DNA of 64,000 nt, from assembly GCF_023721795.1 (NCBI RefSeq), contig NZ_JAMQYE010000002.1:186001-250000 (forward strand), read 5' to 3'. Source of the DNA: Zeimonas sediminis (GTDB lineage Bacteria; Pseudomonadota; Gammaproteobacteria; Burkholderiales; Burkholderiaceae_E). The notes below the pieces were generated by a model. That model saw nothing but the letters and a program-made list of their open reading frames with translations, did no database searches and had not been told where the DNA came from. The position numbers and the translations under genes were made by a program. Shown piece by piece: positions 1 through 64,000 of this stretch (the first letter of the stretch is position 1; the number at the start of each line of letters is the position of its first letter).

Positions 1-318
1 CGTGCCGACCGCCACCGCGACGTTCGCGACCGACAGCCCCGGAACCGCCGGCACCACGCCGGCGGCGGCGCAGTCCGGATTGCCGAACACCGCCACGCAG
101 CGCGCGCGGCCCTGCACCGCGGCGTCGGCCGAGTCGTAGACCGCAAGGTAGCGCGCGGCGGCCCGCGCCGACTTCGTGAGCGCGTCGTACTGGTACATTG
201 CCCGGCCCAGTTCGGTGATGCCGAAGACGATGATCGCCAGCAGGCCCAGGACGATGCCCATCTCCACCGCGGCGACGCCGCGCTGCCTGCCGCCCAACCT
301 CTGGCGCCCTGACATCAT
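1..318 (-). CDS. TadE-like pseudopilin (partial, C-terminus beyond window)
   Basis: Read from the minus strand, the frame opens with MMSGRQR and stays open to base 1 (106 residues visible). Residues about 14-19 read GVAAVE, followed by a hydrophobic helix (MGIVLGLLAIIVFGITELG). This is the class III prepilin signature of TadE/TadF proteins: the peptidase cuts after Gly and Glu is at +5. The segment YDALTKSARAAARYLA after the helix is also typical of TadE. The start ATG overlaps the stop of the upstream TadG-like gene (TGATG), so translation is probably coupled. In the Tad system these pseudopilins are processed by the prepilin peptidase and are thought to support pilus assembly in the inner membrane. 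The C-terminus and exact length are unknown. Confidence 0.8.
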   Translation of the reverse strand, partial: MMSGRQRLGGRQRGVAAVEMGIVLGLLAIIVFGITELGRAMYQYDALTKSARAAARYLAVYDSADAAVQGRARCVAVFGNPDCAAAGVVPAVPGLSVANVAVAVGT

Positions 319-1592
319 CACTGGACCAGCACCGGGACGAGCGGGCCCGCGGTTCCGCCTCCCAGGCCCGAGGTCGCGCAGGGCGAGCCGGGCTGGTTGG
401 CAAGGCCGAGATATTCCAGCTTGGCGGCGAAGGCGCCGCCGCCGGGATTGGTCATCGGCGAGAGAAGCAGCACGCAGGCCCAGGCGTCCATGTTGACCGT
501 CTGGCTGGTGGTGAAGTTCGAACAGTTGACGATCGGCGCGAGAACGAGCCTGCGATCGCGCCCGTACTGCTGGTGCTGCGCCGAACTGATCGCGGTGGAA
601 GGGCTGATGCTCACGCCCGAGCTCGTGTTGAAGGGTTCGTGGTTGGTGCGCCGGGTCACGAAATCCGAATAGGCGTTGCTCTGGGACGGCCAGTTCGCAG
701 CGGTGTACGAATAGCCGGTGAAATCGGGCGGCGCGGTGTTGACGTTGCCGCCGCCGGCGCCGGGCTTGTAGATGCCGAAGCGGGTGCCCCAGGCGTCGGC
801 CAGCGAGGCGACCACACCGGTCTGGCCGATCGGATTGTTGATCGTCAGGTCGCACTGGCCCTGCCCCTGGATCAGGGCGGAGAGCTCGGAGGCGCCCCCG
901 GCGGGCGGCGAGAAGTCGATCCAGCAGAAGTTGCCGGTGCCGGTGCCGGAGCCGCAGCCGGCTGGACCGCCGCCGCCACCGCCTGGCGCGCCCAAACCGC
1001 TGACCCAGCTGCCCGGCACCAGGCCCCAGGGCGGGGACTGGGAGGCCGTAGCCGTCGAATCCCTGCAGACCGCCACCGGGAAGCCGCAGTTCGTCTGCGA
1101 CGGCGCCAGCGTGGCAACTGCAGTGGCGGCGACCGTCGTCTCGGTCACCGCGTTCAGGACCCGCATGAAGAGCACCGGCACGTTGGCGAGCGGATAGGTG
1201 CAGCGCGCGTAACGGGCCGAGTGCGCCAGCGCCGTGGCCCCGCCGGCCTGATAGGTGTAGGCGGTGTAGGGCCCCGCCAGCGTGTCGGAGAACGAGAACT
1301 GGATCACCGCCGGGTCCAGGCCCTGCGCCTGGAAGTTCGCGCGATTGGCTGGCGTGCGCCCGTAGGCGATCGCCCGGTCCAGCGCGTCGTCGTCGTTCAG
1401 GCCCGGCCGCAACTGCGAAGCCGCGGCCAGAGCGCAGGCGTCCATGCCGGTCTGCAACTCGGCCTTGATGACGAACAGGCGCCCAAGATCGACCGACAGC
1501 CCGAGAAAGCCGATCAGCACCGCAATCGTGAGACCGGTGATGACCGCGACCGACCCTCGCTGCCCGCGCCTTCCGGCGAATCCGTACTGCAT
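318..1592 (-). CDS. TadG-like Flp pilus assembly protein
   Basis: This 424-residue protein starts at MQYGFAGRRGQRGS. The longer upstream frame (to 1772) is Arg-rich and overlaps the lipoprotein gene, so I reject it. The N-terminus has GSVAVITGLTIAVLIGFLGLS, a single membrane helix after a basic stretch, then VDLGRLFVIKAELQTGMDACALAAA. That is the Tad-like N-terminal domain of TadG proteins. The rest is a large extracytoplasmic region with many Asn, Ser and Cys residues and a Gly-rich low-complexity stretch (about residues 225-245). TadG proteins are membrane-anchored factors of Flp pilus biogenesis, and this one lacks an obvious von Willebrand A domain. It sits between the lipoprotein gene and the TadE-like gene in one transcription unit. 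Confidence 0.8.
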   Translation of the reverse strand: MQYGFAGRRGQRGSVAVITGLTIAVLIGFLGLSVDLGRLFVIKAELQTGMDACALAAASQLRPGLNDDDALDRAIAYGRTPANRANFQAQGLDPAVIQFSFSDTLAGPYTAYTYQAGGATALAHSARYARCTYPLANVPVLFMRVLNAVTETTVAATAVATLAPSQTNCGFPVAVCRDSTATASQSPPWGLVPGSWVSGLGAPGGGGGGPAGCGSGTGTGNFCWIDFSPPAGGASELSALIQGQGQCDLTINNPIGQTGVVASLADAWGTRFGIYKPGAGGGNVNTAPPDFTGYSYTAANWPSQSNAYSDFVTRRTNHEPFNTSSGVSISPSTAISSAQHQQYGRDRRLVLAPIVNCSNFTTSQTVNMDAWACVLLLSPMTNPGGGAFAAKLEYLGLANQPGSPCATSGLGGGTAGPLVPVLVQ

Positions 1593-1641
1593 TGCAACTA
1601 CTCCCGGCCGTCGGCGCAACGGCCCGTGCCTCCGGCGCGGA

Positions 1642-1926
1642 TCACTGGCCCGACAACCCGCCGCCGATGTTGAACACCTCGATCGTCTTCGGCGGCGTCC
1701 TGAAACTCTCCTGGTAGCGGTCGATCGCCGCCTTGCCCGCCTCGCCGTCGATGCCAGTGACCGGGTCGGCATTCTTGCCGGCGTCGGGATTCAGGGTCTG
1801 CAGCGCCTGCGCCTGGCGCACCGACTCGCCGAACTTCGCGTCGTAGCTCGGCGTGGCCGGGTTCGCGCAGGCGCCGAGCAGGAGCGTCAGGCCGGCGAGC
1901 GTAACCAGGTTGATCGATCGTTTCAT
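1642..1926 (-). CDS. Tad-locus small lipoprotein
   Basis: The protein has 94 residues and starts at MKRSINLVTLAG; a start six codons upstream would overlap the secretin stop. The N-terminus is a lipoprotein signal (LTLLLGACAN) with the lipobox Cys near residue 20. The mature part carries QALQTLNP, DGEAGKAAIDRYQESF and a C-terminal IEVFNIGGG. From memory, small lipoproteins with an LNP and a D-G-x-x-x-K-x-x-x-D-R-Y pattern recur next to the secretin gene in betaproteobacterial and pseudomonad flp/tad loci. They may act as pilotin-like or outer-membrane accessory factors for the secretin, but that role is inferred. It is the next gene after the secretin, 14 bases downstream. Confidence 0.65.
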   Translation of the reverse strand: MKRSINLVTLAGLTLLLGACANPATPSYDAKFGESVRQAQALQTLNPDAGKNADPVTGIDGEAGKAAIDRYQESFRTPPKTIEVFNIGGGLSGQ

Positions 1927-1940
1927 GGTTCGCTCTCCGC

Positions 1941-3590
1941 TCACTTGACCTGGAAGCCGCCGGTGCCGCCGGGCGCCGGCGTCACGCCTTCGTTCATCAT
2001 CTGCGTCTGCCGCTCGGTGAGCGGCACGTCGGGATGCCCGGAACCCTCCAGCTGTCCGTTCGCGAAGAATTCGGCGCGGCTGGGCGGCACGAAGTTGTCG
2101 GTGGGCAGCGTGAGCTGGCCGGACGGCAGCGGCTTGACCAGCCGGGCGGTGACCACGAACATCAGCTCGGAGCGGTCGGTCTGGAACTCGCTGCTTCGGA
2201 ACAGCGCGCCCAGGATCGGCACCTCGCCGAGCACCGGGAAGCGCTTGACCGTTTCGGTCATGTTGTTCTTGATCAGGCCCGCGATCGCGAAGCTCTGCCC
2301 GTCCATCAACTGCACCGTGGTCTGAGCGCGCCGCGTGGTGAAGCTCGGCAGGATCGAGGTCTGCCCCCCGATCGTGGTGAACGGCGAGCCGGTTTGCGAC
2401 AGCTCCGACACCTCGGGCGCCACCCGCAGGTTGATCCGCCCGCCGTCGAGCACGGTTGGCGTGAACTTCAGCCCCACGCCGAACTCCTTTTCCTCGAGCG
2501 TGATCGTGGTGCCGCCCGTGGTGTCGTTGGCGCGCGCGACGGGGATGAAGATCTTGCCACCCGCCAGGAAGCTGGCCTCCTGCCCGCTGATCGCCACGAT
2601 GTTCGGCTCGGCCAGCACCCTCACCAGGCCATCCTGCTTCTCGGCGTCAAGTTGCAGCGAATTGCCTCGCGTGGCGATTCCGAGCAGGCCCGAAGAATTC
2701 GAAAGGAAGTTGCTCAGGATGCTGTAGCGCCAGTCGCCGTTGGTGCGCGTGCCGTTGATACCCACGCCGAGCTTGTCGAGCAGGTTCTTCGACAGTTCGG
2801 CGACCTTGACCTCGAGCATCACCTGCTGCGGCTGCGCGATCCTCATCATGTTGACGATCTTGGGGCCGGTCTGGCCCCCGGCCATGCCCTGCTGTCGGGA
2901 CTGGGTGATCGCGAGCACCTGCCCCTGCTGCGCCTGAGGAATCCCGGCCTGGATCGGCGCCTGAACCCCGAAAGCGTAGCTCCGTGCGAAGGCCTCTGCA
3001 ATCGACACCGCATGGTTCGCCTGCAACGCGCTCGACACCTCGCCGGCGAGCACCACCGAATCGGCCGCGGTCTTCACGACGATGCCCTGCTCGTTCGGCA
3101 GCAGCTCGCGCAAGCGGTTCTGCAGCGCGCCCGAGTCGATGCCCACCGCCACGTCCACGATCGTGGTCGGGCCGTTGCGGCTCCACAGGATCACATTCGT
3201 CGACCCGTAGGTCTTTCCGAGCAGGTACAGCTCGCGCGGATTGATCAGCGTGACGTCGGCGACTGCGGGGTTGCCGACCGAGATCCGGGAAATCGGCGCC
3301 GGCAGCCTGACCAGGGTCGACTTGCCGATCGTGAGGCTCATCGCCGGGCCGATCTCGGCCGGACCCGCCTCGTAGGGGGCGGCGGAGGCGCTGGCGGCGC
3401 CCGCCGGCGCGGACGCTGCCGGCCGTTGAGCCGCGCGCGCCGCCGGCTTGGCCGGGCTCGCGACACCGGTCGTGCCCCGCATGATCACGCCCGACTCGAC
3501 CGCGGTCTGGGCGAGCTGCTGCTGGGCAGAGGCAGGCACGGCGAAGGCCGCGAGCAACGAGACCGTCAGAACGCTGGAAAACCGATTCAT
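1941..3590 (-). CDS. rcpA: Flp/Tad pilus outer-membrane secretin CpaC/RcpA
   Basis: This 549-residue protein has an N-terminal signal peptide (MNRFSSVLTVSLLAAFAVPASAQ). A periplasmic BON/N-domain follows (AMSLTIGKSTLVRLPAPISRISVGNPAVADV), the normal entry to CpaC-type secretins. The C-terminal half carries the secretin core: GVGLKFTPTV, INLRVAPEVSEL, QLMDGQSFAIAGLI and FPVLGEVPILGALFRSSEF, ending in the beta-signal region ELMFVVTARLVKPL. It would form the gated outer-membrane channel through which the Flp pilus leaves the cell. It follows the CpaB gene by 26 bases and precedes the lipoprotein gene. The Ala/Pro-rich linker at about residues 35-70 is low complexity. Length is somewhat above the usual CpaC. 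Confidence 0.93.
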   Translation of the reverse strand: MNRFSSVLTVSLLAAFAVPASAQQQLAQTAVESGVIMRGTTGVASPAKPAARAAQRPAASAPAGAASASAAPYEAGPAEIGPAMSLTIGKSTLVRLPAPISRISVGNPAVADVTLINPRELYLLGKTYGSTNVILWSRNGPTTIVDVAVGIDSGALQNRLRELLPNEQGIVVKTAADSVVLAGEVSSALQANHAVSIAEAFARSYAFGVQAPIQAGIPQAQQGQVLAITQSRQQGMAGGQTGPKIVNMMRIAQPQQVMLEVKVAELSKNLLDKLGVGINGTRTNGDWRYSILSNFLSNSSGLLGIATRGNSLQLDAEKQDGLVRVLAEPNIVAISGQEASFLAGGKIFIPVARANDTTGGTTITLEEKEFGVGLKFTPTVLDGGRINLRVAPEVSELSQTGSPFTTIGGQTSILPSFTTRRAQTTVQLMDGQSFAIAGLIKNNMTETVKRFPVLGEVPILGALFRSSEFQTDRSELMFVVTARLVKPLPSGQLTLPTDNFVPPSRAEFFANGQLEGSGHPDVPLTERQTQMMNEGVTPAPGGTGGFQVK

Positions 3591-3616
3591 GTCGAACTCC
3601 CTATCCCGTGTTCTTC

Positions 3617-4456
3617 TTAGAACTGCGCCGTCGAGCGCTGCACCCCGCGAATCACCTCGACGGTCTCGGGCTGAGGCGCGGGCTGCCGCACGATCCGCGG
3701 CGGCCGGGGTTTCGGCTTGGGCGCGGGAGCCGGCGCCACCGCGACCGGCGGCGGCGGGGGCGGCGGCGTCTGGCCGAGCAACTCGCGCTTGGTGATGCCC
3801 TCGGTGGCCGACGGGTTCTGGTCCACCTGGTTGCGCAGCACCAGCGACAGGCTACCCACGCTCCGGGCCAGGTCGAGCCGCTCGGCTTCCTCGGGCGTGA
3901 CCTCGAGCGTGACCGCGTTGACCACCTTCGGCTTGGTCTCGTCGCGGCTCGCCTCCTGCGCGACCGCCAGCACCAGGATGCGCTCGAGCACGATCTTGGA
4001 GATCGGCTTCTGCTGCTCGTCCTGCGTGTTGACCATCACGTCCACGTAGTTGCCTGGCAAGGCGAAGCCGGCCACGCCAACCACCTCGTTGACCCGCACC
4101 GTGATCGCGCGCTTGCCCTCGGGAATCACGGCGGAAAGGCCGCCGCGAGTCCCGACCGGCGCGAGCTTGCCCTCGAGCACCGGTTCGCCCCGCTGGAGGC
4201 TGGTCAGCAGCACCCTGCCCTCCAGGTCGGCCCGGTTGCGGAACGCCCCGGTGGGAACCGCCCCGGCGGGCCACGGCACCACCTCGAGCATCGCCGCGTT
4301 CAGCGGCGTGCCCAGATTGACGTCGCGCGCGGCGACGATCACCACTTCCGTGGCGGTCGAGGTCTGCTGCGACAGCCAACGCGCCGCCAGGACGACCGCC
4401 GCGATGCCGGCCACCAGCGCCAGCACCAGCATGATCACAGCTCGAGAGCCCCTCAT
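3617..4456 (-). CDS. cpaB: Flp pilus assembly protein CpaB/RcpC
   Basis: This 279-residue protein has an N-terminal membrane anchor (VIMLVLALVAGIAAVVLAARWLSQQ). An SAF-type domain follows (VVIVAARDVNLGTPLNAAMLEVVPWPAG), which is diagnostic of CpaB/RcpC. The middle contains KRAITVRVNEVVGVAGFALPGNYVDVMV, the RcpC/CpaB-specific part. The C-terminus is a Pro-rich tail (PPPPPPPVAVAPAPAPKPKPRPPR), perhaps reaching through peptidoglycan towards the secretin. In the Tad machine CpaB is a periplasmic partner of the secretin. The gene begins 4 bases after the AAA ATPase stop and lies upstream of the secretin gene, the usual order. Confidence 0.92.
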   Translation of the reverse strand: MRGSRAVIMLVLALVAGIAAVVLAARWLSQQTSTATEVVIVAARDVNLGTPLNAAMLEVVPWPAGAVPTGAFRNRADLEGRVLLTSLQRGEPVLEGKLAPVGTRGGLSAVIPEGKRAITVRVNEVVGVAGFALPGNYVDVMVNTQDEQQKPISKIVLERILVLAVAQEASRDETKPKVVNAVTLEVTPEEAERLDLARSVGSLSLVLRNQVDQNPSATEGITKRELLGQTPPPPPPPVAVAPAPAPKPKPRPPRIVRQPAPQPETVEVIRGVQRSTAQF

Positions 4457-4460
4457 TTCG

Positions 4461-5801
4461 TCACCTCAAGTCGTCCAGAGAACGGGCGCCGCCGAGGTCC
4501 TCGTCCGGCGCGAAGTAGAGATCCCATGCCCAGCGCAGCGAGTCGGGATCCAGCCGAGGCTGCTCGCCGAGGAAGGTGGCGCGATCCCGGAGTTTACTAA
4601 GCACGTCGTAAGGAATAGTCGCATAAAGCGGTAAGCGGTTCTCTGCGTGCATGACCCGAATCAGGAAATCTGCCGCAAACTCGTCGTAAACGAGCCCGGC
4701 ACGCGCGCAGGCCTGCCGGAAGACTTCCCGATACCCGGCTTCATCTAGCGCCCCAACGTGGATCTTGTAACCAAGCCGGCGGAGGAACGCGGGATCCCCG
4801 ATGTCGGACGGCGCCAGGTTCGACGAAAAAACAACGGTCACGTCGAAGGGCACCCGGAACTTGGTTCCCGTGTGCAGTGCCATGTAGTCGACGTTCCGAT
4901 CCAGCGGGACGATCCAGCGATTCAACAACTCGCGAACCGGAATCCGCTGCCGCCCCAGGTCGTCCAGGATCATCATCCCGTTGTTGGCCTTCATCTGCGG
5001 CGGGGCGATGTAGAAACGCGAGTGGCTCTCGAACTGCAGGTCGAGCATGTCGACCGTGAGTTCCCCGCCGGTCACGACGACCGGCCGACGGGTCTTCATC
5101 CAGCGGCGGTCGCCGACGGCCTGCCTGTCGAGCTTGCTGGCGGAGCCGGCCTCCTCGATCGGCTGGTGAACCAGCGGGTCGAACACCTGCACGATCTCGC
5201 CGTCCACGTGGACCGCGTGCGGCACGAAGATCGCGCCGGAAGCGGTGCGCACCATCCGCTCGGCCAGGTAAGTCTTGCCGGTGCCGCTGGCCCCGTACAT
5301 CAGGATGGAGCGGCCCGAATTGAGCGCGGACCCGAGCCGCGACATCAGGTTCTCGGAAACCACCGCGTCGCCCAGCGCCGCCCGGATCTTGTCCCGGTCG
5401 ATCCGCAGGCCCTTGACGCTCTGGCGATCCACCTGCCGGACGTAGTCGGCCAGAGAAACCGGCGCCGGGCCCACGTAGCGGCATTTCTCGAACGCCTCTC
5501 GGGCGCGCAGGCGGCCCAGGTCGGTCAGCGCGTAGGCGACGTCGGCGTCGAAGCTGCCGCGGCGCGGCACTTCCACGACTTTCTCGCCCCGCAGGAAATT
5601 CAGAGTGGGCTCGATCACGGCCAGCGCCACGCCGAGCCGCCAGGCGAGCTCACCGGCGCGCAGCTCGCCTGCCCGCGCGAGGTGCCTGAGCAGCAGCTCG
5701 ATCAGCATCGGCTCGGGGAGATTCGCCTCCTCGAGCGTGCGGGGCGCCGCCGGCGCAACGCCCCCGGAGGGACTCATAACACTGTCATCCATCCTGCCCA
5801 T
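4461..5801 (-). CDS. AAA ATPase encoded inside the Flp/Tad locus
   Basis: The product has 446 residues. An N-terminal winged-helix-like part (ELAWRLGVALAVIEPTLNFLR) is followed by a AAA module with Walker A GASGTGKT (about residues 170-177), Walker B MMILDDLGRQ and a sensor-1-like VVFSSNLAPS. The arginine-rich FLRRLGYKI and a helical C-terminal lid complete the fold. It is neither TadA (secretion ATPase) nor TadZ by motif. The frame overlaps the prepilin peptidase gene; an internal ATG at 5777 would give a clean ATGA overlap and may be the true start. The 4-base gap to cpaB argues for co-transcription. Its substrate is unknown; a remodelling or regulatory ATPase of the pilus system is a reasonable guess. 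Confidence 0.75.
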   Translation of the reverse strand: MGRMDDSVMSPSGGVAPAAPRTLEEANLPEPMLIELLLRHLARAGELRAGELAWRLGVALAVIEPTLNFLRGEKVVEVPRRGSFDADVAYALTDLGRLRAREAFEKCRYVGPAPVSLADYVRQVDRQSVKGLRIDRDKIRAALGDAVVSENLMSRLGSALNSGRSILMYGASGTGKTYLAERMVRTASGAIFVPHAVHVDGEIVQVFDPLVHQPIEEAGSASKLDRQAVGDRRWMKTRRPVVVTGGELTVDMLDLQFESHSRFYIAPPQMKANNGMMILDDLGRQRIPVRELLNRWIVPLDRNVDYMALHTGTKFRVPFDVTVVFSSNLAPSDIGDPAFLRRLGYKIHVGALDEAGYREVFRQACARAGLVYDEFAADFLIRVMHAENRLPLYATIPYDVLSKLRDRATFLGEQPRLDPDSLRWAWDLYFAPDEDLGGARSLDDLR

Positions 5802-6379
5802 TTCGCCACCAAGTAAGAGATCGTTCCCGTCGCGATGGCGACGGCGTAAGGCATTCTGTCGGCCGTTCCAGCCTTGGGATCAAACGAGGGCCCCGGCACG
5901 CCTGCACCGTGCGCGGCATATCCCGCCAAAATCACCTTGAGGTTGTTGACGACGGCGGCAGCACTCCCGCGCGCCAGCATTCTGGAGATCGCGAGAAGCC
6001 CGCCGGAAACCAGAACGAAGAGCGACACGCCAACCAGCTGAACCCAATCGCCGGTCGTCGCACCGAAGAAAGCGCCGACGACCGACAAGAGCTTCACGTC
6101 GCCAGCGCCCATGATCCTGAGCGCGTAGAACGGCAGGAAAGCGCTCATCATCGCGATCAGACCGAGAAGGGAACCCGAAACTCCGACTGCTCCCGACTCT
6201 TGCGGATCGAAAGCCCAGATCCCGACGGGCGCCGCCCCGTGCCAGGCCGCAGCGAACAACCAGCCGGCCACGACCAGAAAATTGGGGATGCGCCTCGCCC
6301 TGAGATCGGTGAAGATCGCCACAAGGAGAACAGACGCAAGCGCGAGAAAGGCGATCGTGACGTGAGGCACGCAGGTCAC
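5774..6379 (-). CDS. cpaA: Flp prepilin peptidase TadV/CpaA (A24 family)
   Basis: This is a 201-residue polytopic membrane protein. The two catalytic aspartates of type IV prepilin peptidases can be seen: D25 in IFTDLRARRIPN and D94 in the GxGD motif MGAGDVKLLS. There is no N-terminal methyltransferase domain, as expected for the short TadV/CpaA branch. It would cleave the leader of the Flp pilins and of the TadE/TadG-type pseudopilins after Gly. The gene lies 38 bases downstream of the second flp gene and overlaps the AAA ATPase gene, in keeping with one operon. Confidence 0.92.
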   Translation of the reverse strand: MTCVPHVTIAFLALASVLLVAIFTDLRARRIPNFLVVAGWLFAAAWHGAAPVGIWAFDPQESGAVGVSGSLLGLIAMMSAFLPFYALRIMGAGDVKLLSVVGAFFGATTGDWVQLVGVSLFVLVSGGLLAISRMLARGSAAAVVNNLKVILAGYAAHGAGVPGPSFDPKAGTADRMPYAVAIATGTISYLVAKWAGWMTVL

Positions 6380-6417
6380 CTCAAGGCGTCACGGGGATGC
6401 TCGCCCGCCTCCCCGAA

Positions 6418-6690
6418 TCAGTTGGAGGTTCGGGCAACTGCATTCGAGACCTCGCCCGCAACGAACGAGTAGAAAGCGCTCAAAGAGGCGCCCAGGTTTG
6501 TGACGGACGCGACGATCACCAGCGCAACAAGAGCACCGATTAGCGCGTACTCGATCGAAGTGACGCCGCGCTGCCTGCGGGGTCCACCTCGGTCAGTCGA
6601 CGGCGCACGGTTCGAGAAAGGGGCGCCCCGCGTGGAACTCGCTCTCGACATGGTTGCATTCACGGATAACCCCTGCATGTGGCGCCCCAT
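6418..6690 (-). CDS. Flp-family prepilin with long leader (second flp)
   Basis: Up to 90 residues. The pilin core is RQRGVTSIEYALIGALVALVIVASVTNLG: class III cleavage after Gly42 and Glu at mature position +5 (VTSIE), then one hydrophobic helix and a short C-terminal tail. The leader is unusually long and basic, up to 42 residues if the first ATG is used. Two in-frame ATGs at 6678 and 6651 would shorten it, and none has a convincing ribosome-binding site. It follows the first flp gene after a stem-loop and precedes the prepilin peptidase gene. It may be a minor pilin made at lower level than the upstream Flp, which is an inference from the stem-loop and weak initiation signals. Confidence 0.8.
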   Translation of the reverse strand: MGRHMQGLSVNATMSRASSTRGAPFSNRAPSTDRGGPRRQRGVTSIEYALIGALVALVIVASVTNLGASLSAFYSFVAGEVSNAVARTSN

Positions 6691-6706
6691 GCTTGAAATG
6701 GAAGAC

Positions 6707-6740
6707 CGGATCGCCTCGCATCGAGGAACGAGGCGATCCG
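6707..6740 (-). terminator. Stem-loop between the two flp genes (possible attenuator)
   Basis: Perfect 12-bp inverted repeat CGGATCGCCTCG / CGAGGCGATCCG with a 10-base loop. It begins 16 bases after the stop of the 58-residue flp gene. The downstream sequence on the minus strand (GTCTTCCATTTC) is only moderately T-rich, so read-through is expected. This fits a leaky terminator or 3' stabiliser that makes the first flp message more abundant than the rest of the operon. Confidence 0.6.
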
Positions 6741-6756
6741 CTCTTGCTGACGCGCC

Positions 6757-6933
6757 TCAGTTGAGCGCGTTGGAGAGCGCGCCGGCAATCCTGGTGAACA
6801 CCTGGTTCAGGTTGCCGCCCACCGCAGTAACCGAAACGATGATCACGACCGCGATCAGCGCGGCGATCAAGCCATACTCGATAGCGGTGACGCCTTCTTC
6901 TTCCTGCCAAAATTTCTTCACGAACTTAACCAT
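6757..6933 (-). CDS. flp: Flp major pilin (first flp)
   Basis: This 58-residue prepilin reads MVKFVKKFWQEEEG, then VTAIEYGLIAALIAVVIIV, then a short tail ending NALN. Cleavage after Gly14 leaves Glu at +5 and Tyr at +6, the exact Flp signature, and the mature pilin would be about 44 residues. The initiation site is strong: GAGGAG sits 8 bases before the ATG. As the promoter-proximal gene, followed at once by a 12-bp stem-loop, it is the likely major pilin of the Tad pilus. Confidence 0.93.
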   Translation of the reverse strand: MVKFVKKFWQEEEGVTAIEYGLIAALIAVVIIVSVTAVGGNLNQVFTRIAGALSNALN

Positions 6934-7027
6934 GACAACAACTCCTCTTTGATCAACGAAAGACTGAGAGCACCCCGACGCCCCAAAAAACAGCCACCGG
7001 GTAGCGCCCCTGAAGTTACTACGGGAA

Positions 7028-7047
7028 ACCTGTACTACTGATCAGGT
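7028..7047 (-). promoter_or_regulatory. lux-box-like palindrome upstream of flp
   Basis: A 20-bp element of the form ACCTG-N10-CAGGT lies about 95-115 bases upstream of the first flp ATG. The outer 5 bp on each side are perfectly inverted, and the left half is ACCTGTA, as in the canonical LuxR-type box. No luxR or luxI homologue is present in the window. No good -10 hexamer lies at the classical distance (TAACTT is nearer), so the regulatory role is a suggestion from sequence only. Confidence 0.35.
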
Positions 7048-7177
7048 ATGACAAGAGTAGCCGAGTGGCGTATCCGGGCAACCCCCTGAAGCGGGGAACT
7101 TCGAGGAAAACGAGAAGGAGTTCGCGCCCGCACCATTTCTTCGCGCTCCGACCGCCTCAAGCTTCGGCCCTTCCTGG

Positions 7178-8677
7178 TCATCGAACCGCCCAGAGGCGCC
7201 AATCCCTCTGTGTTTCCACCAGCGTCAGACAGGCGGGAATGGGGCCGACAAGGCTGTTCTCGATCAGGTGTGTAAACCCGCTACCTTCGAGACTGTCACA
7301 GTGTAGTTTACCGCCGCCCAGATCCAGGACGACTTGCTGATAACGGGGCTTGAGCGCCCCAACCTCGAAGGCGGGGGCAATTCGGATCTCGCCCGGATTC
7401 GCGAACAACGTACTGTAGGTCGCCTGATTAAACGCCGTCATGACGACCGAACCGGGGGGCAAGTCAAATCTGACCATCGTCGCATAATTCGTATAGGTGG
7501 AGGAAAGCACCGACATCGAGAGCGCACCGAGCGTGATCGCCATAGACCGAATGGCCACGGGTAGCCTTAGTTCCGCTGTGCGCAACGCGGAAAGTGCATG
7601 GAGCGCGAACAACGGAGCCACGATTCCGCAGTAGCGCGCCTGATTCGACAGGAGAAAGAAGAGAGCAAGTACAAAGACTCTTGGCTCTGCGGCCGATCGC
7701 CCGAGCGCCCAGAATGAGGCGAATGCGAGCACTAGCATCGACGGCGCAAGCAACACGTTCACGATGCTGACATTCTCACCTACGACTATACCGGGCAATC
7801 GATTCGCGACTTGGCTAAATGCCCAAAGCACGGTCTCGAGCGCATGGCCATCAGTGATAAGCCACCATAGCCAGGCCCATAGCGCAGACATGGTCACCAG
7901 GATGCCGACCCGTCCCCTCCACGACAGAGGCAAGAGTATCGCCGCGGGGAAATAGAGAGCGGCCAGCCAGTAGCCCGTCCCGAGGAAGACTCCCGTGACA
8001 GACCATATGAGCACGCCGAGTCGCGTCGCGACCAAGGTACCCGCAAGCGCCCAGATCGTGAGGAAGATCTCTGGCCTTGCCAGTACCAGTCGTGCGGACA
8101 TCGTCTGCATCACGAGCACCATGGCGACCAGCACGAGCACATCGCTGAATGGATGCCCGCCGAGGAACCGCCTCGCAGCCAAGACAAATACGAGCGCGAA
8201 GCCGGAAAATGCCAACGCCTGCAATATCCACATCGCGCCTGGCAGACCGACAGCGAACGCGAGAGCCCCGACCACCCGGTCGAATGCGGGGTACAGCGGC
8301 GCAGGCGGAAGTGCGGTGTGGACATACATTCCGGCATAGCCGTCCGCCCAAAACGCTGAAGCAAGATGGCGCAGGAGGTCGTCCGACGCCGCAGGGGGTG
8401 TCATCACCAGTTTGGCTGCAAGGACCAAGAGAGGCACGCCAACGACAGCCCACCGGTTCCGTTCGAGCAGATCCTCGAGTGTCTTGAGGAATCGCTCATG
8501 ATTTGCCCAGACTAAAAGGAGAAACGGAATTGCCCCTCCGCCGGAACCCGTTTCGGCGCCGAGCCCAAGCAAAACCACCCCTAAGGCCATAGTCGCCAAT
8601 ACCCCAAGGCGCGACCGGGTACTCGTCGAATAGATATCAAAAAATGACCGCACCCAGGCAATCAATACGGGGCTCAT
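7178..8677 (-). CDS. Polytopic membrane protein, GT-C-like (function unknown)
   Basis: The protein has 499 residues with about ten hydrophobic segments, for example VLATMALGVVLLGLG and AITLGALSMSVLSSTYTNYA, and a soluble C-terminal tail of about 90 residues. An early extracytoplasmic loop has PPAASDDLLRHLASAFWADGYAG, an acidic pair in the place where GT-C glycosyltransferases keep a catalytic Asp. I do not recognise a named family. It is the last gene of a tight three-gene operon (gap of 12 bases to the 95-residue gene). G+C and third-position bias are visibly lower than in flanking housekeeping genes. A polyprenyl-linked sugar transferase is the best guess from topology and from the nearby GT2 and GtrA genes. 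Confidence 0.6.
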   Translation of the reverse strand: MSPVLIAWVRSFFDIYSTSTRSRLGVLATMALGVVLLGLGAETGSGGGAIPFLLLVWANHERFLKTLEDLLERNRWAVVGVPLLVLAAKLVMTPPAASDDLLRHLASAFWADGYAGMYVHTALPPAPLYPAFDRVVGALAFAVGLPGAMWILQALAFSGFALVFVLAARRFLGGHPFSDVLVLVAMVLVMQTMSARLVLARPEIFLTIWALAGTLVATRLGVLIWSVTGVFLGTGYWLAALYFPAAILLPLSWRGRVGILVTMSALWAWLWWLITDGHALETVLWAFSQVANRLPGIVVGENVSIVNVLLAPSMLVLAFASFWALGRSAAEPRVFVLALFFLLSNQARYCGIVAPLFALHALSALRTAELRLPVAIRSMAITLGALSMSVLSSTYTNYATMVRFDLPPGSVVMTAFNQATYSTLFANPGEIRIAPAFEVGALKPRYQQVVLDLGGGKLHCDSLEGSGFTHLIENSLVGPIPACLTLVETQRDWRLWAVR

Positions 8678-8689
8678 CTACGTCTCCGC

Positions 8690-8977
8690 TCAAAAAGTCC
8701 CGGCCTCATCCCGAACACCGGTTGTGGCCGCGGGACGGCCCTCCATGCCGCTCTGCCATCGCAAGCCCATGTCGCGAAAAGCTTGCGCAACCTTGGCGTG
8801 AAACGCCTCCAAGCACCGCTGCAAATTTTTGGGCGAGACTTCAAGTGTCACAATGCGCCGCCGACGATCGGCAAGCGAAACGACAGCCAACGGTCGAAGC
8901 GGCGCCAGAATCGGAATCATGACGAGCGGCAGAAACAGCAATCGACGCTCCTGGCCCCACAAGACCACCCTCCGCAA
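8690..8977 (-). CDS. Small hypothetical protein in membrane-protein operon
   Basis: The product has 95 residues: a basic N-terminus, one hydrophobic stretch (LLFLPLVMIPILAPLRPLAVV), then a charged region with a predicted helix (PKNLQRCLEAFHAKVAQAFRDMG). I recognise no family. Support for a real gene comes from its fit between two larger genes on the same strand, with gaps of 9 and 12 bases, and from similar lower-GC codon use. It could be a small membrane partner of its neighbours. A spurious frame cannot be excluded. Confidence 0.45.
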   Translation of the reverse strand: MRRVVLWGQERRLLFLPLVMIPILAPLRPLAVVSLADRRRRIVTLEVSPKNLQRCLEAFHAKVAQAFRDMGLRWQSGMEGRPAATTGVRDEAGTF

Positions 8978-8986
8978 CAGCCAGCG

Positions 8987-10873
8987 TCATCTCGCGATCG
9001 CTCCGCAATGGAGCACCCAGACCTCCGCATCGACGTCGATGCCGACTCTGGTACCCCCCTCCCCCCCCGATATCTGCCTCCCCAGGATGAGGACCAAGTC
9101 TGGTTGCTCGGCGCACAATCGTTCCGCGCCCCCCTTGGCGATCTTGAGCGGTTGCGACTCAATCCGTCTGATCTCCTCGAATCGAATCTTTCCATCTCGA
9201 CCGCCAAACGACGCGACCATTGCGGCTCGGCGTACCACCTCATCGGACAATCGACGGTCGAACATCTGCGCCGCAGCCTGCTCAGAAGAAATGAAATTCG
9301 CGCGTCCGAGGGCGAGCCATGCCAGCTTAAGGTTTTCAGGCCAGTACACCGTGCTGCCCCCCGCTATTGCCTCTCGAAGTGCGGGCATCCCTGATGAGAT
9401 CCATCTCTCCTCGATGCGGGTCTTGGCGCTTCTCGAGTCGTTCAATACGAAAGCAGCATAAGAAGTCACGAGCAACACCATCGCCTTCCGCAGGCAAGAG
9501 CGTCCCTCCGGCCCACTGATCGCCCGGAGTATCACTGCAAGTGCGCTCGCCAGAATCCAGCCAAAGTAAGTGGTCATCACCTCATGAATTGAGACCCTTG
9601 AAGCGAGTACCTGCCAATTCTCGAAAACAACGTACTGGGTCGTAATCACCGCGAGGATGAATCCGGCAAAAAGAAATGCGAACGAGGCAATTCCAAATCG
9701 CTCCGGAAAGGCCCCCTGCCAGACTGGCCTTTCCACGACAGCCAACAAAATGAGGGCATGGGCCAACAACATCCACGAAACCGCCGGAACAAAGGAATAA
9801 AAACTCAACGCTGCTGAGGGAACAGCACCCAGAAAAAGCAACGCAAGTCCTCGCCTTGGTTTCCACAAGTCGTAAGCGACTGCAAATGCCGCCAATGGAG
9901 CCACCCACATCGCAACCCATACCGATCGCCATGTCTGCGCCTGCAAAACGAGCGCCGCATCCATCATTTCTGCGAACACAGAAGCGGCCACCCCAGAAAC
10001 CGCTGCCATGCCAATCGCAAGAAGCAGTCCGCTCGCCGGAAGCCGTCCCAACCTTGCCGCGGCGATCAGGACGAGCACTGGCGCTGCAATCTTCGCGTAG
10101 TAGGCGCCACTCCACTCGCTTGGAAGAATGAACGGATTGCGCATGCGAGTTGCCTCGAGCCAGTCGCCATCCATCGCGCCGAAGGCGATTCTTGCGACCG
10201 CGACCGATGCGACCATGGCGAGGAGCAAGAGAAACAGCGACCTGAACCAGCTGCAGCGAAGCACGCGATTCGCCAACATCAAACAGACAGCGATCACCGC
10301 AGGAAACGCCATGATCGGATGCACCGCCAGAGCGACGGATACCAAGGCAATGCCGATCCAGGACCTATTCGCGCCGATTGCGAGCAACCCGAGCAGGCTG
10401 AGCGGCTCCGCAAATGTTCGGGCTGTAACAAAATTCTCTGCGAGTCGGAATACAAGAATCTCGCCGTACCAGTGTGGCATCAAGGTCAAGACGGGCGCCA
10501 CAGCCCAGAACAAGCCGCGCGGCACCAGTCTCACACCCCATAACAGGGCAGCGGCCGCCCAGGCCAACTGACCGATAGCGAACATCACCCACGCGCCCGG
10601 CACGATCCCAAAGTACTTGATCGCCACCGCATATAGGCGCCCAAAGACGCTGACCTCGAATGGGGATCCTTCGAGGAAGAAGAGATCCTGCCGTATTGCC
10701 GAAGGGCCCAGTCGATAGAGAGCTTCGGCCGTGTAGAAAATCGAATCGTGTGTGATGCCCCCAAAAGGATGGACCAGCATCCAGATGGAAACAAAGGCCA
10801 GCCACACGAAGGGGCTGCGTAGCAGCCCTTTCCGTTCAGGGCCAACCTGCCCGGATTCCCTCAGTGGCGTCAT
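8987..10873 (-). CDS. Large polytopic membrane protein (function unknown)
   Basis: The protein has 628 residues and about 12-13 hydrophobic segments (for example SWIGIALVSVALAVHPIMAFPAVIAVCLML), followed by a soluble C-terminal domain of about 150 residues. The first loop, HPFGGITHDSIFYTAEALYRL, contains an acidic residue placed as in GT-C enzymes, and the next loop LAENFVTARTFAEP is polar. No family could be named with confidence. Codon 602 lies in a run of eight G on the coding strand, followed after one A by six more G, a potentially slippery tract near the C-terminus. It is the first gene of the operon and is divergent from the GT2 gene across a 284-base gap in which I recognise no clear signal. 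Confidence 0.6.
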   Translation of the reverse strand: MTPLRESGQVGPERKGLLRSPFVWLAFVSIWMLVHPFGGITHDSIFYTAEALYRLGPSAIRQDLFFLEGSPFEVSVFGRLYAVAIKYFGIVPGAWVMFAIGQLAWAAAALLWGVRLVPRGLFWAVAPVLTLMPHWYGEILVFRLAENFVTARTFAEPLSLLGLLAIGANRSWIGIALVSVALAVHPIMAFPAVIAVCLMLANRVLRCSWFRSLFLLLLAMVASVAVARIAFGAMDGDWLEATRMRNPFILPSEWSGAYYAKIAAPVLVLIAAARLGRLPASGLLLAIGMAAVSGVAASVFAEMMDAALVLQAQTWRSVWVAMWVAPLAAFAVAYDLWKPRRGLALLFLGAVPSAALSFYSFVPAVSWMLLAHALILLAVVERPVWQGAFPERFGIASFAFLFAGFILAVITTQYVVFENWQVLASRVSIHEVMTTYFGWILASALAVILRAISGPEGRSCLRKAMVLLVTSYAAFVLNDSRSAKTRIEERWISSGMPALREAIAGGSTVYWPENLKLAWLALGRANFISSEQAAAQMFDRRLSDEVVRRAAMVASFGGRDGKIRFEEIRRIESQPLKIAKGGAERLCAEQPDLVLILGRQISGGEGGTRVGIDVDAEVWVLHCGAIAR

Positions 10874-11157
10874 GCTCCGTGTCCAACATCAGGCCCAGTT
10901 ACGCAAATAGCTCTGTCACAAGAAGCGCCGGCGACTTTGACGCCCCCTTGCAGCTAGAACGACGCAGCAGATTTGCATCGCTGCGAGTTTGAAGGATGCC
11001 ACGACGCCAGACGGAGCCCCCAGTTGCGGGAGCAAAGGGTCCAAAGGGAAGCGGAGCCGAATACCGGGGCGATCGACGTTTCGTGAAATACTCGCACCTC
11101 AGATGTACGACATCGTGTTCAAATATGACGGTTGCGATCGACAAATAGTTCCAGCCT

Positions 11158-12138
11158 GTGGGCACAGCACGATCCCCGTTTCGTTTCACCGATGCAAACT
11201 CAAGCGGTGGCTCCGCACCCGTACCCGCCATCGCCGTACTCGTCCCTTGCCATAACGAGGCCCAGACGGTCGCAGGCGTCATAGCAGCCTTCAAGCAGGC
11301 TCTCCCGACCGCCAGCGTCTACGTATACGACAACCGATCGACCGACGGCACGGCCGCGGTCGCCGCTGCGGCGGGTGCGATCGTCCGCAAGGAACCTCGC
11401 CCCGGCAAGGGGAATGTCGTTCGGCGGATGTTCGGAGACGTGGAGGCCGACGTCTACATCCTCGTCGACGGCGACGGTACCTACGACGCCTCCGTAGCGC
11501 CGGAGATGGTGAAGCTTCTCGCAACCAGCATGCTGGACATGGTCGTGGCAAACCGACAAGGGGTCTACGCGAACGCCCATCGCGCTGGCCACGGCTTCGG
11601 AAACCGCGTGTTCAATGCCTTCTATGGCGCGGTCTTCGGGCCGGAGTTCCGAGACATCTTTTCCGGTTATCGCGCTTTCTCTCGCCGCTTCGTCAAGTCT
11701 TTCCCAGCCGTCTCCCACGGCTTCGAGATCGAAACCGAGATGTCGGTGCACGCCAGTCAGCTCAGGCTGCCGGTGGCCGAGATCGAGGCGCCTTACGGCG
11801 AGCGGCCGGAGGGGTCGGTCAGCAAACTGAACACCTTCCGCGATGCAGTGCGGATTCTCCGGATGATGCTGATCCTGTACAAGGAGGTCCGCCCGGCCCG
11901 ATTCTTCGGGTACATTGCTGCCGCGCTGTTCGGCATAGCGGTACTTCTTGGCATCCCACTGATCGAGACCTTCCTACAAACGGGTCTCGTTCCCCGCTTC
12001 CCGACCGCGATTTTGGCCACAGGACTAGCGGTGCTGTCTGCGATCTCGCTGACCTGCGGGCTGATCCTCGACAGCGTGGCGCGTGGCCAACTCGAGCAGA
12101 AGCGCTTCGCCTACCTAGCGCAGACGGACGGACGATGA
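11158..12138 (+). CDS. GT2 glycosyltransferase (polyprenyl-phosphate sugar synthase type)
   Basis: This 326-residue protein starts at GTG; no in-frame ATG precedes the catalytic domain. IAVLVPCHNEAQTVAGVI opens a GT-A fold, YDNRSTDGT follows, and the metal-binding motif is VDGDGTYD. The pattern is close to dolichyl-phosphate mannose / undecaprenyl-phosphate glucose synthases. Two hydrophobic segments near the C-terminus (FFGYIAAALFGIAVLLGI and ILATGLAVLSAISLTCGLIL) anchor it to the membrane. It would load a nucleotide sugar onto a polyprenyl phosphate for use by membrane glycosyltransferases. The following methyltransferase gene overlaps its stop by 4 bases. Confidence 0.82.
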   Translation: MGTARSPFRFTDANSSGGSAPVPAIAVLVPCHNEAQTVAGVIAAFKQALPTASVYVYDNRSTDGTAAVAAAAGAIVRKEPRPGKGNVVRRMFGDVEADVYILVDGDGTYDASVAPEMVKLLATSMLDMVVANRQGVYANAHRAGHGFGNRVFNAFYGAVFGPEFRDIFSGYRAFSRRFVKSFPAVSHGFEIETEMSVHASQLRLPVAEIEAPYGERPEGSVSKLNTFRDAVRILRMMLILYKEVRPARFFGYIAAALFGIAVLLGIPLIETFLQTGLVPRFPTAILATGLAVLSAISLTCGLILDSVARGQLEQKRFAYLAQTDGR

Positions 12139-12836
12139 GTGCAGTGGACTCCGGGGGCTTCAGCTATTCCGGTCGTGACAACTTGGAGGCGATGCGCCTC
12201 GCCGTCCGCTATAACGCGTTCCTGGTCGACCTAATTGGGGCACACGCTGCCCCGGTCGACCGCATTCTCGACTTCGGGGCCGGCCTTGGGTTGTTCGCCG
12301 AGGCGTTGCGGGCGCGCGGACACCAGGTATCGTGCCTCGAGGTCGACGATGAACTTGCGCGAGGACTCGCTGACCGGGGTTTCCGGGCGGTTCGCTCGCC
12401 CGACGAACTCGCCGACAGTAGTATCGACTACCTTTACTCGCTGAACGTGCTCGAGCATATCGACGACGAGGTCGCGGCGCTCTCCGCACTGATGCCTAAA
12501 CTGCGACGGGGCGCCCGCTGCCTGATATACGTACCGGCGTTCCCCATTCTCTACAGTGCGATGGACCGGTTGGTCGGCCATCATCGCCGCTACACCGCCG
12601 GGAGCCTTCGCGCGGCGCTCGAGGGGGCCGGGCTTAGCGTCGAGCGCGTGGAATACGCCGACTGCCTCGGCTTTCCTGCATCTCTTGCATATCGGATGCT
12701 GGGGGGGGACGGCACGCTGAGCCCGGCGTCGGTGGTGGCCTACGACCGATGGGCGTTCCCGGCGAGTCGCGCCATCGATCGGCTCACCCGACGATGGTTT
12801 GGCAAGAACGTATTCGCCGTGGCACGCAAACGCTGA
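12135..12836 (+). CDS. Class I SAM-dependent methyltransferase
   Basis: The product has 233 residues. The SAM-binding motif I is ILDFGAGLGLFAEALRARG, with the acidic end of strand 2 at LEVDD and motif IV-like SLNVLEHIDD. The later HHRRYTAGSLRAALEGAGL is typical of Methyltransf_11/23-type enzymes acting on small molecules or lipid-linked sugars. It overlaps the GT2 gene by ATGA, so the two are translationally coupled and probably act on the same product. Codon 193 sits in a run of eight G (12711-12718); a one-base slip would replace the last 40 residues. The exact substrate is unknown. Confidence 0.78.
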   Translation: MSAVDSGGFSYSGRDNLEAMRLAVRYNAFLVDLIGAHAAPVDRILDFGAGLGLFAEALRARGHQVSCLEVDDELARGLADRGFRAVRSPDELADSSIDYLYSLNVLEHIDDEVAALSALMPKLRRGARCLIYVPAFPILYSAMDRLVGHHRRYTAGSLRAALEGAGLSVERVEYADCLGFPASLAYRMLGGDGTLSPASVVAYDRWAFPASRAIDRLTRRWFGKNVFAVARKR

Positions 12837-12860
12837 CCTCGGCAACAACATTCGCGCGGG

Positions 12861-13241
12861 TCAATCTCGGAAGACGAACAGCCTGTAGCCTGCGAAGCTC
12901 AGCAGCATGGAGACCATTGTCGCGAGCACGATGGCCAACACCACCGACCCGATCGCCCCGACAAGCGCCGAGTAGATGCCGTAGTTGATGGACGCAGCCG
13001 CGAGCGCGACGGCGGCATAGCGCGACAGGCCAGCCGGCCCGCGACCGCCGCTCCCGCGAAAGGTCAACCGCCCATTGGCGATCCAGGTGATGAATATCGC
13101 AAGAGCCAGACCAGGCCAGCGGGCGAGACGAGGCCCCCAGCCGAGTTCGACGAGCGCTGTGGTGATACCGGTATCGACGACAAATCCAGCCACGCCGACG
13201 AGCGCGAACCGGCCGAACTGGGCCGCAAATCGAGACAGCAT
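12861..13241 (-). CDS. GtrA-family membrane protein
   Basis: The protein has 126 residues and four transmembrane segments, with the opening FGRFALVGVAGFVVDTGITTAL, the NGRLTFRGSG motif after helix 2 and the C-terminal SFAGYRLFVFRD, all standard for GtrA. Members are proposed to flip polyprenyl-phosphate-linked sugars across the membrane, often beside a GtrB-like GT2. Here the GT2 gene is on the other strand, 723 bases away, and ends tail-to-tail with gtrA. The gene follows clpB by 24 bases on the same strand and might be read from the clpB transcript. Confidence 0.88.
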   Translation of the reverse strand: MLSRFAAQFGRFALVGVAGFVVDTGITTALVELGWGPRLARWPGLALAIFITWIANGRLTFRGSGGRGPAGLSRYAAVALAAASINYGIYSALVGAIGSVVLAIVLATMVSMLLSFAGYRLFVFRD

Positions 13242-13265
13242 GATGGGAAAGCTCGCTGACGCGTT

Positions 13266-15878
<2,613 letters not shown>

Positions 15879-15950
15879 GGGCGGAGGATCCTGCGGTTCT
15901 TCGTGATGGGCGGATTCTGGGCCGCACGGGCGGCCGCCGGGTTGATCTCG

Positions 15951-15979
15951 ATCTGGGGGCCGGCGGATCGGATTTCAAG
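15951..15979 (-). promoter_or_regulatory. Heat-shock (sigma-32) promoter of clpB
   Basis: On the minus strand CTTGAAA is followed by 14 bases and then CCCCAGAT. The sigma-32 consensus is CTTGAAA, 13-15 bases, CCCCATNT, so only one position deviates. The predicted transcript would begin about 65 bases before the clpB ATG. This is the expected control for clpB. Confidence 0.8.
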
Positions 15980-15992
15980 GCGCCAGCGCAGC

Positions 15993-16021
15993 TTGCGGCC
16001 GGACCGATAAAGGACTAAATT
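15993..16021 (+). promoter_or_regulatory. Possible sigma-70 promoter for the toxin-antitoxin pair
   Basis: TTGCGG, 17 bases, then TAAATT, ending 26 bases upstream of the antitoxin ATG. The spacing is ideal but the hexamers match the consensus only 3/6 and 4/6. It lies back-to-back with the clpB promoter in a 169-base divergent gap. Confidence 0.35.
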
Positions 16022-16047
16022 CGGTTCTATCGACCGGAGCCGCCCCG

Positions 16048-16323
16048 ATGCGCTACTCGACCCGAATCAAACCGATCAGCTACCTGAAGGCCCATGCCGC
16101 CGAGGTGCTCGACAATCTGCTCGAGGCGCGCGAGCCGCTGATCATCACGCAGAACGGCGAGGCCAAGGCGGTGATCCAGGACATCGCTTCCTACGAGGAA
16201 ACCCAAGAGACGCTCGCCTTGCTGAAGATCCTCGCGCTCGCGAACCGGGAGATCGAAGAGGGCAAGACGCTGCCTGCGGAAGAGGTCTTCGAGCGGCTTC
16301 GCGCGCGGATACCGGAACGCTGA
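16048..16323 (+). CDS. Phd/YefM-family antitoxin
   Basis: This is a 91-residue protein. The N-terminus has SYLKAHAAEVLDNLLEAREPLIITQNGEAKAVIQDIASYEE, the Phd/YefM DNA-binding fold with the usual pattern of a short helix, then LIITQNGEAKAVI. The C-terminus is a charged helix that would wrap the toxin (KTLPAEEVFERLRARI). It would neutralise the downstream RelE/ParE-type toxin and repress the operon with it. The toxin gene starts 19 bases after its stop. Confidence 0.88.
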   Translation: MRYSTRIKPISYLKAHAAEVLDNLLEAREPLIITQNGEAKAVIQDIASYEETQETLALLKILALANREIEEGKTLPAEEVFERLRARIPER

Positions 16324-16342
16324 ACCCCCGGCGGCACGCCGA

Positions 16343-16669
16343 ATGTCGTTCGAAGTCCGGTTCACGCGGGGGGCCGAGCGTGATCTGCACGAGATTCACG
16401 GCTACATTTCCTCGTTCGACTCGCCGGCCAACGCCGACCGTCTGGTCCAGCAGCTTCAGGCGGTCTGCGATGGCCTCGCCCGATTCCCGGAGAGAGGCTC
16501 GCACCCTCGAGAGCTGCTCGAACTCGGAAGCCGTGAATACCGGCAGGCGATCTCCGGACCTTACCGAGTCGTTTACCGGGTCGTCGACCGCAAGGTGATG
16601 ATCCTGCTGATCGCCGACGGCCGCCGCGACATGCGTTCGCTGCTGGCCCGTCGGCTGCTCGGCGCCTGA
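16343..16669 (+). CDS. RelE/ParE-superfamily toxin
   Basis: This 108-residue basic protein has VRFTRGAERDLHEIHGYISS at the start (beta strand then two helices), the middle FPERGSHPRELLELGSREYRQAI, and the closing strands YRVVYRVVDRKVMILLIADGRRD. This is the RelE/ParE toxin fold. Whether it is a ribosome-dependent mRNase (RelE) or a gyrase poison (ParE) cannot be decided by eye; the FPERG...E-Y/R-Q and Y-R-V-V-Y pattern leans to the RelE/StbE-ParE group. It is paired with the Phd-type antitoxin immediately upstream. Confidence 0.87.
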   Translation: MSFEVRFTRGAERDLHEIHGYISSFDSPANADRLVQQLQAVCDGLARFPERGSHPRELLELGSREYRQAISGPYRVVYRVVDRKVMILLIADGRRDMRSLLARRLLGA

Positions 16670-16718
16670 TCCCAGTCCAAGACCTGATCCATACCAGGAC
16701 CACACCCCGCAAACCACC

Positions 16719-17846
16719 ATGTCCCACCTGTTCACGCCCCTCAAACTCCGCTCGCTCACCCTGCCCAACCGCATCGTGATCTCCCCGATGTGCCAGTACT
16801 CGGCCGTCGAGGGCCGGGTGCAGCCCTGGCACCACGCCCACCTGGGCACGCTGGCGATCAGCGGCGCCGGCATGCTGATCGTCGAGGCCACCGCGGTGGA
16901 GCCGGCCGGCCGGATCACCCCGGGCTGCGTGGGCCTGTACGACGACGCCACCGAGGCCGCGATGGCCGACCTGGTGCGCATGCTGCGCAGCGTGAGCCCG
17001 ATTCCGCTGGCCCTGCAGATCGGGCACGCCGGCCGCAAGGCTTCCAGCGGCCGCCCCTGGGAGGGCGGGCGCCTGATCCCGGCCTCGGGCGGCGGCTGGA
17101 CGCCGGTGGCGCCCAGCGCCACGCCGATCGGCGACGACGAGCCCGCGCCGCACGCGATGAGCGTGGCCGAGCTCGACGCGCTGAAGGAGCGCTTCGTGCA
17201 GGCCACGCTGCGCGCGGACCGCCTCGGCTTCGACGCGATCGAGGTGCACGGCGCGCACGGCTACCTGCTGCACCAGTTCCTGTCGCCGATCGCGAACAAG
17301 CGCACCGACCAGTACGGCGGATCGCTCGAGAACCGGATGCGCTGGCCGCTCGAGGTCTTCGAGGCGATGCGCTCGGCCTGGCCCGCCCACAAGCCGATGG
17401 GCATGCGCATCTCGGCCACCGACTGGCGTAACGACCTGCCCGAGGGCGATCGCTGGGACGTGCCCGACGCGATCGTGTTCTCGCAGAAGTGCGAGAAGAT
17501 CGGCGCCGACTGGATCGACGTGTCCAGCGGCGGCGTGTCGCCGCAGCAGAAGATCACGATCGGCCCCGGCTACCAGGTGCCCTTCGCCGAGGCGGTCCGC
17601 CAGCAGGTGAAGATCCCGGTCATCGCGGTGGGTCTGATCACCGAGCCGCGCCAGGCCGAGGAGATCCTCGCCTCGGGCAAGGCCGACATGGTGGCGCTGG
17701 CCCGCGGCATGCTTTGGAACCCGCGCTGGCCGTGGCAGGCCGCCGCCGAGCTCGACGGCACCGTGGAGGCGCCGCGCCAGTACTGGCGCAGCCAGCCGCG
17801 CGCGCACATGGCGATCTTCGGGCAGACGACGTTCGGCCAGCGATGA
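16719..17846 (+). CDS. NADH:flavin oxidoreductase, Old Yellow Enzyme (YqjM/NamA type)
   Basis: The 375-residue product is a full-length TIM-barrel FMN enzyme. Visible features are [14 protein letters not shown] with the YqjM-class Cys (C25) and Tyr27, [10 protein letters not shown], the substrate-binding pair H177 and H180 in [32 protein letters not shown], and the phosphate-binding end [10 protein letters not shown]. It would reduce activated C=C bonds of enones or nitro compounds with NAD(P)H. The stop overlaps the HAD gene start (ATGA), suggesting an operon 16719-19391 of oxidoreductase, HAD phosphatase and IMPase-like protein. Confidence 0.93.
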
Positions 17847-18541
17847 GCGGCGCGCGTCGGGCGGTCGTCTTCGACATGGACGGCCTGATGCTCGACACCG
17901 AGCGGGTCGCGCTGGAATGCTGGCTGGACACCGCCCGCGATGCCGGCTGGGAGATCACCCGCGACGACTGCCTGGCCATGGTCGGGCTCGACCAGCGGGC
18001 TTCGGAGCGGGCGCTGATGCAGCGGGTCGGGCAGGACTTTCCGTTGCGCGAGATCTCGGACCGCGCGAAGGAGGTCTACCTGCGCCGACTGAGAAGCGAA
18101 GGAATCGGCCTGAAGCCGGGCCTGACCGCGCTGCTCGACTGGCTGGCCGCGCATTCGGTGCCGGTTGCGGTGGCCACGTCGACGCGGCACCTGCTGGCGG
18201 TCGAAAAGCTCGAGCTCGCGGGCCTGAGCCGGCGCTTCGAGGTCGTGGTCTGCGGCGACCAGGTGCCGGAGGGCAAGCCGGCGCCCCACGTGTACCTCGA
18301 GGCGGTCGCGCAGCTCGGTCTCCAGCCGGCCGCCTGCGTCGCGCTCGAGGATTCGGACATCGGCCTGCGCGCCGCCCACGCCGCGGGACTGGCGTGCATC
18401 GTGGTGCCCGACCTGCGCCCGCCGGCGGCCGGGTACGCGCCGCTCGCCCACGCCGTGGTGCCCACGCTGCGCGAGGCGCACCCGCTGGTCGGCGAGCTGC
18501 TGGGCCTCCCGGCAGGCGCCGAGGCGATGCCCGCCCGATGA
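17843..18541 (+). CDS. HAD-family phosphatase (beta-phosphoglucomutase/Gph-like)
   Basis: The protein has 232 residues and starts at the ATG overlapping the upstream stop; the longer in-frame extension belongs to a shadow. Motif I is VVFDMDGLMLDTE (D11 nucleophile, D13), motif II is VAVATST, Lys is in GKPAPHVYLEA and motif IV is LEDSDIGLRAAHAAGL. An alpha-helical cap lies between motifs I and II. This is subfamily I HAD hydrolase, which usually dephosphorylates sugar phosphates or related small molecules. Substrate unknown. Confidence 0.9.
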   Translation: MSGARRAVVFDMDGLMLDTERVALECWLDTARDAGWEITRDDCLAMVGLDQRASERALMQRVGQDFPLREISDRAKEVYLRRLRSEGIGLKPGLTALLDWLAAHSVPVAVATSTRHLLAVEKLELAGLSRRFEVVVCGDQVPEGKPAPHVYLEAVAQLGLQPAACVALEDSDIGLRAAHAAGLACIVVPDLRPPAAGYAPLAHAVVPTLREAHPLVGELLGLPAGAEAMPAR

Positions 18542-18560
18542 ACGAGCGAAGGGCTGCCCG

Positions 18561-19391
18561 ATGAACTTCTCGGCAAGCGACCTGCAGCGGCTCGCCGCGA
18601 TCCTGTCCGAAGCGGCAAAGGCCGAGATCCTGCCGCGCTTCAACCGCCTGCGCGCCGGCTCCGTTCGCACGAAGACCTCGGCGATCGACCTGGTGACCGA
18701 CGCCGACGAGGCCGCCGAAAGCGCGATCGCCGCCGAGCTCGCGCGCGCGTTTCCCGGTGCCACGATCGTCGGCGAGGAAGCCACCGCGGCCGACCCGACC
18801 CTGCTAGACGCGCTCGGCAGCGCCGAGCTGGCCTTTGTGGTCGACCCGATCGACGGCACGCGCAACTTCGCGGCGGGCATGCCGCTGTTCGGCGTGATGG
18901 CCGCTGCCACGGTGCGCGGCGAGGTCGTGGCCGGCGTGATCCACGACCCGCTGGGCCGCAATTCGGCGATCGCGCTGCGCGGCGGCGGCGCCTGGCTGCA
19001 ACACGAAGACGGCGACGCACAGCCGCTGCGGGTGGCCGAGCCCGCGCAGGATCCGGCCGACATGGACGGCTTCGTGGGCATCACCTACCTGCCCGAGCCG
19101 CTGCGCAGCCGCGTGGCCGGCAACCTGGCCCGGCTGCGCTCGCCAGCCAACCTGCGCTGCGCCGCGCACGAGTACCGGATGGCCGCGGCCGGCCACTGCC
19201 AGGTGCTGCTCTACCACAAGCTGATGCCCTGGGACCACGCCCCGGGCTGGCTGATCCACCGCGAGGCCGGCGGCTATTCCGCGCATTTCGACGGCACGCC
19301 TTACCGCCCCACCCGGCTGGACGGCGGCCTGCTCTGCGCGCCCGACCAGGCAAGCTGGCGGACGGCGCGGGCCGCGCTGCTGGGCGACTGA
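18561..19391 (+). CDS. Inositol monophosphatase family protein
   Basis: This 276-residue protein carries the metal-binding motifs of the family: TIVGEEATA, VDPIDGTRNFAAGMPLFGVM and the C-terminal WDHAPGWLIHREAGG. These ligate two or three Mg ions and cleave phosphomonoesters (inositol phosphate, PAP, fructose-1,6-bisphosphate or histidinol phosphate). The divergence from SuhB (WDxxAA changed to WDHAPG) means it is probably not the housekeeping SuhB. It lies 19 bases after the HAD gene. Confidence 0.88.
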   Translation: MNFSASDLQRLAAILSEAAKAEILPRFNRLRAGSVRTKTSAIDLVTDADEAAESAIAAELARAFPGATIVGEEATAADPTLLDALGSAELAFVVDPIDGTRNFAAGMPLFGVMAAATVRGEVVAGVIHDPLGRNSAIALRGGGAWLQHEDGDAQPLRVAEPAQDPADMDGFVGITYLPEPLRSRVAGNLARLRSPANLRCAAHEYRMAAAGHCQVLLYHKLMPWDHAPGWLIHREAGGYSAHFDGTPYRPTRLDGGLLCAPDQASWRTARAALLGD

Positions 19392-19434
19392 CCGCCGGGC
19401 ACGCTCGTCGCCGGCGCAGCGCGCATGGCGGCGA

Positions 19435-19452
19435 GCGGCGCCGAAGCGCCGC
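19435..19452. terminator. Convergent-gene hairpin
   Basis: GCGGCGC, a CGAA tetraloop, then GCGCCGC lies in the 74-base gap between two tail-to-tail genes. There is no clear T-run on either strand, so this may be a simple stabilising hairpin rather than an intrinsic terminator. Confidence 0.35.
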
Positions 19453-19465
19453 GCGCCCGCCAGCC

Positions 19466-20449
19466 TCACTGCAGCTTGATGCCCGCCTCGCGGATCACCT
19501 TGCCCAGCCGCACGTGATCGGCCTGCAGGTTGGCGCGCGTCTCGGCCGGCGTGTTGGCGACCGCGGCCAGGTTCATCGCCTTGAGTTTCGCGGTGAACTC
19601 GTCGGAGCGCAGCTGCTTGACCACCTCGGCATTGACCCGGTCCACGATCGCCTTGGGCGTGCCGGCCGGCGCCATCATCACGAAGGTGGTGTCGGAGTCG
19701 AAGCCGCCGATGCCGGCCTCGCCCAGCGTGCCGACGTCGGGGAACTCGGGCAGGCGCGACTTGCTGGCCACCGCGAGCAGCTTCAGCTTGCCGGCGCGCA
19801 CGTTGGGCAGCGACACGCCGGCGTCGAACACAAGGTCGATCTGCCCGCCCATCAGGTCGCCCAGCGCCGCCGCCAGGCCCTTGTAGGGCACGTGGTTGAT
19901 CTGTACGCCGGTTTCCATCCGGAAGCTCTCGCCGATCAGGTGCGGCGCGCTGCCGTTGCCGGGCGTGCCGTAGCTCTGGCCGGGCCTGGCCTTCAGGTGG
20001 GCGACGAGCGACTTCGCGTCGTTGGCCGGGTAGTCCGGCGCGGCCACGATCATCATCGACAGCTTCACCAGCTGGGTGATCGGCTCCAGGTCCTTCGCCG
20101 GATCGAAGCTCATCTTGTACAGATAGGGGTTCACCGCGACCATGTCGGCGCTGGTTGCCAGCAGCGTGTAGCCGTCGGGCGCCGACTTCGCCGCGATCTC
20201 GCCGCCGATGTTGCCGTTCGCGCCGGGGCGGTTCTCGACGACCACCTGCTGGCCGAGGGTCTCGGAGAGCTTCGGCGCCAGCATGCGCGAGACCACGTCG
20301 AGCAGGCCGCCCGGCGGGAAGGTGACGATCAGCCTGATCGGTTTGGATGGCCATGCGTCCTGAGCGGCGGCCGGCGCGCCGATGGCGGCCAGGCCTGCGA
20401 AGGCGAGCGCGCACAGTGCGCCGCGGCGCGAGCGAGTGCTTGGTTTCAT
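19466..20449 (-). CDS. Bug/TctC-family solute-binding receptor
   Basis: This 327-residue protein has a signal peptide (MKPSTRSRRGALCALAFAGLAAIGAPAAAQ). It continues with the standard Bug opening WPSKPIRLIVTFPPGG, then VENRPGANGNIGGEIAAKSAPDGYTLL and HVPYKGLAAALGDLMGGQID. Bug proteins are periplasmic receptors, mostly for carboxylates, abundant in Burkholderiales. No TctA/TctB membrane genes are nearby, which is common for orphan Bug receptors. The ligand is not predictable. Confidence 0.93.
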   Translation of the reverse strand: MKPSTRSRRGALCALAFAGLAAIGAPAAAQDAWPSKPIRLIVTFPPGGLLDVVSRMLAPKLSETLGQQVVVENRPGANGNIGGEIAAKSAPDGYTLLATSADMVAVNPYLYKMSFDPAKDLEPITQLVKLSMMIVAAPDYPANDAKSLVAHLKARPGQSYGTPGNGSAPHLIGESFRMETGVQINHVPYKGLAAALGDLMGGQIDLVFDAGVSLPNVRAGKLKLLAVASKSRLPEFPDVGTLGEAGIGGFDSDTTFVMMAPAGTPKAIVDRVNAEVVKQLRSDEFTAKLKAMNLAAVANTPAETRANLQADHVRLGKVIREAGIKLQ

Positions 20450-20563
20450 CTTCTCTCCTCGTGAGTGATCGTTTCGTGTTCGTTCGATGCCGCCCGGCTG
20501 CCGGCCGGCATGCCCCGCCGGGTCGACGCGGCCCGATGGCCCCGCTGGGCGAGGCCCGCTCGT

Positions 20564-21409
20564 TCAGCCCCGCTCGATCGGCCGCGACGGATCGGCGATC
20601 CACTCGCTCCAGGAACCGCCGTAGAGCCGCGAACCGGGCAGGCCCGCGATCTCCATCGCGAGCAGGTTGTGGCAGGCGCTGACGCCCGAGCCGCAGTAGT
20701 GGACGACCCGCTCCGGCCCGGCGCCGGCGAGCACCGCATCGAAATCGGCGCGCAGCGCCTGGGCCGGCTTGAAGCGGCCGTCGGGGCCGAGGTTGTCCTG
20801 CAGCGGACGGTTGCGCGCGCCCGGGATGCGCCCGGCGATCGGGTCGATCGGCTCCATCTCGCCGCGATAGCGCGCCGGCACCCGCGCGTCGAGCAGGACT
20901 GCCTCGCGGCGCTGCAGGTTGGCCGCCACGAAGCCGGCATCGACTTTCATCGCGTCGTTGGCCCTGCCTTCGAAGCGCGCCGCGCGCGGCGCCGGCGCCT
21001 CGGTGGCGAGCGGCCTGCCCTCGGCAACCCAGCGGGTGATGCCGCCGTCGAGCACCGCCACCGCATCGTGGCCCAGCCAGCGCAGCATCCACCACAGCCT
21101 GGCCGCGCTGGCGCCGCCCCGATCGTCGTAGGCGACGACCTGCGTGCCCGGGCCGATCCCGGCCGCGCTGAGCGTGGCGACCAGGCGCTGCGGCTCGGGC
21201 AGCGGGTGCCTGCCGTTGCGGCCGGTGTGCTCGCCGCACAGGTCGCTGTCCATGTCGAGGAAGATCGCGCCGGGCAGGTGGCCTTTCGCGTACTCGGCGC
21301 GACCGAAGGCGGCGTTGGCGGGGTCGCTGCGGCAATCGACGACGACCCAGTCGGGGTCGCGAAGGCGGGCGGCGAGCGTGTCGGTGTCGACGAGCAGGGT
21401 CAGCGGCAT
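20564..21409 (-). CDS. sseA: Sulfurtransferase (rhodanese/3-mercaptopyruvate type)
   Basis: The 281-residue protein has two rhodanese domains. The N-terminal one is inactive (WVVVDCRSDP, YAKGHLPGAIFLDMDSDL). The C-terminal one carries the active-site loop CGSGVSA (C239), close to the CGSGVTA of SseA-type mercaptopyruvate sulfurtransferases. It would transfer sulfane sulfur from 3-mercaptopyruvate or thiosulfate to a thiol or cyanide. It lies upstream of the Bug receptor gene on the same strand, 114 bases away. Confidence 0.9.
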   Translation of the reverse strand: MPLTLLVDTDTLAARLRDPDWVVVDCRSDPANAAFGRAEYAKGHLPGAIFLDMDSDLCGEHTGRNGRHPLPEPQRLVATLSAAGIGPGTQVVAYDDRGGASAARLWWMLRWLGHDAVAVLDGGITRWVAEGRPLATEAPAPRAARFEGRANDAMKVDAGFVAANLQRREAVLLDARVPARYRGEMEPIDPIAGRIPGARNRPLQDNLGPDGRFKPAQALRADFDAVLAGAGPERVVHYCGSGVSACHNLLAMEIAGLPGSRLYGGSWSEWIADPSRPIERG

Positions 21410-21484
21410 CGTTCTTGGGACGGTTGGGTCTCGGAAACGGGGCGAGCGGACGGGCGCCCGGGCGAACGCGACTTTAACGCGGGA

Positions 21485-22477
21485 TCAGCTCGCCGACAGC
21501 ATCAGCCACGCCACGCCGCCGACCATGATCGCCATGCCGATCGCCTCGCGCCGGCTTGTGCCCTGCGCGAACAGCTTGTGCGACACCGCCTGCGCGAACA
21601 GGATCTCGACCAGGCCCACGGTGCGCACCGCGGCGGCGGTCTGCAGCGAGAAGGCGAGGAACCACATCTGCGAAGCCAGCGCGCCGGCGAACCCGGCCAG
21701 CATCGACGGGCGCCACAGCCGGAAGATCTCGGCCAGCACGCGTCGGTCGCGCCACAGCAGCCAGCCGCTGAGCAGCGCGGTCTGCATCAGCAGCGAAGTG
21801 GCCAGCGTGGTCGTGGCGCGGGCGTAGAACGGCGCGTCGCCGAGTTCGAGGATCGCCCCGCGAAAGCCGACCGCCGACAGCGCGAACATCGCGCCCGAGG
21901 CGATGCCGAGCCGCGCCGCGCGCGGCAGCCAGCGGGCGAGCAGGGATTGCGTGCCCGGGGAGCCGCCGCTCGGCGAAGCGCCCCCCGAGGCAGCACCCCC
22001 GCCCTGTCCGCCAGCCGCGGCCGCCTTGGCCGGCATCGACATCAGCAGCACCCCCGCCGTGGCCACGATCACCGCGATGCTGGCCGACAGGCTCAAGCGC
22101 TCGCCGAGGAAGAGCAGCCCGAACACCGCGATCTGCACCGGCTCGGTCTTCACGTAGGCGATCGACACGACGAAGGAGCGCTCGCGCATCGCCGCAAGCA
22201 TCAGCCCGGTGCCGAGGATCTGGAACACGCCGCCCATCAGCGCCCAGGCCAGGAAGGCCTCGGACAGCTTCAGCGCCGACAGGTCTACGGCGGTGGCCAT
22301 GGCCGCGAGGAAGGCGAGCCCGAAGGGCAGGCCGAACAGGAAGCGCACGTGCGTCGCGCCGACGGTGCCGACCCGCTCGGTCAGGCTGCGCTGCATCGCG
22401 TTGCGCACGGTCTGCACGCCGCAGGCGGCGACGGTGCAGGCGATCCAGAGCCAGGCGGGCGGGTCGAGGGCGGGCAT
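21485..22477 (-). CDS. EamA/DMT-superfamily transporter
   Basis: This 330-residue protein has ten predicted transmembrane segments in two EamA halves (AFLAWALMGGVFQILGTGLMLAAMRERSF; SIAYVKTEPVQIAVFGLLFLGERLS). The loop between the halves holds an odd Gly/Ser/Pro-rich insert (about residues 153-175, GGQGGGAASGGASPSGGSPG). This is not part of the usual fold and may come from an inserted short DNA repeat. Substrate unknown; DMT proteins commonly export amino acids or other small metabolites. Confidence 0.85.
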   Translation of the reverse strand: MPALDPPAWLWIACTVAACGVQTVRNAMQRSLTERVGTVGATHVRFLFGLPFGLAFLAAMATAVDLSALKLSEAFLAWALMGGVFQILGTGLMLAAMRERSFVVSIAYVKTEPVQIAVFGLLFLGERLSLSASIAVIVATAGVLLMSMPAKAAAAGGQGGGAASGGASPSGGSPGTQSLLARWLPRAARLGIASGAMFALSAVGFRGAILELGDAPFYARATTTLATSLLMQTALLSGWLLWRDRRVLAEIFRLWRPSMLAGFAGALASQMWFLAFSLQTAAAVRTVGLVEILFAQAVSHKLFAQGTSRREAIGMAIMVGGVAWLMLSAS

Positions 22478-22517
22478 CGGAAGAGAAGCGGGAAGGAAGG
22501 ATCCGGCTCGGGGGATC

Positions 22518-22904
22518 TCAGCTCGCCAGGCGGTAGCCGACGGCGGCGGCGGCCAGCGATCCGAACAGGTGGAGCCCGGTGTGCGCGAGCGCCAGGCCGA
22601 AGGCCCCGCGCTGGATCATGCCGAGCGACTCGACCGAGAAGCTGGAGAAGGTGGTCAGCGCGCCCAGGAAGCCGGTGACCGCGAACAGTCGCCACGAGGG
22701 ATCGAGGTCGGGGTGCCTGGCGAACCAGGCGACCGCCATGCCGATCAGCAGGCCGCCGGCCAGGTTCGCGACCAGCGTGCCCCAGGGCATGACGCGGTCG
22801 GCGGTGTTCAGCCAAAGGCCCAGCGCCCAGCGCCCCCAGGCCCCGAGCACCGCGCCGATGCCGACCGCGGCGAAGCCCGCCAGGCTGAACGCCGGGGCGC
22901 TCAC
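22518..22904 (-). CDS. crcB: Fluoride channel FluC/CrcB
   Basis: The product is a 128-residue protein of four transmembrane helices. Family marks are GAVLGAWGRWALG, the central TLVANLAGGLLIG and GFLGALTTFSSFS (residues 78-90), which lines the fluoride pore and the Na site. It exports fluoride as a dual-topology dimer. The start overlaps the moaE stop by ATGA, so it is translated with the molybdopterin genes. I see no fluoride riboswitch directly upstream. Confidence 0.95.
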   Translation of the reverse strand: MSAPAFSLAGFAAVGIGAVLGAWGRWALGLWLNTADRVMPWGTLVANLAGGLLIGMAVAWFARHPDLDPSWRLFAVTGFLGALTTFSSFSVESLGMIQRGAFGLALAHTGLHLFGSLAAAAVGYRLAS

Positions 22905-23347
22905 CAGCGCGCCGCGGCTTCGTCGTCGGAGGCGCGGGCCTCGACCCAGCGCTCGCCCTGGGGCGTGCGCTCCTTCTTCCAGAACGGCGCCTGCGTCTTC
23001 AGGTAGTCCATGATGAACTCGCAGGCCGCGAAGGCCTCGCCGCGATGCGCCGAGGTGACGACGACCAGCACGATCTGGTCGCCGGGGTCGAGGTCGCCGT
23101 AGCGGTGCACGACCGTGGTGTCGAAGATGTCCCAGCGGGCCTTCGCCTGCGCGCAGATGTCTTCCAGCGCGCGCTCGGTCATGCCCGGATAGTGCTCGAG
23201 CGTCATCGCGGCGACGCCCTCGCCTTCGTTCAGGTCGCGCACCGTGCCGATGAAGGTCGCGATCGCGCCGACGCGCCGGTTGCCGGCGCGCAGCGCGGCG
23301 ATCTCGGCGCCGGCGTCGAAGTCTTGTTGCTGGACTCGAACAGGCAT
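22901..23347 (-). CDS. moaE: Molybdopterin synthase catalytic subunit MoaE
   Basis: The 148-residue protein has the family blocks VGAIATFIGTVRDLNEGEGV, LEHYPGMTERALEDI, VVHRYGDLDPGDQIVLVVV, HRGEAFAACEFIMDYLKTQAPFWKKE. The last contains the catalytic lysines near the C-terminus. With the MoaD thiocarboxylate it inserts the dithiolene sulfurs into precursor Z. Unusually, moaD does not directly precede it: a 261-base gap holds a ccdA-like fragment. Confidence 0.96.
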   Translation of the reverse strand: MPVRVQQQDFDAGAEIAALRAGNRRVGAIATFIGTVRDLNEGEGVAAMTLEHYPGMTERALEDICAQAKARWDIFDTTVVHRYGDLDPGDQIVLVVVTSAHRGEAFAACEFIMDYLKTQAPFWKKERTPQGERWVEARASDDEAAARW

Positions 23348-23385
23348 GTGGTCAGGCTCGAATGATGGTCAGGCCCGCATGGCGA

Positions 23386-23577
23386 TCAGAACCGACGCAG
23401 GGAATCGGCGAAGCATCCCTGCTGCTCGATCCGCCGGTTGCACGCGTCGATCGTCCCGAGATTGTCGAGCAGCCACCGCCGCCCGACCTGCTCGAAAGAC
23501 GCGATCGGTTCGGTCCGCGGCGCGTCACTGATTGCTCGCGGACAGGGCGCTCCGGGTTCACGCGGGTCGTCGTTCAT
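23386..23577 (-). pseudogene. CcdA-antitoxin-like C-terminal fragment (possible remnant)
   Basis: A 63-codon frame between moaD and moaE. Its C-terminal 30 residues (RRWLLDNLGTIDACNRRIEQ, then QGCFADSLRRF) follow the toxin-wrapping tail of CcdA-family antitoxins, which typically read W-L-x-E-N-x-x-A-I-x-A-Y-N-x-x-V-E-x-x-G-x-F-S/A-D-x-x-R-x-F. The N-terminal half (MNDDPREPGAPCPRAISD) does not resemble the ribbon-helix-helix DNA-binding part, and no ccdB follows. It looks like a decayed antitoxin scrap. It could still be a short expressed protein. The family assignment is by eye. Confidence 0.4.
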
Positions 23578-23608
23578 CCGGATAAGCTACGTCCATCGCC
23601 CCGATCGA

Positions 23609-23866
23609 TCAACCGCCGGTCACCGGCGGAAAGAAGGCCACCTCGGCCCCTGCCCGCAACGGCGTCGCGCCGTCGGCCATCGCCTGGTCGACCGACACCC
23701 GAACCGCTCGCCCCTCGGCAAGCTGCTCGGCCCAGGCGCCGCCGCGCTCGCGCAGCCAGGCGCGCAGGTCGCCGGCAGTGGCCACCGAGGCCGGCGCCTC
23801 GACGGTCTCGCCGGCGGTGCCGAGCGCCTCGCGCAGCCCGGCGAAATAGAGCACCCTGATGTTCAT
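23609..23866 (-). CDS. moaD: Molybdopterin synthase sulfur carrier MoaD
   Basis: This 85-residue ubiquitin-fold protein opens with MNIRVLYFAGLREALG and ends VAFFPPVTGG. The C-terminal GG is activated by MoeB and thiocarboxylated before donating sulfur through MoaE. It begins 3 bases after the moeA stop. The gap to moaE is filled by a ccdA-like fragment. Confidence 0.95.
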   Translation of the reverse strand: MNIRVLYFAGLREALGTAGETVEAPASVATAGDLRAWLRERGGAWAEQLAEGRAVRVSVDQAMADGATPLRAGAEVAFFPPVTGG

Positions 23867-23869
23867 GCC

Positions 23870-25168
23870 TTATCCCAGCAAGGATCCGAACGGCAGGTAC
23901 CGGACCGTGTCGCCGCGCCGGATCGGGTTGCCCGGCGGGTTGTCGATCAGGCCGTCGGCCCACACGGTCGAGGTCAGCACCCCCGAGCCCTGGTTCGGAA
24001 AGAGTTCGAGCCGTCCCGACTCGCCGAGTCGCGCGCGCAGGAACTCGCGCCGGCGGTCGGGCTTCGGCCAGTCGAAATCGGCGACGAGCGCCAGCGCCTG
24101 CGGCTCGACCTTCTGCACGCCCTGCAGCCGCAGCAGGAAGGGCCGCACGAACAGCAGGAAGGTCACGAAGGCCGACACCGGATTGCCGGGCAACCCGATG
24201 AAGTGCGCGTCGCCCGGCAGCGCCGCGGGCACCGCCATCGGCACCCCGCTGAGCGCCGACGCGGCCAGCGCCGCGGCCGACATGCCGTCGCGTCGCACGC
24301 GGCCGTGCGCCAGCGGCTTGCCGGGCTTGATCGCGATCTGCCACATGGTCAGCTCGCCCTCGGCCTGCACCGCGGCGCGCACGTGGTCCTCCTCGCCGAC
24401 CGACATGCCGCCGGAGGTGACGATCAGGTCGTTGTCGATCGCCGCGGCGCGCAGCGCATCGCGGGTGGCCTCGAGCGAATCGGGCACGTTGCCCAGGTCG
24501 CTCACCTCGCAGCCCAGCCCGCGCAGCAGCGACACCAGCACGTAGCGGTTGCTGTCGTAGATCGCGCCGGGCTTCAGCGGCTCGCCGGGCCGCGCCAGTT
24601 CGTCGCCGGTGAAGAAGCACGCTGCGCGAAGCCGGCGGCGCACCGGCAGGTGCGCGAGCCCGACCGACGCGGCCAGGCCGACCGCCTGCGGCGCGAGCCG
24701 GGTGCCGGCCGGCAGGATCACGCTGTCGGCGCGGATGTCCTCGCCGGCCCGGCGCACCCACTCGCCCGGCCGTGCGGCCTGCATCACCAGCACGTCGTCG
24801 CCGTCGGCGCGGGTCGCCTCCTGCATGACGACCGCGTCGGCGCCCTCGGGGATCAGCGCGCCGGTGAAGATCCGCGCCGCGGTGCCCGCGGCCAGCGGCT
24901 CGCCCACGTGACCGGCGGGAATCCGCTGCGCGACCTTCAGCCGCGCCGGCGACTCGGGGCTCGCGCCGGCCACGTCGGCGCTGCGAAGCGCGTAGCCGTC
25001 CATCTGCGTGTTGTCCGCCGGCGGCACGTTAAGCGTGCTGCGGATGTCGTCGGCCAGCACGCGGCCGCTGGCGTTCAGCGTGTCGACGCGCTCGATGCCG
25101 TCGATCGTGCCGGCCTGCGCGAGCAGCGCGGCGAGCGCCTCATCGAAGGGCAGCAGTCCGGAGTTCAT
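23870..25168 (-). CDS. moeA: Molybdopterin molybdotransferase MoeA
   Basis: The 432-residue protein has the full MoeA architecture: domains I-II (SGRVLADDI, NTQMDGYALR), the MoaB/Mog-like domain III (LLRGLGCEVSDLGNVPDS, DLIVTSGGMSVGEEDHV, KPGKPLAHG, FIGLPGNPVSAFVTFLLF) and the C-terminal beta barrel (MoeA C). It inserts molybdate into adenylylated molybdopterin to form Moco. The start lies within the 3' end of mobB (29-base overlap), so the two are co-translated. Confidence 0.96.
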   Translation of the reverse strand: MNSGLLPFDEALAALLAQAGTIDGIERVDTLNASGRVLADDIRSTLNVPPADNTQMDGYALRSADVAGASPESPARLKVAQRIPAGHVGEPLAAGTAARIFTGALIPEGADAVVMQEATRADGDDVLVMQAARPGEWVRRAGEDIRADSVILPAGTRLAPQAVGLAASVGLAHLPVRRRLRAACFFTGDELARPGEPLKPGAIYDSNRYVLVSLLRGLGCEVSDLGNVPDSLEATRDALRAAAIDNDLIVTSGGMSVGEEDHVRAAVQAEGELTMWQIAIKPGKPLAHGRVRRDGMSAAALAASALSGVPMAVPAALPGDAHFIGLPGNPVSAFVTFLLFVRPFLLRLQGVQKVEPQALALVADFDWPKPDRRREFLRARLGESGRLELFPNQGSGVLTSTVWADGLIDNPPGNPIRRGDTVRYLPFGSLLG

Positions 25169-25670
25169 GGCGTCGGTCCAGGTACTCGATGATGAAGTCG
25201 GAAATCGCGTCGGGCGCGTTCAGGTCCAGCCGGGGCACGCCGCAATCGACGGGGGCGTCGGTCGCGACCGCCACGATGTTCGGGTCGCTCGGCTGCAGCA
25301 GCGGCTTGCCGACCGAGGGACGGTGCACCTCGAGCTTCGGGATGTCGGCGTGCTTGTAGCCCTCCACCAGCACCAGGTCGCAGGGCGAGAAGCGCTCGAG
25401 CTGCCGGTGCAGGTCGGGTTCGGCCTCGTCGCGCAGCTCGTGCATCAGCACCCAGCGCTGGTCCGACGTGATCAGCACCTCGGAGGCGCCGGCCTCGCGG
25501 TGCCGGTACGAGTCCTTGCCCGGGCGATCGATGTCGAACAGGTGGTGGGCGTGCTTGATCAGAGACACCTTGAGGCCGCGCATCACGAAGCGCGGGATCA
25601 GCTGCTCGATCAGCGTGGTCTTGCCCGAGCCCGACCAGCCGGCGAACCCGAAAACTTTCTTGGGCGACAT
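25140..25670 (-). CDS. mobB: Molybdopterin-guanine dinucleotide biosynthesis adaptor MobB
   Basis: This is a 176-residue P-loop GTPase with FAGWSGSGKTTL (Walker A at residues 11-19), IKHAHHLFDIDRPGKDSYRHREAGA and LVLVEGYKHADIPKLEVHR, all MobB hallmarks. It assists MobA in making MGD, the cofactor form used by DMSO-reductase-family enzymes. It heads the Moco set and follows the DMT transporter gene by 14 bases. Confidence 0.95.
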   Translation of the reverse strand: MSPKKVFGFAGWSGSGKTTLIEQLIPRFVMRGLKVSLIKHAHHLFDIDRPGKDSYRHREAGASEVLITSDQRWVLMHELRDEAEPDLHRQLERFSPCDLVLVEGYKHADIPKLEVHRPSVGKPLLQPSDPNIVAVATDAPVDCGVPRLDLNAPDAISDFIIEYLDRRHELRTAALR

Positions 25671-25684
25671 CCGTCCCCTCTCGG

Positions 25685-26653
25685 CTAGCCCTTGGACGGG
25701 CCGAGTGTAACCCCGGCCGGATGCCCCTGCGGCGCGTGCGGCTGCGACGTGCGCGACTGCTCCACGCGCGGTTGCGGCAGGTGCGTGACCAGCCGGCTGC
25801 CGGCCACGATCAGCGCCAGCCCCGCGAAGGCGCCCGCGCCGAGCCGCTCGTCGAGGAACAGCGCGCCGAACGCGATCGCGAAGAAGGGCATCAGGAACAT
25901 GCCCAGCGAGGCCCGGGTGGCGCCGACCCGCTGCAGCAGCAGGTAGTTCAGCGCCGCCGGGAAGATCGTGCCGACGACCGCCAGCGCGAGCAGGCCGCCG
26001 AGGATCGACGCGTCGACGTCCAGCGTCCAGGGCCGGTCGACGACCAGCGCGACCGGCACCAGCACCAGAGCGGCCGCCAGGAACAGCCCTGCGGTCAGGC
26101 CGACCGGTTCGAGATGCCGCGAGCGGCGCATCAGCACGGTGGCGATCGCGTAGGCGAGCGGCCCAAGCAGCGTGACCAGCTCGCCGAACAGGTGCCCGCC
26201 CAGGCCGCCCAGCAGCGACGGCCCGATCACCGCGACCACGCCGGCCATCCCGAAGCCGATGCCGACCAGCTTGCGGGTGCCGAGCTTCTCGTCGGGCAGC
26301 ATCAGGTGCGCGGCCAGCAGCGTGAACAGCGGCATCGTCGAGTAAAGGATGCCGCTCAGCCCGCCGGCGATCGTCTGCTGGCCGATCGCCAGCGCGCAGT
26401 ACGGGATCGTGATCACGCCCAGCGACACCTTGAGCACGGTGAGCCTGTCGTCGCGGCCCCGCGGCAGGCGGGCGCCCGGAAGAAGCAGCGCGAGCAGGCA
26501 GAACGGCAGCGCGAGCAGCACCCGGGCGGCGGCCAGCGTGAGCGGCGGCAGCTCGCCGACCAGCATCTTGTTGAGCACCACCGAGCTGGCGAAGCTCGCG
26601 GCGGTGGCGACGAGCAGCGCCCAGTTGGCGGGCGTCATCGGGCGAAGCGGCAT
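25685..26653 (-). CDS. EamA/DMT-superfamily transporter
   Basis: The product has 322 residues and ten transmembrane segments in two EamA repeats (opening LLVATAASFASSVVLNKMLVGELPPLTLAAARVLLALPF; second half ALAVVGTIFPAALNYLLLQRVGATRASLGMFLMPFFAIAFGALFLDE). The C-terminus is a soluble polar tail (VEQSRTSQPHAPQGHPAG). It starts 1 base after thrC ends and is followed by mobB, placing a small-metabolite exporter inside the hom-thrC-Moco run. A role in threonine/homoserine export is possible from position only. Confidence 0.85.
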   Translation of the reverse strand: MPLRPMTPANWALLVATAASFASSVVLNKMLVGELPPLTLAAARVLLALPFCLLALLLPGARLPRGRDDRLTVLKVSLGVITIPYCALAIGQQTIAGGLSGILYSTMPLFTLLAAHLMLPDEKLGTRKLVGIGFGMAGVVAVIGPSLLGGLGGHLFGELVTLLGPLAYAIATVLMRRSRHLEPVGLTAGLFLAAALVLVPVALVVDRPWTLDVDASILGGLLALAVVGTIFPAALNYLLLQRVGATRASLGMFLMPFFAIAFGALFLDERLGAGAFAGLALIVAGSRLVTHLPQPRVEQSRTSQPHAPQGHPAGVTLGPSKG

Positions 26654-26654
26654 G

Positions 26655-28079
26655 TCAGCCGGCCCGCGACGCGAGCACCCGCTCGGCGATGTAGTGCTTG
26701 AGCATCGTCACGTCGCGCGGCATCAGCGTGAAGCGCTGCGCCCGCGACTCGATGCCCTCGAACGCGGCGGGCCGCGGCGGCTCGATGCCCAGCGCCTCGC
26801 GGATCGTGTCGGCGAACTTGGCCGGCTGCGCGGTTTCCAGGCACAGCATCGGCACGCCGGGCTCGCGCCACTGCCGGGCCACGTACAGGCCGTCGGCGGT
26901 GTGCGTGTCGACCACCACGCCGTAGCGCTCGCGGGTCTCGCGGATCGTGGCCACGCGATTCGCGTGCAGGCTGCGGCCCGACACGAAGCCGAAGTCGCCG
27001 ATCGCGGCGAACTCGGGCGTGTCCGACAGGTCGAACTCGCCGCGCGTCTCGAGGTCCTTCCACAGGTCGGCCACCTGGCCGGTGGCGCCGCCGAGCAGGT
27101 CGTGCACGAAGCGCTCGAAGTTCGACGCCTTCGAGATGTCCATCGACGGGCTGCTGGTCTGCTGCGTTTCGGCCGAGCCGCGCGGCCGGTAGCGGCCGGT
27201 GCGGAAGAACTCGTCGAGCACGTCGTTCTCGTTGGTGGCGACCACAAGCCGCGAGATCGGCAGGCCCATCATGCGGGCGATGTGCCCGGCCAGCACGTTG
27301 CCGAAGTTGCCCGAGGGCACCGCGAACGAGACGCGCTGGTCGTTGCTCGTGGTGGCTGCGAACCATCCCTTGAAGTAGTAGACGACCTGCGCGACCACCC
27401 TCGCCCAGTTGATCGAGTTGACCGTGCCGATCGCCCAGCGCTGCTTGAAGGCCAGGTCGTTCGACACCGCCTTGACCATGTCCTGGCAGTCGTCGAAGAC
27501 GCCCTGCACCGCCAGGTTGAAGATGTTCGGGTCGGCCAGCGAGAACATCTGCGCGGTCTGGAAGGCGCTCATCCGGCCGTGCGGCGACAGCATGAACACC
27601 CGCACGCCGCGCTTGCCGCGCATCGCGTACTCGGCGGCGCTGCCGGTGTCGCCCGAGGTGGCGCCCAGGATGTTCAGCTCCCGGCCCTCGCGCGCCAGCA
27701 CGTACTCGAACAGGTTGCCGAGCAGCTGCATCGCGACGTCCTTGAAGGCCAGCGTGGGGCCGTTGGACAGGCGAAGCAGTTGCAGGCCGGGCTCGAGCTG
27801 CAGCAGCGGCACGATCTCGTCGCTGCCGAAGGCCCGAGCGGTGTAGGTGCGCGCGCAGAGCTCGCGCAGGTCGGCCTCGGGAATGTCGGGGGCGTAGAGC
27901 CGCAGGATCTCGAAGGCCAGCTCGGCGTAGGGCAGCGCGCGCCAGCGCGTCAGCGTGGCGTCGTCGATGCGCGGGTAGGCCTCGGGCAGCACCAGGCCGC
28001 CGTCGGGGGCCAGGCCGCCCAGCAGGATCTCGGAGAACGAGGCCGGCGGCATGCCGCCGCGGGTGGATACGTAGCGCAT
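26655..28079 (-). CDS. thrC: Threonine synthase
   Basis: This 474-residue protein is a fold type II PLP enzyme of the longer, fungal/proteobacterial ThrC group. Visible features are MRYVSTRG and the PLP lysine K113 in LAFKDVAMQLL, plus GATSGDTGSAAEYAMRGK, FAVPSGNFGNVLAGHIA and a late catalytic region. It converts O-phosphohomoserine to threonine. The start codon overlaps the hom stop (TGATG), a translationally coupled pair. A longer frame running into hom is a shadow. Confidence 0.97.
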   Translation of the reverse strand: MRYVSTRGGMPPASFSEILLGGLAPDGGLVLPEAYPRIDDATLTRWRALPYAELAFEILRLYAPDIPEADLRELCARTYTARAFGSDEIVPLLQLEPGLQLLRLSNGPTLAFKDVAMQLLGNLFEYVLAREGRELNILGATSGDTGSAAEYAMRGKRGVRVFMLSPHGRMSAFQTAQMFSLADPNIFNLAVQGVFDDCQDMVKAVSNDLAFKQRWAIGTVNSINWARVVAQVVYYFKGWFAATTSNDQRVSFAVPSGNFGNVLAGHIARMMGLPISRLVVATNENDVLDEFFRTGRYRPRGSAETQQTSSPSMDISKASNFERFVHDLLGGATGQVADLWKDLETRGEFDLSDTPEFAAIGDFGFVSGRSLHANRVATIRETRERYGVVVDTHTADGLYVARQWREPGVPMLCLETAQPAKFADTIREALGIEPPRPAAFEGIESRAQRFTLMPRDVTMLKHYIAERVLASRAG

Positions 28080-29422
28080 CAGGCAAGGTCCTCGCGACGG
28101 ATGCGGATCGCCTTCGAAAGCACGGTGGGCAGGGCCTCGATCCGCTCGATCGCGGCGTCGACCTGCTTCTCGATCGTGCGGTGGGTCAGCAGGATGATGT
28201 CGGTGCGCTTCTCGCCCTCGTGCGGCTCGCGCTGCAGGACCGCGTCGATCGAGATTCGCTCGTCGGCCAGGATGCGCGTGATGTCGGCCAGCACGCCAGG
28301 CTCGTCGGAAACCCGAAGCCGCAGGTAGTAGGCGGTCTCGGTCTCGGCGACCGGCAGGATCGGCAGGTCGGACATCGCCTCTGCCTGGAAGGCCAGGTGC
28401 GGCACGCGGTTGCCCGGGTCGACGGTCATCGTGCGGGACACGTCGACCAGGTCGGCGATGACCGCGCTGGCGGTCGGCTCGGCGCCGGCGCCCTTGCCGT
28501 AGTACATCGTGTGGCCGACCGCGTCGCCCTTGACCCACACCGCGTTCATCGCGCCCTCGACGCTGGCGATCAGCCGCTTCTCGGGAATCAGAGTGGGGTG
28601 CACCCGCAGCTCGATGCCGAAGGGCTCGCCGTCGGCGCCGGCCCGCAGCCGGGTGATGCCGAGCAGCTTGATCCGGTACCCGAGCTGCTCGGCGTAGCGG
28701 ATGTCCTCGCTCTGCAGCGCGGTGATCCCCTCGACGTGGGCGCGGTCGAACTGCACCGGCACGCCGAAGGCGATCGCCGACAGGATCGTGATCTTGTGCG
28801 CGGCGTCGATGCCCTCGATGTCGAAGGTCGGGTCGGCCTCGGCGTAGCCGAGCCGTTGGGCCTCCTTCAGCACGACGTCGAAGGCCAGGCCCTTGTCGCG
28901 CATCTCGGACAGGATGAAATTGGTGGTGCCGTTGATGATCCCGGCGATCCACTCGATCCGGTTCGCGGTGAGGCCTTCGCGCACCGCCTTGATGATCGGG
29001 ATGCCGCCGGCCACCGCCGCCTCGAAGGCCACCATGACGCCCTTTCGCGAAGCGGCCAGGAAGATCTCGCTGCCGTGCACCGCGAGCAGCGCCTTGTTCG
29101 CGGTGACCACGTGCTTGCCGTTCTCGATCGCGGACAGCACCATCTCGCGCGCGATGCCGTAGCCGCCGATCAGCTCGATCACGACGTCGACGTCCGGATC
29201 GTTCACCACCTCGCGCGCGTCGGCGACCACCTGCACGTCGGGCCCCACGATCTCCCGCGCCCGCTCCACGTTCAGGTCCGCGACCTTGGTGATCAGGATG
29301 CTGCGCCCCGCCCGACGCCGGATCTCGTCCTGGTTGCGCCTGAGCACCTCGAAAGTGCCGCCCCCCACCGTGCCGATGCCCAGCAGGCCCACGCGGACCG
29401 GACCGAATTTTTCGTTAGTCAT
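28079..29422 (-). CDS. hom: Homoserine dehydrogenase
   Basis: The 447-residue protein has an N-terminal NAD(P)-binding motif (VGLLGIGTVGGGTFEVL), the catalytic domain (VTANKALLA, AAVAGGIPIIKAVREGL, INGTTNFILSEM, EAQRLGYAEADPTFDIEGIDAAHK) and a C-terminal ACT domain (LRVSDEPGVLADITRILADERISI). The ACT domain suggests feedback inhibition by threonine. It makes homoserine for threonine and methionine synthesis. It lies 200 bases downstream of alaC, across a long perfect hairpin. Confidence 0.97.
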   Translation of the reverse strand: MTNEKFGPVRVGLLGIGTVGGGTFEVLRRNQDEIRRRAGRSILITKVADLNVERAREIVGPDVQVVADAREVVNDPDVDVVIELIGGYGIAREMVLSAIENGKHVVTANKALLAVHGSEIFLAASRKGVMVAFEAAVAGGIPIIKAVREGLTANRIEWIAGIINGTTNFILSEMRDKGLAFDVVLKEAQRLGYAEADPTFDIEGIDAAHKITILSAIAFGVPVQFDRAHVEGITALQSEDIRYAEQLGYRIKLLGITRLRAGADGEPFGIELRVHPTLIPEKRLIASVEGAMNAVWVKGDAVGHTMYYGKGAGAEPTASAVIADLVDVSRTMTVDPGNRVPHLAFQAEAMSDLPILPVAETETAYYLRLRVSDEPGVLADITRILADERISIDAVLQREPHEGEKRTDIILLTHRTIEKQVDAAIERIEALPTVLSKAIRIRREDLA

Positions 29423-29515
29423 TGTCTGTTTTCAGCTAGCGGAGAAAGCCAGTGGAGAAAGGATGCCGGCTGATCGAGGGCGGGGCCCGACGGTTCGCAG
29501 GCCACGACGGCATCT

Positions 29516-29596
29516 CGACGGGGCCGGGTCAGGGGCCTCGTCGACCAAGCGAGTATCGGGGAGCGACTCGACGAGGCCCCTGACCCGGCCCCGTCG
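29516..29596. repeat. 29-bp perfect inverted repeat (hairpin) between alaC and hom
   Basis: Arms at 29516-29544 and 29568-29596 are exact reverse complements (starting CGACGGGGCCGGGTCAGGGG), with a 23-base loop. Neither exit has a T-run, so it is not a classical intrinsic terminator. It lies in the 200-base alaC-hom gap, 93 bases before the hom ATG. Possible roles are an mRNA stabiliser or attenuator, or a REP/MITE-like mobile palindrome. Confidence 0.85.
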
Positions 29597-29622
29597 CGCG
29601 CAAACGCCACGCGTGCGAGAAC

Positions 29623-30828
29623 TCAGGCCGCGACCTTGATCAGCCCGTCCTTGCGGAACATCTCCTTGATTCCCCGCACCGCCTGCCTGATCCGGTGTTC
29701 GTTCTCGATCAGCGCGAACCGCACGTGATCGTCGCCGAACTCGCCGAAGCCGATGCCCGGCGACACCGCCACCTTGGCCTCGATCAGCAGCTTCTTGGCG
29801 AACTCGAGCGAGCCCATCGCCCGGTAGGGTTCGGGAATCTGCGCCCAGATGTACATCGACGCGCGCGGCACCTCGACGTCCCAGCCGGCTTCCTGCAGGC
29901 CCTTGGCGAGCACGTTGCGGCGCAGCTGGTACTTCTGGCGGGCCTCCTCGACGCAGTCCTGCGGGCCGTCGAGCGCGGCGATCGCAGCGACCTGGATCGG
30001 CGTGAAGGTGCCGTAGTCGTGGTAGCTCTTCATGCGCGCGAGCGCGCCGACCAGCTCGGCGTTGCCGACCATGAAGCCGATCCGCCAGCCCGCCATGTTG
30101 TAGCTCTTGCTCATCGTGAAGAACTCGACCGCGACGTCGCGCGCGCCGGGCACCTCCATGATCGACGGCGCCCGGTAGTCGTCGAACACGATGTCGGCGT
30201 AGGCGAGGTCGTGCACGACGATGATGTCGTGCTCCTTCGCGATCTCGACCACCCGCTGGAAGAACGACAGGTCCACGCACTTCGCGGTGGGATTGCTCGG
30301 GAAGCCGATGATCATCATCTTCGGCTTGGGCGTGGTCTCGCGCACCGTGCGCTCGAGCTCCTCGAGGAAGTCCACGCCCGGCGTCATCCGCACCGGGATG
30401 GTCTCGGCGCCGGCGATCACCGCGCCGTAGATGTGGATCGGGTAGCTCGGGTTGGGCACCAGCACCGTGTCGCCACGGTCCAGGGTGGCCAGCATCAGGT
30501 GGGCGATGCCCTCCTTGGAGCCGATGGTGACGATCGCCTCGGTCTCGGGATCGATGTCGACCTGGTAGCGGCGCTTGTACCAGTCGGAGATCGCCTTGCG
30601 CAGCCGGGGGATGCCCTTCGACACCGAGTAGCCGTGCGTGTGCGGCCGCTGCGAGGCCTCGACCAGCTTGTCGATGATGTGCTGCGGAGCCGGGCCGTCG
30701 GGGTTGCCCATGCTCATGTCGATGATGTCCTCGCCACGGCGCCGCTCGGCCATCTTGAGCTCGGCCGTGATGTTGAACACGTAGGGGGGCAGGCGCTTGA
30801 TTCGCGAGAACTCGCGTCGAGAATTCAT
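29623..30828 (-). CDS. alaC: Glutamate-pyruvate aminotransferase AlaC-like
   Basis: This 401-residue fold type I aminotransferase opens [19 protein letters not shown], as AlaC/YfdZ proteins do. PLP-binding marks are [27 protein letters not shown] and the Schiff-base lysine K241 in [15 protein letters not shown]. It transfers amino groups between glutamate and pyruvate. The order alaC, hom, thrC is common in betaproteobacteria. The gene is divergent from the Mth938-like gene, with a TGTAAC/GTTACA palindrome in the gap. Confidence 0.95.
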
Positions 30829-30852
30829 GTTGGACTCCGCTTAGCCCATTAA

Positions 30853-30875
30853 TGTAACATTTTCAGTGAGTTACA
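30853..30875. promoter_or_regulatory. Inverted repeat in the alaC divergent promoter region
   Basis: TGTAAC, 11 bases, GTTACA in the 75-base gap between alaC and the Mth938-like gene. The AT-rich setting (TTAATGTAACATTTTC) is distinct from the GC-rich surroundings, so it probably covers promoter elements and may be an operator. No regulator can be named. Confidence 0.35.
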
Positions 30876-30903
30876 CCTCAGCGAACCGCATGGACGGGAC
30901 CCG

Positions 30904-31281
30904 ATGAAGCTGCACGCCGACATGCCGTCGCCGTTGAACACCGTGACCGCCTACGGGCCGGACTGGATCGAGATCAATCGCCGGCGCTTCGAGGGCGCCG
31001 TGGTGGTGATGCCCGAGGGCGAGGTCGCCGCGTGGTCCGCGCAGCGCTTCGACGCGCTGTCCGAGGCCGATTTCGAGGGCCTGCTGGCGCTGTCGCCCGA
31101 ACTGGTGCTGCTCGGCACCGGCGACAGGCAGCGCTTCCCGCATCCGCGCCTGACCGCCGCGCTCGCGGCCGCAGGCATCGGCGTCGACGTGATGAGCACG
31201 CACGCGGCCTGTCGCACCTACAACATCCTGATGGCCGAGGGCCGGCGCGTGCTGGCCGCGCTGCTGCCGGGCGAGGCCTGA
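30904..31281 (+). CDS. Mth938-like domain protein (DUF498)
   Basis: This 125-residue protein has GPDWIEINRRRFEGAVVVMPEGEV, LSPELVLLGTGDRQRFPHPRL, GIGVDVMSTHAACRTYNILMAEGRRVLAALLP. That is the Mth938/NDUFAF3 fold. In mitochondria the homologue is a complex I assembly factor; bacterial members are uncharacterised and are often found near sec or membrane-assembly genes. It is the first plus-strand gene after alaC. Biological role not known. Confidence 0.85.
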   Translation: MKLHADMPSPLNTVTAYGPDWIEINRRRFEGAVVVMPEGEVAAWSAQRFDALSEADFEGLLALSPELVLLGTGDRQRFPHPRLTAALAAAGIGVDVMSTHAACRTYNILMAEGRRVLAALLPGEA

Positions 31282-31413
31282 TCGCAAGCGGGCTCGGGTC
31301 GACGGACACGCGAGCCCGGCCGGCGGGCACGAAACCTGCATGAAACTTGCCTGTGGTATGTTGAGCCGAGTCCCCCGCCCGGCACGCGGCCGGGCCGACC
31401 GATGGAGGTGCGA

Positions 31414-31875
31414 TTGAGCGTGACCACAGGCCAGAAGGTGCCCGATTTCGAGGCGGCATCGACCGGCGGCGGGTTTTCGATGGCCTCGATGAAAGGCCGC
31501 AAGCTCGTCCTGTATTTCTACCCGAAGGACAACACCCCGGGCTGCACGAACGAGAGCATCGACTTTCGCGACCGGGTCGACGCCTTCGCCCAGGCCGGCG
31601 CCACGATCGTCGGCGTCTCGCGCGACAGCCTGAAGTCGCACGAGGGCTTTCGCGCCAAACACTCGCTCCCCTTCGACCTGATCTCCGATCCCGACGAGAA
31701 GGTCTGCGAGCTGTTCGGCGTGATGAAGATGAAGAACATGTACGGCCGGCAGGTCCGCGGCGTGGAACGCTCGACCTTCGTGATCGCCGCCGACGGCAGG
31801 CTGGCCCGCGAATGGCGCGGGGTGAAGGTGCCCGGCCACGCCGACGAAGTCCTCGAGTGCGTTCGCGCCCTCTGA
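31414..31875 (+). CDS. bcp: Thiol peroxidase of the PrxQ/Bcp family
   Basis: The peroxiredoxin has VPDFEAASTGG, LYFYPKDNTPGCTNES with the peroxidatic Cys, and the later GRQVRGVERSTFVI, as in Bcp. Most Bcp proteins have a resolving Cys five residues after the first; here that position is not Cys (GCTNESIDF), so it should be a 1-Cys or inter-subunit type. Start choice: an ATG at 31402 lies inside the ribosome-binding sequence GGAGGT, so TTG at 31414 (5 bases after it) or GTG at 31420 is more likely. It reduces H2O2 and organic peroxides at the expense of thioredoxin. Confidence 0.92.
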   Translation: MSVTTGQKVPDFEAASTGGGFSMASMKGRKLVLYFYPKDNTPGCTNESIDFRDRVDAFAQAGATIVGVSRDSLKSHEGFRAKHSLPFDLISDPDEKVCELFGVMKMKNMYGRQVRGVERSTFVIAADGRLAREWRGVKVPGHADEVLECVRAL

Positions 31876-31945
31876 GCCCGCGCATGCCCCGCTGCCGGAC
31901 CGCAGCGCGCCCCCTCTCCCGCACGGACCACGCGTCCACGACACC

Positions 31946-33658
31946 ATGCCGCTCCCCAAGCCGCCGACCCGGCCCGCCACGCTGATCGACCTGTCCACCG
32001 CCACCCGGGCGCGCGCCGCGCGGCCCAAGGCGAAGAAGACCGAGGCGGCCGTCGAAGCCGTCGCGCCCGAGGCGGTCGCCCCGGCGCCGGTCTCGCCGGC
32101 CGCCGCCAGCACCGCCGAAGCCGCGGTCGTCGCGCCGCTGAAGCCGGCCGCGAATGCCAGGCCCGCCGCGCCCCAGCAGGCGCCGGTCGCCGCGGCCCCG
32201 GCCCCGGCGCCCGCGACGGCGCCGTCCCCGGCGCCGGCCGCCGCCCCGAGCGGCCGCCGCAAGCGCCAGTCCGCCGAGTCGCCGCGGCTCTTCGTGCTCG
32301 ACACGAACGTGCTGATGCACGACCCGAGCAGCCTGTTCCGCTTCGCCGAGCACGACGTGTTCCTGCCGATGATGGTGCTCGAGGAGCTCGACCATCACAA
32401 GAAGGGCATGTCCGAGGTGTCGCGCAACGTGCGGCAGGTCAGCCGCGCGCTCGACGAGCTGATCGCCACGGTCGACGGCGACATCGACGACGGCATCGCG
32501 CTGTCGGCGCTGGGCAGCAAGGAGGCCACCGGCCGGCTGTTCTTCCAGACGCAGGCCGTCGCCTCGATGCTGCCGGCCAGCCTGCCGATGGGCAAGGCCG
32601 ACAACCAGATCCTCGGCGTGGTCCGCGCGATGCAGGACCAGCACCCCGAGCGCAAGGTCGTGCTGGTGTCCAAGGACATCAACATGCGGATAAAGGCCCG
32701 CACGATGGGCCTGCCCGCCGAGGACTACTTCAACGACCAGGTCATCGAGGACACCGACCTGCTCTACGCCGGCACGCTGCAACTGCCGGACGACTTCTGG
32801 GACCGCCACGGCAAGGGCGTCGAGTCGTGGCAGCAGGGCGGCCAGACCTTCTACCGGATCACCGGCCCGCTGGTGTCTTCGCTGCTGCTCAACCAGTTCG
32901 TGTGGTCCGACGGCGAGCTGCCGCTCACGGCCAAGGTCAAGGAGATCGCCGGCCGCACCGCGGTGCTGCAGACACTGCGCGACTACGGCCACCTGAAGAA
33001 CGCGGTCTGGGGCGTCACCGCGCGCAACCGCGAGCAGAACTTCGCGCTGAACCTGCTGATGGACCCGGAGGTCGACTTCGTGACCCTGCTCGGCCAGGCC
33101 GGCACCGGCAAGACGCTGCTCGCGCTCGCCGCCGGCCTGGTCCAGGTGCTCGAGAGCCGGCGCTACACCGAGATCATCATGACCCGCGCCACCGTGCCGG
33201 TCGGCGAGGACATCGGCTACCTGCCCGGCACCGAGGAAGAGAAGATGCAGCCGTGGATGGGCGCGCTCGAGGACAACCTCGAGGTGCTCAACCAGACCGA
33301 CAGCGGCGCCGGCGAGTGGGGCCGCAGCACGACCAACGAGCTGATCCGCAGCCGGGTCAAGGTGAAGGCGATGTCCTTCATGCGCGGGCGCACCTTCATC
33401 AACAAGTTCCTGATCGTCGACGAGGCGCAGAACCTGACGCCCAAGCAGATGAAGACGCTGATCACGCGGGCCGGCCCCGGCACCAAGGTCGTGTGCCTGG
33501 GCAACATCGCGCAGATCGACACGCCCTACCTGACCGAGGGATCGTCGGGCCTCACCTACGTGGTCGACCGCTTCAAGGGCTGGGCCCACGCCGGCCACGT
33601 GACGCTGCAGCGCGGCGAGCGCTCGCGGCTGGCGGATTTCGCGGCCGACGCGCTGTAG
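31946..33658 (+). CDS. PIN domain / PhoH ATPase (PhoH2-type)
   Basis: The 570-residue protein opens with an Ala/Pro-rich low-complexity segment (about residues 25-110). A PIN nuclease domain follows (LFVLDTNVLMHDPSSLFRF; VVLVSKDINMRIKA, with the acidic residues kept), then a PhoH ATPase domain with Walker A GQAGTGKTLLALAAG, PVGEDIGYLPGTEEEKMQPWM and Walker B FLIVDEAQNLTPKQMKT. PhoH2 proteins are described as RNA helicase/RNase hybrids. The gene follows bcp by 70 bases. Confidence 0.94.
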   Translation: MPLPKPPTRPATLIDLSTATRARAARPKAKKTEAAVEAVAPEAVAPAPVSPAAASTAEAAVVAPLKPAANARPAAPQQAPVAAAPAPAPATAPSPAPAAAPSGRRKRQSAESPRLFVLDTNVLMHDPSSLFRFAEHDVFLPMMVLEELDHHKKGMSEVSRNVRQVSRALDELIATVDGDIDDGIALSALGSKEATGRLFFQTQAVASMLPASLPMGKADNQILGVVRAMQDQHPERKVVLVSKDINMRIKARTMGLPAEDYFNDQVIEDTDLLYAGTLQLPDDFWDRHGKGVESWQQGGQTFYRITGPLVSSLLLNQFVWSDGELPLTAKVKEIAGRTAVLQTLRDYGHLKNAVWGVTARNREQNFALNLLMDPEVDFVTLLGQAGTGKTLLALAAGLVQVLESRRYTEIIMTRATVPVGEDIGYLPGTEEEKMQPWMGALEDNLEVLNQTDSGAGEWGRSTTNELIRSRVKVKAMSFMRGRTFINKFLIVDEAQNLTPKQMKTLITRAGPGTKVVCLGNIAQIDTPYLTEGSSGLTYVVDRFKGWAHAGHVTLQRGERSRLADFAADAL

Positions 33659-33677
33659 GCAGCGGGCCAGGTCGTCG

Positions 33678-34460
33678 ATGAGCCGACGGGATTCGCATAC
33701 GCTGACGGTGTCGGCCGAGGGCATCGCGACCCTGCAGATCGCCAACGGCACGCCGCTGAACATCCTCGACTCCCGCACGATCGCGGGGCTGACCGGCGCT
33801 CTGCGCGAGGCCGCCTCGGATCGGGCCATCCGCATGCTGGTGCTGCGCGGCAGCGGCGACAAGGCGTTCGTCGGCGGCGCCGACATCAAGGAGATGGCCA
33901 CTCTCGAGCCGGCCTCGGCCAGGGCCTTCATCACGCGCCTTCACGATCTGTGCGAGGCCGCGCGGGACTTCCCGGTGCCCACCGTCGCGCGCCTGTCCGG
34001 GTGGTGCCTCGGGGGCGGCATGGAGCTGGCGGCCTGCTGCGACATCCGCGTCGGGACCACGGCATCGCGCTTCGCGATGCCCGAGGTCAGGATAGGGATT
34101 CCGTCGGTGATCCACGCGAGGCTGCTGCCGCGCCTGATCGGCGAAGGACGCACCCGGCTGCTGCTGCTCACCGGATCCGCGATCGACGGCCCGACGGCGG
34201 AGCGCTGGGGTTTTCTCGAGAAGCTGGTGGAACCCGACGCGCTCGACGACGCGATCGTGCAGGTCGCCGCCGAGATCCTCGAGTGCGGACCGGCGGGCGT
34301 GCGGCTTCAGAAGTCGCTGCTTCGGTCGTGGGAAGGCCAGACGATCGAGCGCTCGCTCGAAGCGAGCATCGAGGCCTTCGGGGCGGCCTACGAAGGCAGC
34401 GAGCCGCACGAGTACATGCAGCGATTCCTCGAGAAGATGCAGGCCAAGCGCGCCGGGTGA
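33678..34460 (+). CDS. Enoyl-CoA hydratase/isomerase family protein
   Basis: This 260-residue crotonase-fold protein carries the oxyanion-hole elements GGADIKEMATL and SGWCLGGGMELAACCDIRVG, then the substrate region MPEVRIGIPSVIHARLLPRLIGEGRT. The usual GGTQRL of fatty-acid enoyl-CoA hydratases is replaced by IPSVIHA, so it belongs to a less standard subgroup. It would hydrate or isomerise an enoyl-CoA. Start is 19 bases after the PhoH gene; co-transcription is possible. Confidence 0.87.
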   Translation: MSRRDSHTLTVSAEGIATLQIANGTPLNILDSRTIAGLTGALREAASDRAIRMLVLRGSGDKAFVGGADIKEMATLEPASARAFITRLHDLCEAARDFPVPTVARLSGWCLGGGMELAACCDIRVGTTASRFAMPEVRIGIPSVIHARLLPRLIGEGRTRLLLLTGSAIDGPTAERWGFLEKLVEPDALDDAIVQVAAEILECGPAGVRLQKSLLRSWEGQTIERSLEASIEAFGAAYEGSEPHEYMQRFLEKMQAKRAG

Positions 34461-34482
34461 CGCGGTCGCCCGAAGCTTGCGT

Positions 34483-35613
34483 TCAACGCCAGGCAGCCAG
34501 CCCCTCGAGCGTGGCGTGCTGGATGCCGATCGCGTGGCCGAGCACGCTGCGCCGCCAGTCGGGCGACGGCGGCGAGAAGGCCTCGAGCACCCTGGCCCGC
34601 AGTTCGGCCTTCAATGCGTCCGGCGCGGCGCCCGCATCGAAGCGCAGGAAGCGATCGGCCTGCAGCGCGAGCCGGGCATCGTCCATTTCCACCGTGCCGA
34701 ACTCGATGACCGCGCCGGTGAGCTCGGCGTGCGCGGCGAAGCGTTGCACGCCGTGGAACAGCAGGCCGGTGTAGTTCGGCCGCGCCGCGCCGCCGAAGCC
34801 GCCGGTGGTCTCCACCCGGTCGCGCCCCCACCAGTCGCAGGCGCGCTCCCAGGCCGGACCGCCGCGCTCGTTGAAGCACAGGAAGAAGGGCTGGCCGCGC
34901 TCGCCCAGCGCGGTGTGCCAGTCGATCAGCGCGATCCGCCTCGCCGTCGACAGGTGCCGGCGAACGACGGCCTCCAGCGTGCGGTTCGACCACTCGGGCC
35001 CGCTGCCGCCGTAGTTCAGGCCGGCGGGGTGCGAGTACTGGCCGCGGCTGGTCATGTCGACGAAGGCACTGTCGCCGTTGCGCGCGATCCAATCGAGTCG
35101 AGCCGAATCCGCCGCGGCGAGCGCCTCGGGCGTCCACGCCGACGGGCACAGCGCATCGTGCAGCGCCAGGTAGGCCGGGTTCGCTGGAGCGCCCGCCGAC
35201 CAGTCGATGAAGTTGCGGTTCAGGTCGACGTTGTTCTCGGTGGTGCGGCTCAGGTGCGCGAAGCCGAACGGGTTGATCGCGTGGACCAGCACGATTCGCA
35301 CCGGCGGCGACGCCGCGCCGCCGGCCAGCGCGTCGAGCAGCGCGACCTGCGCCGCCGATCCGACGAAACCCTCCGGCCCGTGCGTGCCGCTGACCACCAG
35401 CAGCGCAGCCTCGGCGTCGGCCGGACCCAGCACCGCGACGTCGGTGCTCAGCGAGCCGCCGTCGGGGCCGGCGGCAAGGTCGTTGACGAACACGTCGACG
35501 CGCGCGCCCGCACGCGCGGCCGCCGCAAGGAAGCGGGCCCGCGCGCTCGCGTAGTCGGGCGCGAAGCAGGCGCCGGCCAGCGCTTCGGAAACCGGGCGGG
35601 GAACGAAGGCCAT
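34483..35613 (-). CDS. DUF2817 (M14-like) zinc carboxypeptidase family protein
   Basis: The product has 376 residues. It has SGTHGPEGFVGSAAQVALLDAL, VHAINPFGFAHLSRTTENNVDLNRNFIDW and a later DWHTALGERGQPFFL; these resemble the metal-binding H..E..H layout of M14 carboxypeptidases and match the DUF2817 pattern. The late VIEFGTVE supplies a plausible catalytic Glu. It is likely a cytoplasmic amidohydrolase or peptidase. It begins 2 bases after the ATC-hydrolase-like gene, at the end of the Dpp-like operon. Confidence 0.85.
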   Translation of the reverse strand: MAFVPRPVSEALAGACFAPDYASARARFLAAAARAGARVDVFVNDLAAGPDGGSLSTDVAVLGPADAEAALLVVSGTHGPEGFVGSAAQVALLDALAGGAASPPVRIVLVHAINPFGFAHLSRTTENNVDLNRNFIDWSAGAPANPAYLALHDALCPSAWTPEALAAADSARLDWIARNGDSAFVDMTSRGQYSHPAGLNYGGSGPEWSNRTLEAVVRRHLSTARRIALIDWHTALGERGQPFFLCFNERGGPAWERACDWWGRDRVETTGGFGGAARPNYTGLLFHGVQRFAAHAELTGAVIEFGTVEMDDARLALQADRFLRFDAGAAPDALKAELRARVLEAFSPPSPDWRRSVLGHAIGIQHATLEGLAAWR

Positions 35614-35615
35614 GC

Positions 35616-36161
35616 TCAGCCCTCTCGCCGTCCCGGCACGGCCGCGGCCTCGCCGTCGTCTTCGTAGGTGTAGCGGAAGTCGCAGTGGCTCGCGCCGCCC
35701 ATGATGGTCTGCGAGCGCTTCATCCTCAGCTTCGGGTCGTAGCCCTCGCAGAAGCTGCCGTCGCGCTGGCAGGACAGCAGGTGGCCGATCTCGCCGAGCC
35801 CCATCTCGCGGTACATCTCGGCGTAGCGGCAGCGGACGACGTCGAAGTCGTACTCGGTGTCGGTCTTGCGACGCACCTCGATCCTCAGCGCGTCTTCCTT
35901 CTGCCAGAGCTTGCTCATGTCGACGAAGTGCTGCAGCGAGGTGCCCTCCTTCGACTCGGCCGCGAAGCGCTGAGCCTGCTCGATCGCCGAGCGGCGCACC
36001 GCGTCGCCGATCGTCTTCATCGCGACCTCCTTGCCGTGGCTGGCCTTCAGCACCTGGTAGACGTGGCCGAGGATCTCGGCCTCGATGCGCCGCTTGGCGA
36101 GCATCGACAGGTTCTCGGGATGGGCCGGCGCTGCCGGCCGGGCTTGCGTGTCATCGCTCAT
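35616..36161 (-). CDS. L-2-amino-thiazoline-4-carboxylate (ATC) hydrolase-like protein
   Basis: The 181-residue protein has FDVVRCRYAEMYREMGLGEIGHLLSCQRDGSFCEGYDPKLRMKR-type blocks near residues 108-155, and SQTIMGGASHCDFRY at 153-167. Several conserved Cys residues are visible. This is the pattern of the ATC hydrolase family, whose founding member opens the thiazoline ring in the L-cysteine pathway from DL-ATC. Related members are found with peptide and amino-acid transporters. The gene overlaps the ABC ATPase gene by 4 bases. Confidence 0.82.
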   Translation of the reverse strand: MSDDTQARPAAPAHPENLSMLAKRRIEAEILGHVYQVLKASHGKEVAMKTIGDAVRRSAIEQAQRFAAESKEGTSLQHFVDMSKLWQKEDALRIEVRRKTDTEYDFDVVRCRYAEMYREMGLGEIGHLLSCQRDGSFCEGYDPKLRMKRSQTIMGGASHCDFRYTYEDDGEAAAVPGRREG

Positions 36162-37900
36162 CGATCGCCTCCTTCGGCGTGCGAGGGGTGCAAAGGGACA
36201 ACGGCCCCGGCGCGGGGCTCCGTGGCGGCGGCCGCGAGCGCCGCCTCGGCGGCGACGCGCTCGGACCAGTGGCGGCCCGGGATCGCGTCGATCAGCGCGC
36301 GCGTGTACTCGTGGGTGGGCGCGGTGAACACCTCGGCGGCAGGGCCGGTCTCGACCACCCTGCCGTGCTGCATCACCGCCACCCGGTCGCAGATCTGCGC
36401 GGCGACCCGCAGGTCGTGGGTGACGAAGATCATCGACAACCCGAGCCGCGACTTCAGGTCGGCCAGCAACTGCAGCACCTGCGCCTGCACCGACACGTCG
36501 AGCGCCGACACCGGCTCGTCGGCCACCAGGATCTCCGGCTCCAGCGCGAGCGCCCTGGCGAGCCCGATCCGCTGGCGCTGGCCGCCGGAGAACTCGTGCG
36601 GATAGCGGTCGACCGCGTTCGGGTCCAGCCCGACCAGCTCGAACAACTCGCGAGCGCGCGCAAGCGCCCGGGCGCGCGGCACGCCGTGGGCGACCGGCCC
36701 CTGGGCGACCAGGTCGCCGGCGCGCCGCCGCGGGTTCAGCGACGCGAACGGGTCCTGGAAGACCATCTGCACCCGTTGCGTGGCCGAGCGCAGCTCGCGT
36801 CGCGACATCGCGGCGAGGTCGGCGTCGCCGATCAGGATCCGGCCCGCGTCGGGGTCGAGCAGGCGCACGATGCAGCGCGCCAGCGTGGACTTGCCCGACC
36901 CGGACTCGCCGACCACGCCCAGCGTCGCCCCCCTGGGCAGCGCCAGCGAGACGTCGTCGAGCGCGCGGGTGACGCGCGCGCCGCGCCCGAGGAAGCCGCC
37001 TGTGCGGTAGGTCTTGCCCAGGTTCTCCACGACCAGCGCGGGCACGTCGCCGACCGCCCTGGCGGGCGGCGGCGCCAGTGGCGGCACTGCCGCGATCAGC
37101 TGCTTCGTGTACGGATGGCGCGGCGACTCGAGCACCTGCCGCACCGGCCCCTGCTCGACCAGCTCGCCGTGCTGCATGACCGCGACCCGGTCGGCGATCT
37201 CGGCGACCACGCCGAAGTCGTGCGTGATGAACAGCACCGCGGTGCCCTTGCGCCGCTGCAGGTCGCGGATCAGCGCGAGGATCTGCGCCTGCGTGGTCAC
37301 GTCCAGCGCGGTGGTCGGCTCGTCGGCGATCAGCACGCGCGGCTCGAGCGCGAGCGCCATCGCGATCATCGCGCGCTGGCGCTGGCCGCCGGAGAGCTCG
37401 TGCGGATAGGCGCGCGCCGAGGCCCCGGGATCGGGAATGCGCACCTCGGCCAGCAGCGCGAGCACCTTCTCGTCGATGGCCGCCGCGTCGAGATCGGTGT
37501 GGATGCGGAACATCTCGCCGATCTGGTCGCCCACTGTGCGCAAGGGGTTCAGCGCGGTCATCGGCTCCTGGAACACCATCGCGATCTGCGCGCCGCGCAC
37601 CTCGCGCATCCGAGCCTCGGACAGCGCCAGCAGGTCATGCCCGTCGAACTCGATGCCGCCCGAGACGACCCTCACGCCGGTGGGCAACAGCCGCATCAGC
37701 GCGCTGGCGGTCATCGACTTGCCCGAACCGGATTCCCCGACCACGCAGAGGATCTCGTTGGCCGCCAGCTCCAGGTCGAGCCCCCGGATAGCGTGGGCGC
37801 GATCGGCGCCCGGCGGCAGCGCGACGTCGAGGCCGCGGACCCGCAGCAGCGGCGCGCTCGGCGCCGCCCCCGGCAGCCCGGATGCAGGCGCGGCGCTCAT
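36158..37900 (-). CDS. Dipeptide/oligopeptide ABC importer, fused double ATPase (DppDF type)
   Basis: This 580-residue protein is a fusion of two ABC modules. The first has Walker A GESGSGKS (residues 55-62), Q-loop [13 protein letters not shown], signature LSGGQRQR and Walker [13 protein letters not shown]. The second (from about 295) has [35 protein letters not shown] and [10 protein letters not shown]. It energises import through the two permeases encoded upstream. The start ATG overlaps the permease stop. Such fusions are frequent in proteobacterial Dpp-like systems. Confidence 0.93.
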
Positions 37901-38727
37901 CGCGACCTCAGGCGCGGGTTCAGCGCGTCGTTCAGGCCCTGGCCGACCAGCGACACCGCCAGCACGGTGAGCAGGATCGCCACGCCGGGAATCGCCGACA
38001 CGTACCACTGGGTGCGCAGCACGCCGCGGCCGTGGCCGATCAGGTTGCCCCACGAGGCCACGTTCGGGTCCGACAGGTTCAGGAAGGCGAGCGCGCTCTC
38101 CATCAGGATGGCCAGCGCCATGACCACGCTGGCGTAGACGATCAGCGGCGGCATCGCGTTGGGCAGGATCTCGCGAAAGATGATCGCGCCGTCGCGCAGT
38201 CCGATCGTCCGGCAGGCCTGCACGAACTCGCGGTTGCGCAGCGACAGGAACTCGGCGCGGGTCAGCCGCGCCGGCGCCGGCCAGGACACCAGGCCGATCG
38301 CGAGCATCACCGTGGTGAGGCCCGAGCCGAACACCGCCACCAGCACCAGCAGCAGCAGGAAGTTCGGCACGGTCTGGAAGGCTTCGGTGATCCGCATCAG
38401 CGCGTTGTCGACCCAGCCGCCGTAATAGCCCGCCACCGCGCCGACCACGATTCCCAGCGCGATCGCGACCAGCGTGGCCACGAAACCGATCAGCAGGGAG
38501 ATCCGCGCGCCGTGGAAGATCTGCGCGGCGATGTCGCGGCCCGACGCGTCGGTGCCGAGCAGGAAACGATCGGTCGCGAACGGCCATTGCAGCGGGCGGC
38601 CGGCCAGGCTCAGCGGATCGCGCGGATACAGCACGTCCGCGCTGGCGGCCATCGCCATTACCAGCGCCAGCAGCACCAGCCCGATCACCGCGCCGGGATT
38701 GCGAACGTACAGGCGAAGGAACTCCAT
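37897..38727 (-). CDS. ABC peptide importer permease (DppC type)
   Basis: This 276-residue protein starts at MEFLRLYVRNPGAVIG, 4 bases after the upstream permease stop; a longer start would overlap it. The N-terminal segment has FLLGTDASGRDIAAQIFHGARISL, normal for DppC/OppC. Six transmembrane segments follow, with the EAA-like loop REILPNAMPPLIV. It pairs with the DppB-type subunit in the membrane. Confidence 0.92.
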   Translation of the reverse strand: MEFLRLYVRNPGAVIGLVLLALVMAMAASADVLYPRDPLSLAGRPLQWPFATDRFLLGTDASGRDIAAQIFHGARISLLIGFVATLVAIALGIVVGAVAGYYGGWVDNALMRITEAFQTVPNFLLLLVLVAVFGSGLTTVMLAIGLVSWPAPARLTRAEFLSLRNREFVQACRTIGLRDGAIIFREILPNAMPPLIVYASVVMALAILMESALAFLNLSDPNVASWGNLIGHGRGVLRTQWYVSAIPGVAILLTVLAVSLVGQGLNDALNPRLRSR

Positions 38728-38731
38728 GGCC

Positions 38732-39709
38732 TCAGTGCCCGGCGCCGATGCGCGGATCGAGCCGCGCATAGGCGAGATCGACGACGAAGTTGATCACGAT
38801 GACCAGCAGCGCGGAGACGAAGACGATGCCCAGCAGGGTGTTCAGGTCGCGCTGCACGACCGAGTCGTAGGCGAGCCGCCCGAGCCCGGGAAGCGCGAAC
38901 ACGCTCTCGACGACCACCGAGCCGCCGAGCATCGCGCCGGCCTGAAGGCCGATCAGCGTGACCATCGGCAGCAGCGCGTTGCGCAGCACGTGGCGCACGA
39001 CGACGGCGGTCTCGTTCAGGCCCTTGGCGCGCGCGGTGCGCACGAAGTCGAGCGTGAGCACCTCCAGCATCGACGCGCGCATGATCCGCAGGTAGATCGC
39101 CAGGAAGATCAGCGCGAGCGTGACCGTGGGCAGCAGCAGGTGGCGGGCGATGTCCAGCACGCGCGCGACGCCGGTGTAGCCGGCGCCGATCGTCTCGAAG
39201 CCGCCCGGCGGCAGCCAGGCCAGCCGCACCGCGAACACCACGATGCCCATCAGCCCGAACCAGAAGGACGGCGTGGCGTAGAAGACCAGGCCCAGCGTCG
39301 AGATGGCGGTGTCGGGCCACTTGTTGACGCGCCGCGCGGCGATCACGCCCAGCGCCATGCCGGCGGCGAACGCGAAGGACAGCGCGGAGACCATCAGCAG
39401 CAGCGTGGCCGGCAGCCGCTCGAGGATCACGTCGACGACCGGCTTGCCGTAGATCGCCGAGTGGCCCAGGTCGAGGCTGACCAGCCGCCACAGGTAGTTG
39501 CCCAACTGCACCGCCACCGGCAGGTCGAGCCCGTAGTGGCGGCGCAGCTCCTCGATCATCGCCGCGTCGCCGCCGCCCATCTGCGCGACCAGCGCGTCGA
39601 CCGTGTCGCCCGGCGCCAGCTGCAGCAGCAGGAAGAGCCCCGCCAGGATGACGAAGAGCGTCGGCAGGCTCGCCGCCAGCCGACGCAGAGCGAGAGAGAG
39701 GATCCTCAC
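38732..39709 (-). CDS. ABC peptide importer permease (DppB type)
   Basis: The 325-residue protein opens ILSLALRRLAASLPTLFVILAGLFLLLQLAPGD, as DppB/OppB proteins do. It carries the coupling loop VRTARAKGLNETAVVVRHVLRNALLP and six transmembrane segments. It begins 1 base after the end of the solute-binding-protein gene, in one operon with the other Dpp-type genes. Confidence 0.93.
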   Translation of the reverse strand: MRILSLALRRLAASLPTLFVILAGLFLLLQLAPGDTVDALVAQMGGGDAAMIEELRRHYGLDLPVAVQLGNYLWRLVSLDLGHSAIYGKPVVDVILERLPATLLLMVSALSFAFAAGMALGVIAARRVNKWPDTAISTLGLVFYATPSFWFGLMGIVVFAVRLAWLPPGGFETIGAGYTGVARVLDIARHLLLPTVTLALIFLAIYLRIMRASMLEVLTLDFVRTARAKGLNETAVVVRHVLRNALLPMVTLIGLQAGAMLGGSVVVESVFALPGLGRLAYDSVVQRDLNTLLGIVFVSALLVIVINFVVDLAYARLDPRIGAGH

Positions 39710-39710
39710 G

Positions 39711-41315
39711 TCAGGCGGAGAGCCACAGGTCGTGCCAGCTGCTGGAGATCCAGCGCGGCTGGTTGTGGTGGTTCTGCAGCGACTTGTTGGTCACCGAGAT
39801 CAGCAGCCGCTCGATCGCCATCCAGAGCGGAATCTCGTCGTTGACCCGCTTGACCCAGTCCGCATACAGCTGGCGCCGCTTCGCCGGATCGGTCTCGAAG
39901 GCCGCCGCGTCGATCAGCTTGTCGACCTGGTCCGACTGCCAGCCCCACTGGTTGGTCCAGGGCGCGCCCTTCGGGCTGCCCGAGCGGTACCAGACGGTGG
40001 TGGACACCGCCGGGTCGCCGCGATACTGGTGCCAGCCGGTGGCCAGGTCGAAGTTCCAGTCCTTGTAGACGTTGCTGAGGAAGCCGGCCGCGTCGTAGCG
40101 GACGATCTCGACGCCGATGCCGACCTGCTGCAGCGACTGCTGGATGAAGGTCGACCAAAGCGTGATGTCCTCGCCCCAGGGAGCAGGCACCAGCCGGATG
40201 CTGAAGCGCTTGCCGTCGGCGCCGCGCTTGTAGCCGGCCGCATCGAGCAGGGCCTCGGCCTTCTTCTTGTCGAAGGGATAGGCCGGCGCGTCCTTCGGGA
40301 AGAACTTCGGCGAGGAGCTCGGGATCGGCCCCTTCGCGGGCTTGGCGAAGCCGTACAGGAAGTTCTCGCAGAAGAATTCGACGTCGAGCGCGCGCACGAT
40401 CGCCTCGCGCACCCGACGGTCGGCGAGCTCCTTGCGGCGGAAGTTGAACTCGATCGTGTTCATCACCGCGTTGCCCTCGTTGCCGCGGCTGGACACCTCG
40501 AACTTCGGGTCCTTCTTCAGGCGGTCGAGGTCGGCCAGCGGCAGCGCGCCTTCGGCACTGATCTGGATCTGGCCGGACTCGATCGCCGCCACCGCGGCGG
40601 CCGGATCGGGAATGAAGCGCCAGACGATCTGGTCGAGGTAGGGGAAGCCCTTGCGCCAGTAGTTCTCGTTGCGCACCGCGATCACGTACTGGCCGCGCTC
40701 GTACTTCGAGAACTTGAACGGGCCGGTGCCGATCGGCGCGGTGTTGGCCGGGTTCTCGAGCACGTTGGTGCCCTCGTAGACGTGCTTCGGCGCGATGTAG
40801 CCGAGGTCGGACATCGCGCGCAGCATCAGGTCCATCGGCATCGGCCGGGAATAGCGGAACACCGCGGTGTGCGCGTCGGGCGTGTCGACGCCGTCGAGGT
40901 AGAGCTGCAGCGCGGTGCCGTAGTTCAGGTGCCTCTTCCACATCTCCATGGCCGTGAACTGGACGTCGGCCGAGGTGAAGGGCTTTCCGTCGTGCCAGTT
41001 CACGCCCTGGCGCAGCTTGAAGGTGATCGTCTTGCCGTCGGGCGACGACTCCCACGAGGTGGCCAGCACCGGGTCGGGCTCGCCCTTGGCGTTCAGGTCG
41101 ACCAGCGGCTCCATGATCTTGCCGCCGACCACGTAGACGCCGGTGGACGCGCGCAGCGCCGGATTCAGGATGCGCTGCTCGCCCTGCATGTGGACGGTGA
41201 CGGTGCCGCCACGGCGCGGCTCGCCCTTCGCCTGCGCCTGGGCGAGCGCCGGGATGGAGGCGCCCAGCGCGACCGCCGGGCCGGTTTTCAGTGCATCGCG
41301 GCGTGTGAAGCTCAT
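39711..41315 (-). CDS. ABC peptide importer solute-binding protein (SBP_bac_5)
   Basis: This 534-residue protein has an N-terminal export signal with twin arginines ([29 protein letters not shown]), which suggests Tat secretion. The mature part has the SBP_bac_5 landmarks: [56 protein letters not shown] and [11 protein letters not shown]. It is the periplasmic receptor of the importer. It heads the operon of receptor, DppB, DppC, double ATPase, ATC-hydrolase-like protein and DUF2817 protein. The ligand is unknown; the ATC hydrolase in the operon hints at a thiazoline or sulfur-containing compound. Confidence 0.93.
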
Positions 41316-41437
41316 GTCGGTTCCCCTTTTCGAGATTCCTGGTCGGCGCCGACCACGGTCGGCGAATCGGACTTTTTACCCCGCTGCCGCGGCGCGTGTC
41401 GACGGAATCCGTTCCGCGAATATCGTTATCGGCGCGC

Positions 41438-42760
41438 TCAACCGGCGCGGAACTCGCGCCGGTCCAGCTGGCGGTAGCGCAGCAGCATCAGCGGCGCGAC
41501 GCGCCGGGCGAGCGAGTGCAGCGGCAGCGGCGCCGGTTCGGTGAACGGCAGGGCGAGCTCGTTCTCGGGCACGCCGCGGACCGCCTTGGCGAACTCTCCG
41601 CCCAGGGCCACCGAAAGGCCGACCGCCCGGCCGTTGCAGCCGGCCCAGGCCCAGGCATCGGGACCGAGCCGGTGGAAGCGCGGCAGGAAGTCGTCGGTCA
41701 TCCCGACGTAACCGTTCCAGACGTGGTCGAAACGGACCTCGCCGATCTGCGGCCAGAGCCGCTTCAGCCGCTCGCCGATCATCGCCTTCAGCCGCTCCGC
41801 CTGGTTGAAGGGCACGATGATCGCGCCGCCGGTCACAAGCCGGTTGCGGGCGTCGTAGCGCGCGAAGTGCAGGTCGCCATGGGTGTCGGACATCGCCTGG
41901 CGGCCCGGGATCACCGTGGCCCGCACCGCGTCGGGCAGCGGCAGGGTGGCCATCTGCCACGACAGCACCGGCACCACCTCGCGCGCGATCCGCGGCGCGA
42001 GCGCAGGGGCGAACTCGCCGGTGTAGGCATTGGTGGCCAGCACCAGCGCGCGGGCGCGCACCTGCCCGGCGGGCGTTCGGACCAGCCACTGGTCGCCGAC
42101 CCGAGAGAACGACAGCGCCGGCGACTGCGCGAAGATGCGCCCCCCGGCCTCGACGACGGCGTGCGCGAGCCCGCGCGCCAGCGCGAGCGGATTGACGTGG
42201 CCGCCGGTGCGGTTCCAGAAGCCGCCGTGCCAGGCGTCGGAGCCGAGCATCTCGCTCGCCTGGGCGCGGCTGAGCAGCTCGACCGGCGCGCCGCGCTTCG
42301 ACCATTGCCGCACCCGGCGCTCGGAGATCGCGATGCGTCCCGGGCTGTGCGCGGGCTGCACCCAGCCGGTCTGCTCGGCCTCGGCCACGATCGCGTGCTC
42401 GCGGACCGTATCGAACAGGATCGACGCGCAGTCGCGCAGCAGCGCGACGAATCGCTCGCCGGCCTCGCCGTGCTTGGCCTCGATGTCGTCGGGATCGGGC
42501 CGGGACAACGTGGGAATCACCTGCCCGTTGTTGCGGCCCGAGGCGCCCCAGCCCGGCTCGGCCGCCTCGACGACTGCGACGTCGACGCCCGACTTGCGCA
42601 GGTTCAGCGCGGTGGACAGGCCGGTGAAGCCGGCGCCGATCACGACCGCGTCGGCTTCGACGCTCGCCTCCAGCTTCGGGCAGGCCGGGCCGGGCGGCGC
42701 GGTGGCGGCCCAGATCGAACCGTGGTGTGCGGTCGACGGCGCGCGGGCTGCAGCGGACAT
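41438..42760 (-). CDS. FAD-dependent oxidoreductase (DAO/GlpO-like family)
   Basis: The 440-residue protein has the FAD-binding GxGxxG motif [21 protein letters not shown] (about residue 34 on), [10 protein letters not shown], and the later [14 protein letters not shown] and [17 protein letters not shown]. This layout is common to gamma-glutamylputrescine oxidase (PuuB/OrdL-like) and other DAO enzymes that oxidise secondary or primary amines. It lies 122 bases downstream of the Dpp operon start, on the same strand, and is divergent from the Cds1-like gene. Substrate unknown. Confidence 0.88.
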
Positions 42761-42910
42761 GTCCGGATTCCTTTTCTCGTTTTCGGGACGACTGCGACGA
42801 ATCCGGGAATTCTATGCCCTGCCCCGGCCGCCGGCGGCAAGGACACGCGCAGGGATCGACCACCGGCGCTCGGGTACGATTCCCCGATCCGACGACCACT
42901 GCGTGCACCG

Positions 42911-44005
42911 ATGAATCCGCGAAGCTGGGAAGCCCAGGCGATCCGAAGGATCGAGGCCGACTTCAACCGCTCGGCCGACACCCACCTGATTCCGGTGCCG
43001 CTCCCCGCCTTCCCGGGCGTGCAGCTGTACCTGAAGGACGAGTCCAGCCATCCGACCGGCAGCCTCAAGCACCGTCTGGCGCGCTCGCTGTTCCTGTACG
43101 CGCTGTGCAACGGCTGGCTGCACGAGGGCAGCACCGTGGTCGAGGCCTCGTCGGGCTCGACCGCGGTGTCCGAAGCCTACTTCGCGCGCCTGCTTGGCCT
43201 GCCCTTCGTGGCGGTGATGCCGCGGACCACCTCGCCCGAGAAGATCGCGGCGATCGAGTTCTACGGCGGACGCTGCCATCTCGTCGACCAGCCCGGGCAG
43301 GTCTACGGCGAATCGGAGCGGCTGGCGCGCGAGCTGGGCGGCCACTACATGGACCAGTTCACCTACGCCGAGCGCGCGACCGACTGGCGCAGCAACAACA
43401 ACATCGCCGAGTCGATCTTCGCGCAGATGGCGCACGAGCCGCACCCGGTGCCGGCATGGATCGTCTGCGGCTGCGGCACCGGCGGCACCACCGCCACGAT
43501 CGGGCGCTTCATCCGCTACCGCTGCCACCCGACCCGCGTGTGCGCGACCGACCCCGAGAACTCGGTATTCTTCGACGCCTACGCGACCGGCGACGAGGGC
43601 CTGCGGCTGGACTGCGGCTCGCGGATCGAGGGCATCGGCCGGCCGCGTGTCGAGCGGTCCTTCGTGCCCGGCGCGATCGACACGATGCTGAAGGTGCCCG
43701 ACCTGGCGTCGCTGGGCGCGATCCACTACCTGCGCGGCGTGCTCGGCCGGCGCTGCGGCGGCTCCACCGGCACCAACCTGGTCGGCGCGCTGCAGCTCGC
43801 CCGCCGGATGCACGAGGCCGGCGAATCGGGCTCGATCGTGGCGATCCTGTGCGACGGCGGCGAGCGCTACGCGCACAGCTACTACAACCCGGACTGGCTG
43901 GCGGCCAACGGCTACGACGTCGCGCCGGCGGCGGCGGCAGTGCGCGACTGCGCCGAGCGGGGCCGCACCCTGCCGTGGGAGATCGCCGAAGCCGTCCGGC
44001 CGTAA
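42911..44005 (+). CDS. Cysteine-synthase-fold PLP enzyme, L-cysteine desulfhydrase Cds1-like
   Basis: This is a 364-residue fold type II PLP enzyme. It has [43 protein letters not shown] with the PLP lysine K53, [19 protein letters not shown] and [15 protein letters not shown]. The opening and the R-S-A-D-T-H-L-I segment match the Cds1 branch, which releases H2S from L-cysteine, rather than CysK/CysM. It is divergent from the FAD oxidoreductase. Together with the ATC hydrolase this suggests sulfur amino-acid use, but cysteine lyase activity is an inference from family. Confidence 0.85.
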
Positions 44006-44060
44006 CCGGCGGCACCCGCTGCGCCAGCGAGCCGCTGACGCGCGGCCGCGCCTCGCGGGC

Positions 44061-47000
44061 TCAACTCTGCTCGAATCCGCCGCCGGCGAAGTTCTCGAAC
44101 TTCGTGTACTGGCCGACGAAGGTCAGCCGCACCGTGCCGATCGGACCGTTGCGCTGCTTGCCGATGATGATCTCGGCCGTGCCCTTGTCGGGCGAATCGG
44201 GGTTGTAGACCTCGTCGCGGTAGATGAACAGGATCACGTCCGCGTCCTGCTCGATCGCGCCCGAGTTGTGGCTCACGATTCCGTCGGCCAGCCAGGACGC
44301 CGGACCCGGCACGGTCAGGTCGAAGACCTCTTCGTCGCCGTCGGGCTCGATCGCCACGACCCGGTCCCAGAACAGGTCGGAATCGGCCCAGGTGCGCAGC
44401 GCGTCGTCGTCGAGCAGCTCGGCATAGTGGCCCAGCGTGGCGCGCGACGGGGCGAATCGGAAGTGAGAGGCGCCGCCGTAAGAGGTGCCGCGCAACGAAG
44501 CCATTTCCCGTTGCGTGACGCCGCGATCGCCCATGACCGCGCGCACCTGCGCGAACACCTCGCGAGGAAGCGCGTCGACGTTCGCGTTCGCCCGGGGCAC
44601 AAGCACCTCGAGTCGCGCGGCCAGTTGCCTCGCAGGCTCGGCGCGAGGCCCGAAGGCCCCGACGCTCGCAAGGAACTCCCGCTGCTGCTCGCTGCCCGAC
44701 ACGTCGACATTCCAGACCGTCCTGCCGGTGGCCGGCTTCATCGCGCGAATGCGGGCCACGATGCCGAAGCGCAGCAGCAGCGCGGCGACGTCGCGCGCCA
44801 GCCCTTCGCTCGCGGTCGCGAAGTACACGCGCGCCGCCCCGCGCTGGCCGGCGGGGCGCAAGAGGATGGAGCCGTCGGTGGCCCACAGGTGGCGCAGCAG
44901 CAGCGCGACCTGCGCGTTCGACAGGCCGAACACCTCGCCCGGAATCCGCTTCTCGTGCGAGCGCTGGCCGAAGATGCCGAGCTTGCGCAGCCAGGCATTG
45001 ACGCCCTTGTGATGCCAGCGGTCGCCGTTGCCGGAAATGACCAGTTGGTGCCAGTTGCCGCGGCCCGCATGGCGGGTCACGGTGCAGCCGAAGGACTCCG
45101 CCGCTCGCCGTACCGCCTCCGAGTTCTCCTCGGAAGCGGTCGTGTAGCGCATCGGCTGGCCCGACAGGTAGCTGCCGTCGCCGATCATCTGGCCGAGCAG
45201 GATCACGTGCTCCTCGGGCCAGACGACGAGCGAGGCCGGTTCCGGTACCCGGCGCGCGAGGGCGATCCGGTCCCCGACCGAGACATCGTCCAGCGTGCGC
45301 CATCCCGCGCCGGTGAAGATGCGGTGCCCTGCGGTGGCGCGCAGCGTTCGGCCGCTGGCGAGCGACAGCCTGAAGACCGGCTTGCGCCCGACCGGCCAGA
45401 CGCGATCGCTGCGGGCCGCAACCACCCGCTGCGACGCGTCCATGGCCAGTACCTCGGGCTCGGCGCCGACCAGGCTCGCGATCGGCGCGCGGCGACCGTC
45501 GGCCAGCATGACCAGGGTGTCGCCAGGCACGCACTCCCGAAGGTCGGACATCACCGGCCGCTTGTTCGGCCGCTGCTCGAGCGAGCGGTTCAGCTGCGAC
45601 AGCGCGATCACCGGGCAGTTCAGCTCCTTGGCCAGCCCCTTCAGGCCGCGCGAGATCTCGGAGATCTCGGTGGCCCGGTTCTCTCCGGACGATGACCCTG
45701 CCATCAGCTGCAGGTAGTCGATGATGACCAGGCCGAGCTGGCCGCACTGGCGCGACAGCCTTCGCGCGCGGGCGCGCAGCTCGAGCACGCTGAGCGCCGG
45801 CGTCTCGTCGATGAAAAGCTGCGTGTCCTGCATCTTCTGCATCGCGTTGGTCAGCCGCGGCCAGTCGTCTTCGAGCAGCCGTCCGGTGCGCAGCCGCTGC
45901 TGGTCGAGCCGTCCCACCGAGCAGACCATCCGCATCGCGAGCTGGGTCGCGCCCATCTCCATCGAGAAGACCGCGACCGGCAAGCCTTGGTCGACCGCGA
46001 CGTGCTCGCCGATGTTCAGCGAGAACGCGGTGTTGTGCGTGACGACGTAGTCGTCGGTCAGGTAGAGCCGCGACGGATGCGACACCGCGATGCACTGCGC
46101 CTGCGCGCGCCGGCTCGGCTCGATCGACACGATCACCGGCTGGCGACGCCGGCTGCGCCCGCCCTGCAGCCGCTCGCACTTCGCGCTCATCAGGAACAGG
46201 CTGGCGGGGTCCGGATGTGCGATCGTGCAGACCCAGGCCGGCGCGCCGGGCTTGCGCCGGCCGTCCACCGTGAACGAGGTGCGCTTGCCCCGCACCGTGC
46301 ACCAGCCGCCCAGCGAGCGAGCCAGTTCCTGCACGTCGCGAGCGAGCCGCTCGCTGGCCGTCGAGAACCGCACGGTGCCCCAGCGCTCGACCCATCCGTC
46401 GGTGTCGAGCAGGCCGCGCAGCAGGTCGAGGCGCGCGGCGCGGCTCGCGTCGAGGTAGCAGCGCGGAATGAACTTCGTCGACGAATCGGTGCCCCAGAGC
46501 CCGAGCGTCTCGAGCGCGCACCTCAATGGATTGCGTGCCGGCCGGCCAGGCTGCCCGATTCGCCTGGTGATCCGCCAATCCGGCCCGCCGGCCGCCACCA
46601 GGGTCAGCGACTCACCGACGCGCTCGCGCATCCGCTCGAGGACGTCGTCGGCGACGTTCGAGAACCCGACCGAGGTCCCGTTGAGGTTGCCGTCGCCGAT
46701 CAGCGCGCCGAGCACCCACGGATCGACCGGCAGCGGATCACGATGGCCGAAGTCGCCCGATGGCATGTCGATCCACAGCCGCCGCTGGTAGCGGCGCTCG
46801 CCGAGCAATTCGCGCAATTCGGCGAGCGTCAGCGTGCGGGGCGCGCTCCACGCGCGATGATGAACCGTCCAGAGATGCTCGTCGCAGCACTCGGCGCCGC
46901 GGCCGTCGGAGAAGGTGACACGCCAGATCTGCCGCTCGCCCTGTGGGTAGACGGCAGTGACGATCGAGGGTGCGCCGTCGACCGAGGCGAGCGCGTCGCC

Positions 47001-47762
47001 GACCGCGAGCTCGCCCATCGTCTTCCACCCTGAAGGCGTGCGAACCCGTGCGTCGAGCGGCTGGGCCTTGCCCATCGACGGGCGACCGGCCACGATGATC
47101 AGGTCGCCCTGCTGCAGGCCGGAGGTCATCCGGTCGAGGTCGACGAACCCGGTCGGCACGCCGGTCACATCGTTCGGGTTGTTCTGGTTGTACAGCTCGT
47201 CGATCCGCTCGACGACCTTTCCGAGGAGGTCGGGCAGCTGGTGGAAGCCGGCCTGGCCGCGCGAGCCCTCTTCCGAGATCTGGAAGATCCTCGATTCGGC
47301 CTGGTCGAGCAGCTGGCGGGTGTCCTTGCCCTGCGGGTTCAGCGCGGCCGACGAGATCTCGTCAGCCGTGGAAATCAGCCGGCGCAGGATGCCGCGGTCG
47401 CGAACGATCTCGGCGTAGCGCCGGATGTTGGCCGCCGACGGCGTCTCCTGGGCGAGCGCGTTCAGGTAGACCAGCCCGCCCGCCTCGTCGGCCTTGCCGG
47501 CGTTCTGCAGCGCCTCCAGCACGGTGACCACGTCGGCCGGCTGGCCGCGCTCGATCAGCCGCGCCACCTGGTGCCAGATCAGCCGGTGGTCGTGGCGGTA
47601 GAAGTCGTCCTCGCGCAGCACGTCGGCCACGCGGTCGAAGGCGTTGTTGTCGAGCAGCAGCCCGCCGAGCACCGCCTGCTCGGCCTCGATCGAATGCGGC
47701 GGCACGCGCAGCGCGGCGATCTGCGGGTCGAGGGGCGCTCGGCTTTCGGGAACGGATGACAT
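44061..47762 (-). CDS. dnaB: Replicative DNA helicase DnaB with two inteins
   Basis: The frame has 1233 codons without interruption. Residues 1-232 are the DnaB N-domain and the start of the RecA-like domain, up to Walker A GRPSMGK. Residues 233-577 are the first intein. Residues 578-743 run from TAFSLNIGEHVA, with Walker B IIDYLQLM, to MSDLRE. Residues 744-1166 are the second intein. Residues 1167-1233 begin SGAIEQDADVI and end the helicase. Removing both inteins (345 and 423 residues) leaves 465 residues, the normal DnaB length, and restores GRPSMGKT and SDLRESGAIEQDAD. DnaB unwinds DNA ahead of the fork. Since the gene is essential, both inteins should splice. Long shadow frames in this region are not genes. 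Confidence 0.97.
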   Translation of the reverse strand: MSSVPESRAPLDPQIAALRVPPHSIEAEQAVLGGLLLDNNAFDRVADVLREDDFYRHDHRLIWHQVARLIERGQPADVVTVLEALQNAGKADEAGGLVYLNALAQETPSAANIRRYAEIVRDRGILRRLISTADEISSAALNPQGKDTRQLLDQAESRIFQISEEGSRGQAGFHQLPDLLGKVVERIDELYNQNNPNDVTGVPTGFVDLDRMTSGLQQGDLIIVAGRPSMGKAQPLDARVRTPSGWKTMGELAVGDALASVDGAPSIVTAVYPQGERQIWRVTFSDGRGAECCDEHLWTVHHRAWSAPRTLTLAELRELLGERRYQRRLWIDMPSGDFGHRDPLPVDPWVLGALIGDGNLNGTSVGFSNVADDVLERMRERVGESLTLVAAGGPDWRITRRIGQPGRPARNPLRCALETLGLWGTDSSTKFIPRCYLDASRAARLDLLRGLLDTDGWVERWGTVRFSTASERLARDVQELARSLGGWCTVRGKRTSFTVDGRRKPGAPAWVCTIAHPDPASLFLMSAKCERLQGGRSRRRQPVIVSIEPSRRAQAQCIAVSHPSRLYLTDDYVVTHNTAFSLNIGEHVAVDQGLPVAVFSMEMGATQLAMRMVCSVGRLDQQRLRTGRLLEDDWPRLTNAMQKMQDTQLFIDETPALSVLELRARARRLSRQCGQLGLVIIDYLQLMAGSSSGENRATEISEISRGLKGLAKELNCPVIALSQLNRSLEQRPNKRPVMSDLRECVPGDTLVMLADGRRAPIASLVGAEPEVLAMDASQRVVAARSDRVWPVGRKPVFRLSLASGRTLRATAGHRIFTGAGWRTLDDVSVGDRIALARRVPEPASLVVWPEEHVILLGQMIGDGSYLSGQPMRYTTASEENSEAVRRAAESFGCTVTRHAGRGNWHQLVISGNGDRWHHKGVNAWLRKLGIFGQRSHEKRIPGEVFGLSNAQVALLLRHLWATDGSILLRPAGQRGAARVYFATASEGLARDVAALLLRFGIVARIRAMKPATGRTVWNVDVSGSEQQREFLASVGAFGPRAEPARQLAARLEVLVPRANANVDALPREVFAQVRAVMGDRGVTQREMASLRGTSYGGASHFRFAPSRATLGHYAELLDDDALRTWADSDLFWDRVVAIEPDGDEEVFDLTVPGPASWLADGIVSHNSGAIEQDADVILFIYRDEVYNPDSPDKGTAEIIIGKQRNGPIGTVRLTFVGQYTKFENFAGGGFEQS
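44265..45533 (-). other. Intein 2 in DnaB (class 1, LAGLIDADG)
   Basis: The element spans precursor residues 744-1166 (423 aa), inserted between Glu743 and Ser1167. Block A is CVPGDTLVMLADGR; block B has RATAGHRIF (T810, H813); blocks F/G are VFDLTVPGPASWLADGIVSHN, followed by Ser at +1. This is the standard Cys1 pathway. Endonuclease motifs are LLGQMIGDG (about 855) and LLRHLWATDG (about 956). The layout is very like the long-studied Synechocystis and Rhodothermus DnaB inteins, but the site is shifted slightly towards the N-terminus. Confidence 0.93.
46032..47066 (-). other. Intein 1 in DnaB Walker A (class 3 hallmarks, LAGLIDADG)
   Basis: The element spans precursor residues 233-577 (345 aa), inserted between Lys232 and Thr578 of GRPSMGK/T. 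It begins with Ala (AQPLDARVRTPSGWKTMGEL), not Cys/Ser/Thr, so class 1 splicing is not possible. The class 3 set can be read: Trp298 at block B (DEHLW), Cys557 at block F (AQCIAVSHP) and Thr575 in block G (VVTHN), with Thr at +1. The middle holds LAGLIDADG endonuclease motifs LGALIGDGN (about 361) and LRGLLDTDG (about 448). An intein with this first residue type is known from mycobacterial and phage DnaB. Confidence 0.92.
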
Positions 47763-47878
47763 CGGGATCGGGCTGGCCGCGAAGAGGATCGATGTTAGAG
47801 CAAATTCACCGGGCGCGATGTCAGGGAGCGGAACCTTCGCGCGCCGTCACGCGGCAGGGCCTTGCGACGGCCCGGAAA

Positions 47879-47909
47879 GACGAACGGGGCGCCGAAGCGC
47901 CCCGTCGTC
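47879..47909 (-). terminator. Terminator after the rpsF-priB-rpsR-rplI operon
   Basis: On the minus strand GACGA-CGGGGCGC, a short TTC loop, GGCGCCCCG-T-TCGTC is followed by TTTCC. The stem is strong, with one bulged base; the T-run is short. It starts 73 bases after the rplI stop, in a 219-base gap upstream of dnaB. Confidence 0.6.
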
Positions 47910-47981
47910 AGGTGCCGTCCGGGCCGCGAAGCTCGCGGGGAGGACCGGCTCGCCGGCGGCAGGCCGCCGCCGGCGCAGGGA

Positions 47982-48437
47982 TCAGGCGGTCTCGCCGATC
48001 ACCGTGACCTTGATGTTGGCCAGCACGTCGGTGTGCAGCGCCACCTCGACCTCGTACTCGCCGATCGCCTTGAGCGGGCCGTTGGGCATGCGCACCATGG
48101 CCTTCTCGACCGCGGCGAAGCCCTTCTTCTTAAGGGCCTCGGCGATGTCGAAGTTGCCGACCGAGCCGAACAGGCGGCCGTCGACGCCGGCCTTCTCGGT
48201 GATCTCGACCGCCAGGCCCTCGAGCTGCTGGCCCATCGCCTGCGCGGCGGCCAGCTTGTCGGCCTGGATCTTCTCGAGTTCGGCGCGGCGCGCCTCGAAT
48301 TCCTGGATCGCGGCCTGGGTAGCGCGCCGCGCCTTGCCGGTCGGGATCAGGAAGTTGCGGGCGTAGCCGTCTTTCACCCGGACGACGTCGCCGAGCTGGC
48401 CGAGGTTCACGACCTTTTCGAGCAGGATGATCTGCAT
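47982..48437 (-). CDS. rplI: 50S ribosomal protein bL9
   Basis: The 151-residue protein opens [36 protein letters not shown], the invariant N-domain of L9. A long connecting helix ([20 protein letters not shown]) and a C-domain with [21 protein letters not shown] follow. It binds 23S rRNA at the base of the L1 stalk. It is the last gene of the rpsF operon, 19 bases after rpsR. Confidence 0.98.
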
Positions 48438-48456
48438 GTTCTCGTTCTCCCGCGGC

Positions 48457-48732
48457 TCAGTGGTTGTCGGTGAACGGCAGCAGGGCGAGGAAGCGCGCGC
48501 GCTTGATCGCGACCTGCAGCTGGCGCTGGTAGCGCGCCTTGGTGCCCGTGAGACGGGCCGGGATGATCTTGCCGGTGTCGGTGATGAAGTCCTTCAGCAG
48601 GTCGACGTCCTTGTAGTCGATCTGCTCGATCTTCTCGGCCGTGAACCGGCAGAACTTCTTGCGCTTGAACAGCGCGGCCTGCGCCGGACGGCGCGTTTTC
48701 TTGTCCTTGGAACCACGACGGGCAAAAGCCAT
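48457..48732 (-). CDS. rpsR: 30S ribosomal protein bS18
   Basis: This is a 91-residue basic protein with [40 protein letters not shown] and the conserved [18 protein letters not shown] end. It pairs with bS6 on the small-subunit platform. The first ~20 residues are a basic extension ([16 protein letters not shown]). It lies between priB and rplI. Confidence 0.98.
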
Positions 48733-48745
48733 TTCAGTACCCCTG

Positions 48746-49111
48746 TCAATTCGATGTCGGTTCGAGTTCGGCGAAGCGGGTCACGTGGAGCACCAGCGTC
48801 TTCGACAGCTTGCGGCGCGGCGCGAGAAAGCCGAACGCCGCGATCGCCTGGCCGAGCCTCAGGCCGTCGGCGCGCTGCGCGGCCGGCCCGGAAAAGCTCA
48901 GTGCGATGTCGAATTCCACCTGCCTGCGTTGCCCCGCCTGGGTCACCTCGCTGCGGTGCGCGAGCCTTGCGTCGAGGATCGGGATGCCCGCCGGCGTGTA
49001 GCGCAGCGTTTCCCTGCCGACCAGTTCGCCCGTGAGGCGGATCTCGTTGGCCGGATCGATCGTGGATCCCGCCCGAGATTCGCTGCCTGGGCCTTGCTGG
49101 CGCCCCGTCAC
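48746..49111 (-). CDS. priB: Primosomal replication protein N (PriB)
   Basis: The 121-residue protein starts at GTG. It is a single OB fold: [82 protein letters not shown]. PriB helps PriA reload DnaB at stalled forks. Its place between rpsF and rpsR is characteristic of beta- and gammaproteobacteria. The first ~20 residues are low-complexity and a later start cannot be excluded. Confidence 0.92.
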
Positions 49112-49148
49112 TCGGTCATGCCGCGCGGCAGCCTGGCGACCTTTCGCG

Positions 49149-49514
49149 TCAACCCTGTTGCGGCTCGGAAACGGCCTTGCGGGCCTCTTCCTTCTGGATC
49201 TGCTTGAGCATCGGCGAAGCGCCGGTCTCGGCCTTCTTCATCGACACGACCAGATGGCGCAGCACGGCGTCGTTGAAGCGGAAGGCGTGCTCGAGCTCAT
49301 CGAGCGTGGGCTGGCCGCACTCGATGTTCATCAGCACATAATGCGCCTTGGCCATCTTCTGGATCGGGTAGGTGAGCTGGCGGCGGCCCCAGTCTTCGAG
49401 GCGGTGCAGCTTGCCTTCCTGGCTCTCGACCAGCGTCTTGTAACGCTCGATCATTGCCGGAACCTGCTCGCTCTGATCGGGATGCACGATCAGCACGATT
49501 TCGTAATGACGCAT
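49149..49514 (-). CDS. rpsF: 30S ribosomal protein bS6
   Basis: The 121-residue protein starts at [18 protein letters not shown], with AAGGAGA a few bases upstream; the ATG seven codons earlier is less likely. Family blocks are [45 protein letters not shown] and [13 protein letters not shown]. It forms a heterodimer with bS18. The region upstream has the direct repeat described separately. Confidence 0.97.
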
Positions 49515-49557
49515 CGTTTCTCCTTGTATTCGCACGAACGCTGCACCCGCTCAAAGG

Positions 49558-49587
49558 GGACGCCCAAACCATAAGAGGACGCCCAAA
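49558..49587 (-). repeat. Direct repeat upstream of rpsF
   Basis: GGACGCCCAAA occurs twice (49558-49568 and 49577-49587), 19 bases apart, 44-73 bases before the rpsF ATG. On the transcribed strand it reads TTTGGGCGTCC. It probably lies in the operon leader. Its role is unknown. Confidence 0.5.
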
Positions 49588-49783
49588 GAGAAAGCCCGAC
49601 TAGGACACCGAATACCGGCGCCCGGGCAGGGTGCGACGCGCTGTGCCTCGTGGACAAAGGCCGCCGGCGACAAGCGTCGATTCACCGTGCGGCGAGGAAC
49701 CCGAAATAATAGCGGATGAACCGAGATTTCTCAAGCCTGACGGCCCGGCACCACCGGGCCGGCCGCACCCGGGGCCGGGCCAG

Positions 49784-50698
49784 GTGATCGCCTGGCTCGT
49801 CCGGGGCGTGCTGGCCGCCCAGTTGCTGGCGGCGCTGGCGGTCGGCTGGTGGCTGGCCGAGCGGGCGGGCTGGCCGGCCTGGGCGGCGGCGCTCGCCGGG
49901 GCGGCGGTTCCGCCCTTCTCCCATGCCTGGACGATCGGCATGCAGTCGCTGGCCGGGGCCTGGCATCGCGCGGGGTCGGCCCCGCCAGCCGGGGGGCCCG
50001 TGGCGGCGGTCCGCGCCTGGCTGGGCGAGACCGCGGCCTCGATTCGCAGCTTCGCGCTGCTGATGCCCTGGTCGGGCGACGCGCCGCTGCCCTCTGGCGC
50101 CGATCCCCGGCGGGTGCCGATCGTCCTGGTGCACGGCTACTTCTGCAACCGGGCAGTGTGGCGCCCGCTGGCCGGCTGGCTGGCCACGCGCGGCCACCCG
50201 CTGGAAGGCGTGAACCTCGAGCCGCCGTTCGCCGCGATCGACGACTACCTGCCGACGCTCGAGCAGGCGGTCGAGCGCCTGCGGGCCCGCACCGGCGCGG
50301 CGCGGGTCGCGCTGGTCGGGCACAGCATGGGCGGCATCGTGATCCGGGCCTGGATCGCGCGCCACGGCCACGACCGGGTCGCCGGCGTCGTGACGCTGGG
50401 CAGCCCGCACCAGGGCACCTGGAGCGCCCGGTTCGGGATCGGCCGCAACGTCGCCCAGATGCGCGCGGGCAGCCCCTGGCTCCGCTCGCTGGAGGCCTCG
50501 GAGTCGCCGCAGGCCAGGGCGCTGTTCACGGTGATCCTGACCCTTCACGACAACATCGTGATGCCGCAGGCGGCCCAGACGCTGGCCGGAGCCCGCCTGC
50601 ACGTGATCGCGGGCGTCGGGCACATGTCGCTCGCGCAGTCGCCGGCCGTGCGCCCCGTGTTGGCCGAGGCGCTGGCGCGGGCCGAGTCCGCGCGATGA
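49784..50698 (+). CDS. Alpha/beta hydrolase (lipase-like) with membrane anchor
   Basis: The frame is open from 49631. I prefer the GTG at 49784 (VIAWLVRGVLAAQLLAAL), which puts a hydrophobic anchor at the N-terminus and leaves the rpsF leader free; the start is uncertain. The catalytic part has VPIVLVHGYFCNRAVWRPLAGWL, the nucleophile elbow VALVGHSMGGIVIRAWIA, TLGSPHQGTW and a late His in AGVGHMSLA. This is the pattern of triacylglycerol lipases or other esterases. The stop overlaps the TetR gene start (ATGA). Confidence 0.82.
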   Translation: MIAWLVRGVLAAQLLAALAVGWWLAERAGWPAWAAALAGAAVPPFSHAWTIGMQSLAGAWHRAGSAPPAGGPVAAVRAWLGETAASIRSFALLMPWSGDAPLPSGADPRRVPIVLVHGYFCNRAVWRPLAGWLATRGHPLEGVNLEPPFAAIDDYLPTLEQAVERLRARTGAARVALVGHSMGGIVIRAWIARHGHDRVAGVVTLGSPHQGTWSARFGIGRNVAQMRAGSPWLRSLEASESPQARALFTVILTLHDNIVMPQAAQTLAGARLHVIAGVGHMSLAQSPAVRPVLAEALARAESAR

Positions 50699-51345
50699 CC
50701 GGCAAGGCGCCCCGGCGGACCCGCGAGCGGATCCTCGAACGCTCGCTGGCGCTGTTCAACGAGCTCGGCGAGCCGGGCGTCACCGTGGCGGCGATCGCCG
50801 AGGACCTGCGGATCAGTCCCGGCAATCTCTACTACCACTTCGCGAACAAGGAAGAGATCGTCACCGCCCTGTTCGCGCGCTTCGACACGCGGATCGGCGC
50901 GCTGCTCGACGAGGCCGGGCGCCGCGAGATCCGGCTGGAGGACGTCGCGCCCTTCCTGAAGCTGCTGTTCGAGGCGATCTGGGACTACCGCTTCGTCTAC
51001 CGCGACATCAACGACCTGCTGTCGCGCCATCGTTCGCTCGAGCTCGGCCTGCAGGCGATCGTCGCACGCAAGACCGAAGCCGCCGCGATGCTGTGCAGGG
51101 TGCTCGCCGAAGACGGCGAGTTGTCCGCCACGCCCGACGAGGTCTCGGCCCTGACCACGAACCTGGTCGTGGTGGCCACCGGCTGGCTGCCCTTCGAGTA
51201 CATCGGCGGCGCGCGCCGCTTCGGGGACCCCGGCTTCGCGCGGGCGTCGATCGAGCGCGGCGTCGGCCAGCTGCTCGCGCTGCTGCGCCCCTGGCTGTCG
51301 GAGAGCGGCCGGCGCCGTCTGGACAGGGCAAGGAACGACGGCTAG
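50695..51345 (+). CDS. TetR-family transcriptional regulator
   Basis: The 216-residue protein has an N-terminal TetR HTH (RILERSLALFNELGEPGVTVAAIAEDLRISPGNLYYHFANKEEIV) and a helical ligand domain (DYRFVYRDINDLLSRHRSLELGLQAI). This C-terminal part resembles the DUF6/TetR members found with lipid-metabolism genes. It is coupled to the lipase gene and may control it. The ligand is unknown. Confidence 0.9.
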   Translation: MTGKAPRRTRERILERSLALFNELGEPGVTVAAIAEDLRISPGNLYYHFANKEEIVTALFARFDTRIGALLDEAGRREIRLEDVAPFLKLLFEAIWDYRFVYRDINDLLSRHRSLELGLQAIVARKTEAAAMLCRVLAEDGELSATPDEVSALTTNLVVVATGWLPFEYIGGARRFGDPGFARASIERGVGQLLALLRPWLSESGRRRLDRARNDG

Positions 51346-51365
51346 GATTCTTTGTATACAGAATC
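51346..51365. promoter_or_regulatory. Palindromic operator candidate for the GntR gene
   Basis: GATTCT-TTGTATAC-AGAATC: six-base arms are exact reverse complements around an AT-rich centre. It begins the base after the TetR stop and ends 11 bases before the GntR start codon. FCD-type GntR regulators often bind sites with a TNGTATACNA-like core, so autoregulation is plausible. Confidence 0.5.
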
Positions 51366-51376
51366 CAGAGGCCACG

Positions 51377-52090
51377 ATGATCCGCCCGCTCGTTCCCGAG
51401 CCCGACCTCGTCGACAAGGCGCATGCGTCGCTGCTCGAGGCGATCCTCTCCGGCGAGCTCGAGCCGGGTCGGCGCTACACGCAGGAAGCGCTGGCCGAGC
51501 GGCTCGGCGTCTCCCGCCAGCCGGTCATCCAGGCGCTGCGGCTGCTTCGGATGCAGGGGCTGATCGTAGACACCGCCAACCGTCGCGGCGTCGAGGTCGC
51601 GCCGCTCGACGAAGCCTTCGTCGGCTGGCTGTACGAGCTTCGCGCCGCGCTCGACGCCGCGGCCGCGCGGGCCGCCGCCCGCGCGCCGCGCCCCGAGCTT
51701 CGCGCCGAAGGCGCCGCGATCCTGCGCGAGGGCCGCGCCGCCGCGGCCGCCGGCGACCTCGAAGCGCTGGTGCGCGCCGACCTGCGCTTTCACCTGTTCG
51801 TCTACGAAGCGGCGGGCAACCCGCTGCTGCTCGAGACCGCCCGCCAGCACTGGCACCACACCCGGCGCGCGATGAGCGCCTACGTGCGGCGCGCCGGACC
51901 GATGCGCAAGGTGTGGGCCGAGCACGCGGCGATCCTCGAAGCGATCGTCGCCGGCGATGCCGAGCGAGCGGCCCGGCTGTCGCACGACCATGCGGCCAAC
52001 TCGGTCAGGCAACTGCTGGCGGCCCCCCGGGAGGGGCCTGCCGAGGCCGAAGCCGGCCGCTCGACCCGGCTCGGGCGCCCCGCCGCCTGA
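51377..52090 (+). CDS. GntR-family regulator with FCD domain
   Basis: The 237-residue protein has a winged HTH (about residues 15-75: LLEAILSGELEPGRRYTQEALAERLGVSRQPVIQALRLLRMQGL) and an FCD effector domain (RADLRFHLFVYEAAGNPLLLETARQHW, EHAAILEAIVAGD with metal-binding His/Asp pattern). The C-terminal 25 residues are Gly/Ala/Pro-rich and look like an added low-complexity tail. Genes for PhyH and a SAF-domain dehydrogenase follow, so it likely regulates their pathway. Confidence 0.9.
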   Translation: MIRPLVPEPDLVDKAHASLLEAILSGELEPGRRYTQEALAERLGVSRQPVIQALRLLRMQGLIVDTANRRGVEVAPLDEAFVGWLYELRAALDAAAARAAARAPRPELRAEGAAILREGRAAAAAGDLEALVRADLRFHLFVYEAAGNPLLLETARQHWHHTRRAMSAYVRRAGPMRKVWAEHAAILEAIVAGDAERAARLSHDHAANSVRQLLAAPREGPAEAEAGRSTRLGRPAA

Positions 52091-52120
52091 GCCTCCACCA
52101 ACGACAACGAGGAGACCCAC

Positions 52121-52939
52121 ATGAAACTGAGCCCCGAACAGCTCGCGCAATTCGAGCGCGACGGCTACCTGTTCTTTCCGTCGCTGTTCAGCCCCGAGGA
52201 AATGAAGGTGCTGCTCGACGAGGTGCCGAAGATCTACGCCGAGCACCGGCCCGAGATCGTCCGCGAGAAGGACGGCGTGACGCCGCGCACCAGCTTCGCG
52301 GCGCACACCTACAACGACGCCTTCGCCAAGCTGGGCCGGCATCCGCGCATGGTCGAGCCGGTCACCCAGATCTTCGGCGAAGACGTCTACATGCACCAGT
52401 TCAAGATCAACGGCAAGCAGGCCTTCGACGGCGACGTCTGGCAGTGGCACCAGGACTACGGCACCTGGCAGCGCGACGACGGCATGCCCGAGCCGCGCGC
52501 GATGAACGTGGCGATCTTCCTCGACGAGGTCAACGAGTTCAACGGCCCGCTGTACTTCATTCCCGGCTCGCACCGCGAAGGCGTCGTCGAGGCCGGCCAC
52601 GACGTGACCACCACCAGCTATCCGCTGTGGACGCTGGACAACGCGAAGGTGTCCGAGCTGGTCGCGCGCGGCGGCATCGTCGCGCCGAAGGGCCCGCCCG
52701 GGTCGATGATGATCTTCCACGGCTGCCTGGTGCACGGCTCGCCGTCGAACATGAGCCCGTGGAACCGCGTGATCGTCTACCTGAGCCTGTGCGCGGTGTC
52801 GAACCACATCACGCAGTTCAAGCGCCCCGACTACATCGCGCACCGCGACTTCACGCCGATCCAGTGCCTGCCGGACGACTGCCTGCTGCGCGACGACGTC
52901 CGCGGCCTGCCCTGGCCTACGGCCGCGCGGGCGGCTTGA
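52121..52939 (+). CDS. Phytanoyl-CoA dioxygenase family protein
   Basis: This 272-residue Fe(II)/2-oxoglutarate enzyme has FERDGYLFFPSLFSPEEM, the HxD metal motif in WQWHQDYGTW, and FIPGSHREG. The distal His is in FHGCLVHGSPSNMSPWNR. PhyH-family bacterial enzymes hydroxylate varied substrates; this one has no adjacent CoA ligase. It follows the GntR gene by 30 bases and likely belongs to its regulon. Confidence 0.9.
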   Translation: MKLSPEQLAQFERDGYLFFPSLFSPEEMKVLLDEVPKIYAEHRPEIVREKDGVTPRTSFAAHTYNDAFAKLGRHPRMVEPVTQIFGEDVYMHQFKINGKQAFDGDVWQWHQDYGTWQRDDGMPEPRAMNVAIFLDEVNEFNGPLYFIPGSHREGVVEAGHDVTTTSYPLWTLDNAKVSELVARGGIVAPKGPPGSMMIFHGCLVHGSPSNMSPWNRVIVYLSLCAVSNHITQFKRPDYIAHRDFTPIQCLPDDCLLRDDVRGLPWPTAARAA

Positions 52940-52965
52940 CTGGCCGCCGCACCGAACGTGAGTCG

Positions 52966-53228
52966 CCCGTTTTCTCTTGGCGAGCCTCGCGCGGGCTGGC
53001 TGGCGAGGCGCCGCGCTTTCCGCTCCGGGTGCTGCGGCCCCGCTGCGCGGGGCTTCCCTCGCCTTCCTCGTCCGCGGCGGGTCGGGCGCAACTCGCGGGC
53101 CTACCGGCCCGCTCAGACAGCGCCCTCCCTGATCGCCGCTCCCTTCGGAAGCGCTCGGCTTGCACAAGGAGCGGAAAGCGCGGCGCCTCGCCAGCCAGCC
53201 GGACACGTCATTGAAGCGCGAAAACGGG
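52966..53228. repeat. Palindromic repeat unit, copy 1 (inverted relative to copy 2)
   Basis: The 671-base gap 52940-53610 holds no credible gene. Copy 1 has perfect 32-bp arms at 52994-53025 and 53169-53200 (GGCTGGCTGGCGAGGCGCCG...), and a further CCCGTTTTC/GAAAACGGG pair at 52966-52974 and 53220-53228. Between the arms lies a core of about 143 bases (53026-53168) containing GCCCCGCTGCGCGGGGCTTC and CCTTCGGAAGCGCTCGGCTT. The same core, reverse complemented, makes up copy 2. Confidence 0.85.
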
Positions 53229-53365
53229 AAGCTCCGATCCGCTCCCGCGCGCGGCCGACACCACTGCGCCCGAGCCTCAGCCAGCCGAAGTGCAGGGCGC
53301 TTCCGGATGCCACAACGCGCGGAGGTCGGCACAATTCATCCAACCGTGAAGCCAGGACGCATCGA

Positions 53366-53579
53366 GTGCCGGCGTGCGGGCGAGGCCCGTCGTTTCGCGC
53401 CCTTGTGCAAGCCGAGTGCTTCCGAAGGGAGCGCGGGAGAAGGCGCGCAGCCTGTCTGAGCCCGCGAAGCGGGCGAGTTCTGCGCGCCCCCGCGCGGACG
53501 AGGAAGACGAGGGAAGCCCCGCGCAGCGGGGCCGCAGCACCCGGGCGCGAAACGACGGGCCTCGCCCGCACGTCGGCAC
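53366..53579. repeat. Palindromic repeat unit, copy 2
   Basis: The arms at 53366-53402 and 53543-53579 are 37 bp, with one mismatch (GTGCCGGCGTGCGGGCGAGG...). The core (53403-53542) reads TTGTGCAAGCCGAGTGCTTC, CTGTCTGAGC, GACGAGGAAGACGAGGGAAG and CCCCGCGCAGCGGGG. It is the reverse complement of copy 1 with substitutions. The arms of the two copies have no obvious similarity to each other although each pair is self-complementary. No open frame is convincing. Confidence 0.85.
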
Positions 53580-53610
53580 CCGCACCGTCACCAAGAAGAG
53601 GAAGAAGAAG

Positions 53611-54972
53611 TTGAACCTGCACCGCATGCTCCAGAAGCGCGCCGCCGACGGCAACCCGATCCGCATCGGCCTGATCGGCGCCGGCAAGTTCGGATCGATG
53701 TACCTGTCGCAGGTCCGGCGCACGCCGGGCATGCACCTGGTCGGCGTCGCCGACCTGTCGCCGCCCCGCGCGAAGGCCGCGCTCAAGCGCGTCGGCTGGC
53801 CGGCTGCGGCGCTCGGCGCGCGCAGCCTGGCCGATGCGGCGAAGAAGGGCACCACGCACGTGCTCGACGACGCGTTCGCGATGATCGCGAGCCCGCACGT
53901 GGACCTGGTCATCGACGCGACCGGCCATCCGTCGGCCGGCATCGCGCACGTGCTGGCCTGCTGCGAGCACGGCAAGCACGTCGTGATGGTCAACGTCGAG
54001 GCCGACGCGCTGGCCGGCCCGCTGCTCGCCAGGAAGGCGCGCGAGGCGGGCATCGTGTACTCGCTCGCCTACGGCGACCAGCCGGCGCTGATCTGCGAGA
54101 TGGTCGACTGGGCGCGCGCCGCCGGCTTCGAGGTGGTGGCCGCGGGCAAGGGCACGAAGTACCTGCCCGAGTACCACGCGTCGACGCCGGCCACGGTCTG
54201 GCCGCACTACGGCATCAGCCCCGAGGACGCGAAGGCCGGCGGAATGAACCCGCAGATGTTCAACTCATTCCTCGACGGCACGAAGTCGGCGATCGAGATG
54301 GCGGCAGTGGCCAACGCCACCGGCCTGACGCCCGCGCCGCAGGGGCTGGAGTTCCCGCCCTGCGGCGTCGACGACCTGGCGCACGTGCTGCGCCCGGCGG
54401 CCGAGGGCGGGCACCTGCACCACCGCGGCCAGGTCGAGGTGATCTCCAGCGTGGAGCGCGACGGCCGGCCGGTGTTCCGCGACCTGCGCTGGGGCGTGTA
54501 CGTGACCTTCGCCGGCGACTCGGACTACGTGCGCCGTTGCTTCAGGGAGTACGGGCTGGTCACCGACAAGACCGGCAACTACACCGCGATGTACAAGCCC
54601 TACCACCTGATCGGGCTCGAGCTCGGCATCTCGGTGGCCTCGGCGGGGCTGCGCGGCGAACCCACCGGCGCGCCCGAGGCGTGGCACGGCGACGTGGTGG
54701 CGACCGCCAAGCGCGACCTGAAGGCCGGCGAGACGCTCGACGGCGAAGGCGGGTTCACCGTCTACGGCAAGCTGATGCCGGCCGCCGACTCGCTGGCCGT
54801 GGGCGGGCTGCCGCTGGGCCTGGCGCACGGCGTGAAGCTCAAGCGCGCGGTGAAGGCGGGCCAGCCGGTCCGCTGGGCCGACGTGGCCTTCGACGCGAAC
54901 GCGCCGGCGGTGAAGTTCCGACGCGAGATGGAGAAGATCTTCGCGAAGAAGGGGAAGGCTGCGCGCAAGTGA
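53611..54972 (+). CDS. Homoserine-dehydrogenase-like NAD(P)-binding protein with SAF domain
   Basis: The 453-residue product starts at TTG after GAGGAAGAAG (MNLHRMLQKRAADG), which matches the usual opening of the family better than the long Arg/Pro-rich upstream extension. GLIGAGKFGSMYLSQVRR is the nucleotide-binding site; DLVIDATGHPSAGIAHVLAC and the central catalytic-like domain follow. A C-terminal SAF domain is seen (KRDLKAGETLDGEGGFTVYGKLMPA). These proteins are often mislabelled as flagellar or homoserine dehydrogenase. Neighbours are a GntR regulator and a PhyH dioxygenase. The substrate is unknown. Confidence 0.86.
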   Translation: MNLHRMLQKRAADGNPIRIGLIGAGKFGSMYLSQVRRTPGMHLVGVADLSPPRAKAALKRVGWPAAALGARSLADAAKKGTTHVLDDAFAMIASPHVDLVIDATGHPSAGIAHVLACCEHGKHVVMVNVEADALAGPLLARKAREAGIVYSLAYGDQPALICEMVDWARAAGFEVVAAGKGTKYLPEYHASTPATVWPHYGISPEDAKAGGMNPQMFNSFLDGTKSAIEMAAVANATGLTPAPQGLEFPPCGVDDLAHVLRPAAEGGHLHHRGQVEVISSVERDGRPVFRDLRWGVYVTFAGDSDYVRRCFREYGLVTDKTGNYTAMYKPYHLIGLELGISVASAGLRGEPTGAPEAWHGDVVATAKRDLKAGETLDGEGGFTVYGKLMPAADSLAVGGLPLGLAHGVKLKRAVKAGQPVRWADVAFDANAPAVKFRREMEKIFAKKGKAARK

Positions 54973-55037
54973 GGCCCGACGCGGGTCGCGGCGAGAGGCC
55001 CCCCGGCGGCCCGGTATCCGGGGAAGGATCGCGCGGC

Positions 55038-56201
55038 TCACAGGCCGCGCGAGACGACCTCCTTCATGATCTCGCTGGTGCCGCCGTAGATGCGCTGGAT
55101 GCGCGCGTCGACGTAGAGCCGGCCGACCAGGTACTCGTTCATGTAGCCGTAGCCGCCGAATAGCTGCAGGCATTCGTCGACGACCTTGCCCTGCAGTTCG
55201 GACGTCCACAGCTTGGCCATCGAGGCGCCGACCGTGTCGAGCCGGCCCGCGACGAGGTCCTCGACGCAGCGGTCGATGAAGACGCGGGCGACCCTGACCG
55301 AGGTCGCGATCTCGGCGAGCTTGAACTTCGTGTTCTGGAAGTCGGCGAGCGGTCGCCCGAAGGCCTGTCGGTCGCGAACGTAGGCGAGCGTGGCCTGGTA
55401 GGCGCCTTCCATGGCCGCCACCGCGCCCACGCCGATGAAGGCGCGCTCGTAGGGCAGGTCGGCCATCAGCTGGTAGAAGCCCTGCCCTTCCTTCTCGCCG
55501 AGCAGGTCCGCCGCCGGCACCCGGACGTCGTCGAAGAAGAGCTCGCAAGTGTCCTGCGCCTTCAGGCCGATCTTGTCGAGCAGCCGGCCAACCCGGAAGC
55601 CTTCGCGCCCCTCGGTCTCGACCGCGAGGATCGACATGCCGCGGGCGCCCTGCGAAGGGTCGGTCTTCGCGACCACCAGCACCAGGCCCGCCAGGAATCC
55701 GTTCGAGATGAAGGTCTTCGCGCCGTTCAGCAGATATTCCTGGCGACCGTCGGGCAATGCGCGCCGCTCGGCGCGCGTGCGGATTCCCTGCAGGTCCGAG
55801 CCCGCGCCCGGCTCGGTCATCGCGATCGCGCCCACCAGGTCGCCGCGCGCCATGCGGGGCAGCCAGCGACGCTTCTGGGCCTCGGTGCCGTGGTTCAGCA
55901 CGTAGTGGGCGACGATGCTGTGCACCGAGGCGTTCATCCCCGAGAGCGCGCGCCGCGACATCTCCTCGCACAGGATCGCCTCGTGCCGGAAGTCGCCCCC
56001 GCCGCCGCCGTACGTCTCGGGAATGTCGGTGCACAGCAGCCCGAGCTCGCCGGCGCGCCGCCACAGCGCGTGGCCGACGTGACCGCGTTCGCGGGCCTCG
56101 GCGTCGCCCGGCTGCATCTCGTGCTCTACGAAGCGGACCACCGTGTCCCGGAAGGTCTCCAGCGAGTCGTCCATCCAGGACGGGCGCAGATCGATCGGCA
56201 T
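55038..56201 (-). CDS. Acyl-CoA dehydrogenase
   Basis: The 387-residue protein has the standard ACAD layout: helical N-domain (GELGLLCTDIPETYGGGGGDFRHEAIL), beta domain (VGAIAMTEPGAGSDLQGIRTRA, LNGAKTFISNGFLAGLVLVVAKTD) and C-domain (QAFGRPLADFQNTKFKLAEIATSVRVARVF; QLFGGYGYMNEYLVGRLYVDARIQRIYGGTSEI). The C-terminal part gives the FAD/ETF contact. It oxidises an acyl-CoA to the enoyl-CoA. The nearest neighbours are on other strands or unrelated, so the substrate remains open. Confidence 0.94.
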   Translation of the reverse strand: MPIDLRPSWMDDSLETFRDTVVRFVEHEMQPGDAEARERGHVGHALWRRAGELGLLCTDIPETYGGGGGDFRHEAILCEEMSRRALSGMNASVHSIVAHYVLNHGTEAQKRRWLPRMARGDLVGAIAMTEPGAGSDLQGIRTRAERRALPDGRQEYLLNGAKTFISNGFLAGLVLVVAKTDPSQGARGMSILAVETEGREGFRVGRLLDKIGLKAQDTCELFFDDVRVPAADLLGEKEGQGFYQLMADLPYERAFIGVGAVAAMEGAYQATLAYVRDRQAFGRPLADFQNTKFKLAEIATSVRVARVFIDRCVEDLVAGRLDTVGASMAKLWTSELQGKVVDECLQLFGGYGYMNEYLVGRLYVDARIQRIYGGTSEIMKEVVSRGL

Positions 56202-56321
56202 GGCGCGGGCCTCGAGAGTCTTCGAAAGGCGGGGCCGCCGAGCGGCGGCACCGTCCGCGATGATGACATCGATCGGGGCGCGCGACTGCGGCGGTCGCCG
56301 CCCGACTGCCGGCCCGCCCGC

Positions 56322-57338
56322 TCAGTCGGCCACCGGCGCCTCGCCGAGGAGCTGCGGCTCGAACGCGTGCAGCGCCGGCGCGCCGCCGGTGTGCAGGAAC
56401 AGCACGTTCTCGCCCTTCCGGAAGTAGCCGCGGCGGCTGAGGTCGATCAGCCCGGCCATCGCCTTGCCGGTGTAGACCGGGTCGAGCAGGATCCCCTCTG
56501 TCCGCGCGAGCATCTGCACCGCCTCGACCATCCTGGTGTTGGGTACCGAGTACTTCGGCCGCCAGTACTCGCCGAAGGTCAGCACCGCGCTGGCCGGCAC
56601 GTCGACCTTCAGCCCCAGCAGATCGGCGACTGCCTGGGCTTCGCGATGGACCAGCGGGTCCTGGTCCGCGGGGTCGCGGCTCACGCCGATACCCACGATC
56701 GGGATGTCGATGTTGTTGCCCAGGAAACCCGCGATCAGGCCTCCGTGCGTGCCCGAGCTTCCCGAGCCGACGACGATGCGATCGATGCGCACCCCCTGCT
56801 CGAAGAACTGCTGCTGCATCTCCTGGGCACAGGCAACGTAGCCGAGCCCGCCCAGCGCGTTGGAGCCGCCGCCCGGGATCACGTAGGCCTTGCGGCCCTG
56901 CGCCGCGAGCTCCTCGGCCACCCGCGCCATCTCGCGATGCATGTCGGTGCCGGCGGGCACCACCGTCACCGCCTCGACGCCCATGAGCCGGAAGAGGAAA
57001 TTGTTGCCGCTGGCGTCGACGCGGTAGCTGCCGGGGACGCGCTCCTCGATCACGAAGCGGCACTTCAGCCCCTCGCGCGCGGCCGCGGCCAGCGTGATCC
57101 GGCAGTGATTGGACTGCGGCGCGCCGCAGGTCACCAGCGTGTCGGCGCCCTTCTCGAGCGCGTCGGCCACCAGGAACTCCAGCTTGCGCGTCTTGTTGCC
57201 GCCCGGCGTCAGGCCGAGCATGTCGTCGCGCTTGACCCACACGTTCGGCCCGCCCAGCGCGCGGCTGAAGTTGGGCATGAATTCGAGCGGCGTGGCGCCT
57301 TGCGTGTAGCGACGCCGGGGAAAGCGTGAGAGATCCAT
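56322..57338 (-). CDS. D-cysteine desulfhydrase / ACC-deaminase-family PLP enzyme
   Basis: This 338-residue fold type II PLP enzyme has FPRRRYTQGATPLEFMPN, VKRDDMLGLTPGGNKTRKLEFL (PLP lysine K49), TCGAPQSNHCRITLAAAA and VGSGSSGTHGGLIAGFLG. The family includes D-cysteine desulfhydrase, ACC deaminase and the L-cysteate sulfo-lyase CuyA; by eye I cannot choose, though CuyA-like is attractive. It releases ammonia and pyruvate plus H2S or sulfite. It lies upstream of the acyl-CoA dehydrogenase gene, next to M81 peptidase and TctC genes. Confidence 0.85.
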   Translation of the reverse strand: MDLSRFPRRRYTQGATPLEFMPNFSRALGGPNVWVKRDDMLGLTPGGNKTRKLEFLVADALEKGADTLVTCGAPQSNHCRITLAAAAREGLKCRFVIEERVPGSYRVDASGNNFLFRLMGVEAVTVVPAGTDMHREMARVAEELAAQGRKAYVIPGGGSNALGGLGYVACAQEMQQQFFEQGVRIDRIVVGSGSSGTHGGLIAGFLGNNIDIPIVGIGVSRDPADQDPLVHREAQAVADLLGLKVDVPASAVLTFGEYWRPKYSVPNTRMVEAVQMLARTEGILLDPVYTGKAMAGLIDLSRRGYFRKGENVLFLHTGGAPALHAFEPQLLGEAPVAD

Positions 57339-57407
57339 CGTTCTTCCTTCAGGAAAGGGTTCGCGGTCGCCGCGCCGTCGGCCCGAGCCGCGCGGCCGGC
57401 CGCGGGT

Positions 57408-58949
57408 TCAGGGCCAGCGGACTTCGTCGTCGATCGGCCAGACGGGCCGCGGCATCCGGGTCCAGGGCAGGGTCTTGAGATTGGGCGTCGTGAGCCCCGG
57501 GCAGTCCACCTCGAGGATCCTGTCGGGCGGTGCGAAGCCGTCGAACGCGGCGCGGAAGTGCCCGCGGCTCTTGACGACCAGCGTGCGCACCTGGCTCGTG
57601 TCGACGCCGAGCGCCTCCAGCTGTGCCGGGTCGAGAAGCTGCTGCCGCTTCGAGATCACCGCGACCCGGATGCCGTCGAGCTCGAGCAGCACCGAGGGCC
57701 CCATCTCGAACGCGGAGCCGGCCAGCAGACCGCGCTTGCCGACGAATCGGCCGTCGCTCGTGGCCAGCACCCGGGCCGGCCACTCGAAGGGCTCGGCGAA
57801 GCGGTCGGCCTCGCAGTCGCGATTGAAGCGGGCCACGAACCGGGCCCCCGCACCGAGTTCCCGGGCCTCGGCGGCGAGCGCCGCATCGGTCTGCACGCCG
57901 CAGACCACGCCGGCGGCGCCCGCCTGCAGCAAGGCGCGCAGCAGCGTGACGGTGTTGCCGCCGCCGCCGCCGCCGGGATTGTCGGCGACGTCGGCGAGGA
58001 TCAGCGGCGGCAGCGCAGCGCATTGTCCTGCTTCCACGGCCGCCGAGACCGCCTCGGCCAGCGGCGTCAGCCGCGACTCGAATCGCCCGCGACGCGCCCA
58101 GACCTCGCCGGCGAGCGCCTGCGCCGTGCGCCTGGCCAGGTCGCGCGCGCCGCGCGCGGCAGAGACGACCACCGAGAAGCCGCACTTCGTGCAGTCCGCC
58201 AGCGCGAAGCCGCCGCACATCGACACGTTCAGGACGTCGCCGCCCACGCGCGACTGGCCGATCTCGACCAGCTCGGCGTAGACGCTGCCCGGCGCGATCA
58301 GCTGCGAGGTCGCCGGCGGCACCAGCGGCAGCTTGACCATCTCGACGACCCCGGGCCCCTTGGCCAGCAGGGTCAGCAAATGGGCCGCAGCCTCTTCGCC
58401 CCGCTCGCGCAGGTCGACGTGCGGATTGGTGCGATAGGCGACGAAGGCCGACAGCGCATCGGTCATCCTGCGCGACACGTTGGTGTGCAGGTCGAAGACC
58501 GCGACGATCGGGACGTCGGGCCCCACGACTGCGCGCAGCCGCGCGAAGAATTCGCCGTCGGGGTCGTCGACCCGGGTGGTCAGCGCCGCGCCGTGCGAGG
58601 AGACGAACAGCGCGTCCAGCGGCATCGCCGCGCGCAGCCTCGATTCGATGTCGGCGACCAGCGACTCGAAGTAGGCGTGATCGACCGGCCCGCCGGGCTG
58701 GGCGGCAGCCATCCTGAGCGCGACCGGCGTCCAGTCGCCGCCCTGGTCCATGCGATCGATGAAGCCGGCGAGGTCTGGCAGCGTGCGCGGCGCGGCCGCC
58801 CGAAACTGCTCTGCGAGCGCCTCACCGGCGAGATCGATGGCCTGTTCGAAGGACTCGCGCGTGGTGACCGGCGACCAGCGGTTGCACTCGATGAAGAAGC
58901 CCGCGATGCCCACCCGGGGCGCGCCGGCGCGCGACTTCGAGGCGGACAT
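57408..58949 (-). CDS. M81 family metallopeptidase (MlrC-like)
   Basis: The 513-residue protein has RVGIAGFFIECNRWSPV, FVSSHGAALTTRVDDPDGEF, PIVAVFDLHTNVSRRMTDAL, YRTNPHVDLRERGEEAA and LADVADNPGGGGGGNTVTLLRAL. These hold the metal-binding Glu/His/Asp residues of M81. The founding member MlrC cleaves linearised microcystin; most others are of unknown substrate and occur with Bug receptors and peptide importers, as here. It is 3 bases after the TctC gene. Confidence 0.9.
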   Translation of the reverse strand: MSASKSRAGAPRVGIAGFFIECNRWSPVTTRESFEQAIDLAGEALAEQFRAAAPRTLPDLAGFIDRMDQGGDWTPVALRMAAAQPGGPVDHAYFESLVADIESRLRAAMPLDALFVSSHGAALTTRVDDPDGEFFARLRAVVGPDVPIVAVFDLHTNVSRRMTDALSAFVAYRTNPHVDLRERGEEAAAHLLTLLAKGPGVVEMVKLPLVPPATSQLIAPGSVYAELVEIGQSRVGGDVLNVSMCGGFALADCTKCGFSVVVSAARGARDLARRTAQALAGEVWARRGRFESRLTPLAEAVSAAVEAGQCAALPPLILADVADNPGGGGGGNTVTLLRALLQAGAAGVVCGVQTDAALAAEARELGAGARFVARFNRDCEADRFAEPFEWPARVLATSDGRFVGKRGLLAGSAFEMGPSVLLELDGIRVAVISKRQQLLDPAQLEALGVDTSQVRTLVVKSRGHFRAAFDGFAPPDRILEVDCPGLTTPNLKTLPWTRMPRPVWPIDDEVRWP

Positions 58950-58952
58950 CGC

Positions 58953-59945
58953 TCACTCCGGCTTGATGCGTTCGGCGATCGGCCGGTAGGCGGCGGCCTC
59001 GGCCTCGAAGAAGGCCTTCGCCTCCTCGACCGACAGCGGCCGGGCCAGCGCTGCGCCGGCCTTCTGCAGGGTCGCCTGGGTCTTCGGCTGCATCAGGACC
59101 TCGTTGATCGCCGCGTTGAGCCTGCGCACCACGGCGTCCGGGGTGCCCGAGCGCGCGAAGACCATGCCCCAGGTCTGCAGGTCGAGCGACTTCAGCGATT
59201 CGGTCTCGCCGAAGGACTGCGTGTCCTTCAGCGCCGGGATGCGCTCGCGCGACGACACGCCCAGCGCCTTGATCCGGCCGGCGCCGACCAGCGGTGCGAC
59301 GTTGGGCGCGGTGGTCACGCCGACGTCGATCTGCCCGGAGACGACGTCGTTGACGATGTTCGAGCCGCCGCGATAAGGGATGTGGACCATGAAGGTGGCG
59401 GTGCGCGCCTTCACGGTCTCGGCCATCACGTGCTGGAAGGTGCCCACGCCGGGCGATCCGTAGGTGAGACCGCCGGGGCGCTTGCGCAGCATCGCGACCA
59501 GTTCGTCCATCGTATTGGCCGGGAAGTCCGGGCGCGTCACGAACGCCACCGGTGTCTTTCCGGTCATCGCGATCGGCAGCAGGTCCTGGCTGCGGTAGCG
59601 CGCCGCGGCCGCGTTGACGATCGGCACCATCACCGTTTCGCTGAGGCTGCCGTAGAGCAGCGTGTGCCCGTCGGTCTCGGCGCGAAGCAGCCTCTGCACG
59701 CCGAGCGCGCCGCCGGCGCCCGCGACGTTCTCGACGATCACCGGCTGGCCGAGCCGGCTCGAGAGATCGGAAGCGATCAGCCGGGCACCGAAGTCGGACG
59801 CGCCGCCGGCGTTGTAGGGCACGATCAGCGTGATCGGCCGCGACGGCCAGGCCGGCTGCGCGAGCGCGGCGCCGTGAAGCGCGGCAGCGACGGCGGAAGC
59901 GGCGGCGACCGCGAAGAAGTGGCGTCGGGTGGTCCGGTTCGTCAT
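58953..59945 (-). CDS. Bug/TctC-family solute-binding receptor
   Basis: The 330-residue protein starts at MTNRTTRRHFFAVAAASAVAAALHGAALAQ, a Tat-like signal; the Arg-rich upstream extension is rejected. Then WPSRPITLIVPYNAGGASDFGARLIASDL, NVAGAGGALGVQRLLRAETDGHTLLYG and IPYRGGSNIVNDVVSGQIDV follow the Bug fold. The gene precedes the M81 peptidase gene on the same strand, so the receptor may bring in a compound processed by the peptidase and the PLP lyase. Confidence 0.92.
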   Translation of the reverse strand: MTNRTTRRHFFAVAAASAVAAALHGAALAQPAWPSRPITLIVPYNAGGASDFGARLIASDLSSRLGQPVIVENVAGAGGALGVQRLLRAETDGHTLLYGSLSETVMVPIVNAAAARYRSQDLLPIAMTGKTPVAFVTRPDFPANTMDELVAMLRKRPGGLTYGSPGVGTFQHVMAETVKARTATFMVHIPYRGGSNIVNDVVSGQIDVGVTTAPNVAPLVGAGRIKALGVSSRERIPALKDTQSFGETESLKSLDLQTWGMVFARSGTPDAVVRRLNAAINEVLMQPKTQATLQKAGAALARPLSVEEAKAFFEAEAAAYRPIAERIKPE

Positions 59946-60041
59946 GGGTGGTCTCCTCGCTGGAATGCACCGCGATCCTGAACCGGGCGAGACTTCGTGG
60001 TAAGAGGCATTTTCGCCAAGCTGCATGGCAGAATCGCCACC

Positions 60042-61142
60042 ATGTCCAAGCCCGTCCCGAAGCCGGTCACGTCTCCACGCGCGGCGCGCGCCGCCAGGCC
60101 GGGCCATGGGTCAGGCGAACAGGCACCGCCGCCGCGCCGCCCGCTCCGGGTCGAGATCCTCGCCTGCGACGACGCGATGCACGGCCCGGCAATGGCAGCG
60201 ATCGACGTGATGGCGATCGCCAACATCCTCGCGTCGATGCGAGGCCGGCGGTCGGCGGCCGTGCACTGGCAGTGGCGAAGACCGGACGGCAAGGCGGCCC
60301 CGCGAAACCTGCCCGCATCGGGCGCGCGCGGCCGCGCGGCCGACCTCCTGATCGTGCCGGGCTGGCAGGCGCGCAACGGCCCGCACCTCGACGCACTGGT
60401 CCGCAGGGACCGCGCCGCCATCGCCCGAGTGCGCGAGGTCCACGAGTCCGGCGGCCATGTGCTGGGCATCTACACGGGCGTGGCGATGCTGGGCGCCGCG
60501 GGCCTGCTCGACGGCCGCGACGCGGTCGTGCCCTGGCCGTTCGTCCAGTCGGTCAAGCGGCAGGCGCCGCTGCTCAGGCTGGAGGCCGGCGAGGGATGGA
60601 TCTGCCGCGACCGGATATGGACCTGCGACTCGCCGGCTCTGGTCACCGAGGCCATGGTGTCGGTGCTCAGGGAGCTCGGTCTGCAGGCGCTGTCCGACTC
60701 GGTCGGCCATGTGCTGCTGCACTCGCGCGAGCGGCAGCGGCTGTCGGGGCAGGTCGCCGCGACCAGCACGACGCGGATCGGCGCCGGCACGCTGGAGCGG
60801 GCCCGCCGCTGGCTCGAGGACCACCTCGACCGGCCCTACAGCCTGGAGGAAACCGCCCGGGCCGCGGCGACCAGCAGCCGCTCGCTGCTGCGGCACTTCC
60901 GGGCCGCGCTCGGCACGACCCCGCTCCAGTACCTGCACGAGGTGCGCGCCATGCGCGCGCGCATGCTGCTGGAGACCTCCTACCTGCCGGTGGACGGCAT
61001 CGCCGAGCTGTGCGGCTATCGCGACACGGCCATGTTCCGGCGTGTCTTCGAGAAGTCGACCGGCATGACGCCGTCGGCCTATCGCGAGAAGTTCCGGCTG
61101 CGCGACCGCCGGCGCGAGTGGGGCCGCGACCTGCGCGCCTGA
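60042..61142 (+). CDS. GlxA-type AraC-family transcriptional regulator
   Basis: The 366-residue product starts at MSKPVPKPVTS. The N-terminal domain is DJ-1/PfpI (class I glutamine-amidotransferase-like): VEILACDDAMHGPAMAAIDVMAIANIL, LLIVPGWQ, GGHVLGIYTGVAMLGAAGLLDGR, where the usual nucleophile Cys is replaced by Thr (IYTGV). The C-terminal AraC HTH is LERARRWLEDHLDRPYSLEETARAAATSSRSLLRHFRAAL and ELCGYRDTAMFRRVFEKSTGMTPSAYREKFR. It is divergent from the TctC-M81 genes and likely controls them. Confidence 0.92.
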   Translation: MSKPVPKPVTSPRAARAARPGHGSGEQAPPPRRPLRVEILACDDAMHGPAMAAIDVMAIANILASMRGRRSAAVHWQWRRPDGKAAPRNLPASGARGRAADLLIVPGWQARNGPHLDALVRRDRAAIARVREVHESGGHVLGIYTGVAMLGAAGLLDGRDAVVPWPFVQSVKRQAPLLRLEAGEGWICRDRIWTCDSPALVTEAMVSVLRELGLQALSDSVGHVLLHSRERQRLSGQVAATSTTRIGAGTLERARRWLEDHLDRPYSLEETARAAATSSRSLLRHFRAALGTTPLQYLHEVRAMRARMLLETSYLPVDGIAELCGYRDTAMFRRVFEKSTGMTPSAYREKFRLRDRRREWGRDLRA

Positions 61143-61167
61143 GGCGGCCGCCGCGCGGGCCGGCGGC

Positions 61168-62142
61168 TCAGGCCGCCTTCGCCAGCGCGGCGATCTCGTC
61201 GAGCCGCTTGCGATACTCGCGGCGCAGGCGGTCGACCAGCTCGCCGGCGGGCACGATCGCGTCGACCGCGCCGATTCCCTGGCCGGCGCCCCAGATCTGG
61301 CTCCAGGTCTTGGGCTTCTCGCGCTCGCTGCCGAAGTTCATCCGGTTCGCATTGCGGCTGTCGAGCGCCTCGGGATCCAGCCCGGCGGCCCGGATCGACG
61401 GCTTCAGGTAGTTGCCGTGCACGCCGGAGAAGTAGTCGGTGTACACGATGTCCTGCGCGCCGCTTTCGACGATCATCTGCTTGTACGCCTCGGGCGCGTT
61501 GGCCTCCACGGTGGCGATGAACGGCGAGCCGATGTAGGCGAGATCGGCGCCCATGGCCAGCGCCGCCACGATCGCATCGCCGCGCGCGATGCAGCCCGAC
61601 AAGAGCAGCGGGCCGTCGAACCAGCCGCGGATCTCCTGCACCAGCGCGAACGGGGACTGCACGCCGGCGTGGCCGCCGGCGCCCGCCGCGACCGCGATCA
61701 GCCCGTCGGCGCCCTTCTCGATCGCCTTGCGCGCGAACGTGTCGTCGATGACGTCGTGCAGCACGATGCCGCCGTACGAGTGGACCGCCTCGTTGACCTC
61801 GGGCCGCGCGCCCAGCGAGGTGATGACGATCGGCACCTTGTGCTTCACCAGCACTTCGAGATCGTGCTCGAGCCGGTCGTTCGACCGGTGCACGATCATG
61901 TTCACCGCATAGGGCGCGGAGGGCGCGTCCGGGTGCCGGCGGTCGTGCTCGGCGAGCTCGGCCTCGATCCGCTCGAGCCACTGCGCGAAGGCCTCCTTCG
62001 GCCGCGCGTTCAGCGCCGGGAACGAACCGACGATGCCGGCCTTGCACTGCGCGATCACCAGTTCGGGATTGGAGACGATGAACATCGGCGAGCCGACGAC
62101 GGGCAGGCGCAGGCGGTCGCGCAGGATCGGGGGAAGCGACAT
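61168..62142 (-). CDS. Nitronate monooxygenase (2-nitropropane dioxygenase family)
   Basis: The 324-residue FMN TIM-barrel has LPVVGSPMFIVSNPELVIAQCKAGIVGSFPAL, VVLHDVIDDTFARKAIEKGADGLIAVAAGAGGHAG (the AGAGGHAG FMN-phosphate loop, with catalytic His) and DLAYIGSPFIATVEANAPEAYKQMIVES. It oxidises alkyl nitronates such as propionate 3-nitronate. No clear operon partner: the regulator gene is tail-to-tail on one side and the SulP gene lies 55 bases away on the other. Confidence 0.9.
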   Translation of the reverse strand: MSLPPILRDRLRLPVVGSPMFIVSNPELVIAQCKAGIVGSFPALNARPKEAFAQWLERIEAELAEHDRRHPDAPSAPYAVNMIVHRSNDRLEHDLEVLVKHKVPIVITSLGARPEVNEAVHSYGGIVLHDVIDDTFARKAIEKGADGLIAVAAGAGGHAGVQSPFALVQEIRGWFDGPLLLSGCIARGDAIVAALAMGADLAYIGSPFIATVEANAPEAYKQMIVESGAQDIVYTDYFSGVHGNYLKPSIRAAGLDPEALDSRNANRMNFGSEREKPKTWSQIWGAGQGIGAVDAIVPAGELVDRLRREYRKRLDEIAALAKAA

Positions 62143-62197
62143 CGGGAACTCTGCAGGTGGTGGGGCGAGCCGCGGATCTTAACCGCTGGCCGAGGGC

Positions 62198-64000
62198 TCA
62201 GCCGCCGTTCGGGGAGGCCTCGCCCCGCTCATCCCGCTCATCCCGCTCCTCGCGCTCCCGTTCGTCGCGCACCGCCTGCGCGGCGGCCTGGCACTCGTAG
62301 AAGATCCGGGCGCTGCAACGCGCGCACACCTGCCGATCGAGCCGCTCGTAGATCGCGGCGATCGCCTGGTCCTTGGTCGGGAAGAGATTCTCCTCGCCGA
62401 TCGCCTCCAGCAGGCCCGCGCGGCGCATGAGGGACTCGGCGTTCTGGCGCAGGCCGTGCAGGTACAGGCGTCCGCCGCCGGCCCGGCGTCGCGCCGCCTC
62501 CTGCGCGAGCAGCGACGCGCCGGCCACGTCGACGAAGTTCATGTTCCTGGCCAGCAGCAGCAGGTGCTTCTGGTCGGGCGAGATCTCGCGCAGGATGTCG
62601 AGGTGCGTGGCAACGTGGTCGACCGCGCCGAAGTAGATCGATCCCTCGATCGTGAGCATCTTCAGCTGCGGGCATTCCTGCCGATCCTTGTCGAGCGGCA
62701 CGAAGGTACGGGCCGGGTCTCGCACGTCGGGCACCTGACTGCGCATCACCGGGCGCGAGGTGCGGTTCAGGTAGAAGACCAGCGAGGCGGCGACGCCGCT
62801 GAGCACCGCCACGTCGAGCCGCAGCACCAGCGTGGCGGCCAGCGTGAGCAGAAGCACGCCGCCTTCCGAGCGGCTGGCGGCCATCGTCTGCCGGATCCGG
62901 CGCACGTCGATCAGCGAGATCGCCGCCAGCAGCAGGACCGCGGCGATCGCCGGCTGCGGCAGCCAGCGGACCGCCGGTGCGAAGGCCACGACGATCGCCG
63001 CCAGCACCAGCGCCGAGAACACGGCGGCCAGCGGCGTGACTGCGCCCGCCTCGAAATTCGGCCCCGAGCGGTTCACCGAGGCGCTGACCGGCAGGCCCGA
63101 GAAGAAACCCGCGGCGATGTTCGACAGGCCCTGCCCGATGAACTCCTGGTTGCCGTCGATCCGCTGGCCCGAGCGCAACGCCACCGCGCGCGCGATCGAC
63201 ACGGACTGCGTGAGCGCCACGATCGACAGCGCCACCGCCAGGCCGAACAGTTCGCCGAGGCTCGCCAGGTCGTGCAGCGGCCAGGACAGCGGCGGCAGGC
63301 CGCGCGGGATCGCGTCGAGATAGCGCAGGCCGCTATCGCCGTCCGAGACCCGCGCCAGCGCATCGAACGCCGCTGCCGCGGCGGTGCCCGCCAGCATCGC
63401 GACCACGATGTGCGGCCAGCGCGGCCGCCAGCGGCGACAGCCGAGCCCGGCGGCGACCGTGACCGCGGCGACGGTCAGCGCGCCGGGCTCGATCTGCGCG
63501 GCCTGCGCCGCCACCTGCGCCAGCGCGCCCGCGATGCCGCCGCCCGGCTCGGCCGGCAAGCCGAGCAGCGCCGGCAACTGGCTGACGACGATCAGCAGGC
63601 CGGCGCCCGCCATGAAGCCCACGATCACCGGCTGCGAAATGAAATTGACCAGCGTGCCCAGCCGCAGCAGGCCCAGCAGCAGCATGAACGAGCCCATCAG
63701 GAAGGCCAGCGTGAACGCGAGCCTCAGGTACTCGGGACTGCCCGGCACCGCGAGCGAGGCCAGCGCCGCGAAGGTCATGATCGACACCGCGTTGGTGGGG
63801 CCGGACACCGTGTGCAGCGAGGACCCGAACAGCGCGGCCACGACGGTCGGCACCATGGCCGCGTAGAGCCCGTACTCGGGCGCCACCCCCGCGAGCGTCG
63901 CGAACGCGATGCCCTGCGGCAGCACGATCAGCGCGCCGATCGCGCCGGCGACCAGGTCGCGCGGCAGGCTGCTGCGGTCGACCAGGTGCCACCAGCGCAG
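62198..64000 (-). CDS. SulP-family anion transporter with STAS domain (partial)
   Basis: The frame is open to the window edge, so the N-terminus lies beyond base 64000; 600 residues are visible. The visible start LRWWHLVDRSSLPRDLVAGAIGALIVLPQGIAFATLAGVAPEYGLYAAMV is the SulP signature region. Then NEFIGQGLSNIAAGFFSGLPVSASVNRS-type motif and FYLNRTSRPV lead to a C-terminal STAS domain (LKMLTIEGSIYFGAVDHVATHLDILREI...NFVDVAGASLLAQEA). After STAS comes an unusual tail with CARCSARIFYEC, then a highly charged Arg/Glu repeat. It is probably a sulfate or bicarbonate transporter. Confidence 0.9.
   Translation of the reverse strand: MRWWHLVDRSSLPRDLVAGAIGALIVLPQGIAFATLAGVAPEYGLYAAMVPTVVAALFGSSLHTVSGPTNAVSIMTFAALASLAVPGSPEYLRLAFTLAFLMGSFMLLLGLLRLGTLVNFISQPVIVGFMAGAGLLIVVSQLPALLGLPAEPGGGIAGALAQVAAQAAQIEPGALTVAAVTVAAGLGCRRWRPRWPHIVVAMLAGTAAAAAFDALARVSDGDSGLRYLDAIPRGLPPLSWPLHDLASLGELFGLAVALSIVALTQSVSIARAVALRSGQRIDGNQEFIGQGLSNIAAGFFSGLPVSASVNRSGPNFEAGAVTPLAAVFSALVLAAIVVAFAPAVRWLPQPAIAAVLLLAAISLIDVRRIRQTMAASRSEGGVLLLTLAATLVLRLDVAVLSGVAASLVFYLNRTSRPVMRSQVPDVRDPARTFVPLDKDRQECPQLKMLTIEGSIYFGAVDHVATHLDILREISPDQKHLLLLARNMNFVDVAGASLLAQEAARRRAGGGRLYLHGLRQNAESLMRRAGLLEAIGEENLFPTKDQAIAAIYERLDRQVCARCSARIFYECQAAAQAVRDEREREERDERDERGEASPNGG
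62199..62330 (-). other. Cysteine-bearing, charged tail of the SulP protein
   Basis: The last ~44 residues after the STAS domain are VCARCSARIFYECQAAAQAV followed by a run of acidic and basic residues (EREREERDERDERG). The CxxC and later Cys give a C-x2-C-x6-C arrangement that could bind a metal or respond to redox state. This is not part of the ordinary SulP/STAS architecture as I know it. Confidence 0.5.

Follow-up and report, generated by a model that had tools for sequence, protein, structure and literature searches.

A DnaB helicase gene of Zeimonas sediminis with two inteins of different predicted splicing classes, probably acquired separately

The dnaB gene of Zeimonas sediminis raises the question of how one replicative helicase came to be interrupted by two inteins of apparently different splicing classes, and whether that combination has any significance. 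The arrangement is very probably the outcome of two mobile inteins acquired in separate events; both are predicted to splice, and the mixture of classes would be incidental, the class at each site being that of the lineage whose inteins home there. The locus lies within the 64,000-nucleotide stretch of DNA analysed here (the window) and comprises the following features:

47982..49535, minus strand: upstream chromosomal rpsF-priB-rpsR-rplI cluster
49149-49535, minus strand: rpsF (S6; NCBIfam)
48746-49111, minus strand: priB (PriB; NCBIfam)
48457-48732, minus strand: putative rpsR (reading of the listed ORF)
47982-48437, minus strand: rplI (L9; NCBIfam)
44061..47762, minus strand: dnaB precursor, 1233 aa, two inteins (open frame; DnaB families; sole dnaB match in the genome)
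47067..47762, minus strand: N-extein, aa 1-232, ending in the P-loop GRPSMGK
46032..47066, minus strand: intein 1, aa 233-577, 345 aa, class 3 by sequence, P-loop site GRPSMGK/T (WCT set, junctions, model, Foldseek)
46869..46871, minus strand: intein 1 Trp66 (B:12)
46140..46724, minus strand: putative LAGLIDADG homing-endonuclease part of intein 1, motifs LIGDG and LLDTDG (borders approximate, by eye)
46092..46094, minus strand: intein 1 Cys325 (F:4; precursor Cys557), expected first nucleophile
46038..46040, minus strand: intein 1 Thr343 (G:5)
45534..46031, minus strand: middle extein, aa 578-743, first residue Thr+1
44265..45533, minus strand: intein 2, aa 744-1166, 423 aa, class 1 by sequence, SDLRE/SG site (residues, profiles, model, Foldseek)
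44379..45236, minus strand: putative LAGLIDADG homing-endonuclease part of intein 2 plus an additional helical stretch, motifs IGDGS and LWATDG (borders approximate, by eye)
44061..44264, minus strand: C-extein, aa 1167-1233 and stop, first residue Ser+1

Translation of positions 44061-47762 on the minus strand gives 1233 amino acids and one terminal stop, in agreement with the coordinates and the single unbroken 1233-codon frame of the original prediction, which did not include the strand. Intein 1 (residues 233-577) is flanked by GRPSMGK and TAFSLNIG and intein 2 (residues 744-1166) by VMSDLRE and SGAIEQDA, and the junctions GRPSMGK/T and SDLRE/SG bear out the borders that had been proposed. 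Removal of both leaves a DnaB protein of 465 amino acids; the intein flanks match the Pfam DnaB_C (E 1.7e-98) and DnaB N-terminal (1.7e-35) families, and the match to NCBIfam TIGR00665 covers residues 21-1225 of the precursor. A search of the whole genome (three contigs, 99% complete) detected this one dnaB match and no second, so that the earlier statement that no other copy was visible holds across the assembly. The Pfam families Intein_splicing and LAGLIDADG_3 found no further inteins, matching only inside dnaB, in a search that was not exhaustive, as the splicing profile missed intein 1.

The first block had been placed in class 3 on its initial alanine and its Trp/Cys/Thr set, and the aligned relatives sustain this assignment. 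Intein 1 features Ala1, His64 (B:10), Trp66, Cys325, Thr343, His344 and Asn345, followed by Thr+1; positions B:10, B:12, F:4, G:5, G:6 and G:7, which include W66, C325 and T343, are identical in 84/84 sequences. Position 1 has no Cys, Ser or Thr and is Ala in 83 of the 84, the exception (L071) being frame-broken. By these residues intein 1 would be a class 3 intein. Its profile matches the class 3 DnaB inteins 6rix (E 3.6e-13) and 6bs8 (1e-11) in the PDB, and its predicted model (mean pLDDT 93.9) resembles the same solved structures in Foldseek (6rix, TMt 0.79, rmsd 12.4; 6bs8, up to 0.57). The profile also matches the gp41-1 intein (6riz, 6qaz), and as gp41-1, which is naturally a class 1 intein, reaches similar scores, the structural matches support the Hint fold more than the class.

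Intein 2 contains the set expected of class 1, namely Cys1, T67xxH70 (TAGH), Asp405 in VFDLTV, His422-Asn423 and Ser+1, with C1, T67, H70, D405, H422 and N423 invariant in all nine aligned sequences. The class 1 call originally made from the initial cysteine is thus matched by C1, TAGH and HN/S together, and intein 2 can be assigned to class 1 on sequence grounds. Its predicted model has a mean pLDDT of 84.2, and its profile matches the Ssp and Npu DnaB inteins and PI-MtuI. Together with its flanks it is continuous with NCBIfam PRK07773 (residues 577-1226 on profile positions 230-884), which we take to be of mycobacterial type.

The aspartates of LAGLIDADG motifs are catalytic. Two DG motifs and the corresponding fold are present in both inteins, and the two models resemble the endonuclease-bearing inteins TliVMA, PI-SceI and PI-PfuI in Foldseek; each intein appears to contain a LAGLIDADG homing endonuclease, presumably an active one. 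The chromosomal dnaB would have received its mobile inteins in separate invasions, from two distinct lineages that each bring an endonuclease and target a site of their own within the ATPase domain. Intein 1 would follow the class 3 route, in which Cys557 acts first, on the Lys232-Ala233 bond, after which Thr578 takes over the N-extein and Asn577 cyclises; the nucleophile role of the F:4 cysteine is taken from PMC6195587 and PMC4031507. Intein 2 would follow the class 1 route, with a thioester at Cys744, transfer to Ser1167 and cyclisation of Asn1166, and the end product of both excisions would be the 465-residue helicase. If one block were instead a decayed, non-splicing intein, with helicase supplied otherwise, precedents would be found in the decayed endonucleases among relatives and in the genes of L071, L090 and L100, which are split over two frames. 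However, the genome has a single dnaB match, the splicing residues are intact in both blocks, and intein 2, for which alone selection was computed, is under constraint (vide infra), and decay is very improbable. It can fairly be inferred that the host must keep both inteins functional.

The distribution within the host genus is patchy. Among 18 genomes, Z. sediminis included, dnaB was found in 17, of which two contain both inteins, four intein 1 only, seven intein 2 only (one of them a 153-aa mini form) and four neither. Non-random pairing was considered and set aside, as the two inteins are found together no more often than chance would give (Fisher p 0.33). The closest relative, G007, has exteins 97-98% identical to those of Z. 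sediminis and possesses intein 2 without the class 3 intein. In a quick extein tree (SH-aLRT) these two group together (96) and are then joined by G001 and G016 (95), which have neither intein, whereas Z. sediminis has both. The intein 2 sequences of Z. sediminis and G007 are sisters (99/99) with 89% identity, and their dN/dS of about 0.12 (0.062/0.51) indicates that intein 2 is under purifying selection. At 0.51, their dS is roughly double the values for the exteins (0.22-0.31). Around the P-loop (codons 240-279), DNA identity to G007 is 0.87, versus 0.88-1.0 in the remaining 20-codon blocks of extein, so that any sign of co-conversion is at most weak. The order of arrival is a matter of inference, and loss in G007, G001 and G016, rather than a late gain of intein 1 in Z. 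sediminis, is possible. Since the genus shows every state (none, either, both and a mini form), it offers a natural series in which gain and loss could be measured.

This distribution also bears on the idea that the two inteins are retained for a regulatory role, with splicing of one or both inteins tied to redox, metal or damage and active helicase delayed under stress. Such a role was proposed for DnaBi1 of Mycobacterium smegmatis, in which oxidation inhibits splicing by way of a disulfide between its catalytic cysteine and a non-catalytic one (PMC6195587). Intein 1 contains eight cysteines, including one at B:7, a position occupied by Cys in 77 of the 84 aligned sequences and by Thr in seven (Asp in M. 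smegmatis; PMC6195587). However, an intein presence that varies across the genus, with neither in 4/17, fits a parasitic element more readily than a switch on which the cell depends, and endonuclease motifs are kept in both inteins, as expected for homing inteins; regulation is unlikely. Also quite improbable is a more elaborate scheme in which both inteins act as functional gates with different chemistries, so that the helicase would mature only when two conditions coincide. In that scheme the class 3 intein, rich in cysteines and with one of them at B:7 in the block adjoining the active site, would serve as a redox switch, the class 1 intein would exert a further control, and two live endonucleases would compete for one gene.

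Double-intein DnaB proteins were found in Quisquiliibacterium, Rubrivivax, Tepidimonas, a Comamonadaceae MAG (in which the start of the locus is missing), a Burkholderiaceae MAG and five Rokuibacteriota MAGs, with the frame broken in one of the five. Because relatives with the same junctions turned up repeatedly, the two-intein arrangement is confirmed as genuine and not due to chance. An assembly artefact merging two alleles has no point in its favor and is scarcely conceivable, since records assembled independently of one another (e.g. L057, L060, L085 and L108) have the two inteins placed likewise, and G007 has intein 2 at 89% identity. In line with separate acquisition of mobile inteins, same-site relatives also occur in phage helicases on IMG/VR contigs, at the intein 1 site in L187 (58% identity) and at the intein 2 site in L267 (62%); their exteins are 51% and 38% identical to those of Z. 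sediminis, and the sites are the same, but each has one intein in the stretch seen. Annotated phage and plasmid records (477 and 29) yielded relatives of intein 1 only below 60% identity. A quick tree placed intein 1 beside inteins of Burkholderia, Paraburkholderia, Trinickia, Dyella and Paludibacterium (SH-aLRT 93), suggesting a Burkholderia-type donor. This claim was dropped for want of support from the AU test, in which a clade of intein 1 with four genus-mates was not rejected (p 0.597) and the constrained tree was 5.5 log units better.

Two claims of the original prediction require revision. Double inteins had been considered rare, but 12 of 79 judgeable P-loop class 3 loci, mainly from Burkholderiales and Rokuibacteriota, also contain a class 1 intein. 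P-loop class 3 inteins recur in Burkholderiales DnaB (at least 15 of 399 genomes sampled), sometimes beside a class 1 intein. The mixture of classes had been thought undescribed, but that of M. smegmatis DnaB is already published (PMC6195587). As a betaproteobacterial one-off the mixture does not stand, being shared by three named genera and two MAGs; taken narrowly, the statement that no betaproteobacterial gene has been described with it may be correct as worded, as no betaproteobacterial double-intein DnaB appeared in the titles and abstracts of the open-licence literature searched. The dnaB of the window is real and of an already known kind.

The M. smegmatis DnaB, as described in PMC6195587, has the class 3 DnaBi1 at the P-loop (site b) and the class 1 DnaBi2 at site a. 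The host protein and the pairing of class with region are alike in Z. sediminis, where a predicted class 3 P-loop intein is followed by a class 1 intein further along the ATPase domain, and the P-loop Lys/+1 junction is common to both. In M. smegmatis the class 3 intein is a mini-intein of 139 aa, with Ser at +1, DxxH in block B and Asp at B:7, whereas intein 1 is not a mini-intein, a trait the kind does not require: it is 345 aa long and endonuclease-bearing, and has Thr at +1 and Cys at B:7. The host, a proteobacterium of Burkholderiaceae type, is a further difference, as is the presence of predicted endonucleases in both inteins. Another near counterpart is the dnaB of Quisquiliibacterium transsilvanicum (L060), with inteins at the same two sites (67% identity for intein 1 and 69% for intein 2), both containing the endonuclease motifs searched for. 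Archaeal MCM, although not a DnaB, is likewise one replicative helicase with two endonuclease-bearing inteins, and homing interference has been described for the haloarchaeal protein (PMC10643990). As both inteins of Z. sediminis keep their endonuclease motifs, unlike those of M. smegmatis, this dnaB may provide a bacterial case for such interference.

The dnaB precursor is a single open frame of 1233 codons on the minus strand (window 44061-47762) when translated, and family profile matches identify DnaB at both ends and in the middle of this frame. The translation and the junction residues bear out the unbroken frame and the borders of both interrupting blocks described in the original prediction.

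Precursor aa 233-577, minus strand: interrupting block 1 (intein 1), between GRPSMGK and TAFSLNIG
Precursor aa 744-1166, minus strand: interrupting block 2 (intein 2), between VMSDLRE and SGAIEQDA

Genes for S6, PriB and L9 precede dnaB on the basis of family matches, with a likely rpsR, read from an ORF, between the S6/PriB and L9 genes, and the setting is a normal chromosomal one, in a host of Burkholderiaceae type. The window dnaB is the only match in the genome, with no second dnaB matched elsewhere, in agreement with the original prediction, in which no second copy was visible. At window 52990-53600 there is a cluster of inverted repeats (arms of 33-83 nt, 86-97%); because this 611-bp stretch has 45 matches within its own genome, self included, the repeats look like a REP-like interspersed family.

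Intein 1 begins with Ala and ends in His-Asn, with Thr at +1, and contains His B:10, Trp B:12, Cys F:4 and Thr G:5. In an alignment of 84 sequences (the window, 78 of 80 named loci and five others, with the cut sequences L059 and L103 excluded), positions B:10, B:12, F:4, G:5, G:6 and G:7 are invariant, and Ala1 is missing only from L071, a gene spread over two frames (83/84). Position B:7 is Cys in 77 sequences and Thr in seven, and the endonuclease motif residues D125 and D223 are Asp in 78/84 and 75/84, respectively. The relatives L013, L015, L016 and L017 have decayed endonuclease motifs and intact splicing residues. The AlphaFold2 model (mean pLDDT 93.9) has as its top Foldseek matches the endonuclease-bearing inteins TliVMA (E 3.3e-17) and PI-SceI (2.1e-15), ahead of the M. 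smegmatis and M. chimaera class 3 DnaB inteins. The intein 1 profile (10 relatives) also matches the latter class 3 chains, but because it matches the gp41-1 intein equally well, fold and sequence scores are insufficient for assigning a class. It is the residues, Ala1 and the B:12/F:4/G:5 set, that mark intein 1 as a putative class 3 intein, as had been predicted.

The class 1 assignment of intein 2 is likewise upheld, by Cys1, T67AGH70, the terminal His-Asn and Ser+1; Asp405 is also present. Pfam Intein_splicing (PF14890) spans precursor aa 751-1166 (whole-protein E 1.5e-17), and the model (mean pLDDT 84.2, weak at 170-173 and 313-319) resembles TliVMA and PI-PfuI, with a splicing part similar to the Ssp and Npu DnaB inteins (Foldseek). 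Compared with the intein 2 of G007, the closest genus-mate by extein identity, dN/dS is about 0.12 over the whole intein. In the same comparison (L003), dS is 0.51 against 0.22-0.31 in the exteins on either side, a roughly twofold difference, and identity dips at intein codons 60-120. Mini forms without the endonuclease occur in G008 (L018, 153 aa) and G036 (L036, 146 aa).

Two inteins in one DnaB had been considered rare, a view that the relatives contradict. Scanning genome_contigs with the alignment of intein 1 yielded 215 relatives, and the best 80, which are not a random sample, were kept; five (L048, L055, L057, L058 and L060, the Quisquiliibacterium transsilvanicum dnaB) appear to be family genomes that also have G handles. 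GRPSMGK or ARPSMGK precedes the intein in 77 of the 80 loci, the junction being cut or frame-broken in the other three, and Thr+1 is present in all 80. At 79 loci the sequence is long enough to judge the second site (L067 ends too soon), and within these best 80 of 215 relatives, 12 of the 79 have a class 1 intein there: L057, L060, L073, L079, L080, L085, L087, L088, L090, L091, L103 and L108. These inteins are 57-74% identical to intein 2 of the window; L090 extends across two frames, and the start of L103 is cut off. Of 11 sequences (the window and the 10 loci with both inteins whole), nine contain the full set of four searched endonuclease motifs, the exceptions being L079, where the intein 2 motif reads LWATAG, and L108, where the pattern did not match the first endonuclease motif of intein 1.

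The precursor search gave a match in 60 of 61 genomes. Within the genus, dnaB was recovered in 17 of 18 genomes, the exception (G006) being 68% complete. Both inteins occur in G000 and G003 (the latter gene cut at a contig end), intein 1 only in G010, G013, G015 and G017, intein 2 only in G004, G005, G007, G008 (the mini form), G011, G012 and G014, and neither in G001, G002, G009 and G016. At family level, 11/74 genomes match the intein 1 profile and 16/74 the intein 2 profile, the latter count including weaker off-site matches. An even sampling of the order gave matches to the two profiles in 22/399 and 14/399 genomes, respectively, some of these lying outside DnaB; of the 22 for intein 1, at least 15 are at the DnaB P-loop site. 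Both inteins are in DnaB in G000 and G270, and G242 matches both profiles on different contigs. Further, weaker intein 2 matches lie elsewhere in genomes: L037 (G017:C85, 30% identity), G450:C149 and G458:C103.

In the extein tree, which like the intein 1 tree is a quick search with long branches flagged, the window pairs with G007, and this pair joins G001 and G016. Among these four, intein 1 is found only in the window and intein 2 only in the window and G007. The simplest story is that intein 2 arrived earlier and intein 1 later, although losses in the relatives, instead of a late gain of intein 1 in the window, could also have left this pattern. In phage contigs, 124 relatives of intein 1 were found, 80 kept and 14 inspected; all 14 are inserted between GK and T, and the host protein has a strong DnaB match in 10, including two look-alike pairs, and lacks one in the remaining four. 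Intein 2 has three phage relatives: L267 at SDLRE/SG, and L268 and L269, phage DnaB inteins located two residues beyond the second site of the window, after SDLRESG or SDLKDSG, the position known for the cyanobacterial DnaB intein.

A double-intein DnaB of mixed class is a known kind, because the M. smegmatis pair has been published: in PMC6195587, DnaBi1 is a class 3 P-loop intein without an endonuclease and DnaBi2 a class 1 intein with one. The suggestion that such a mix was undescribed fails for DnaB at large; confined to a betaproteobacterial gene, as it was worded, it may still stand. Other papers show class 3 splicing of DnaB mini-inteins (PMC5222942), treat the WCT definition of class 3 inteins along with monophyly and a proposed phage link (PMC4031507, PMC3196547, PMC7664689, PMC5050341), and discuss double inteins, including the M. 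smegmatis pair in which one lacks the endonuclease (PMC10643990). Our literature search, which covered open-licence papers, found no report of a betaproteobacterial double-intein DnaB. Compared with the M. smegmatis pair, the window DnaB is proteobacterial and retains endonuclease motifs in both inteins, whereas M. smegmatis DnaBi1 has no endonuclease.
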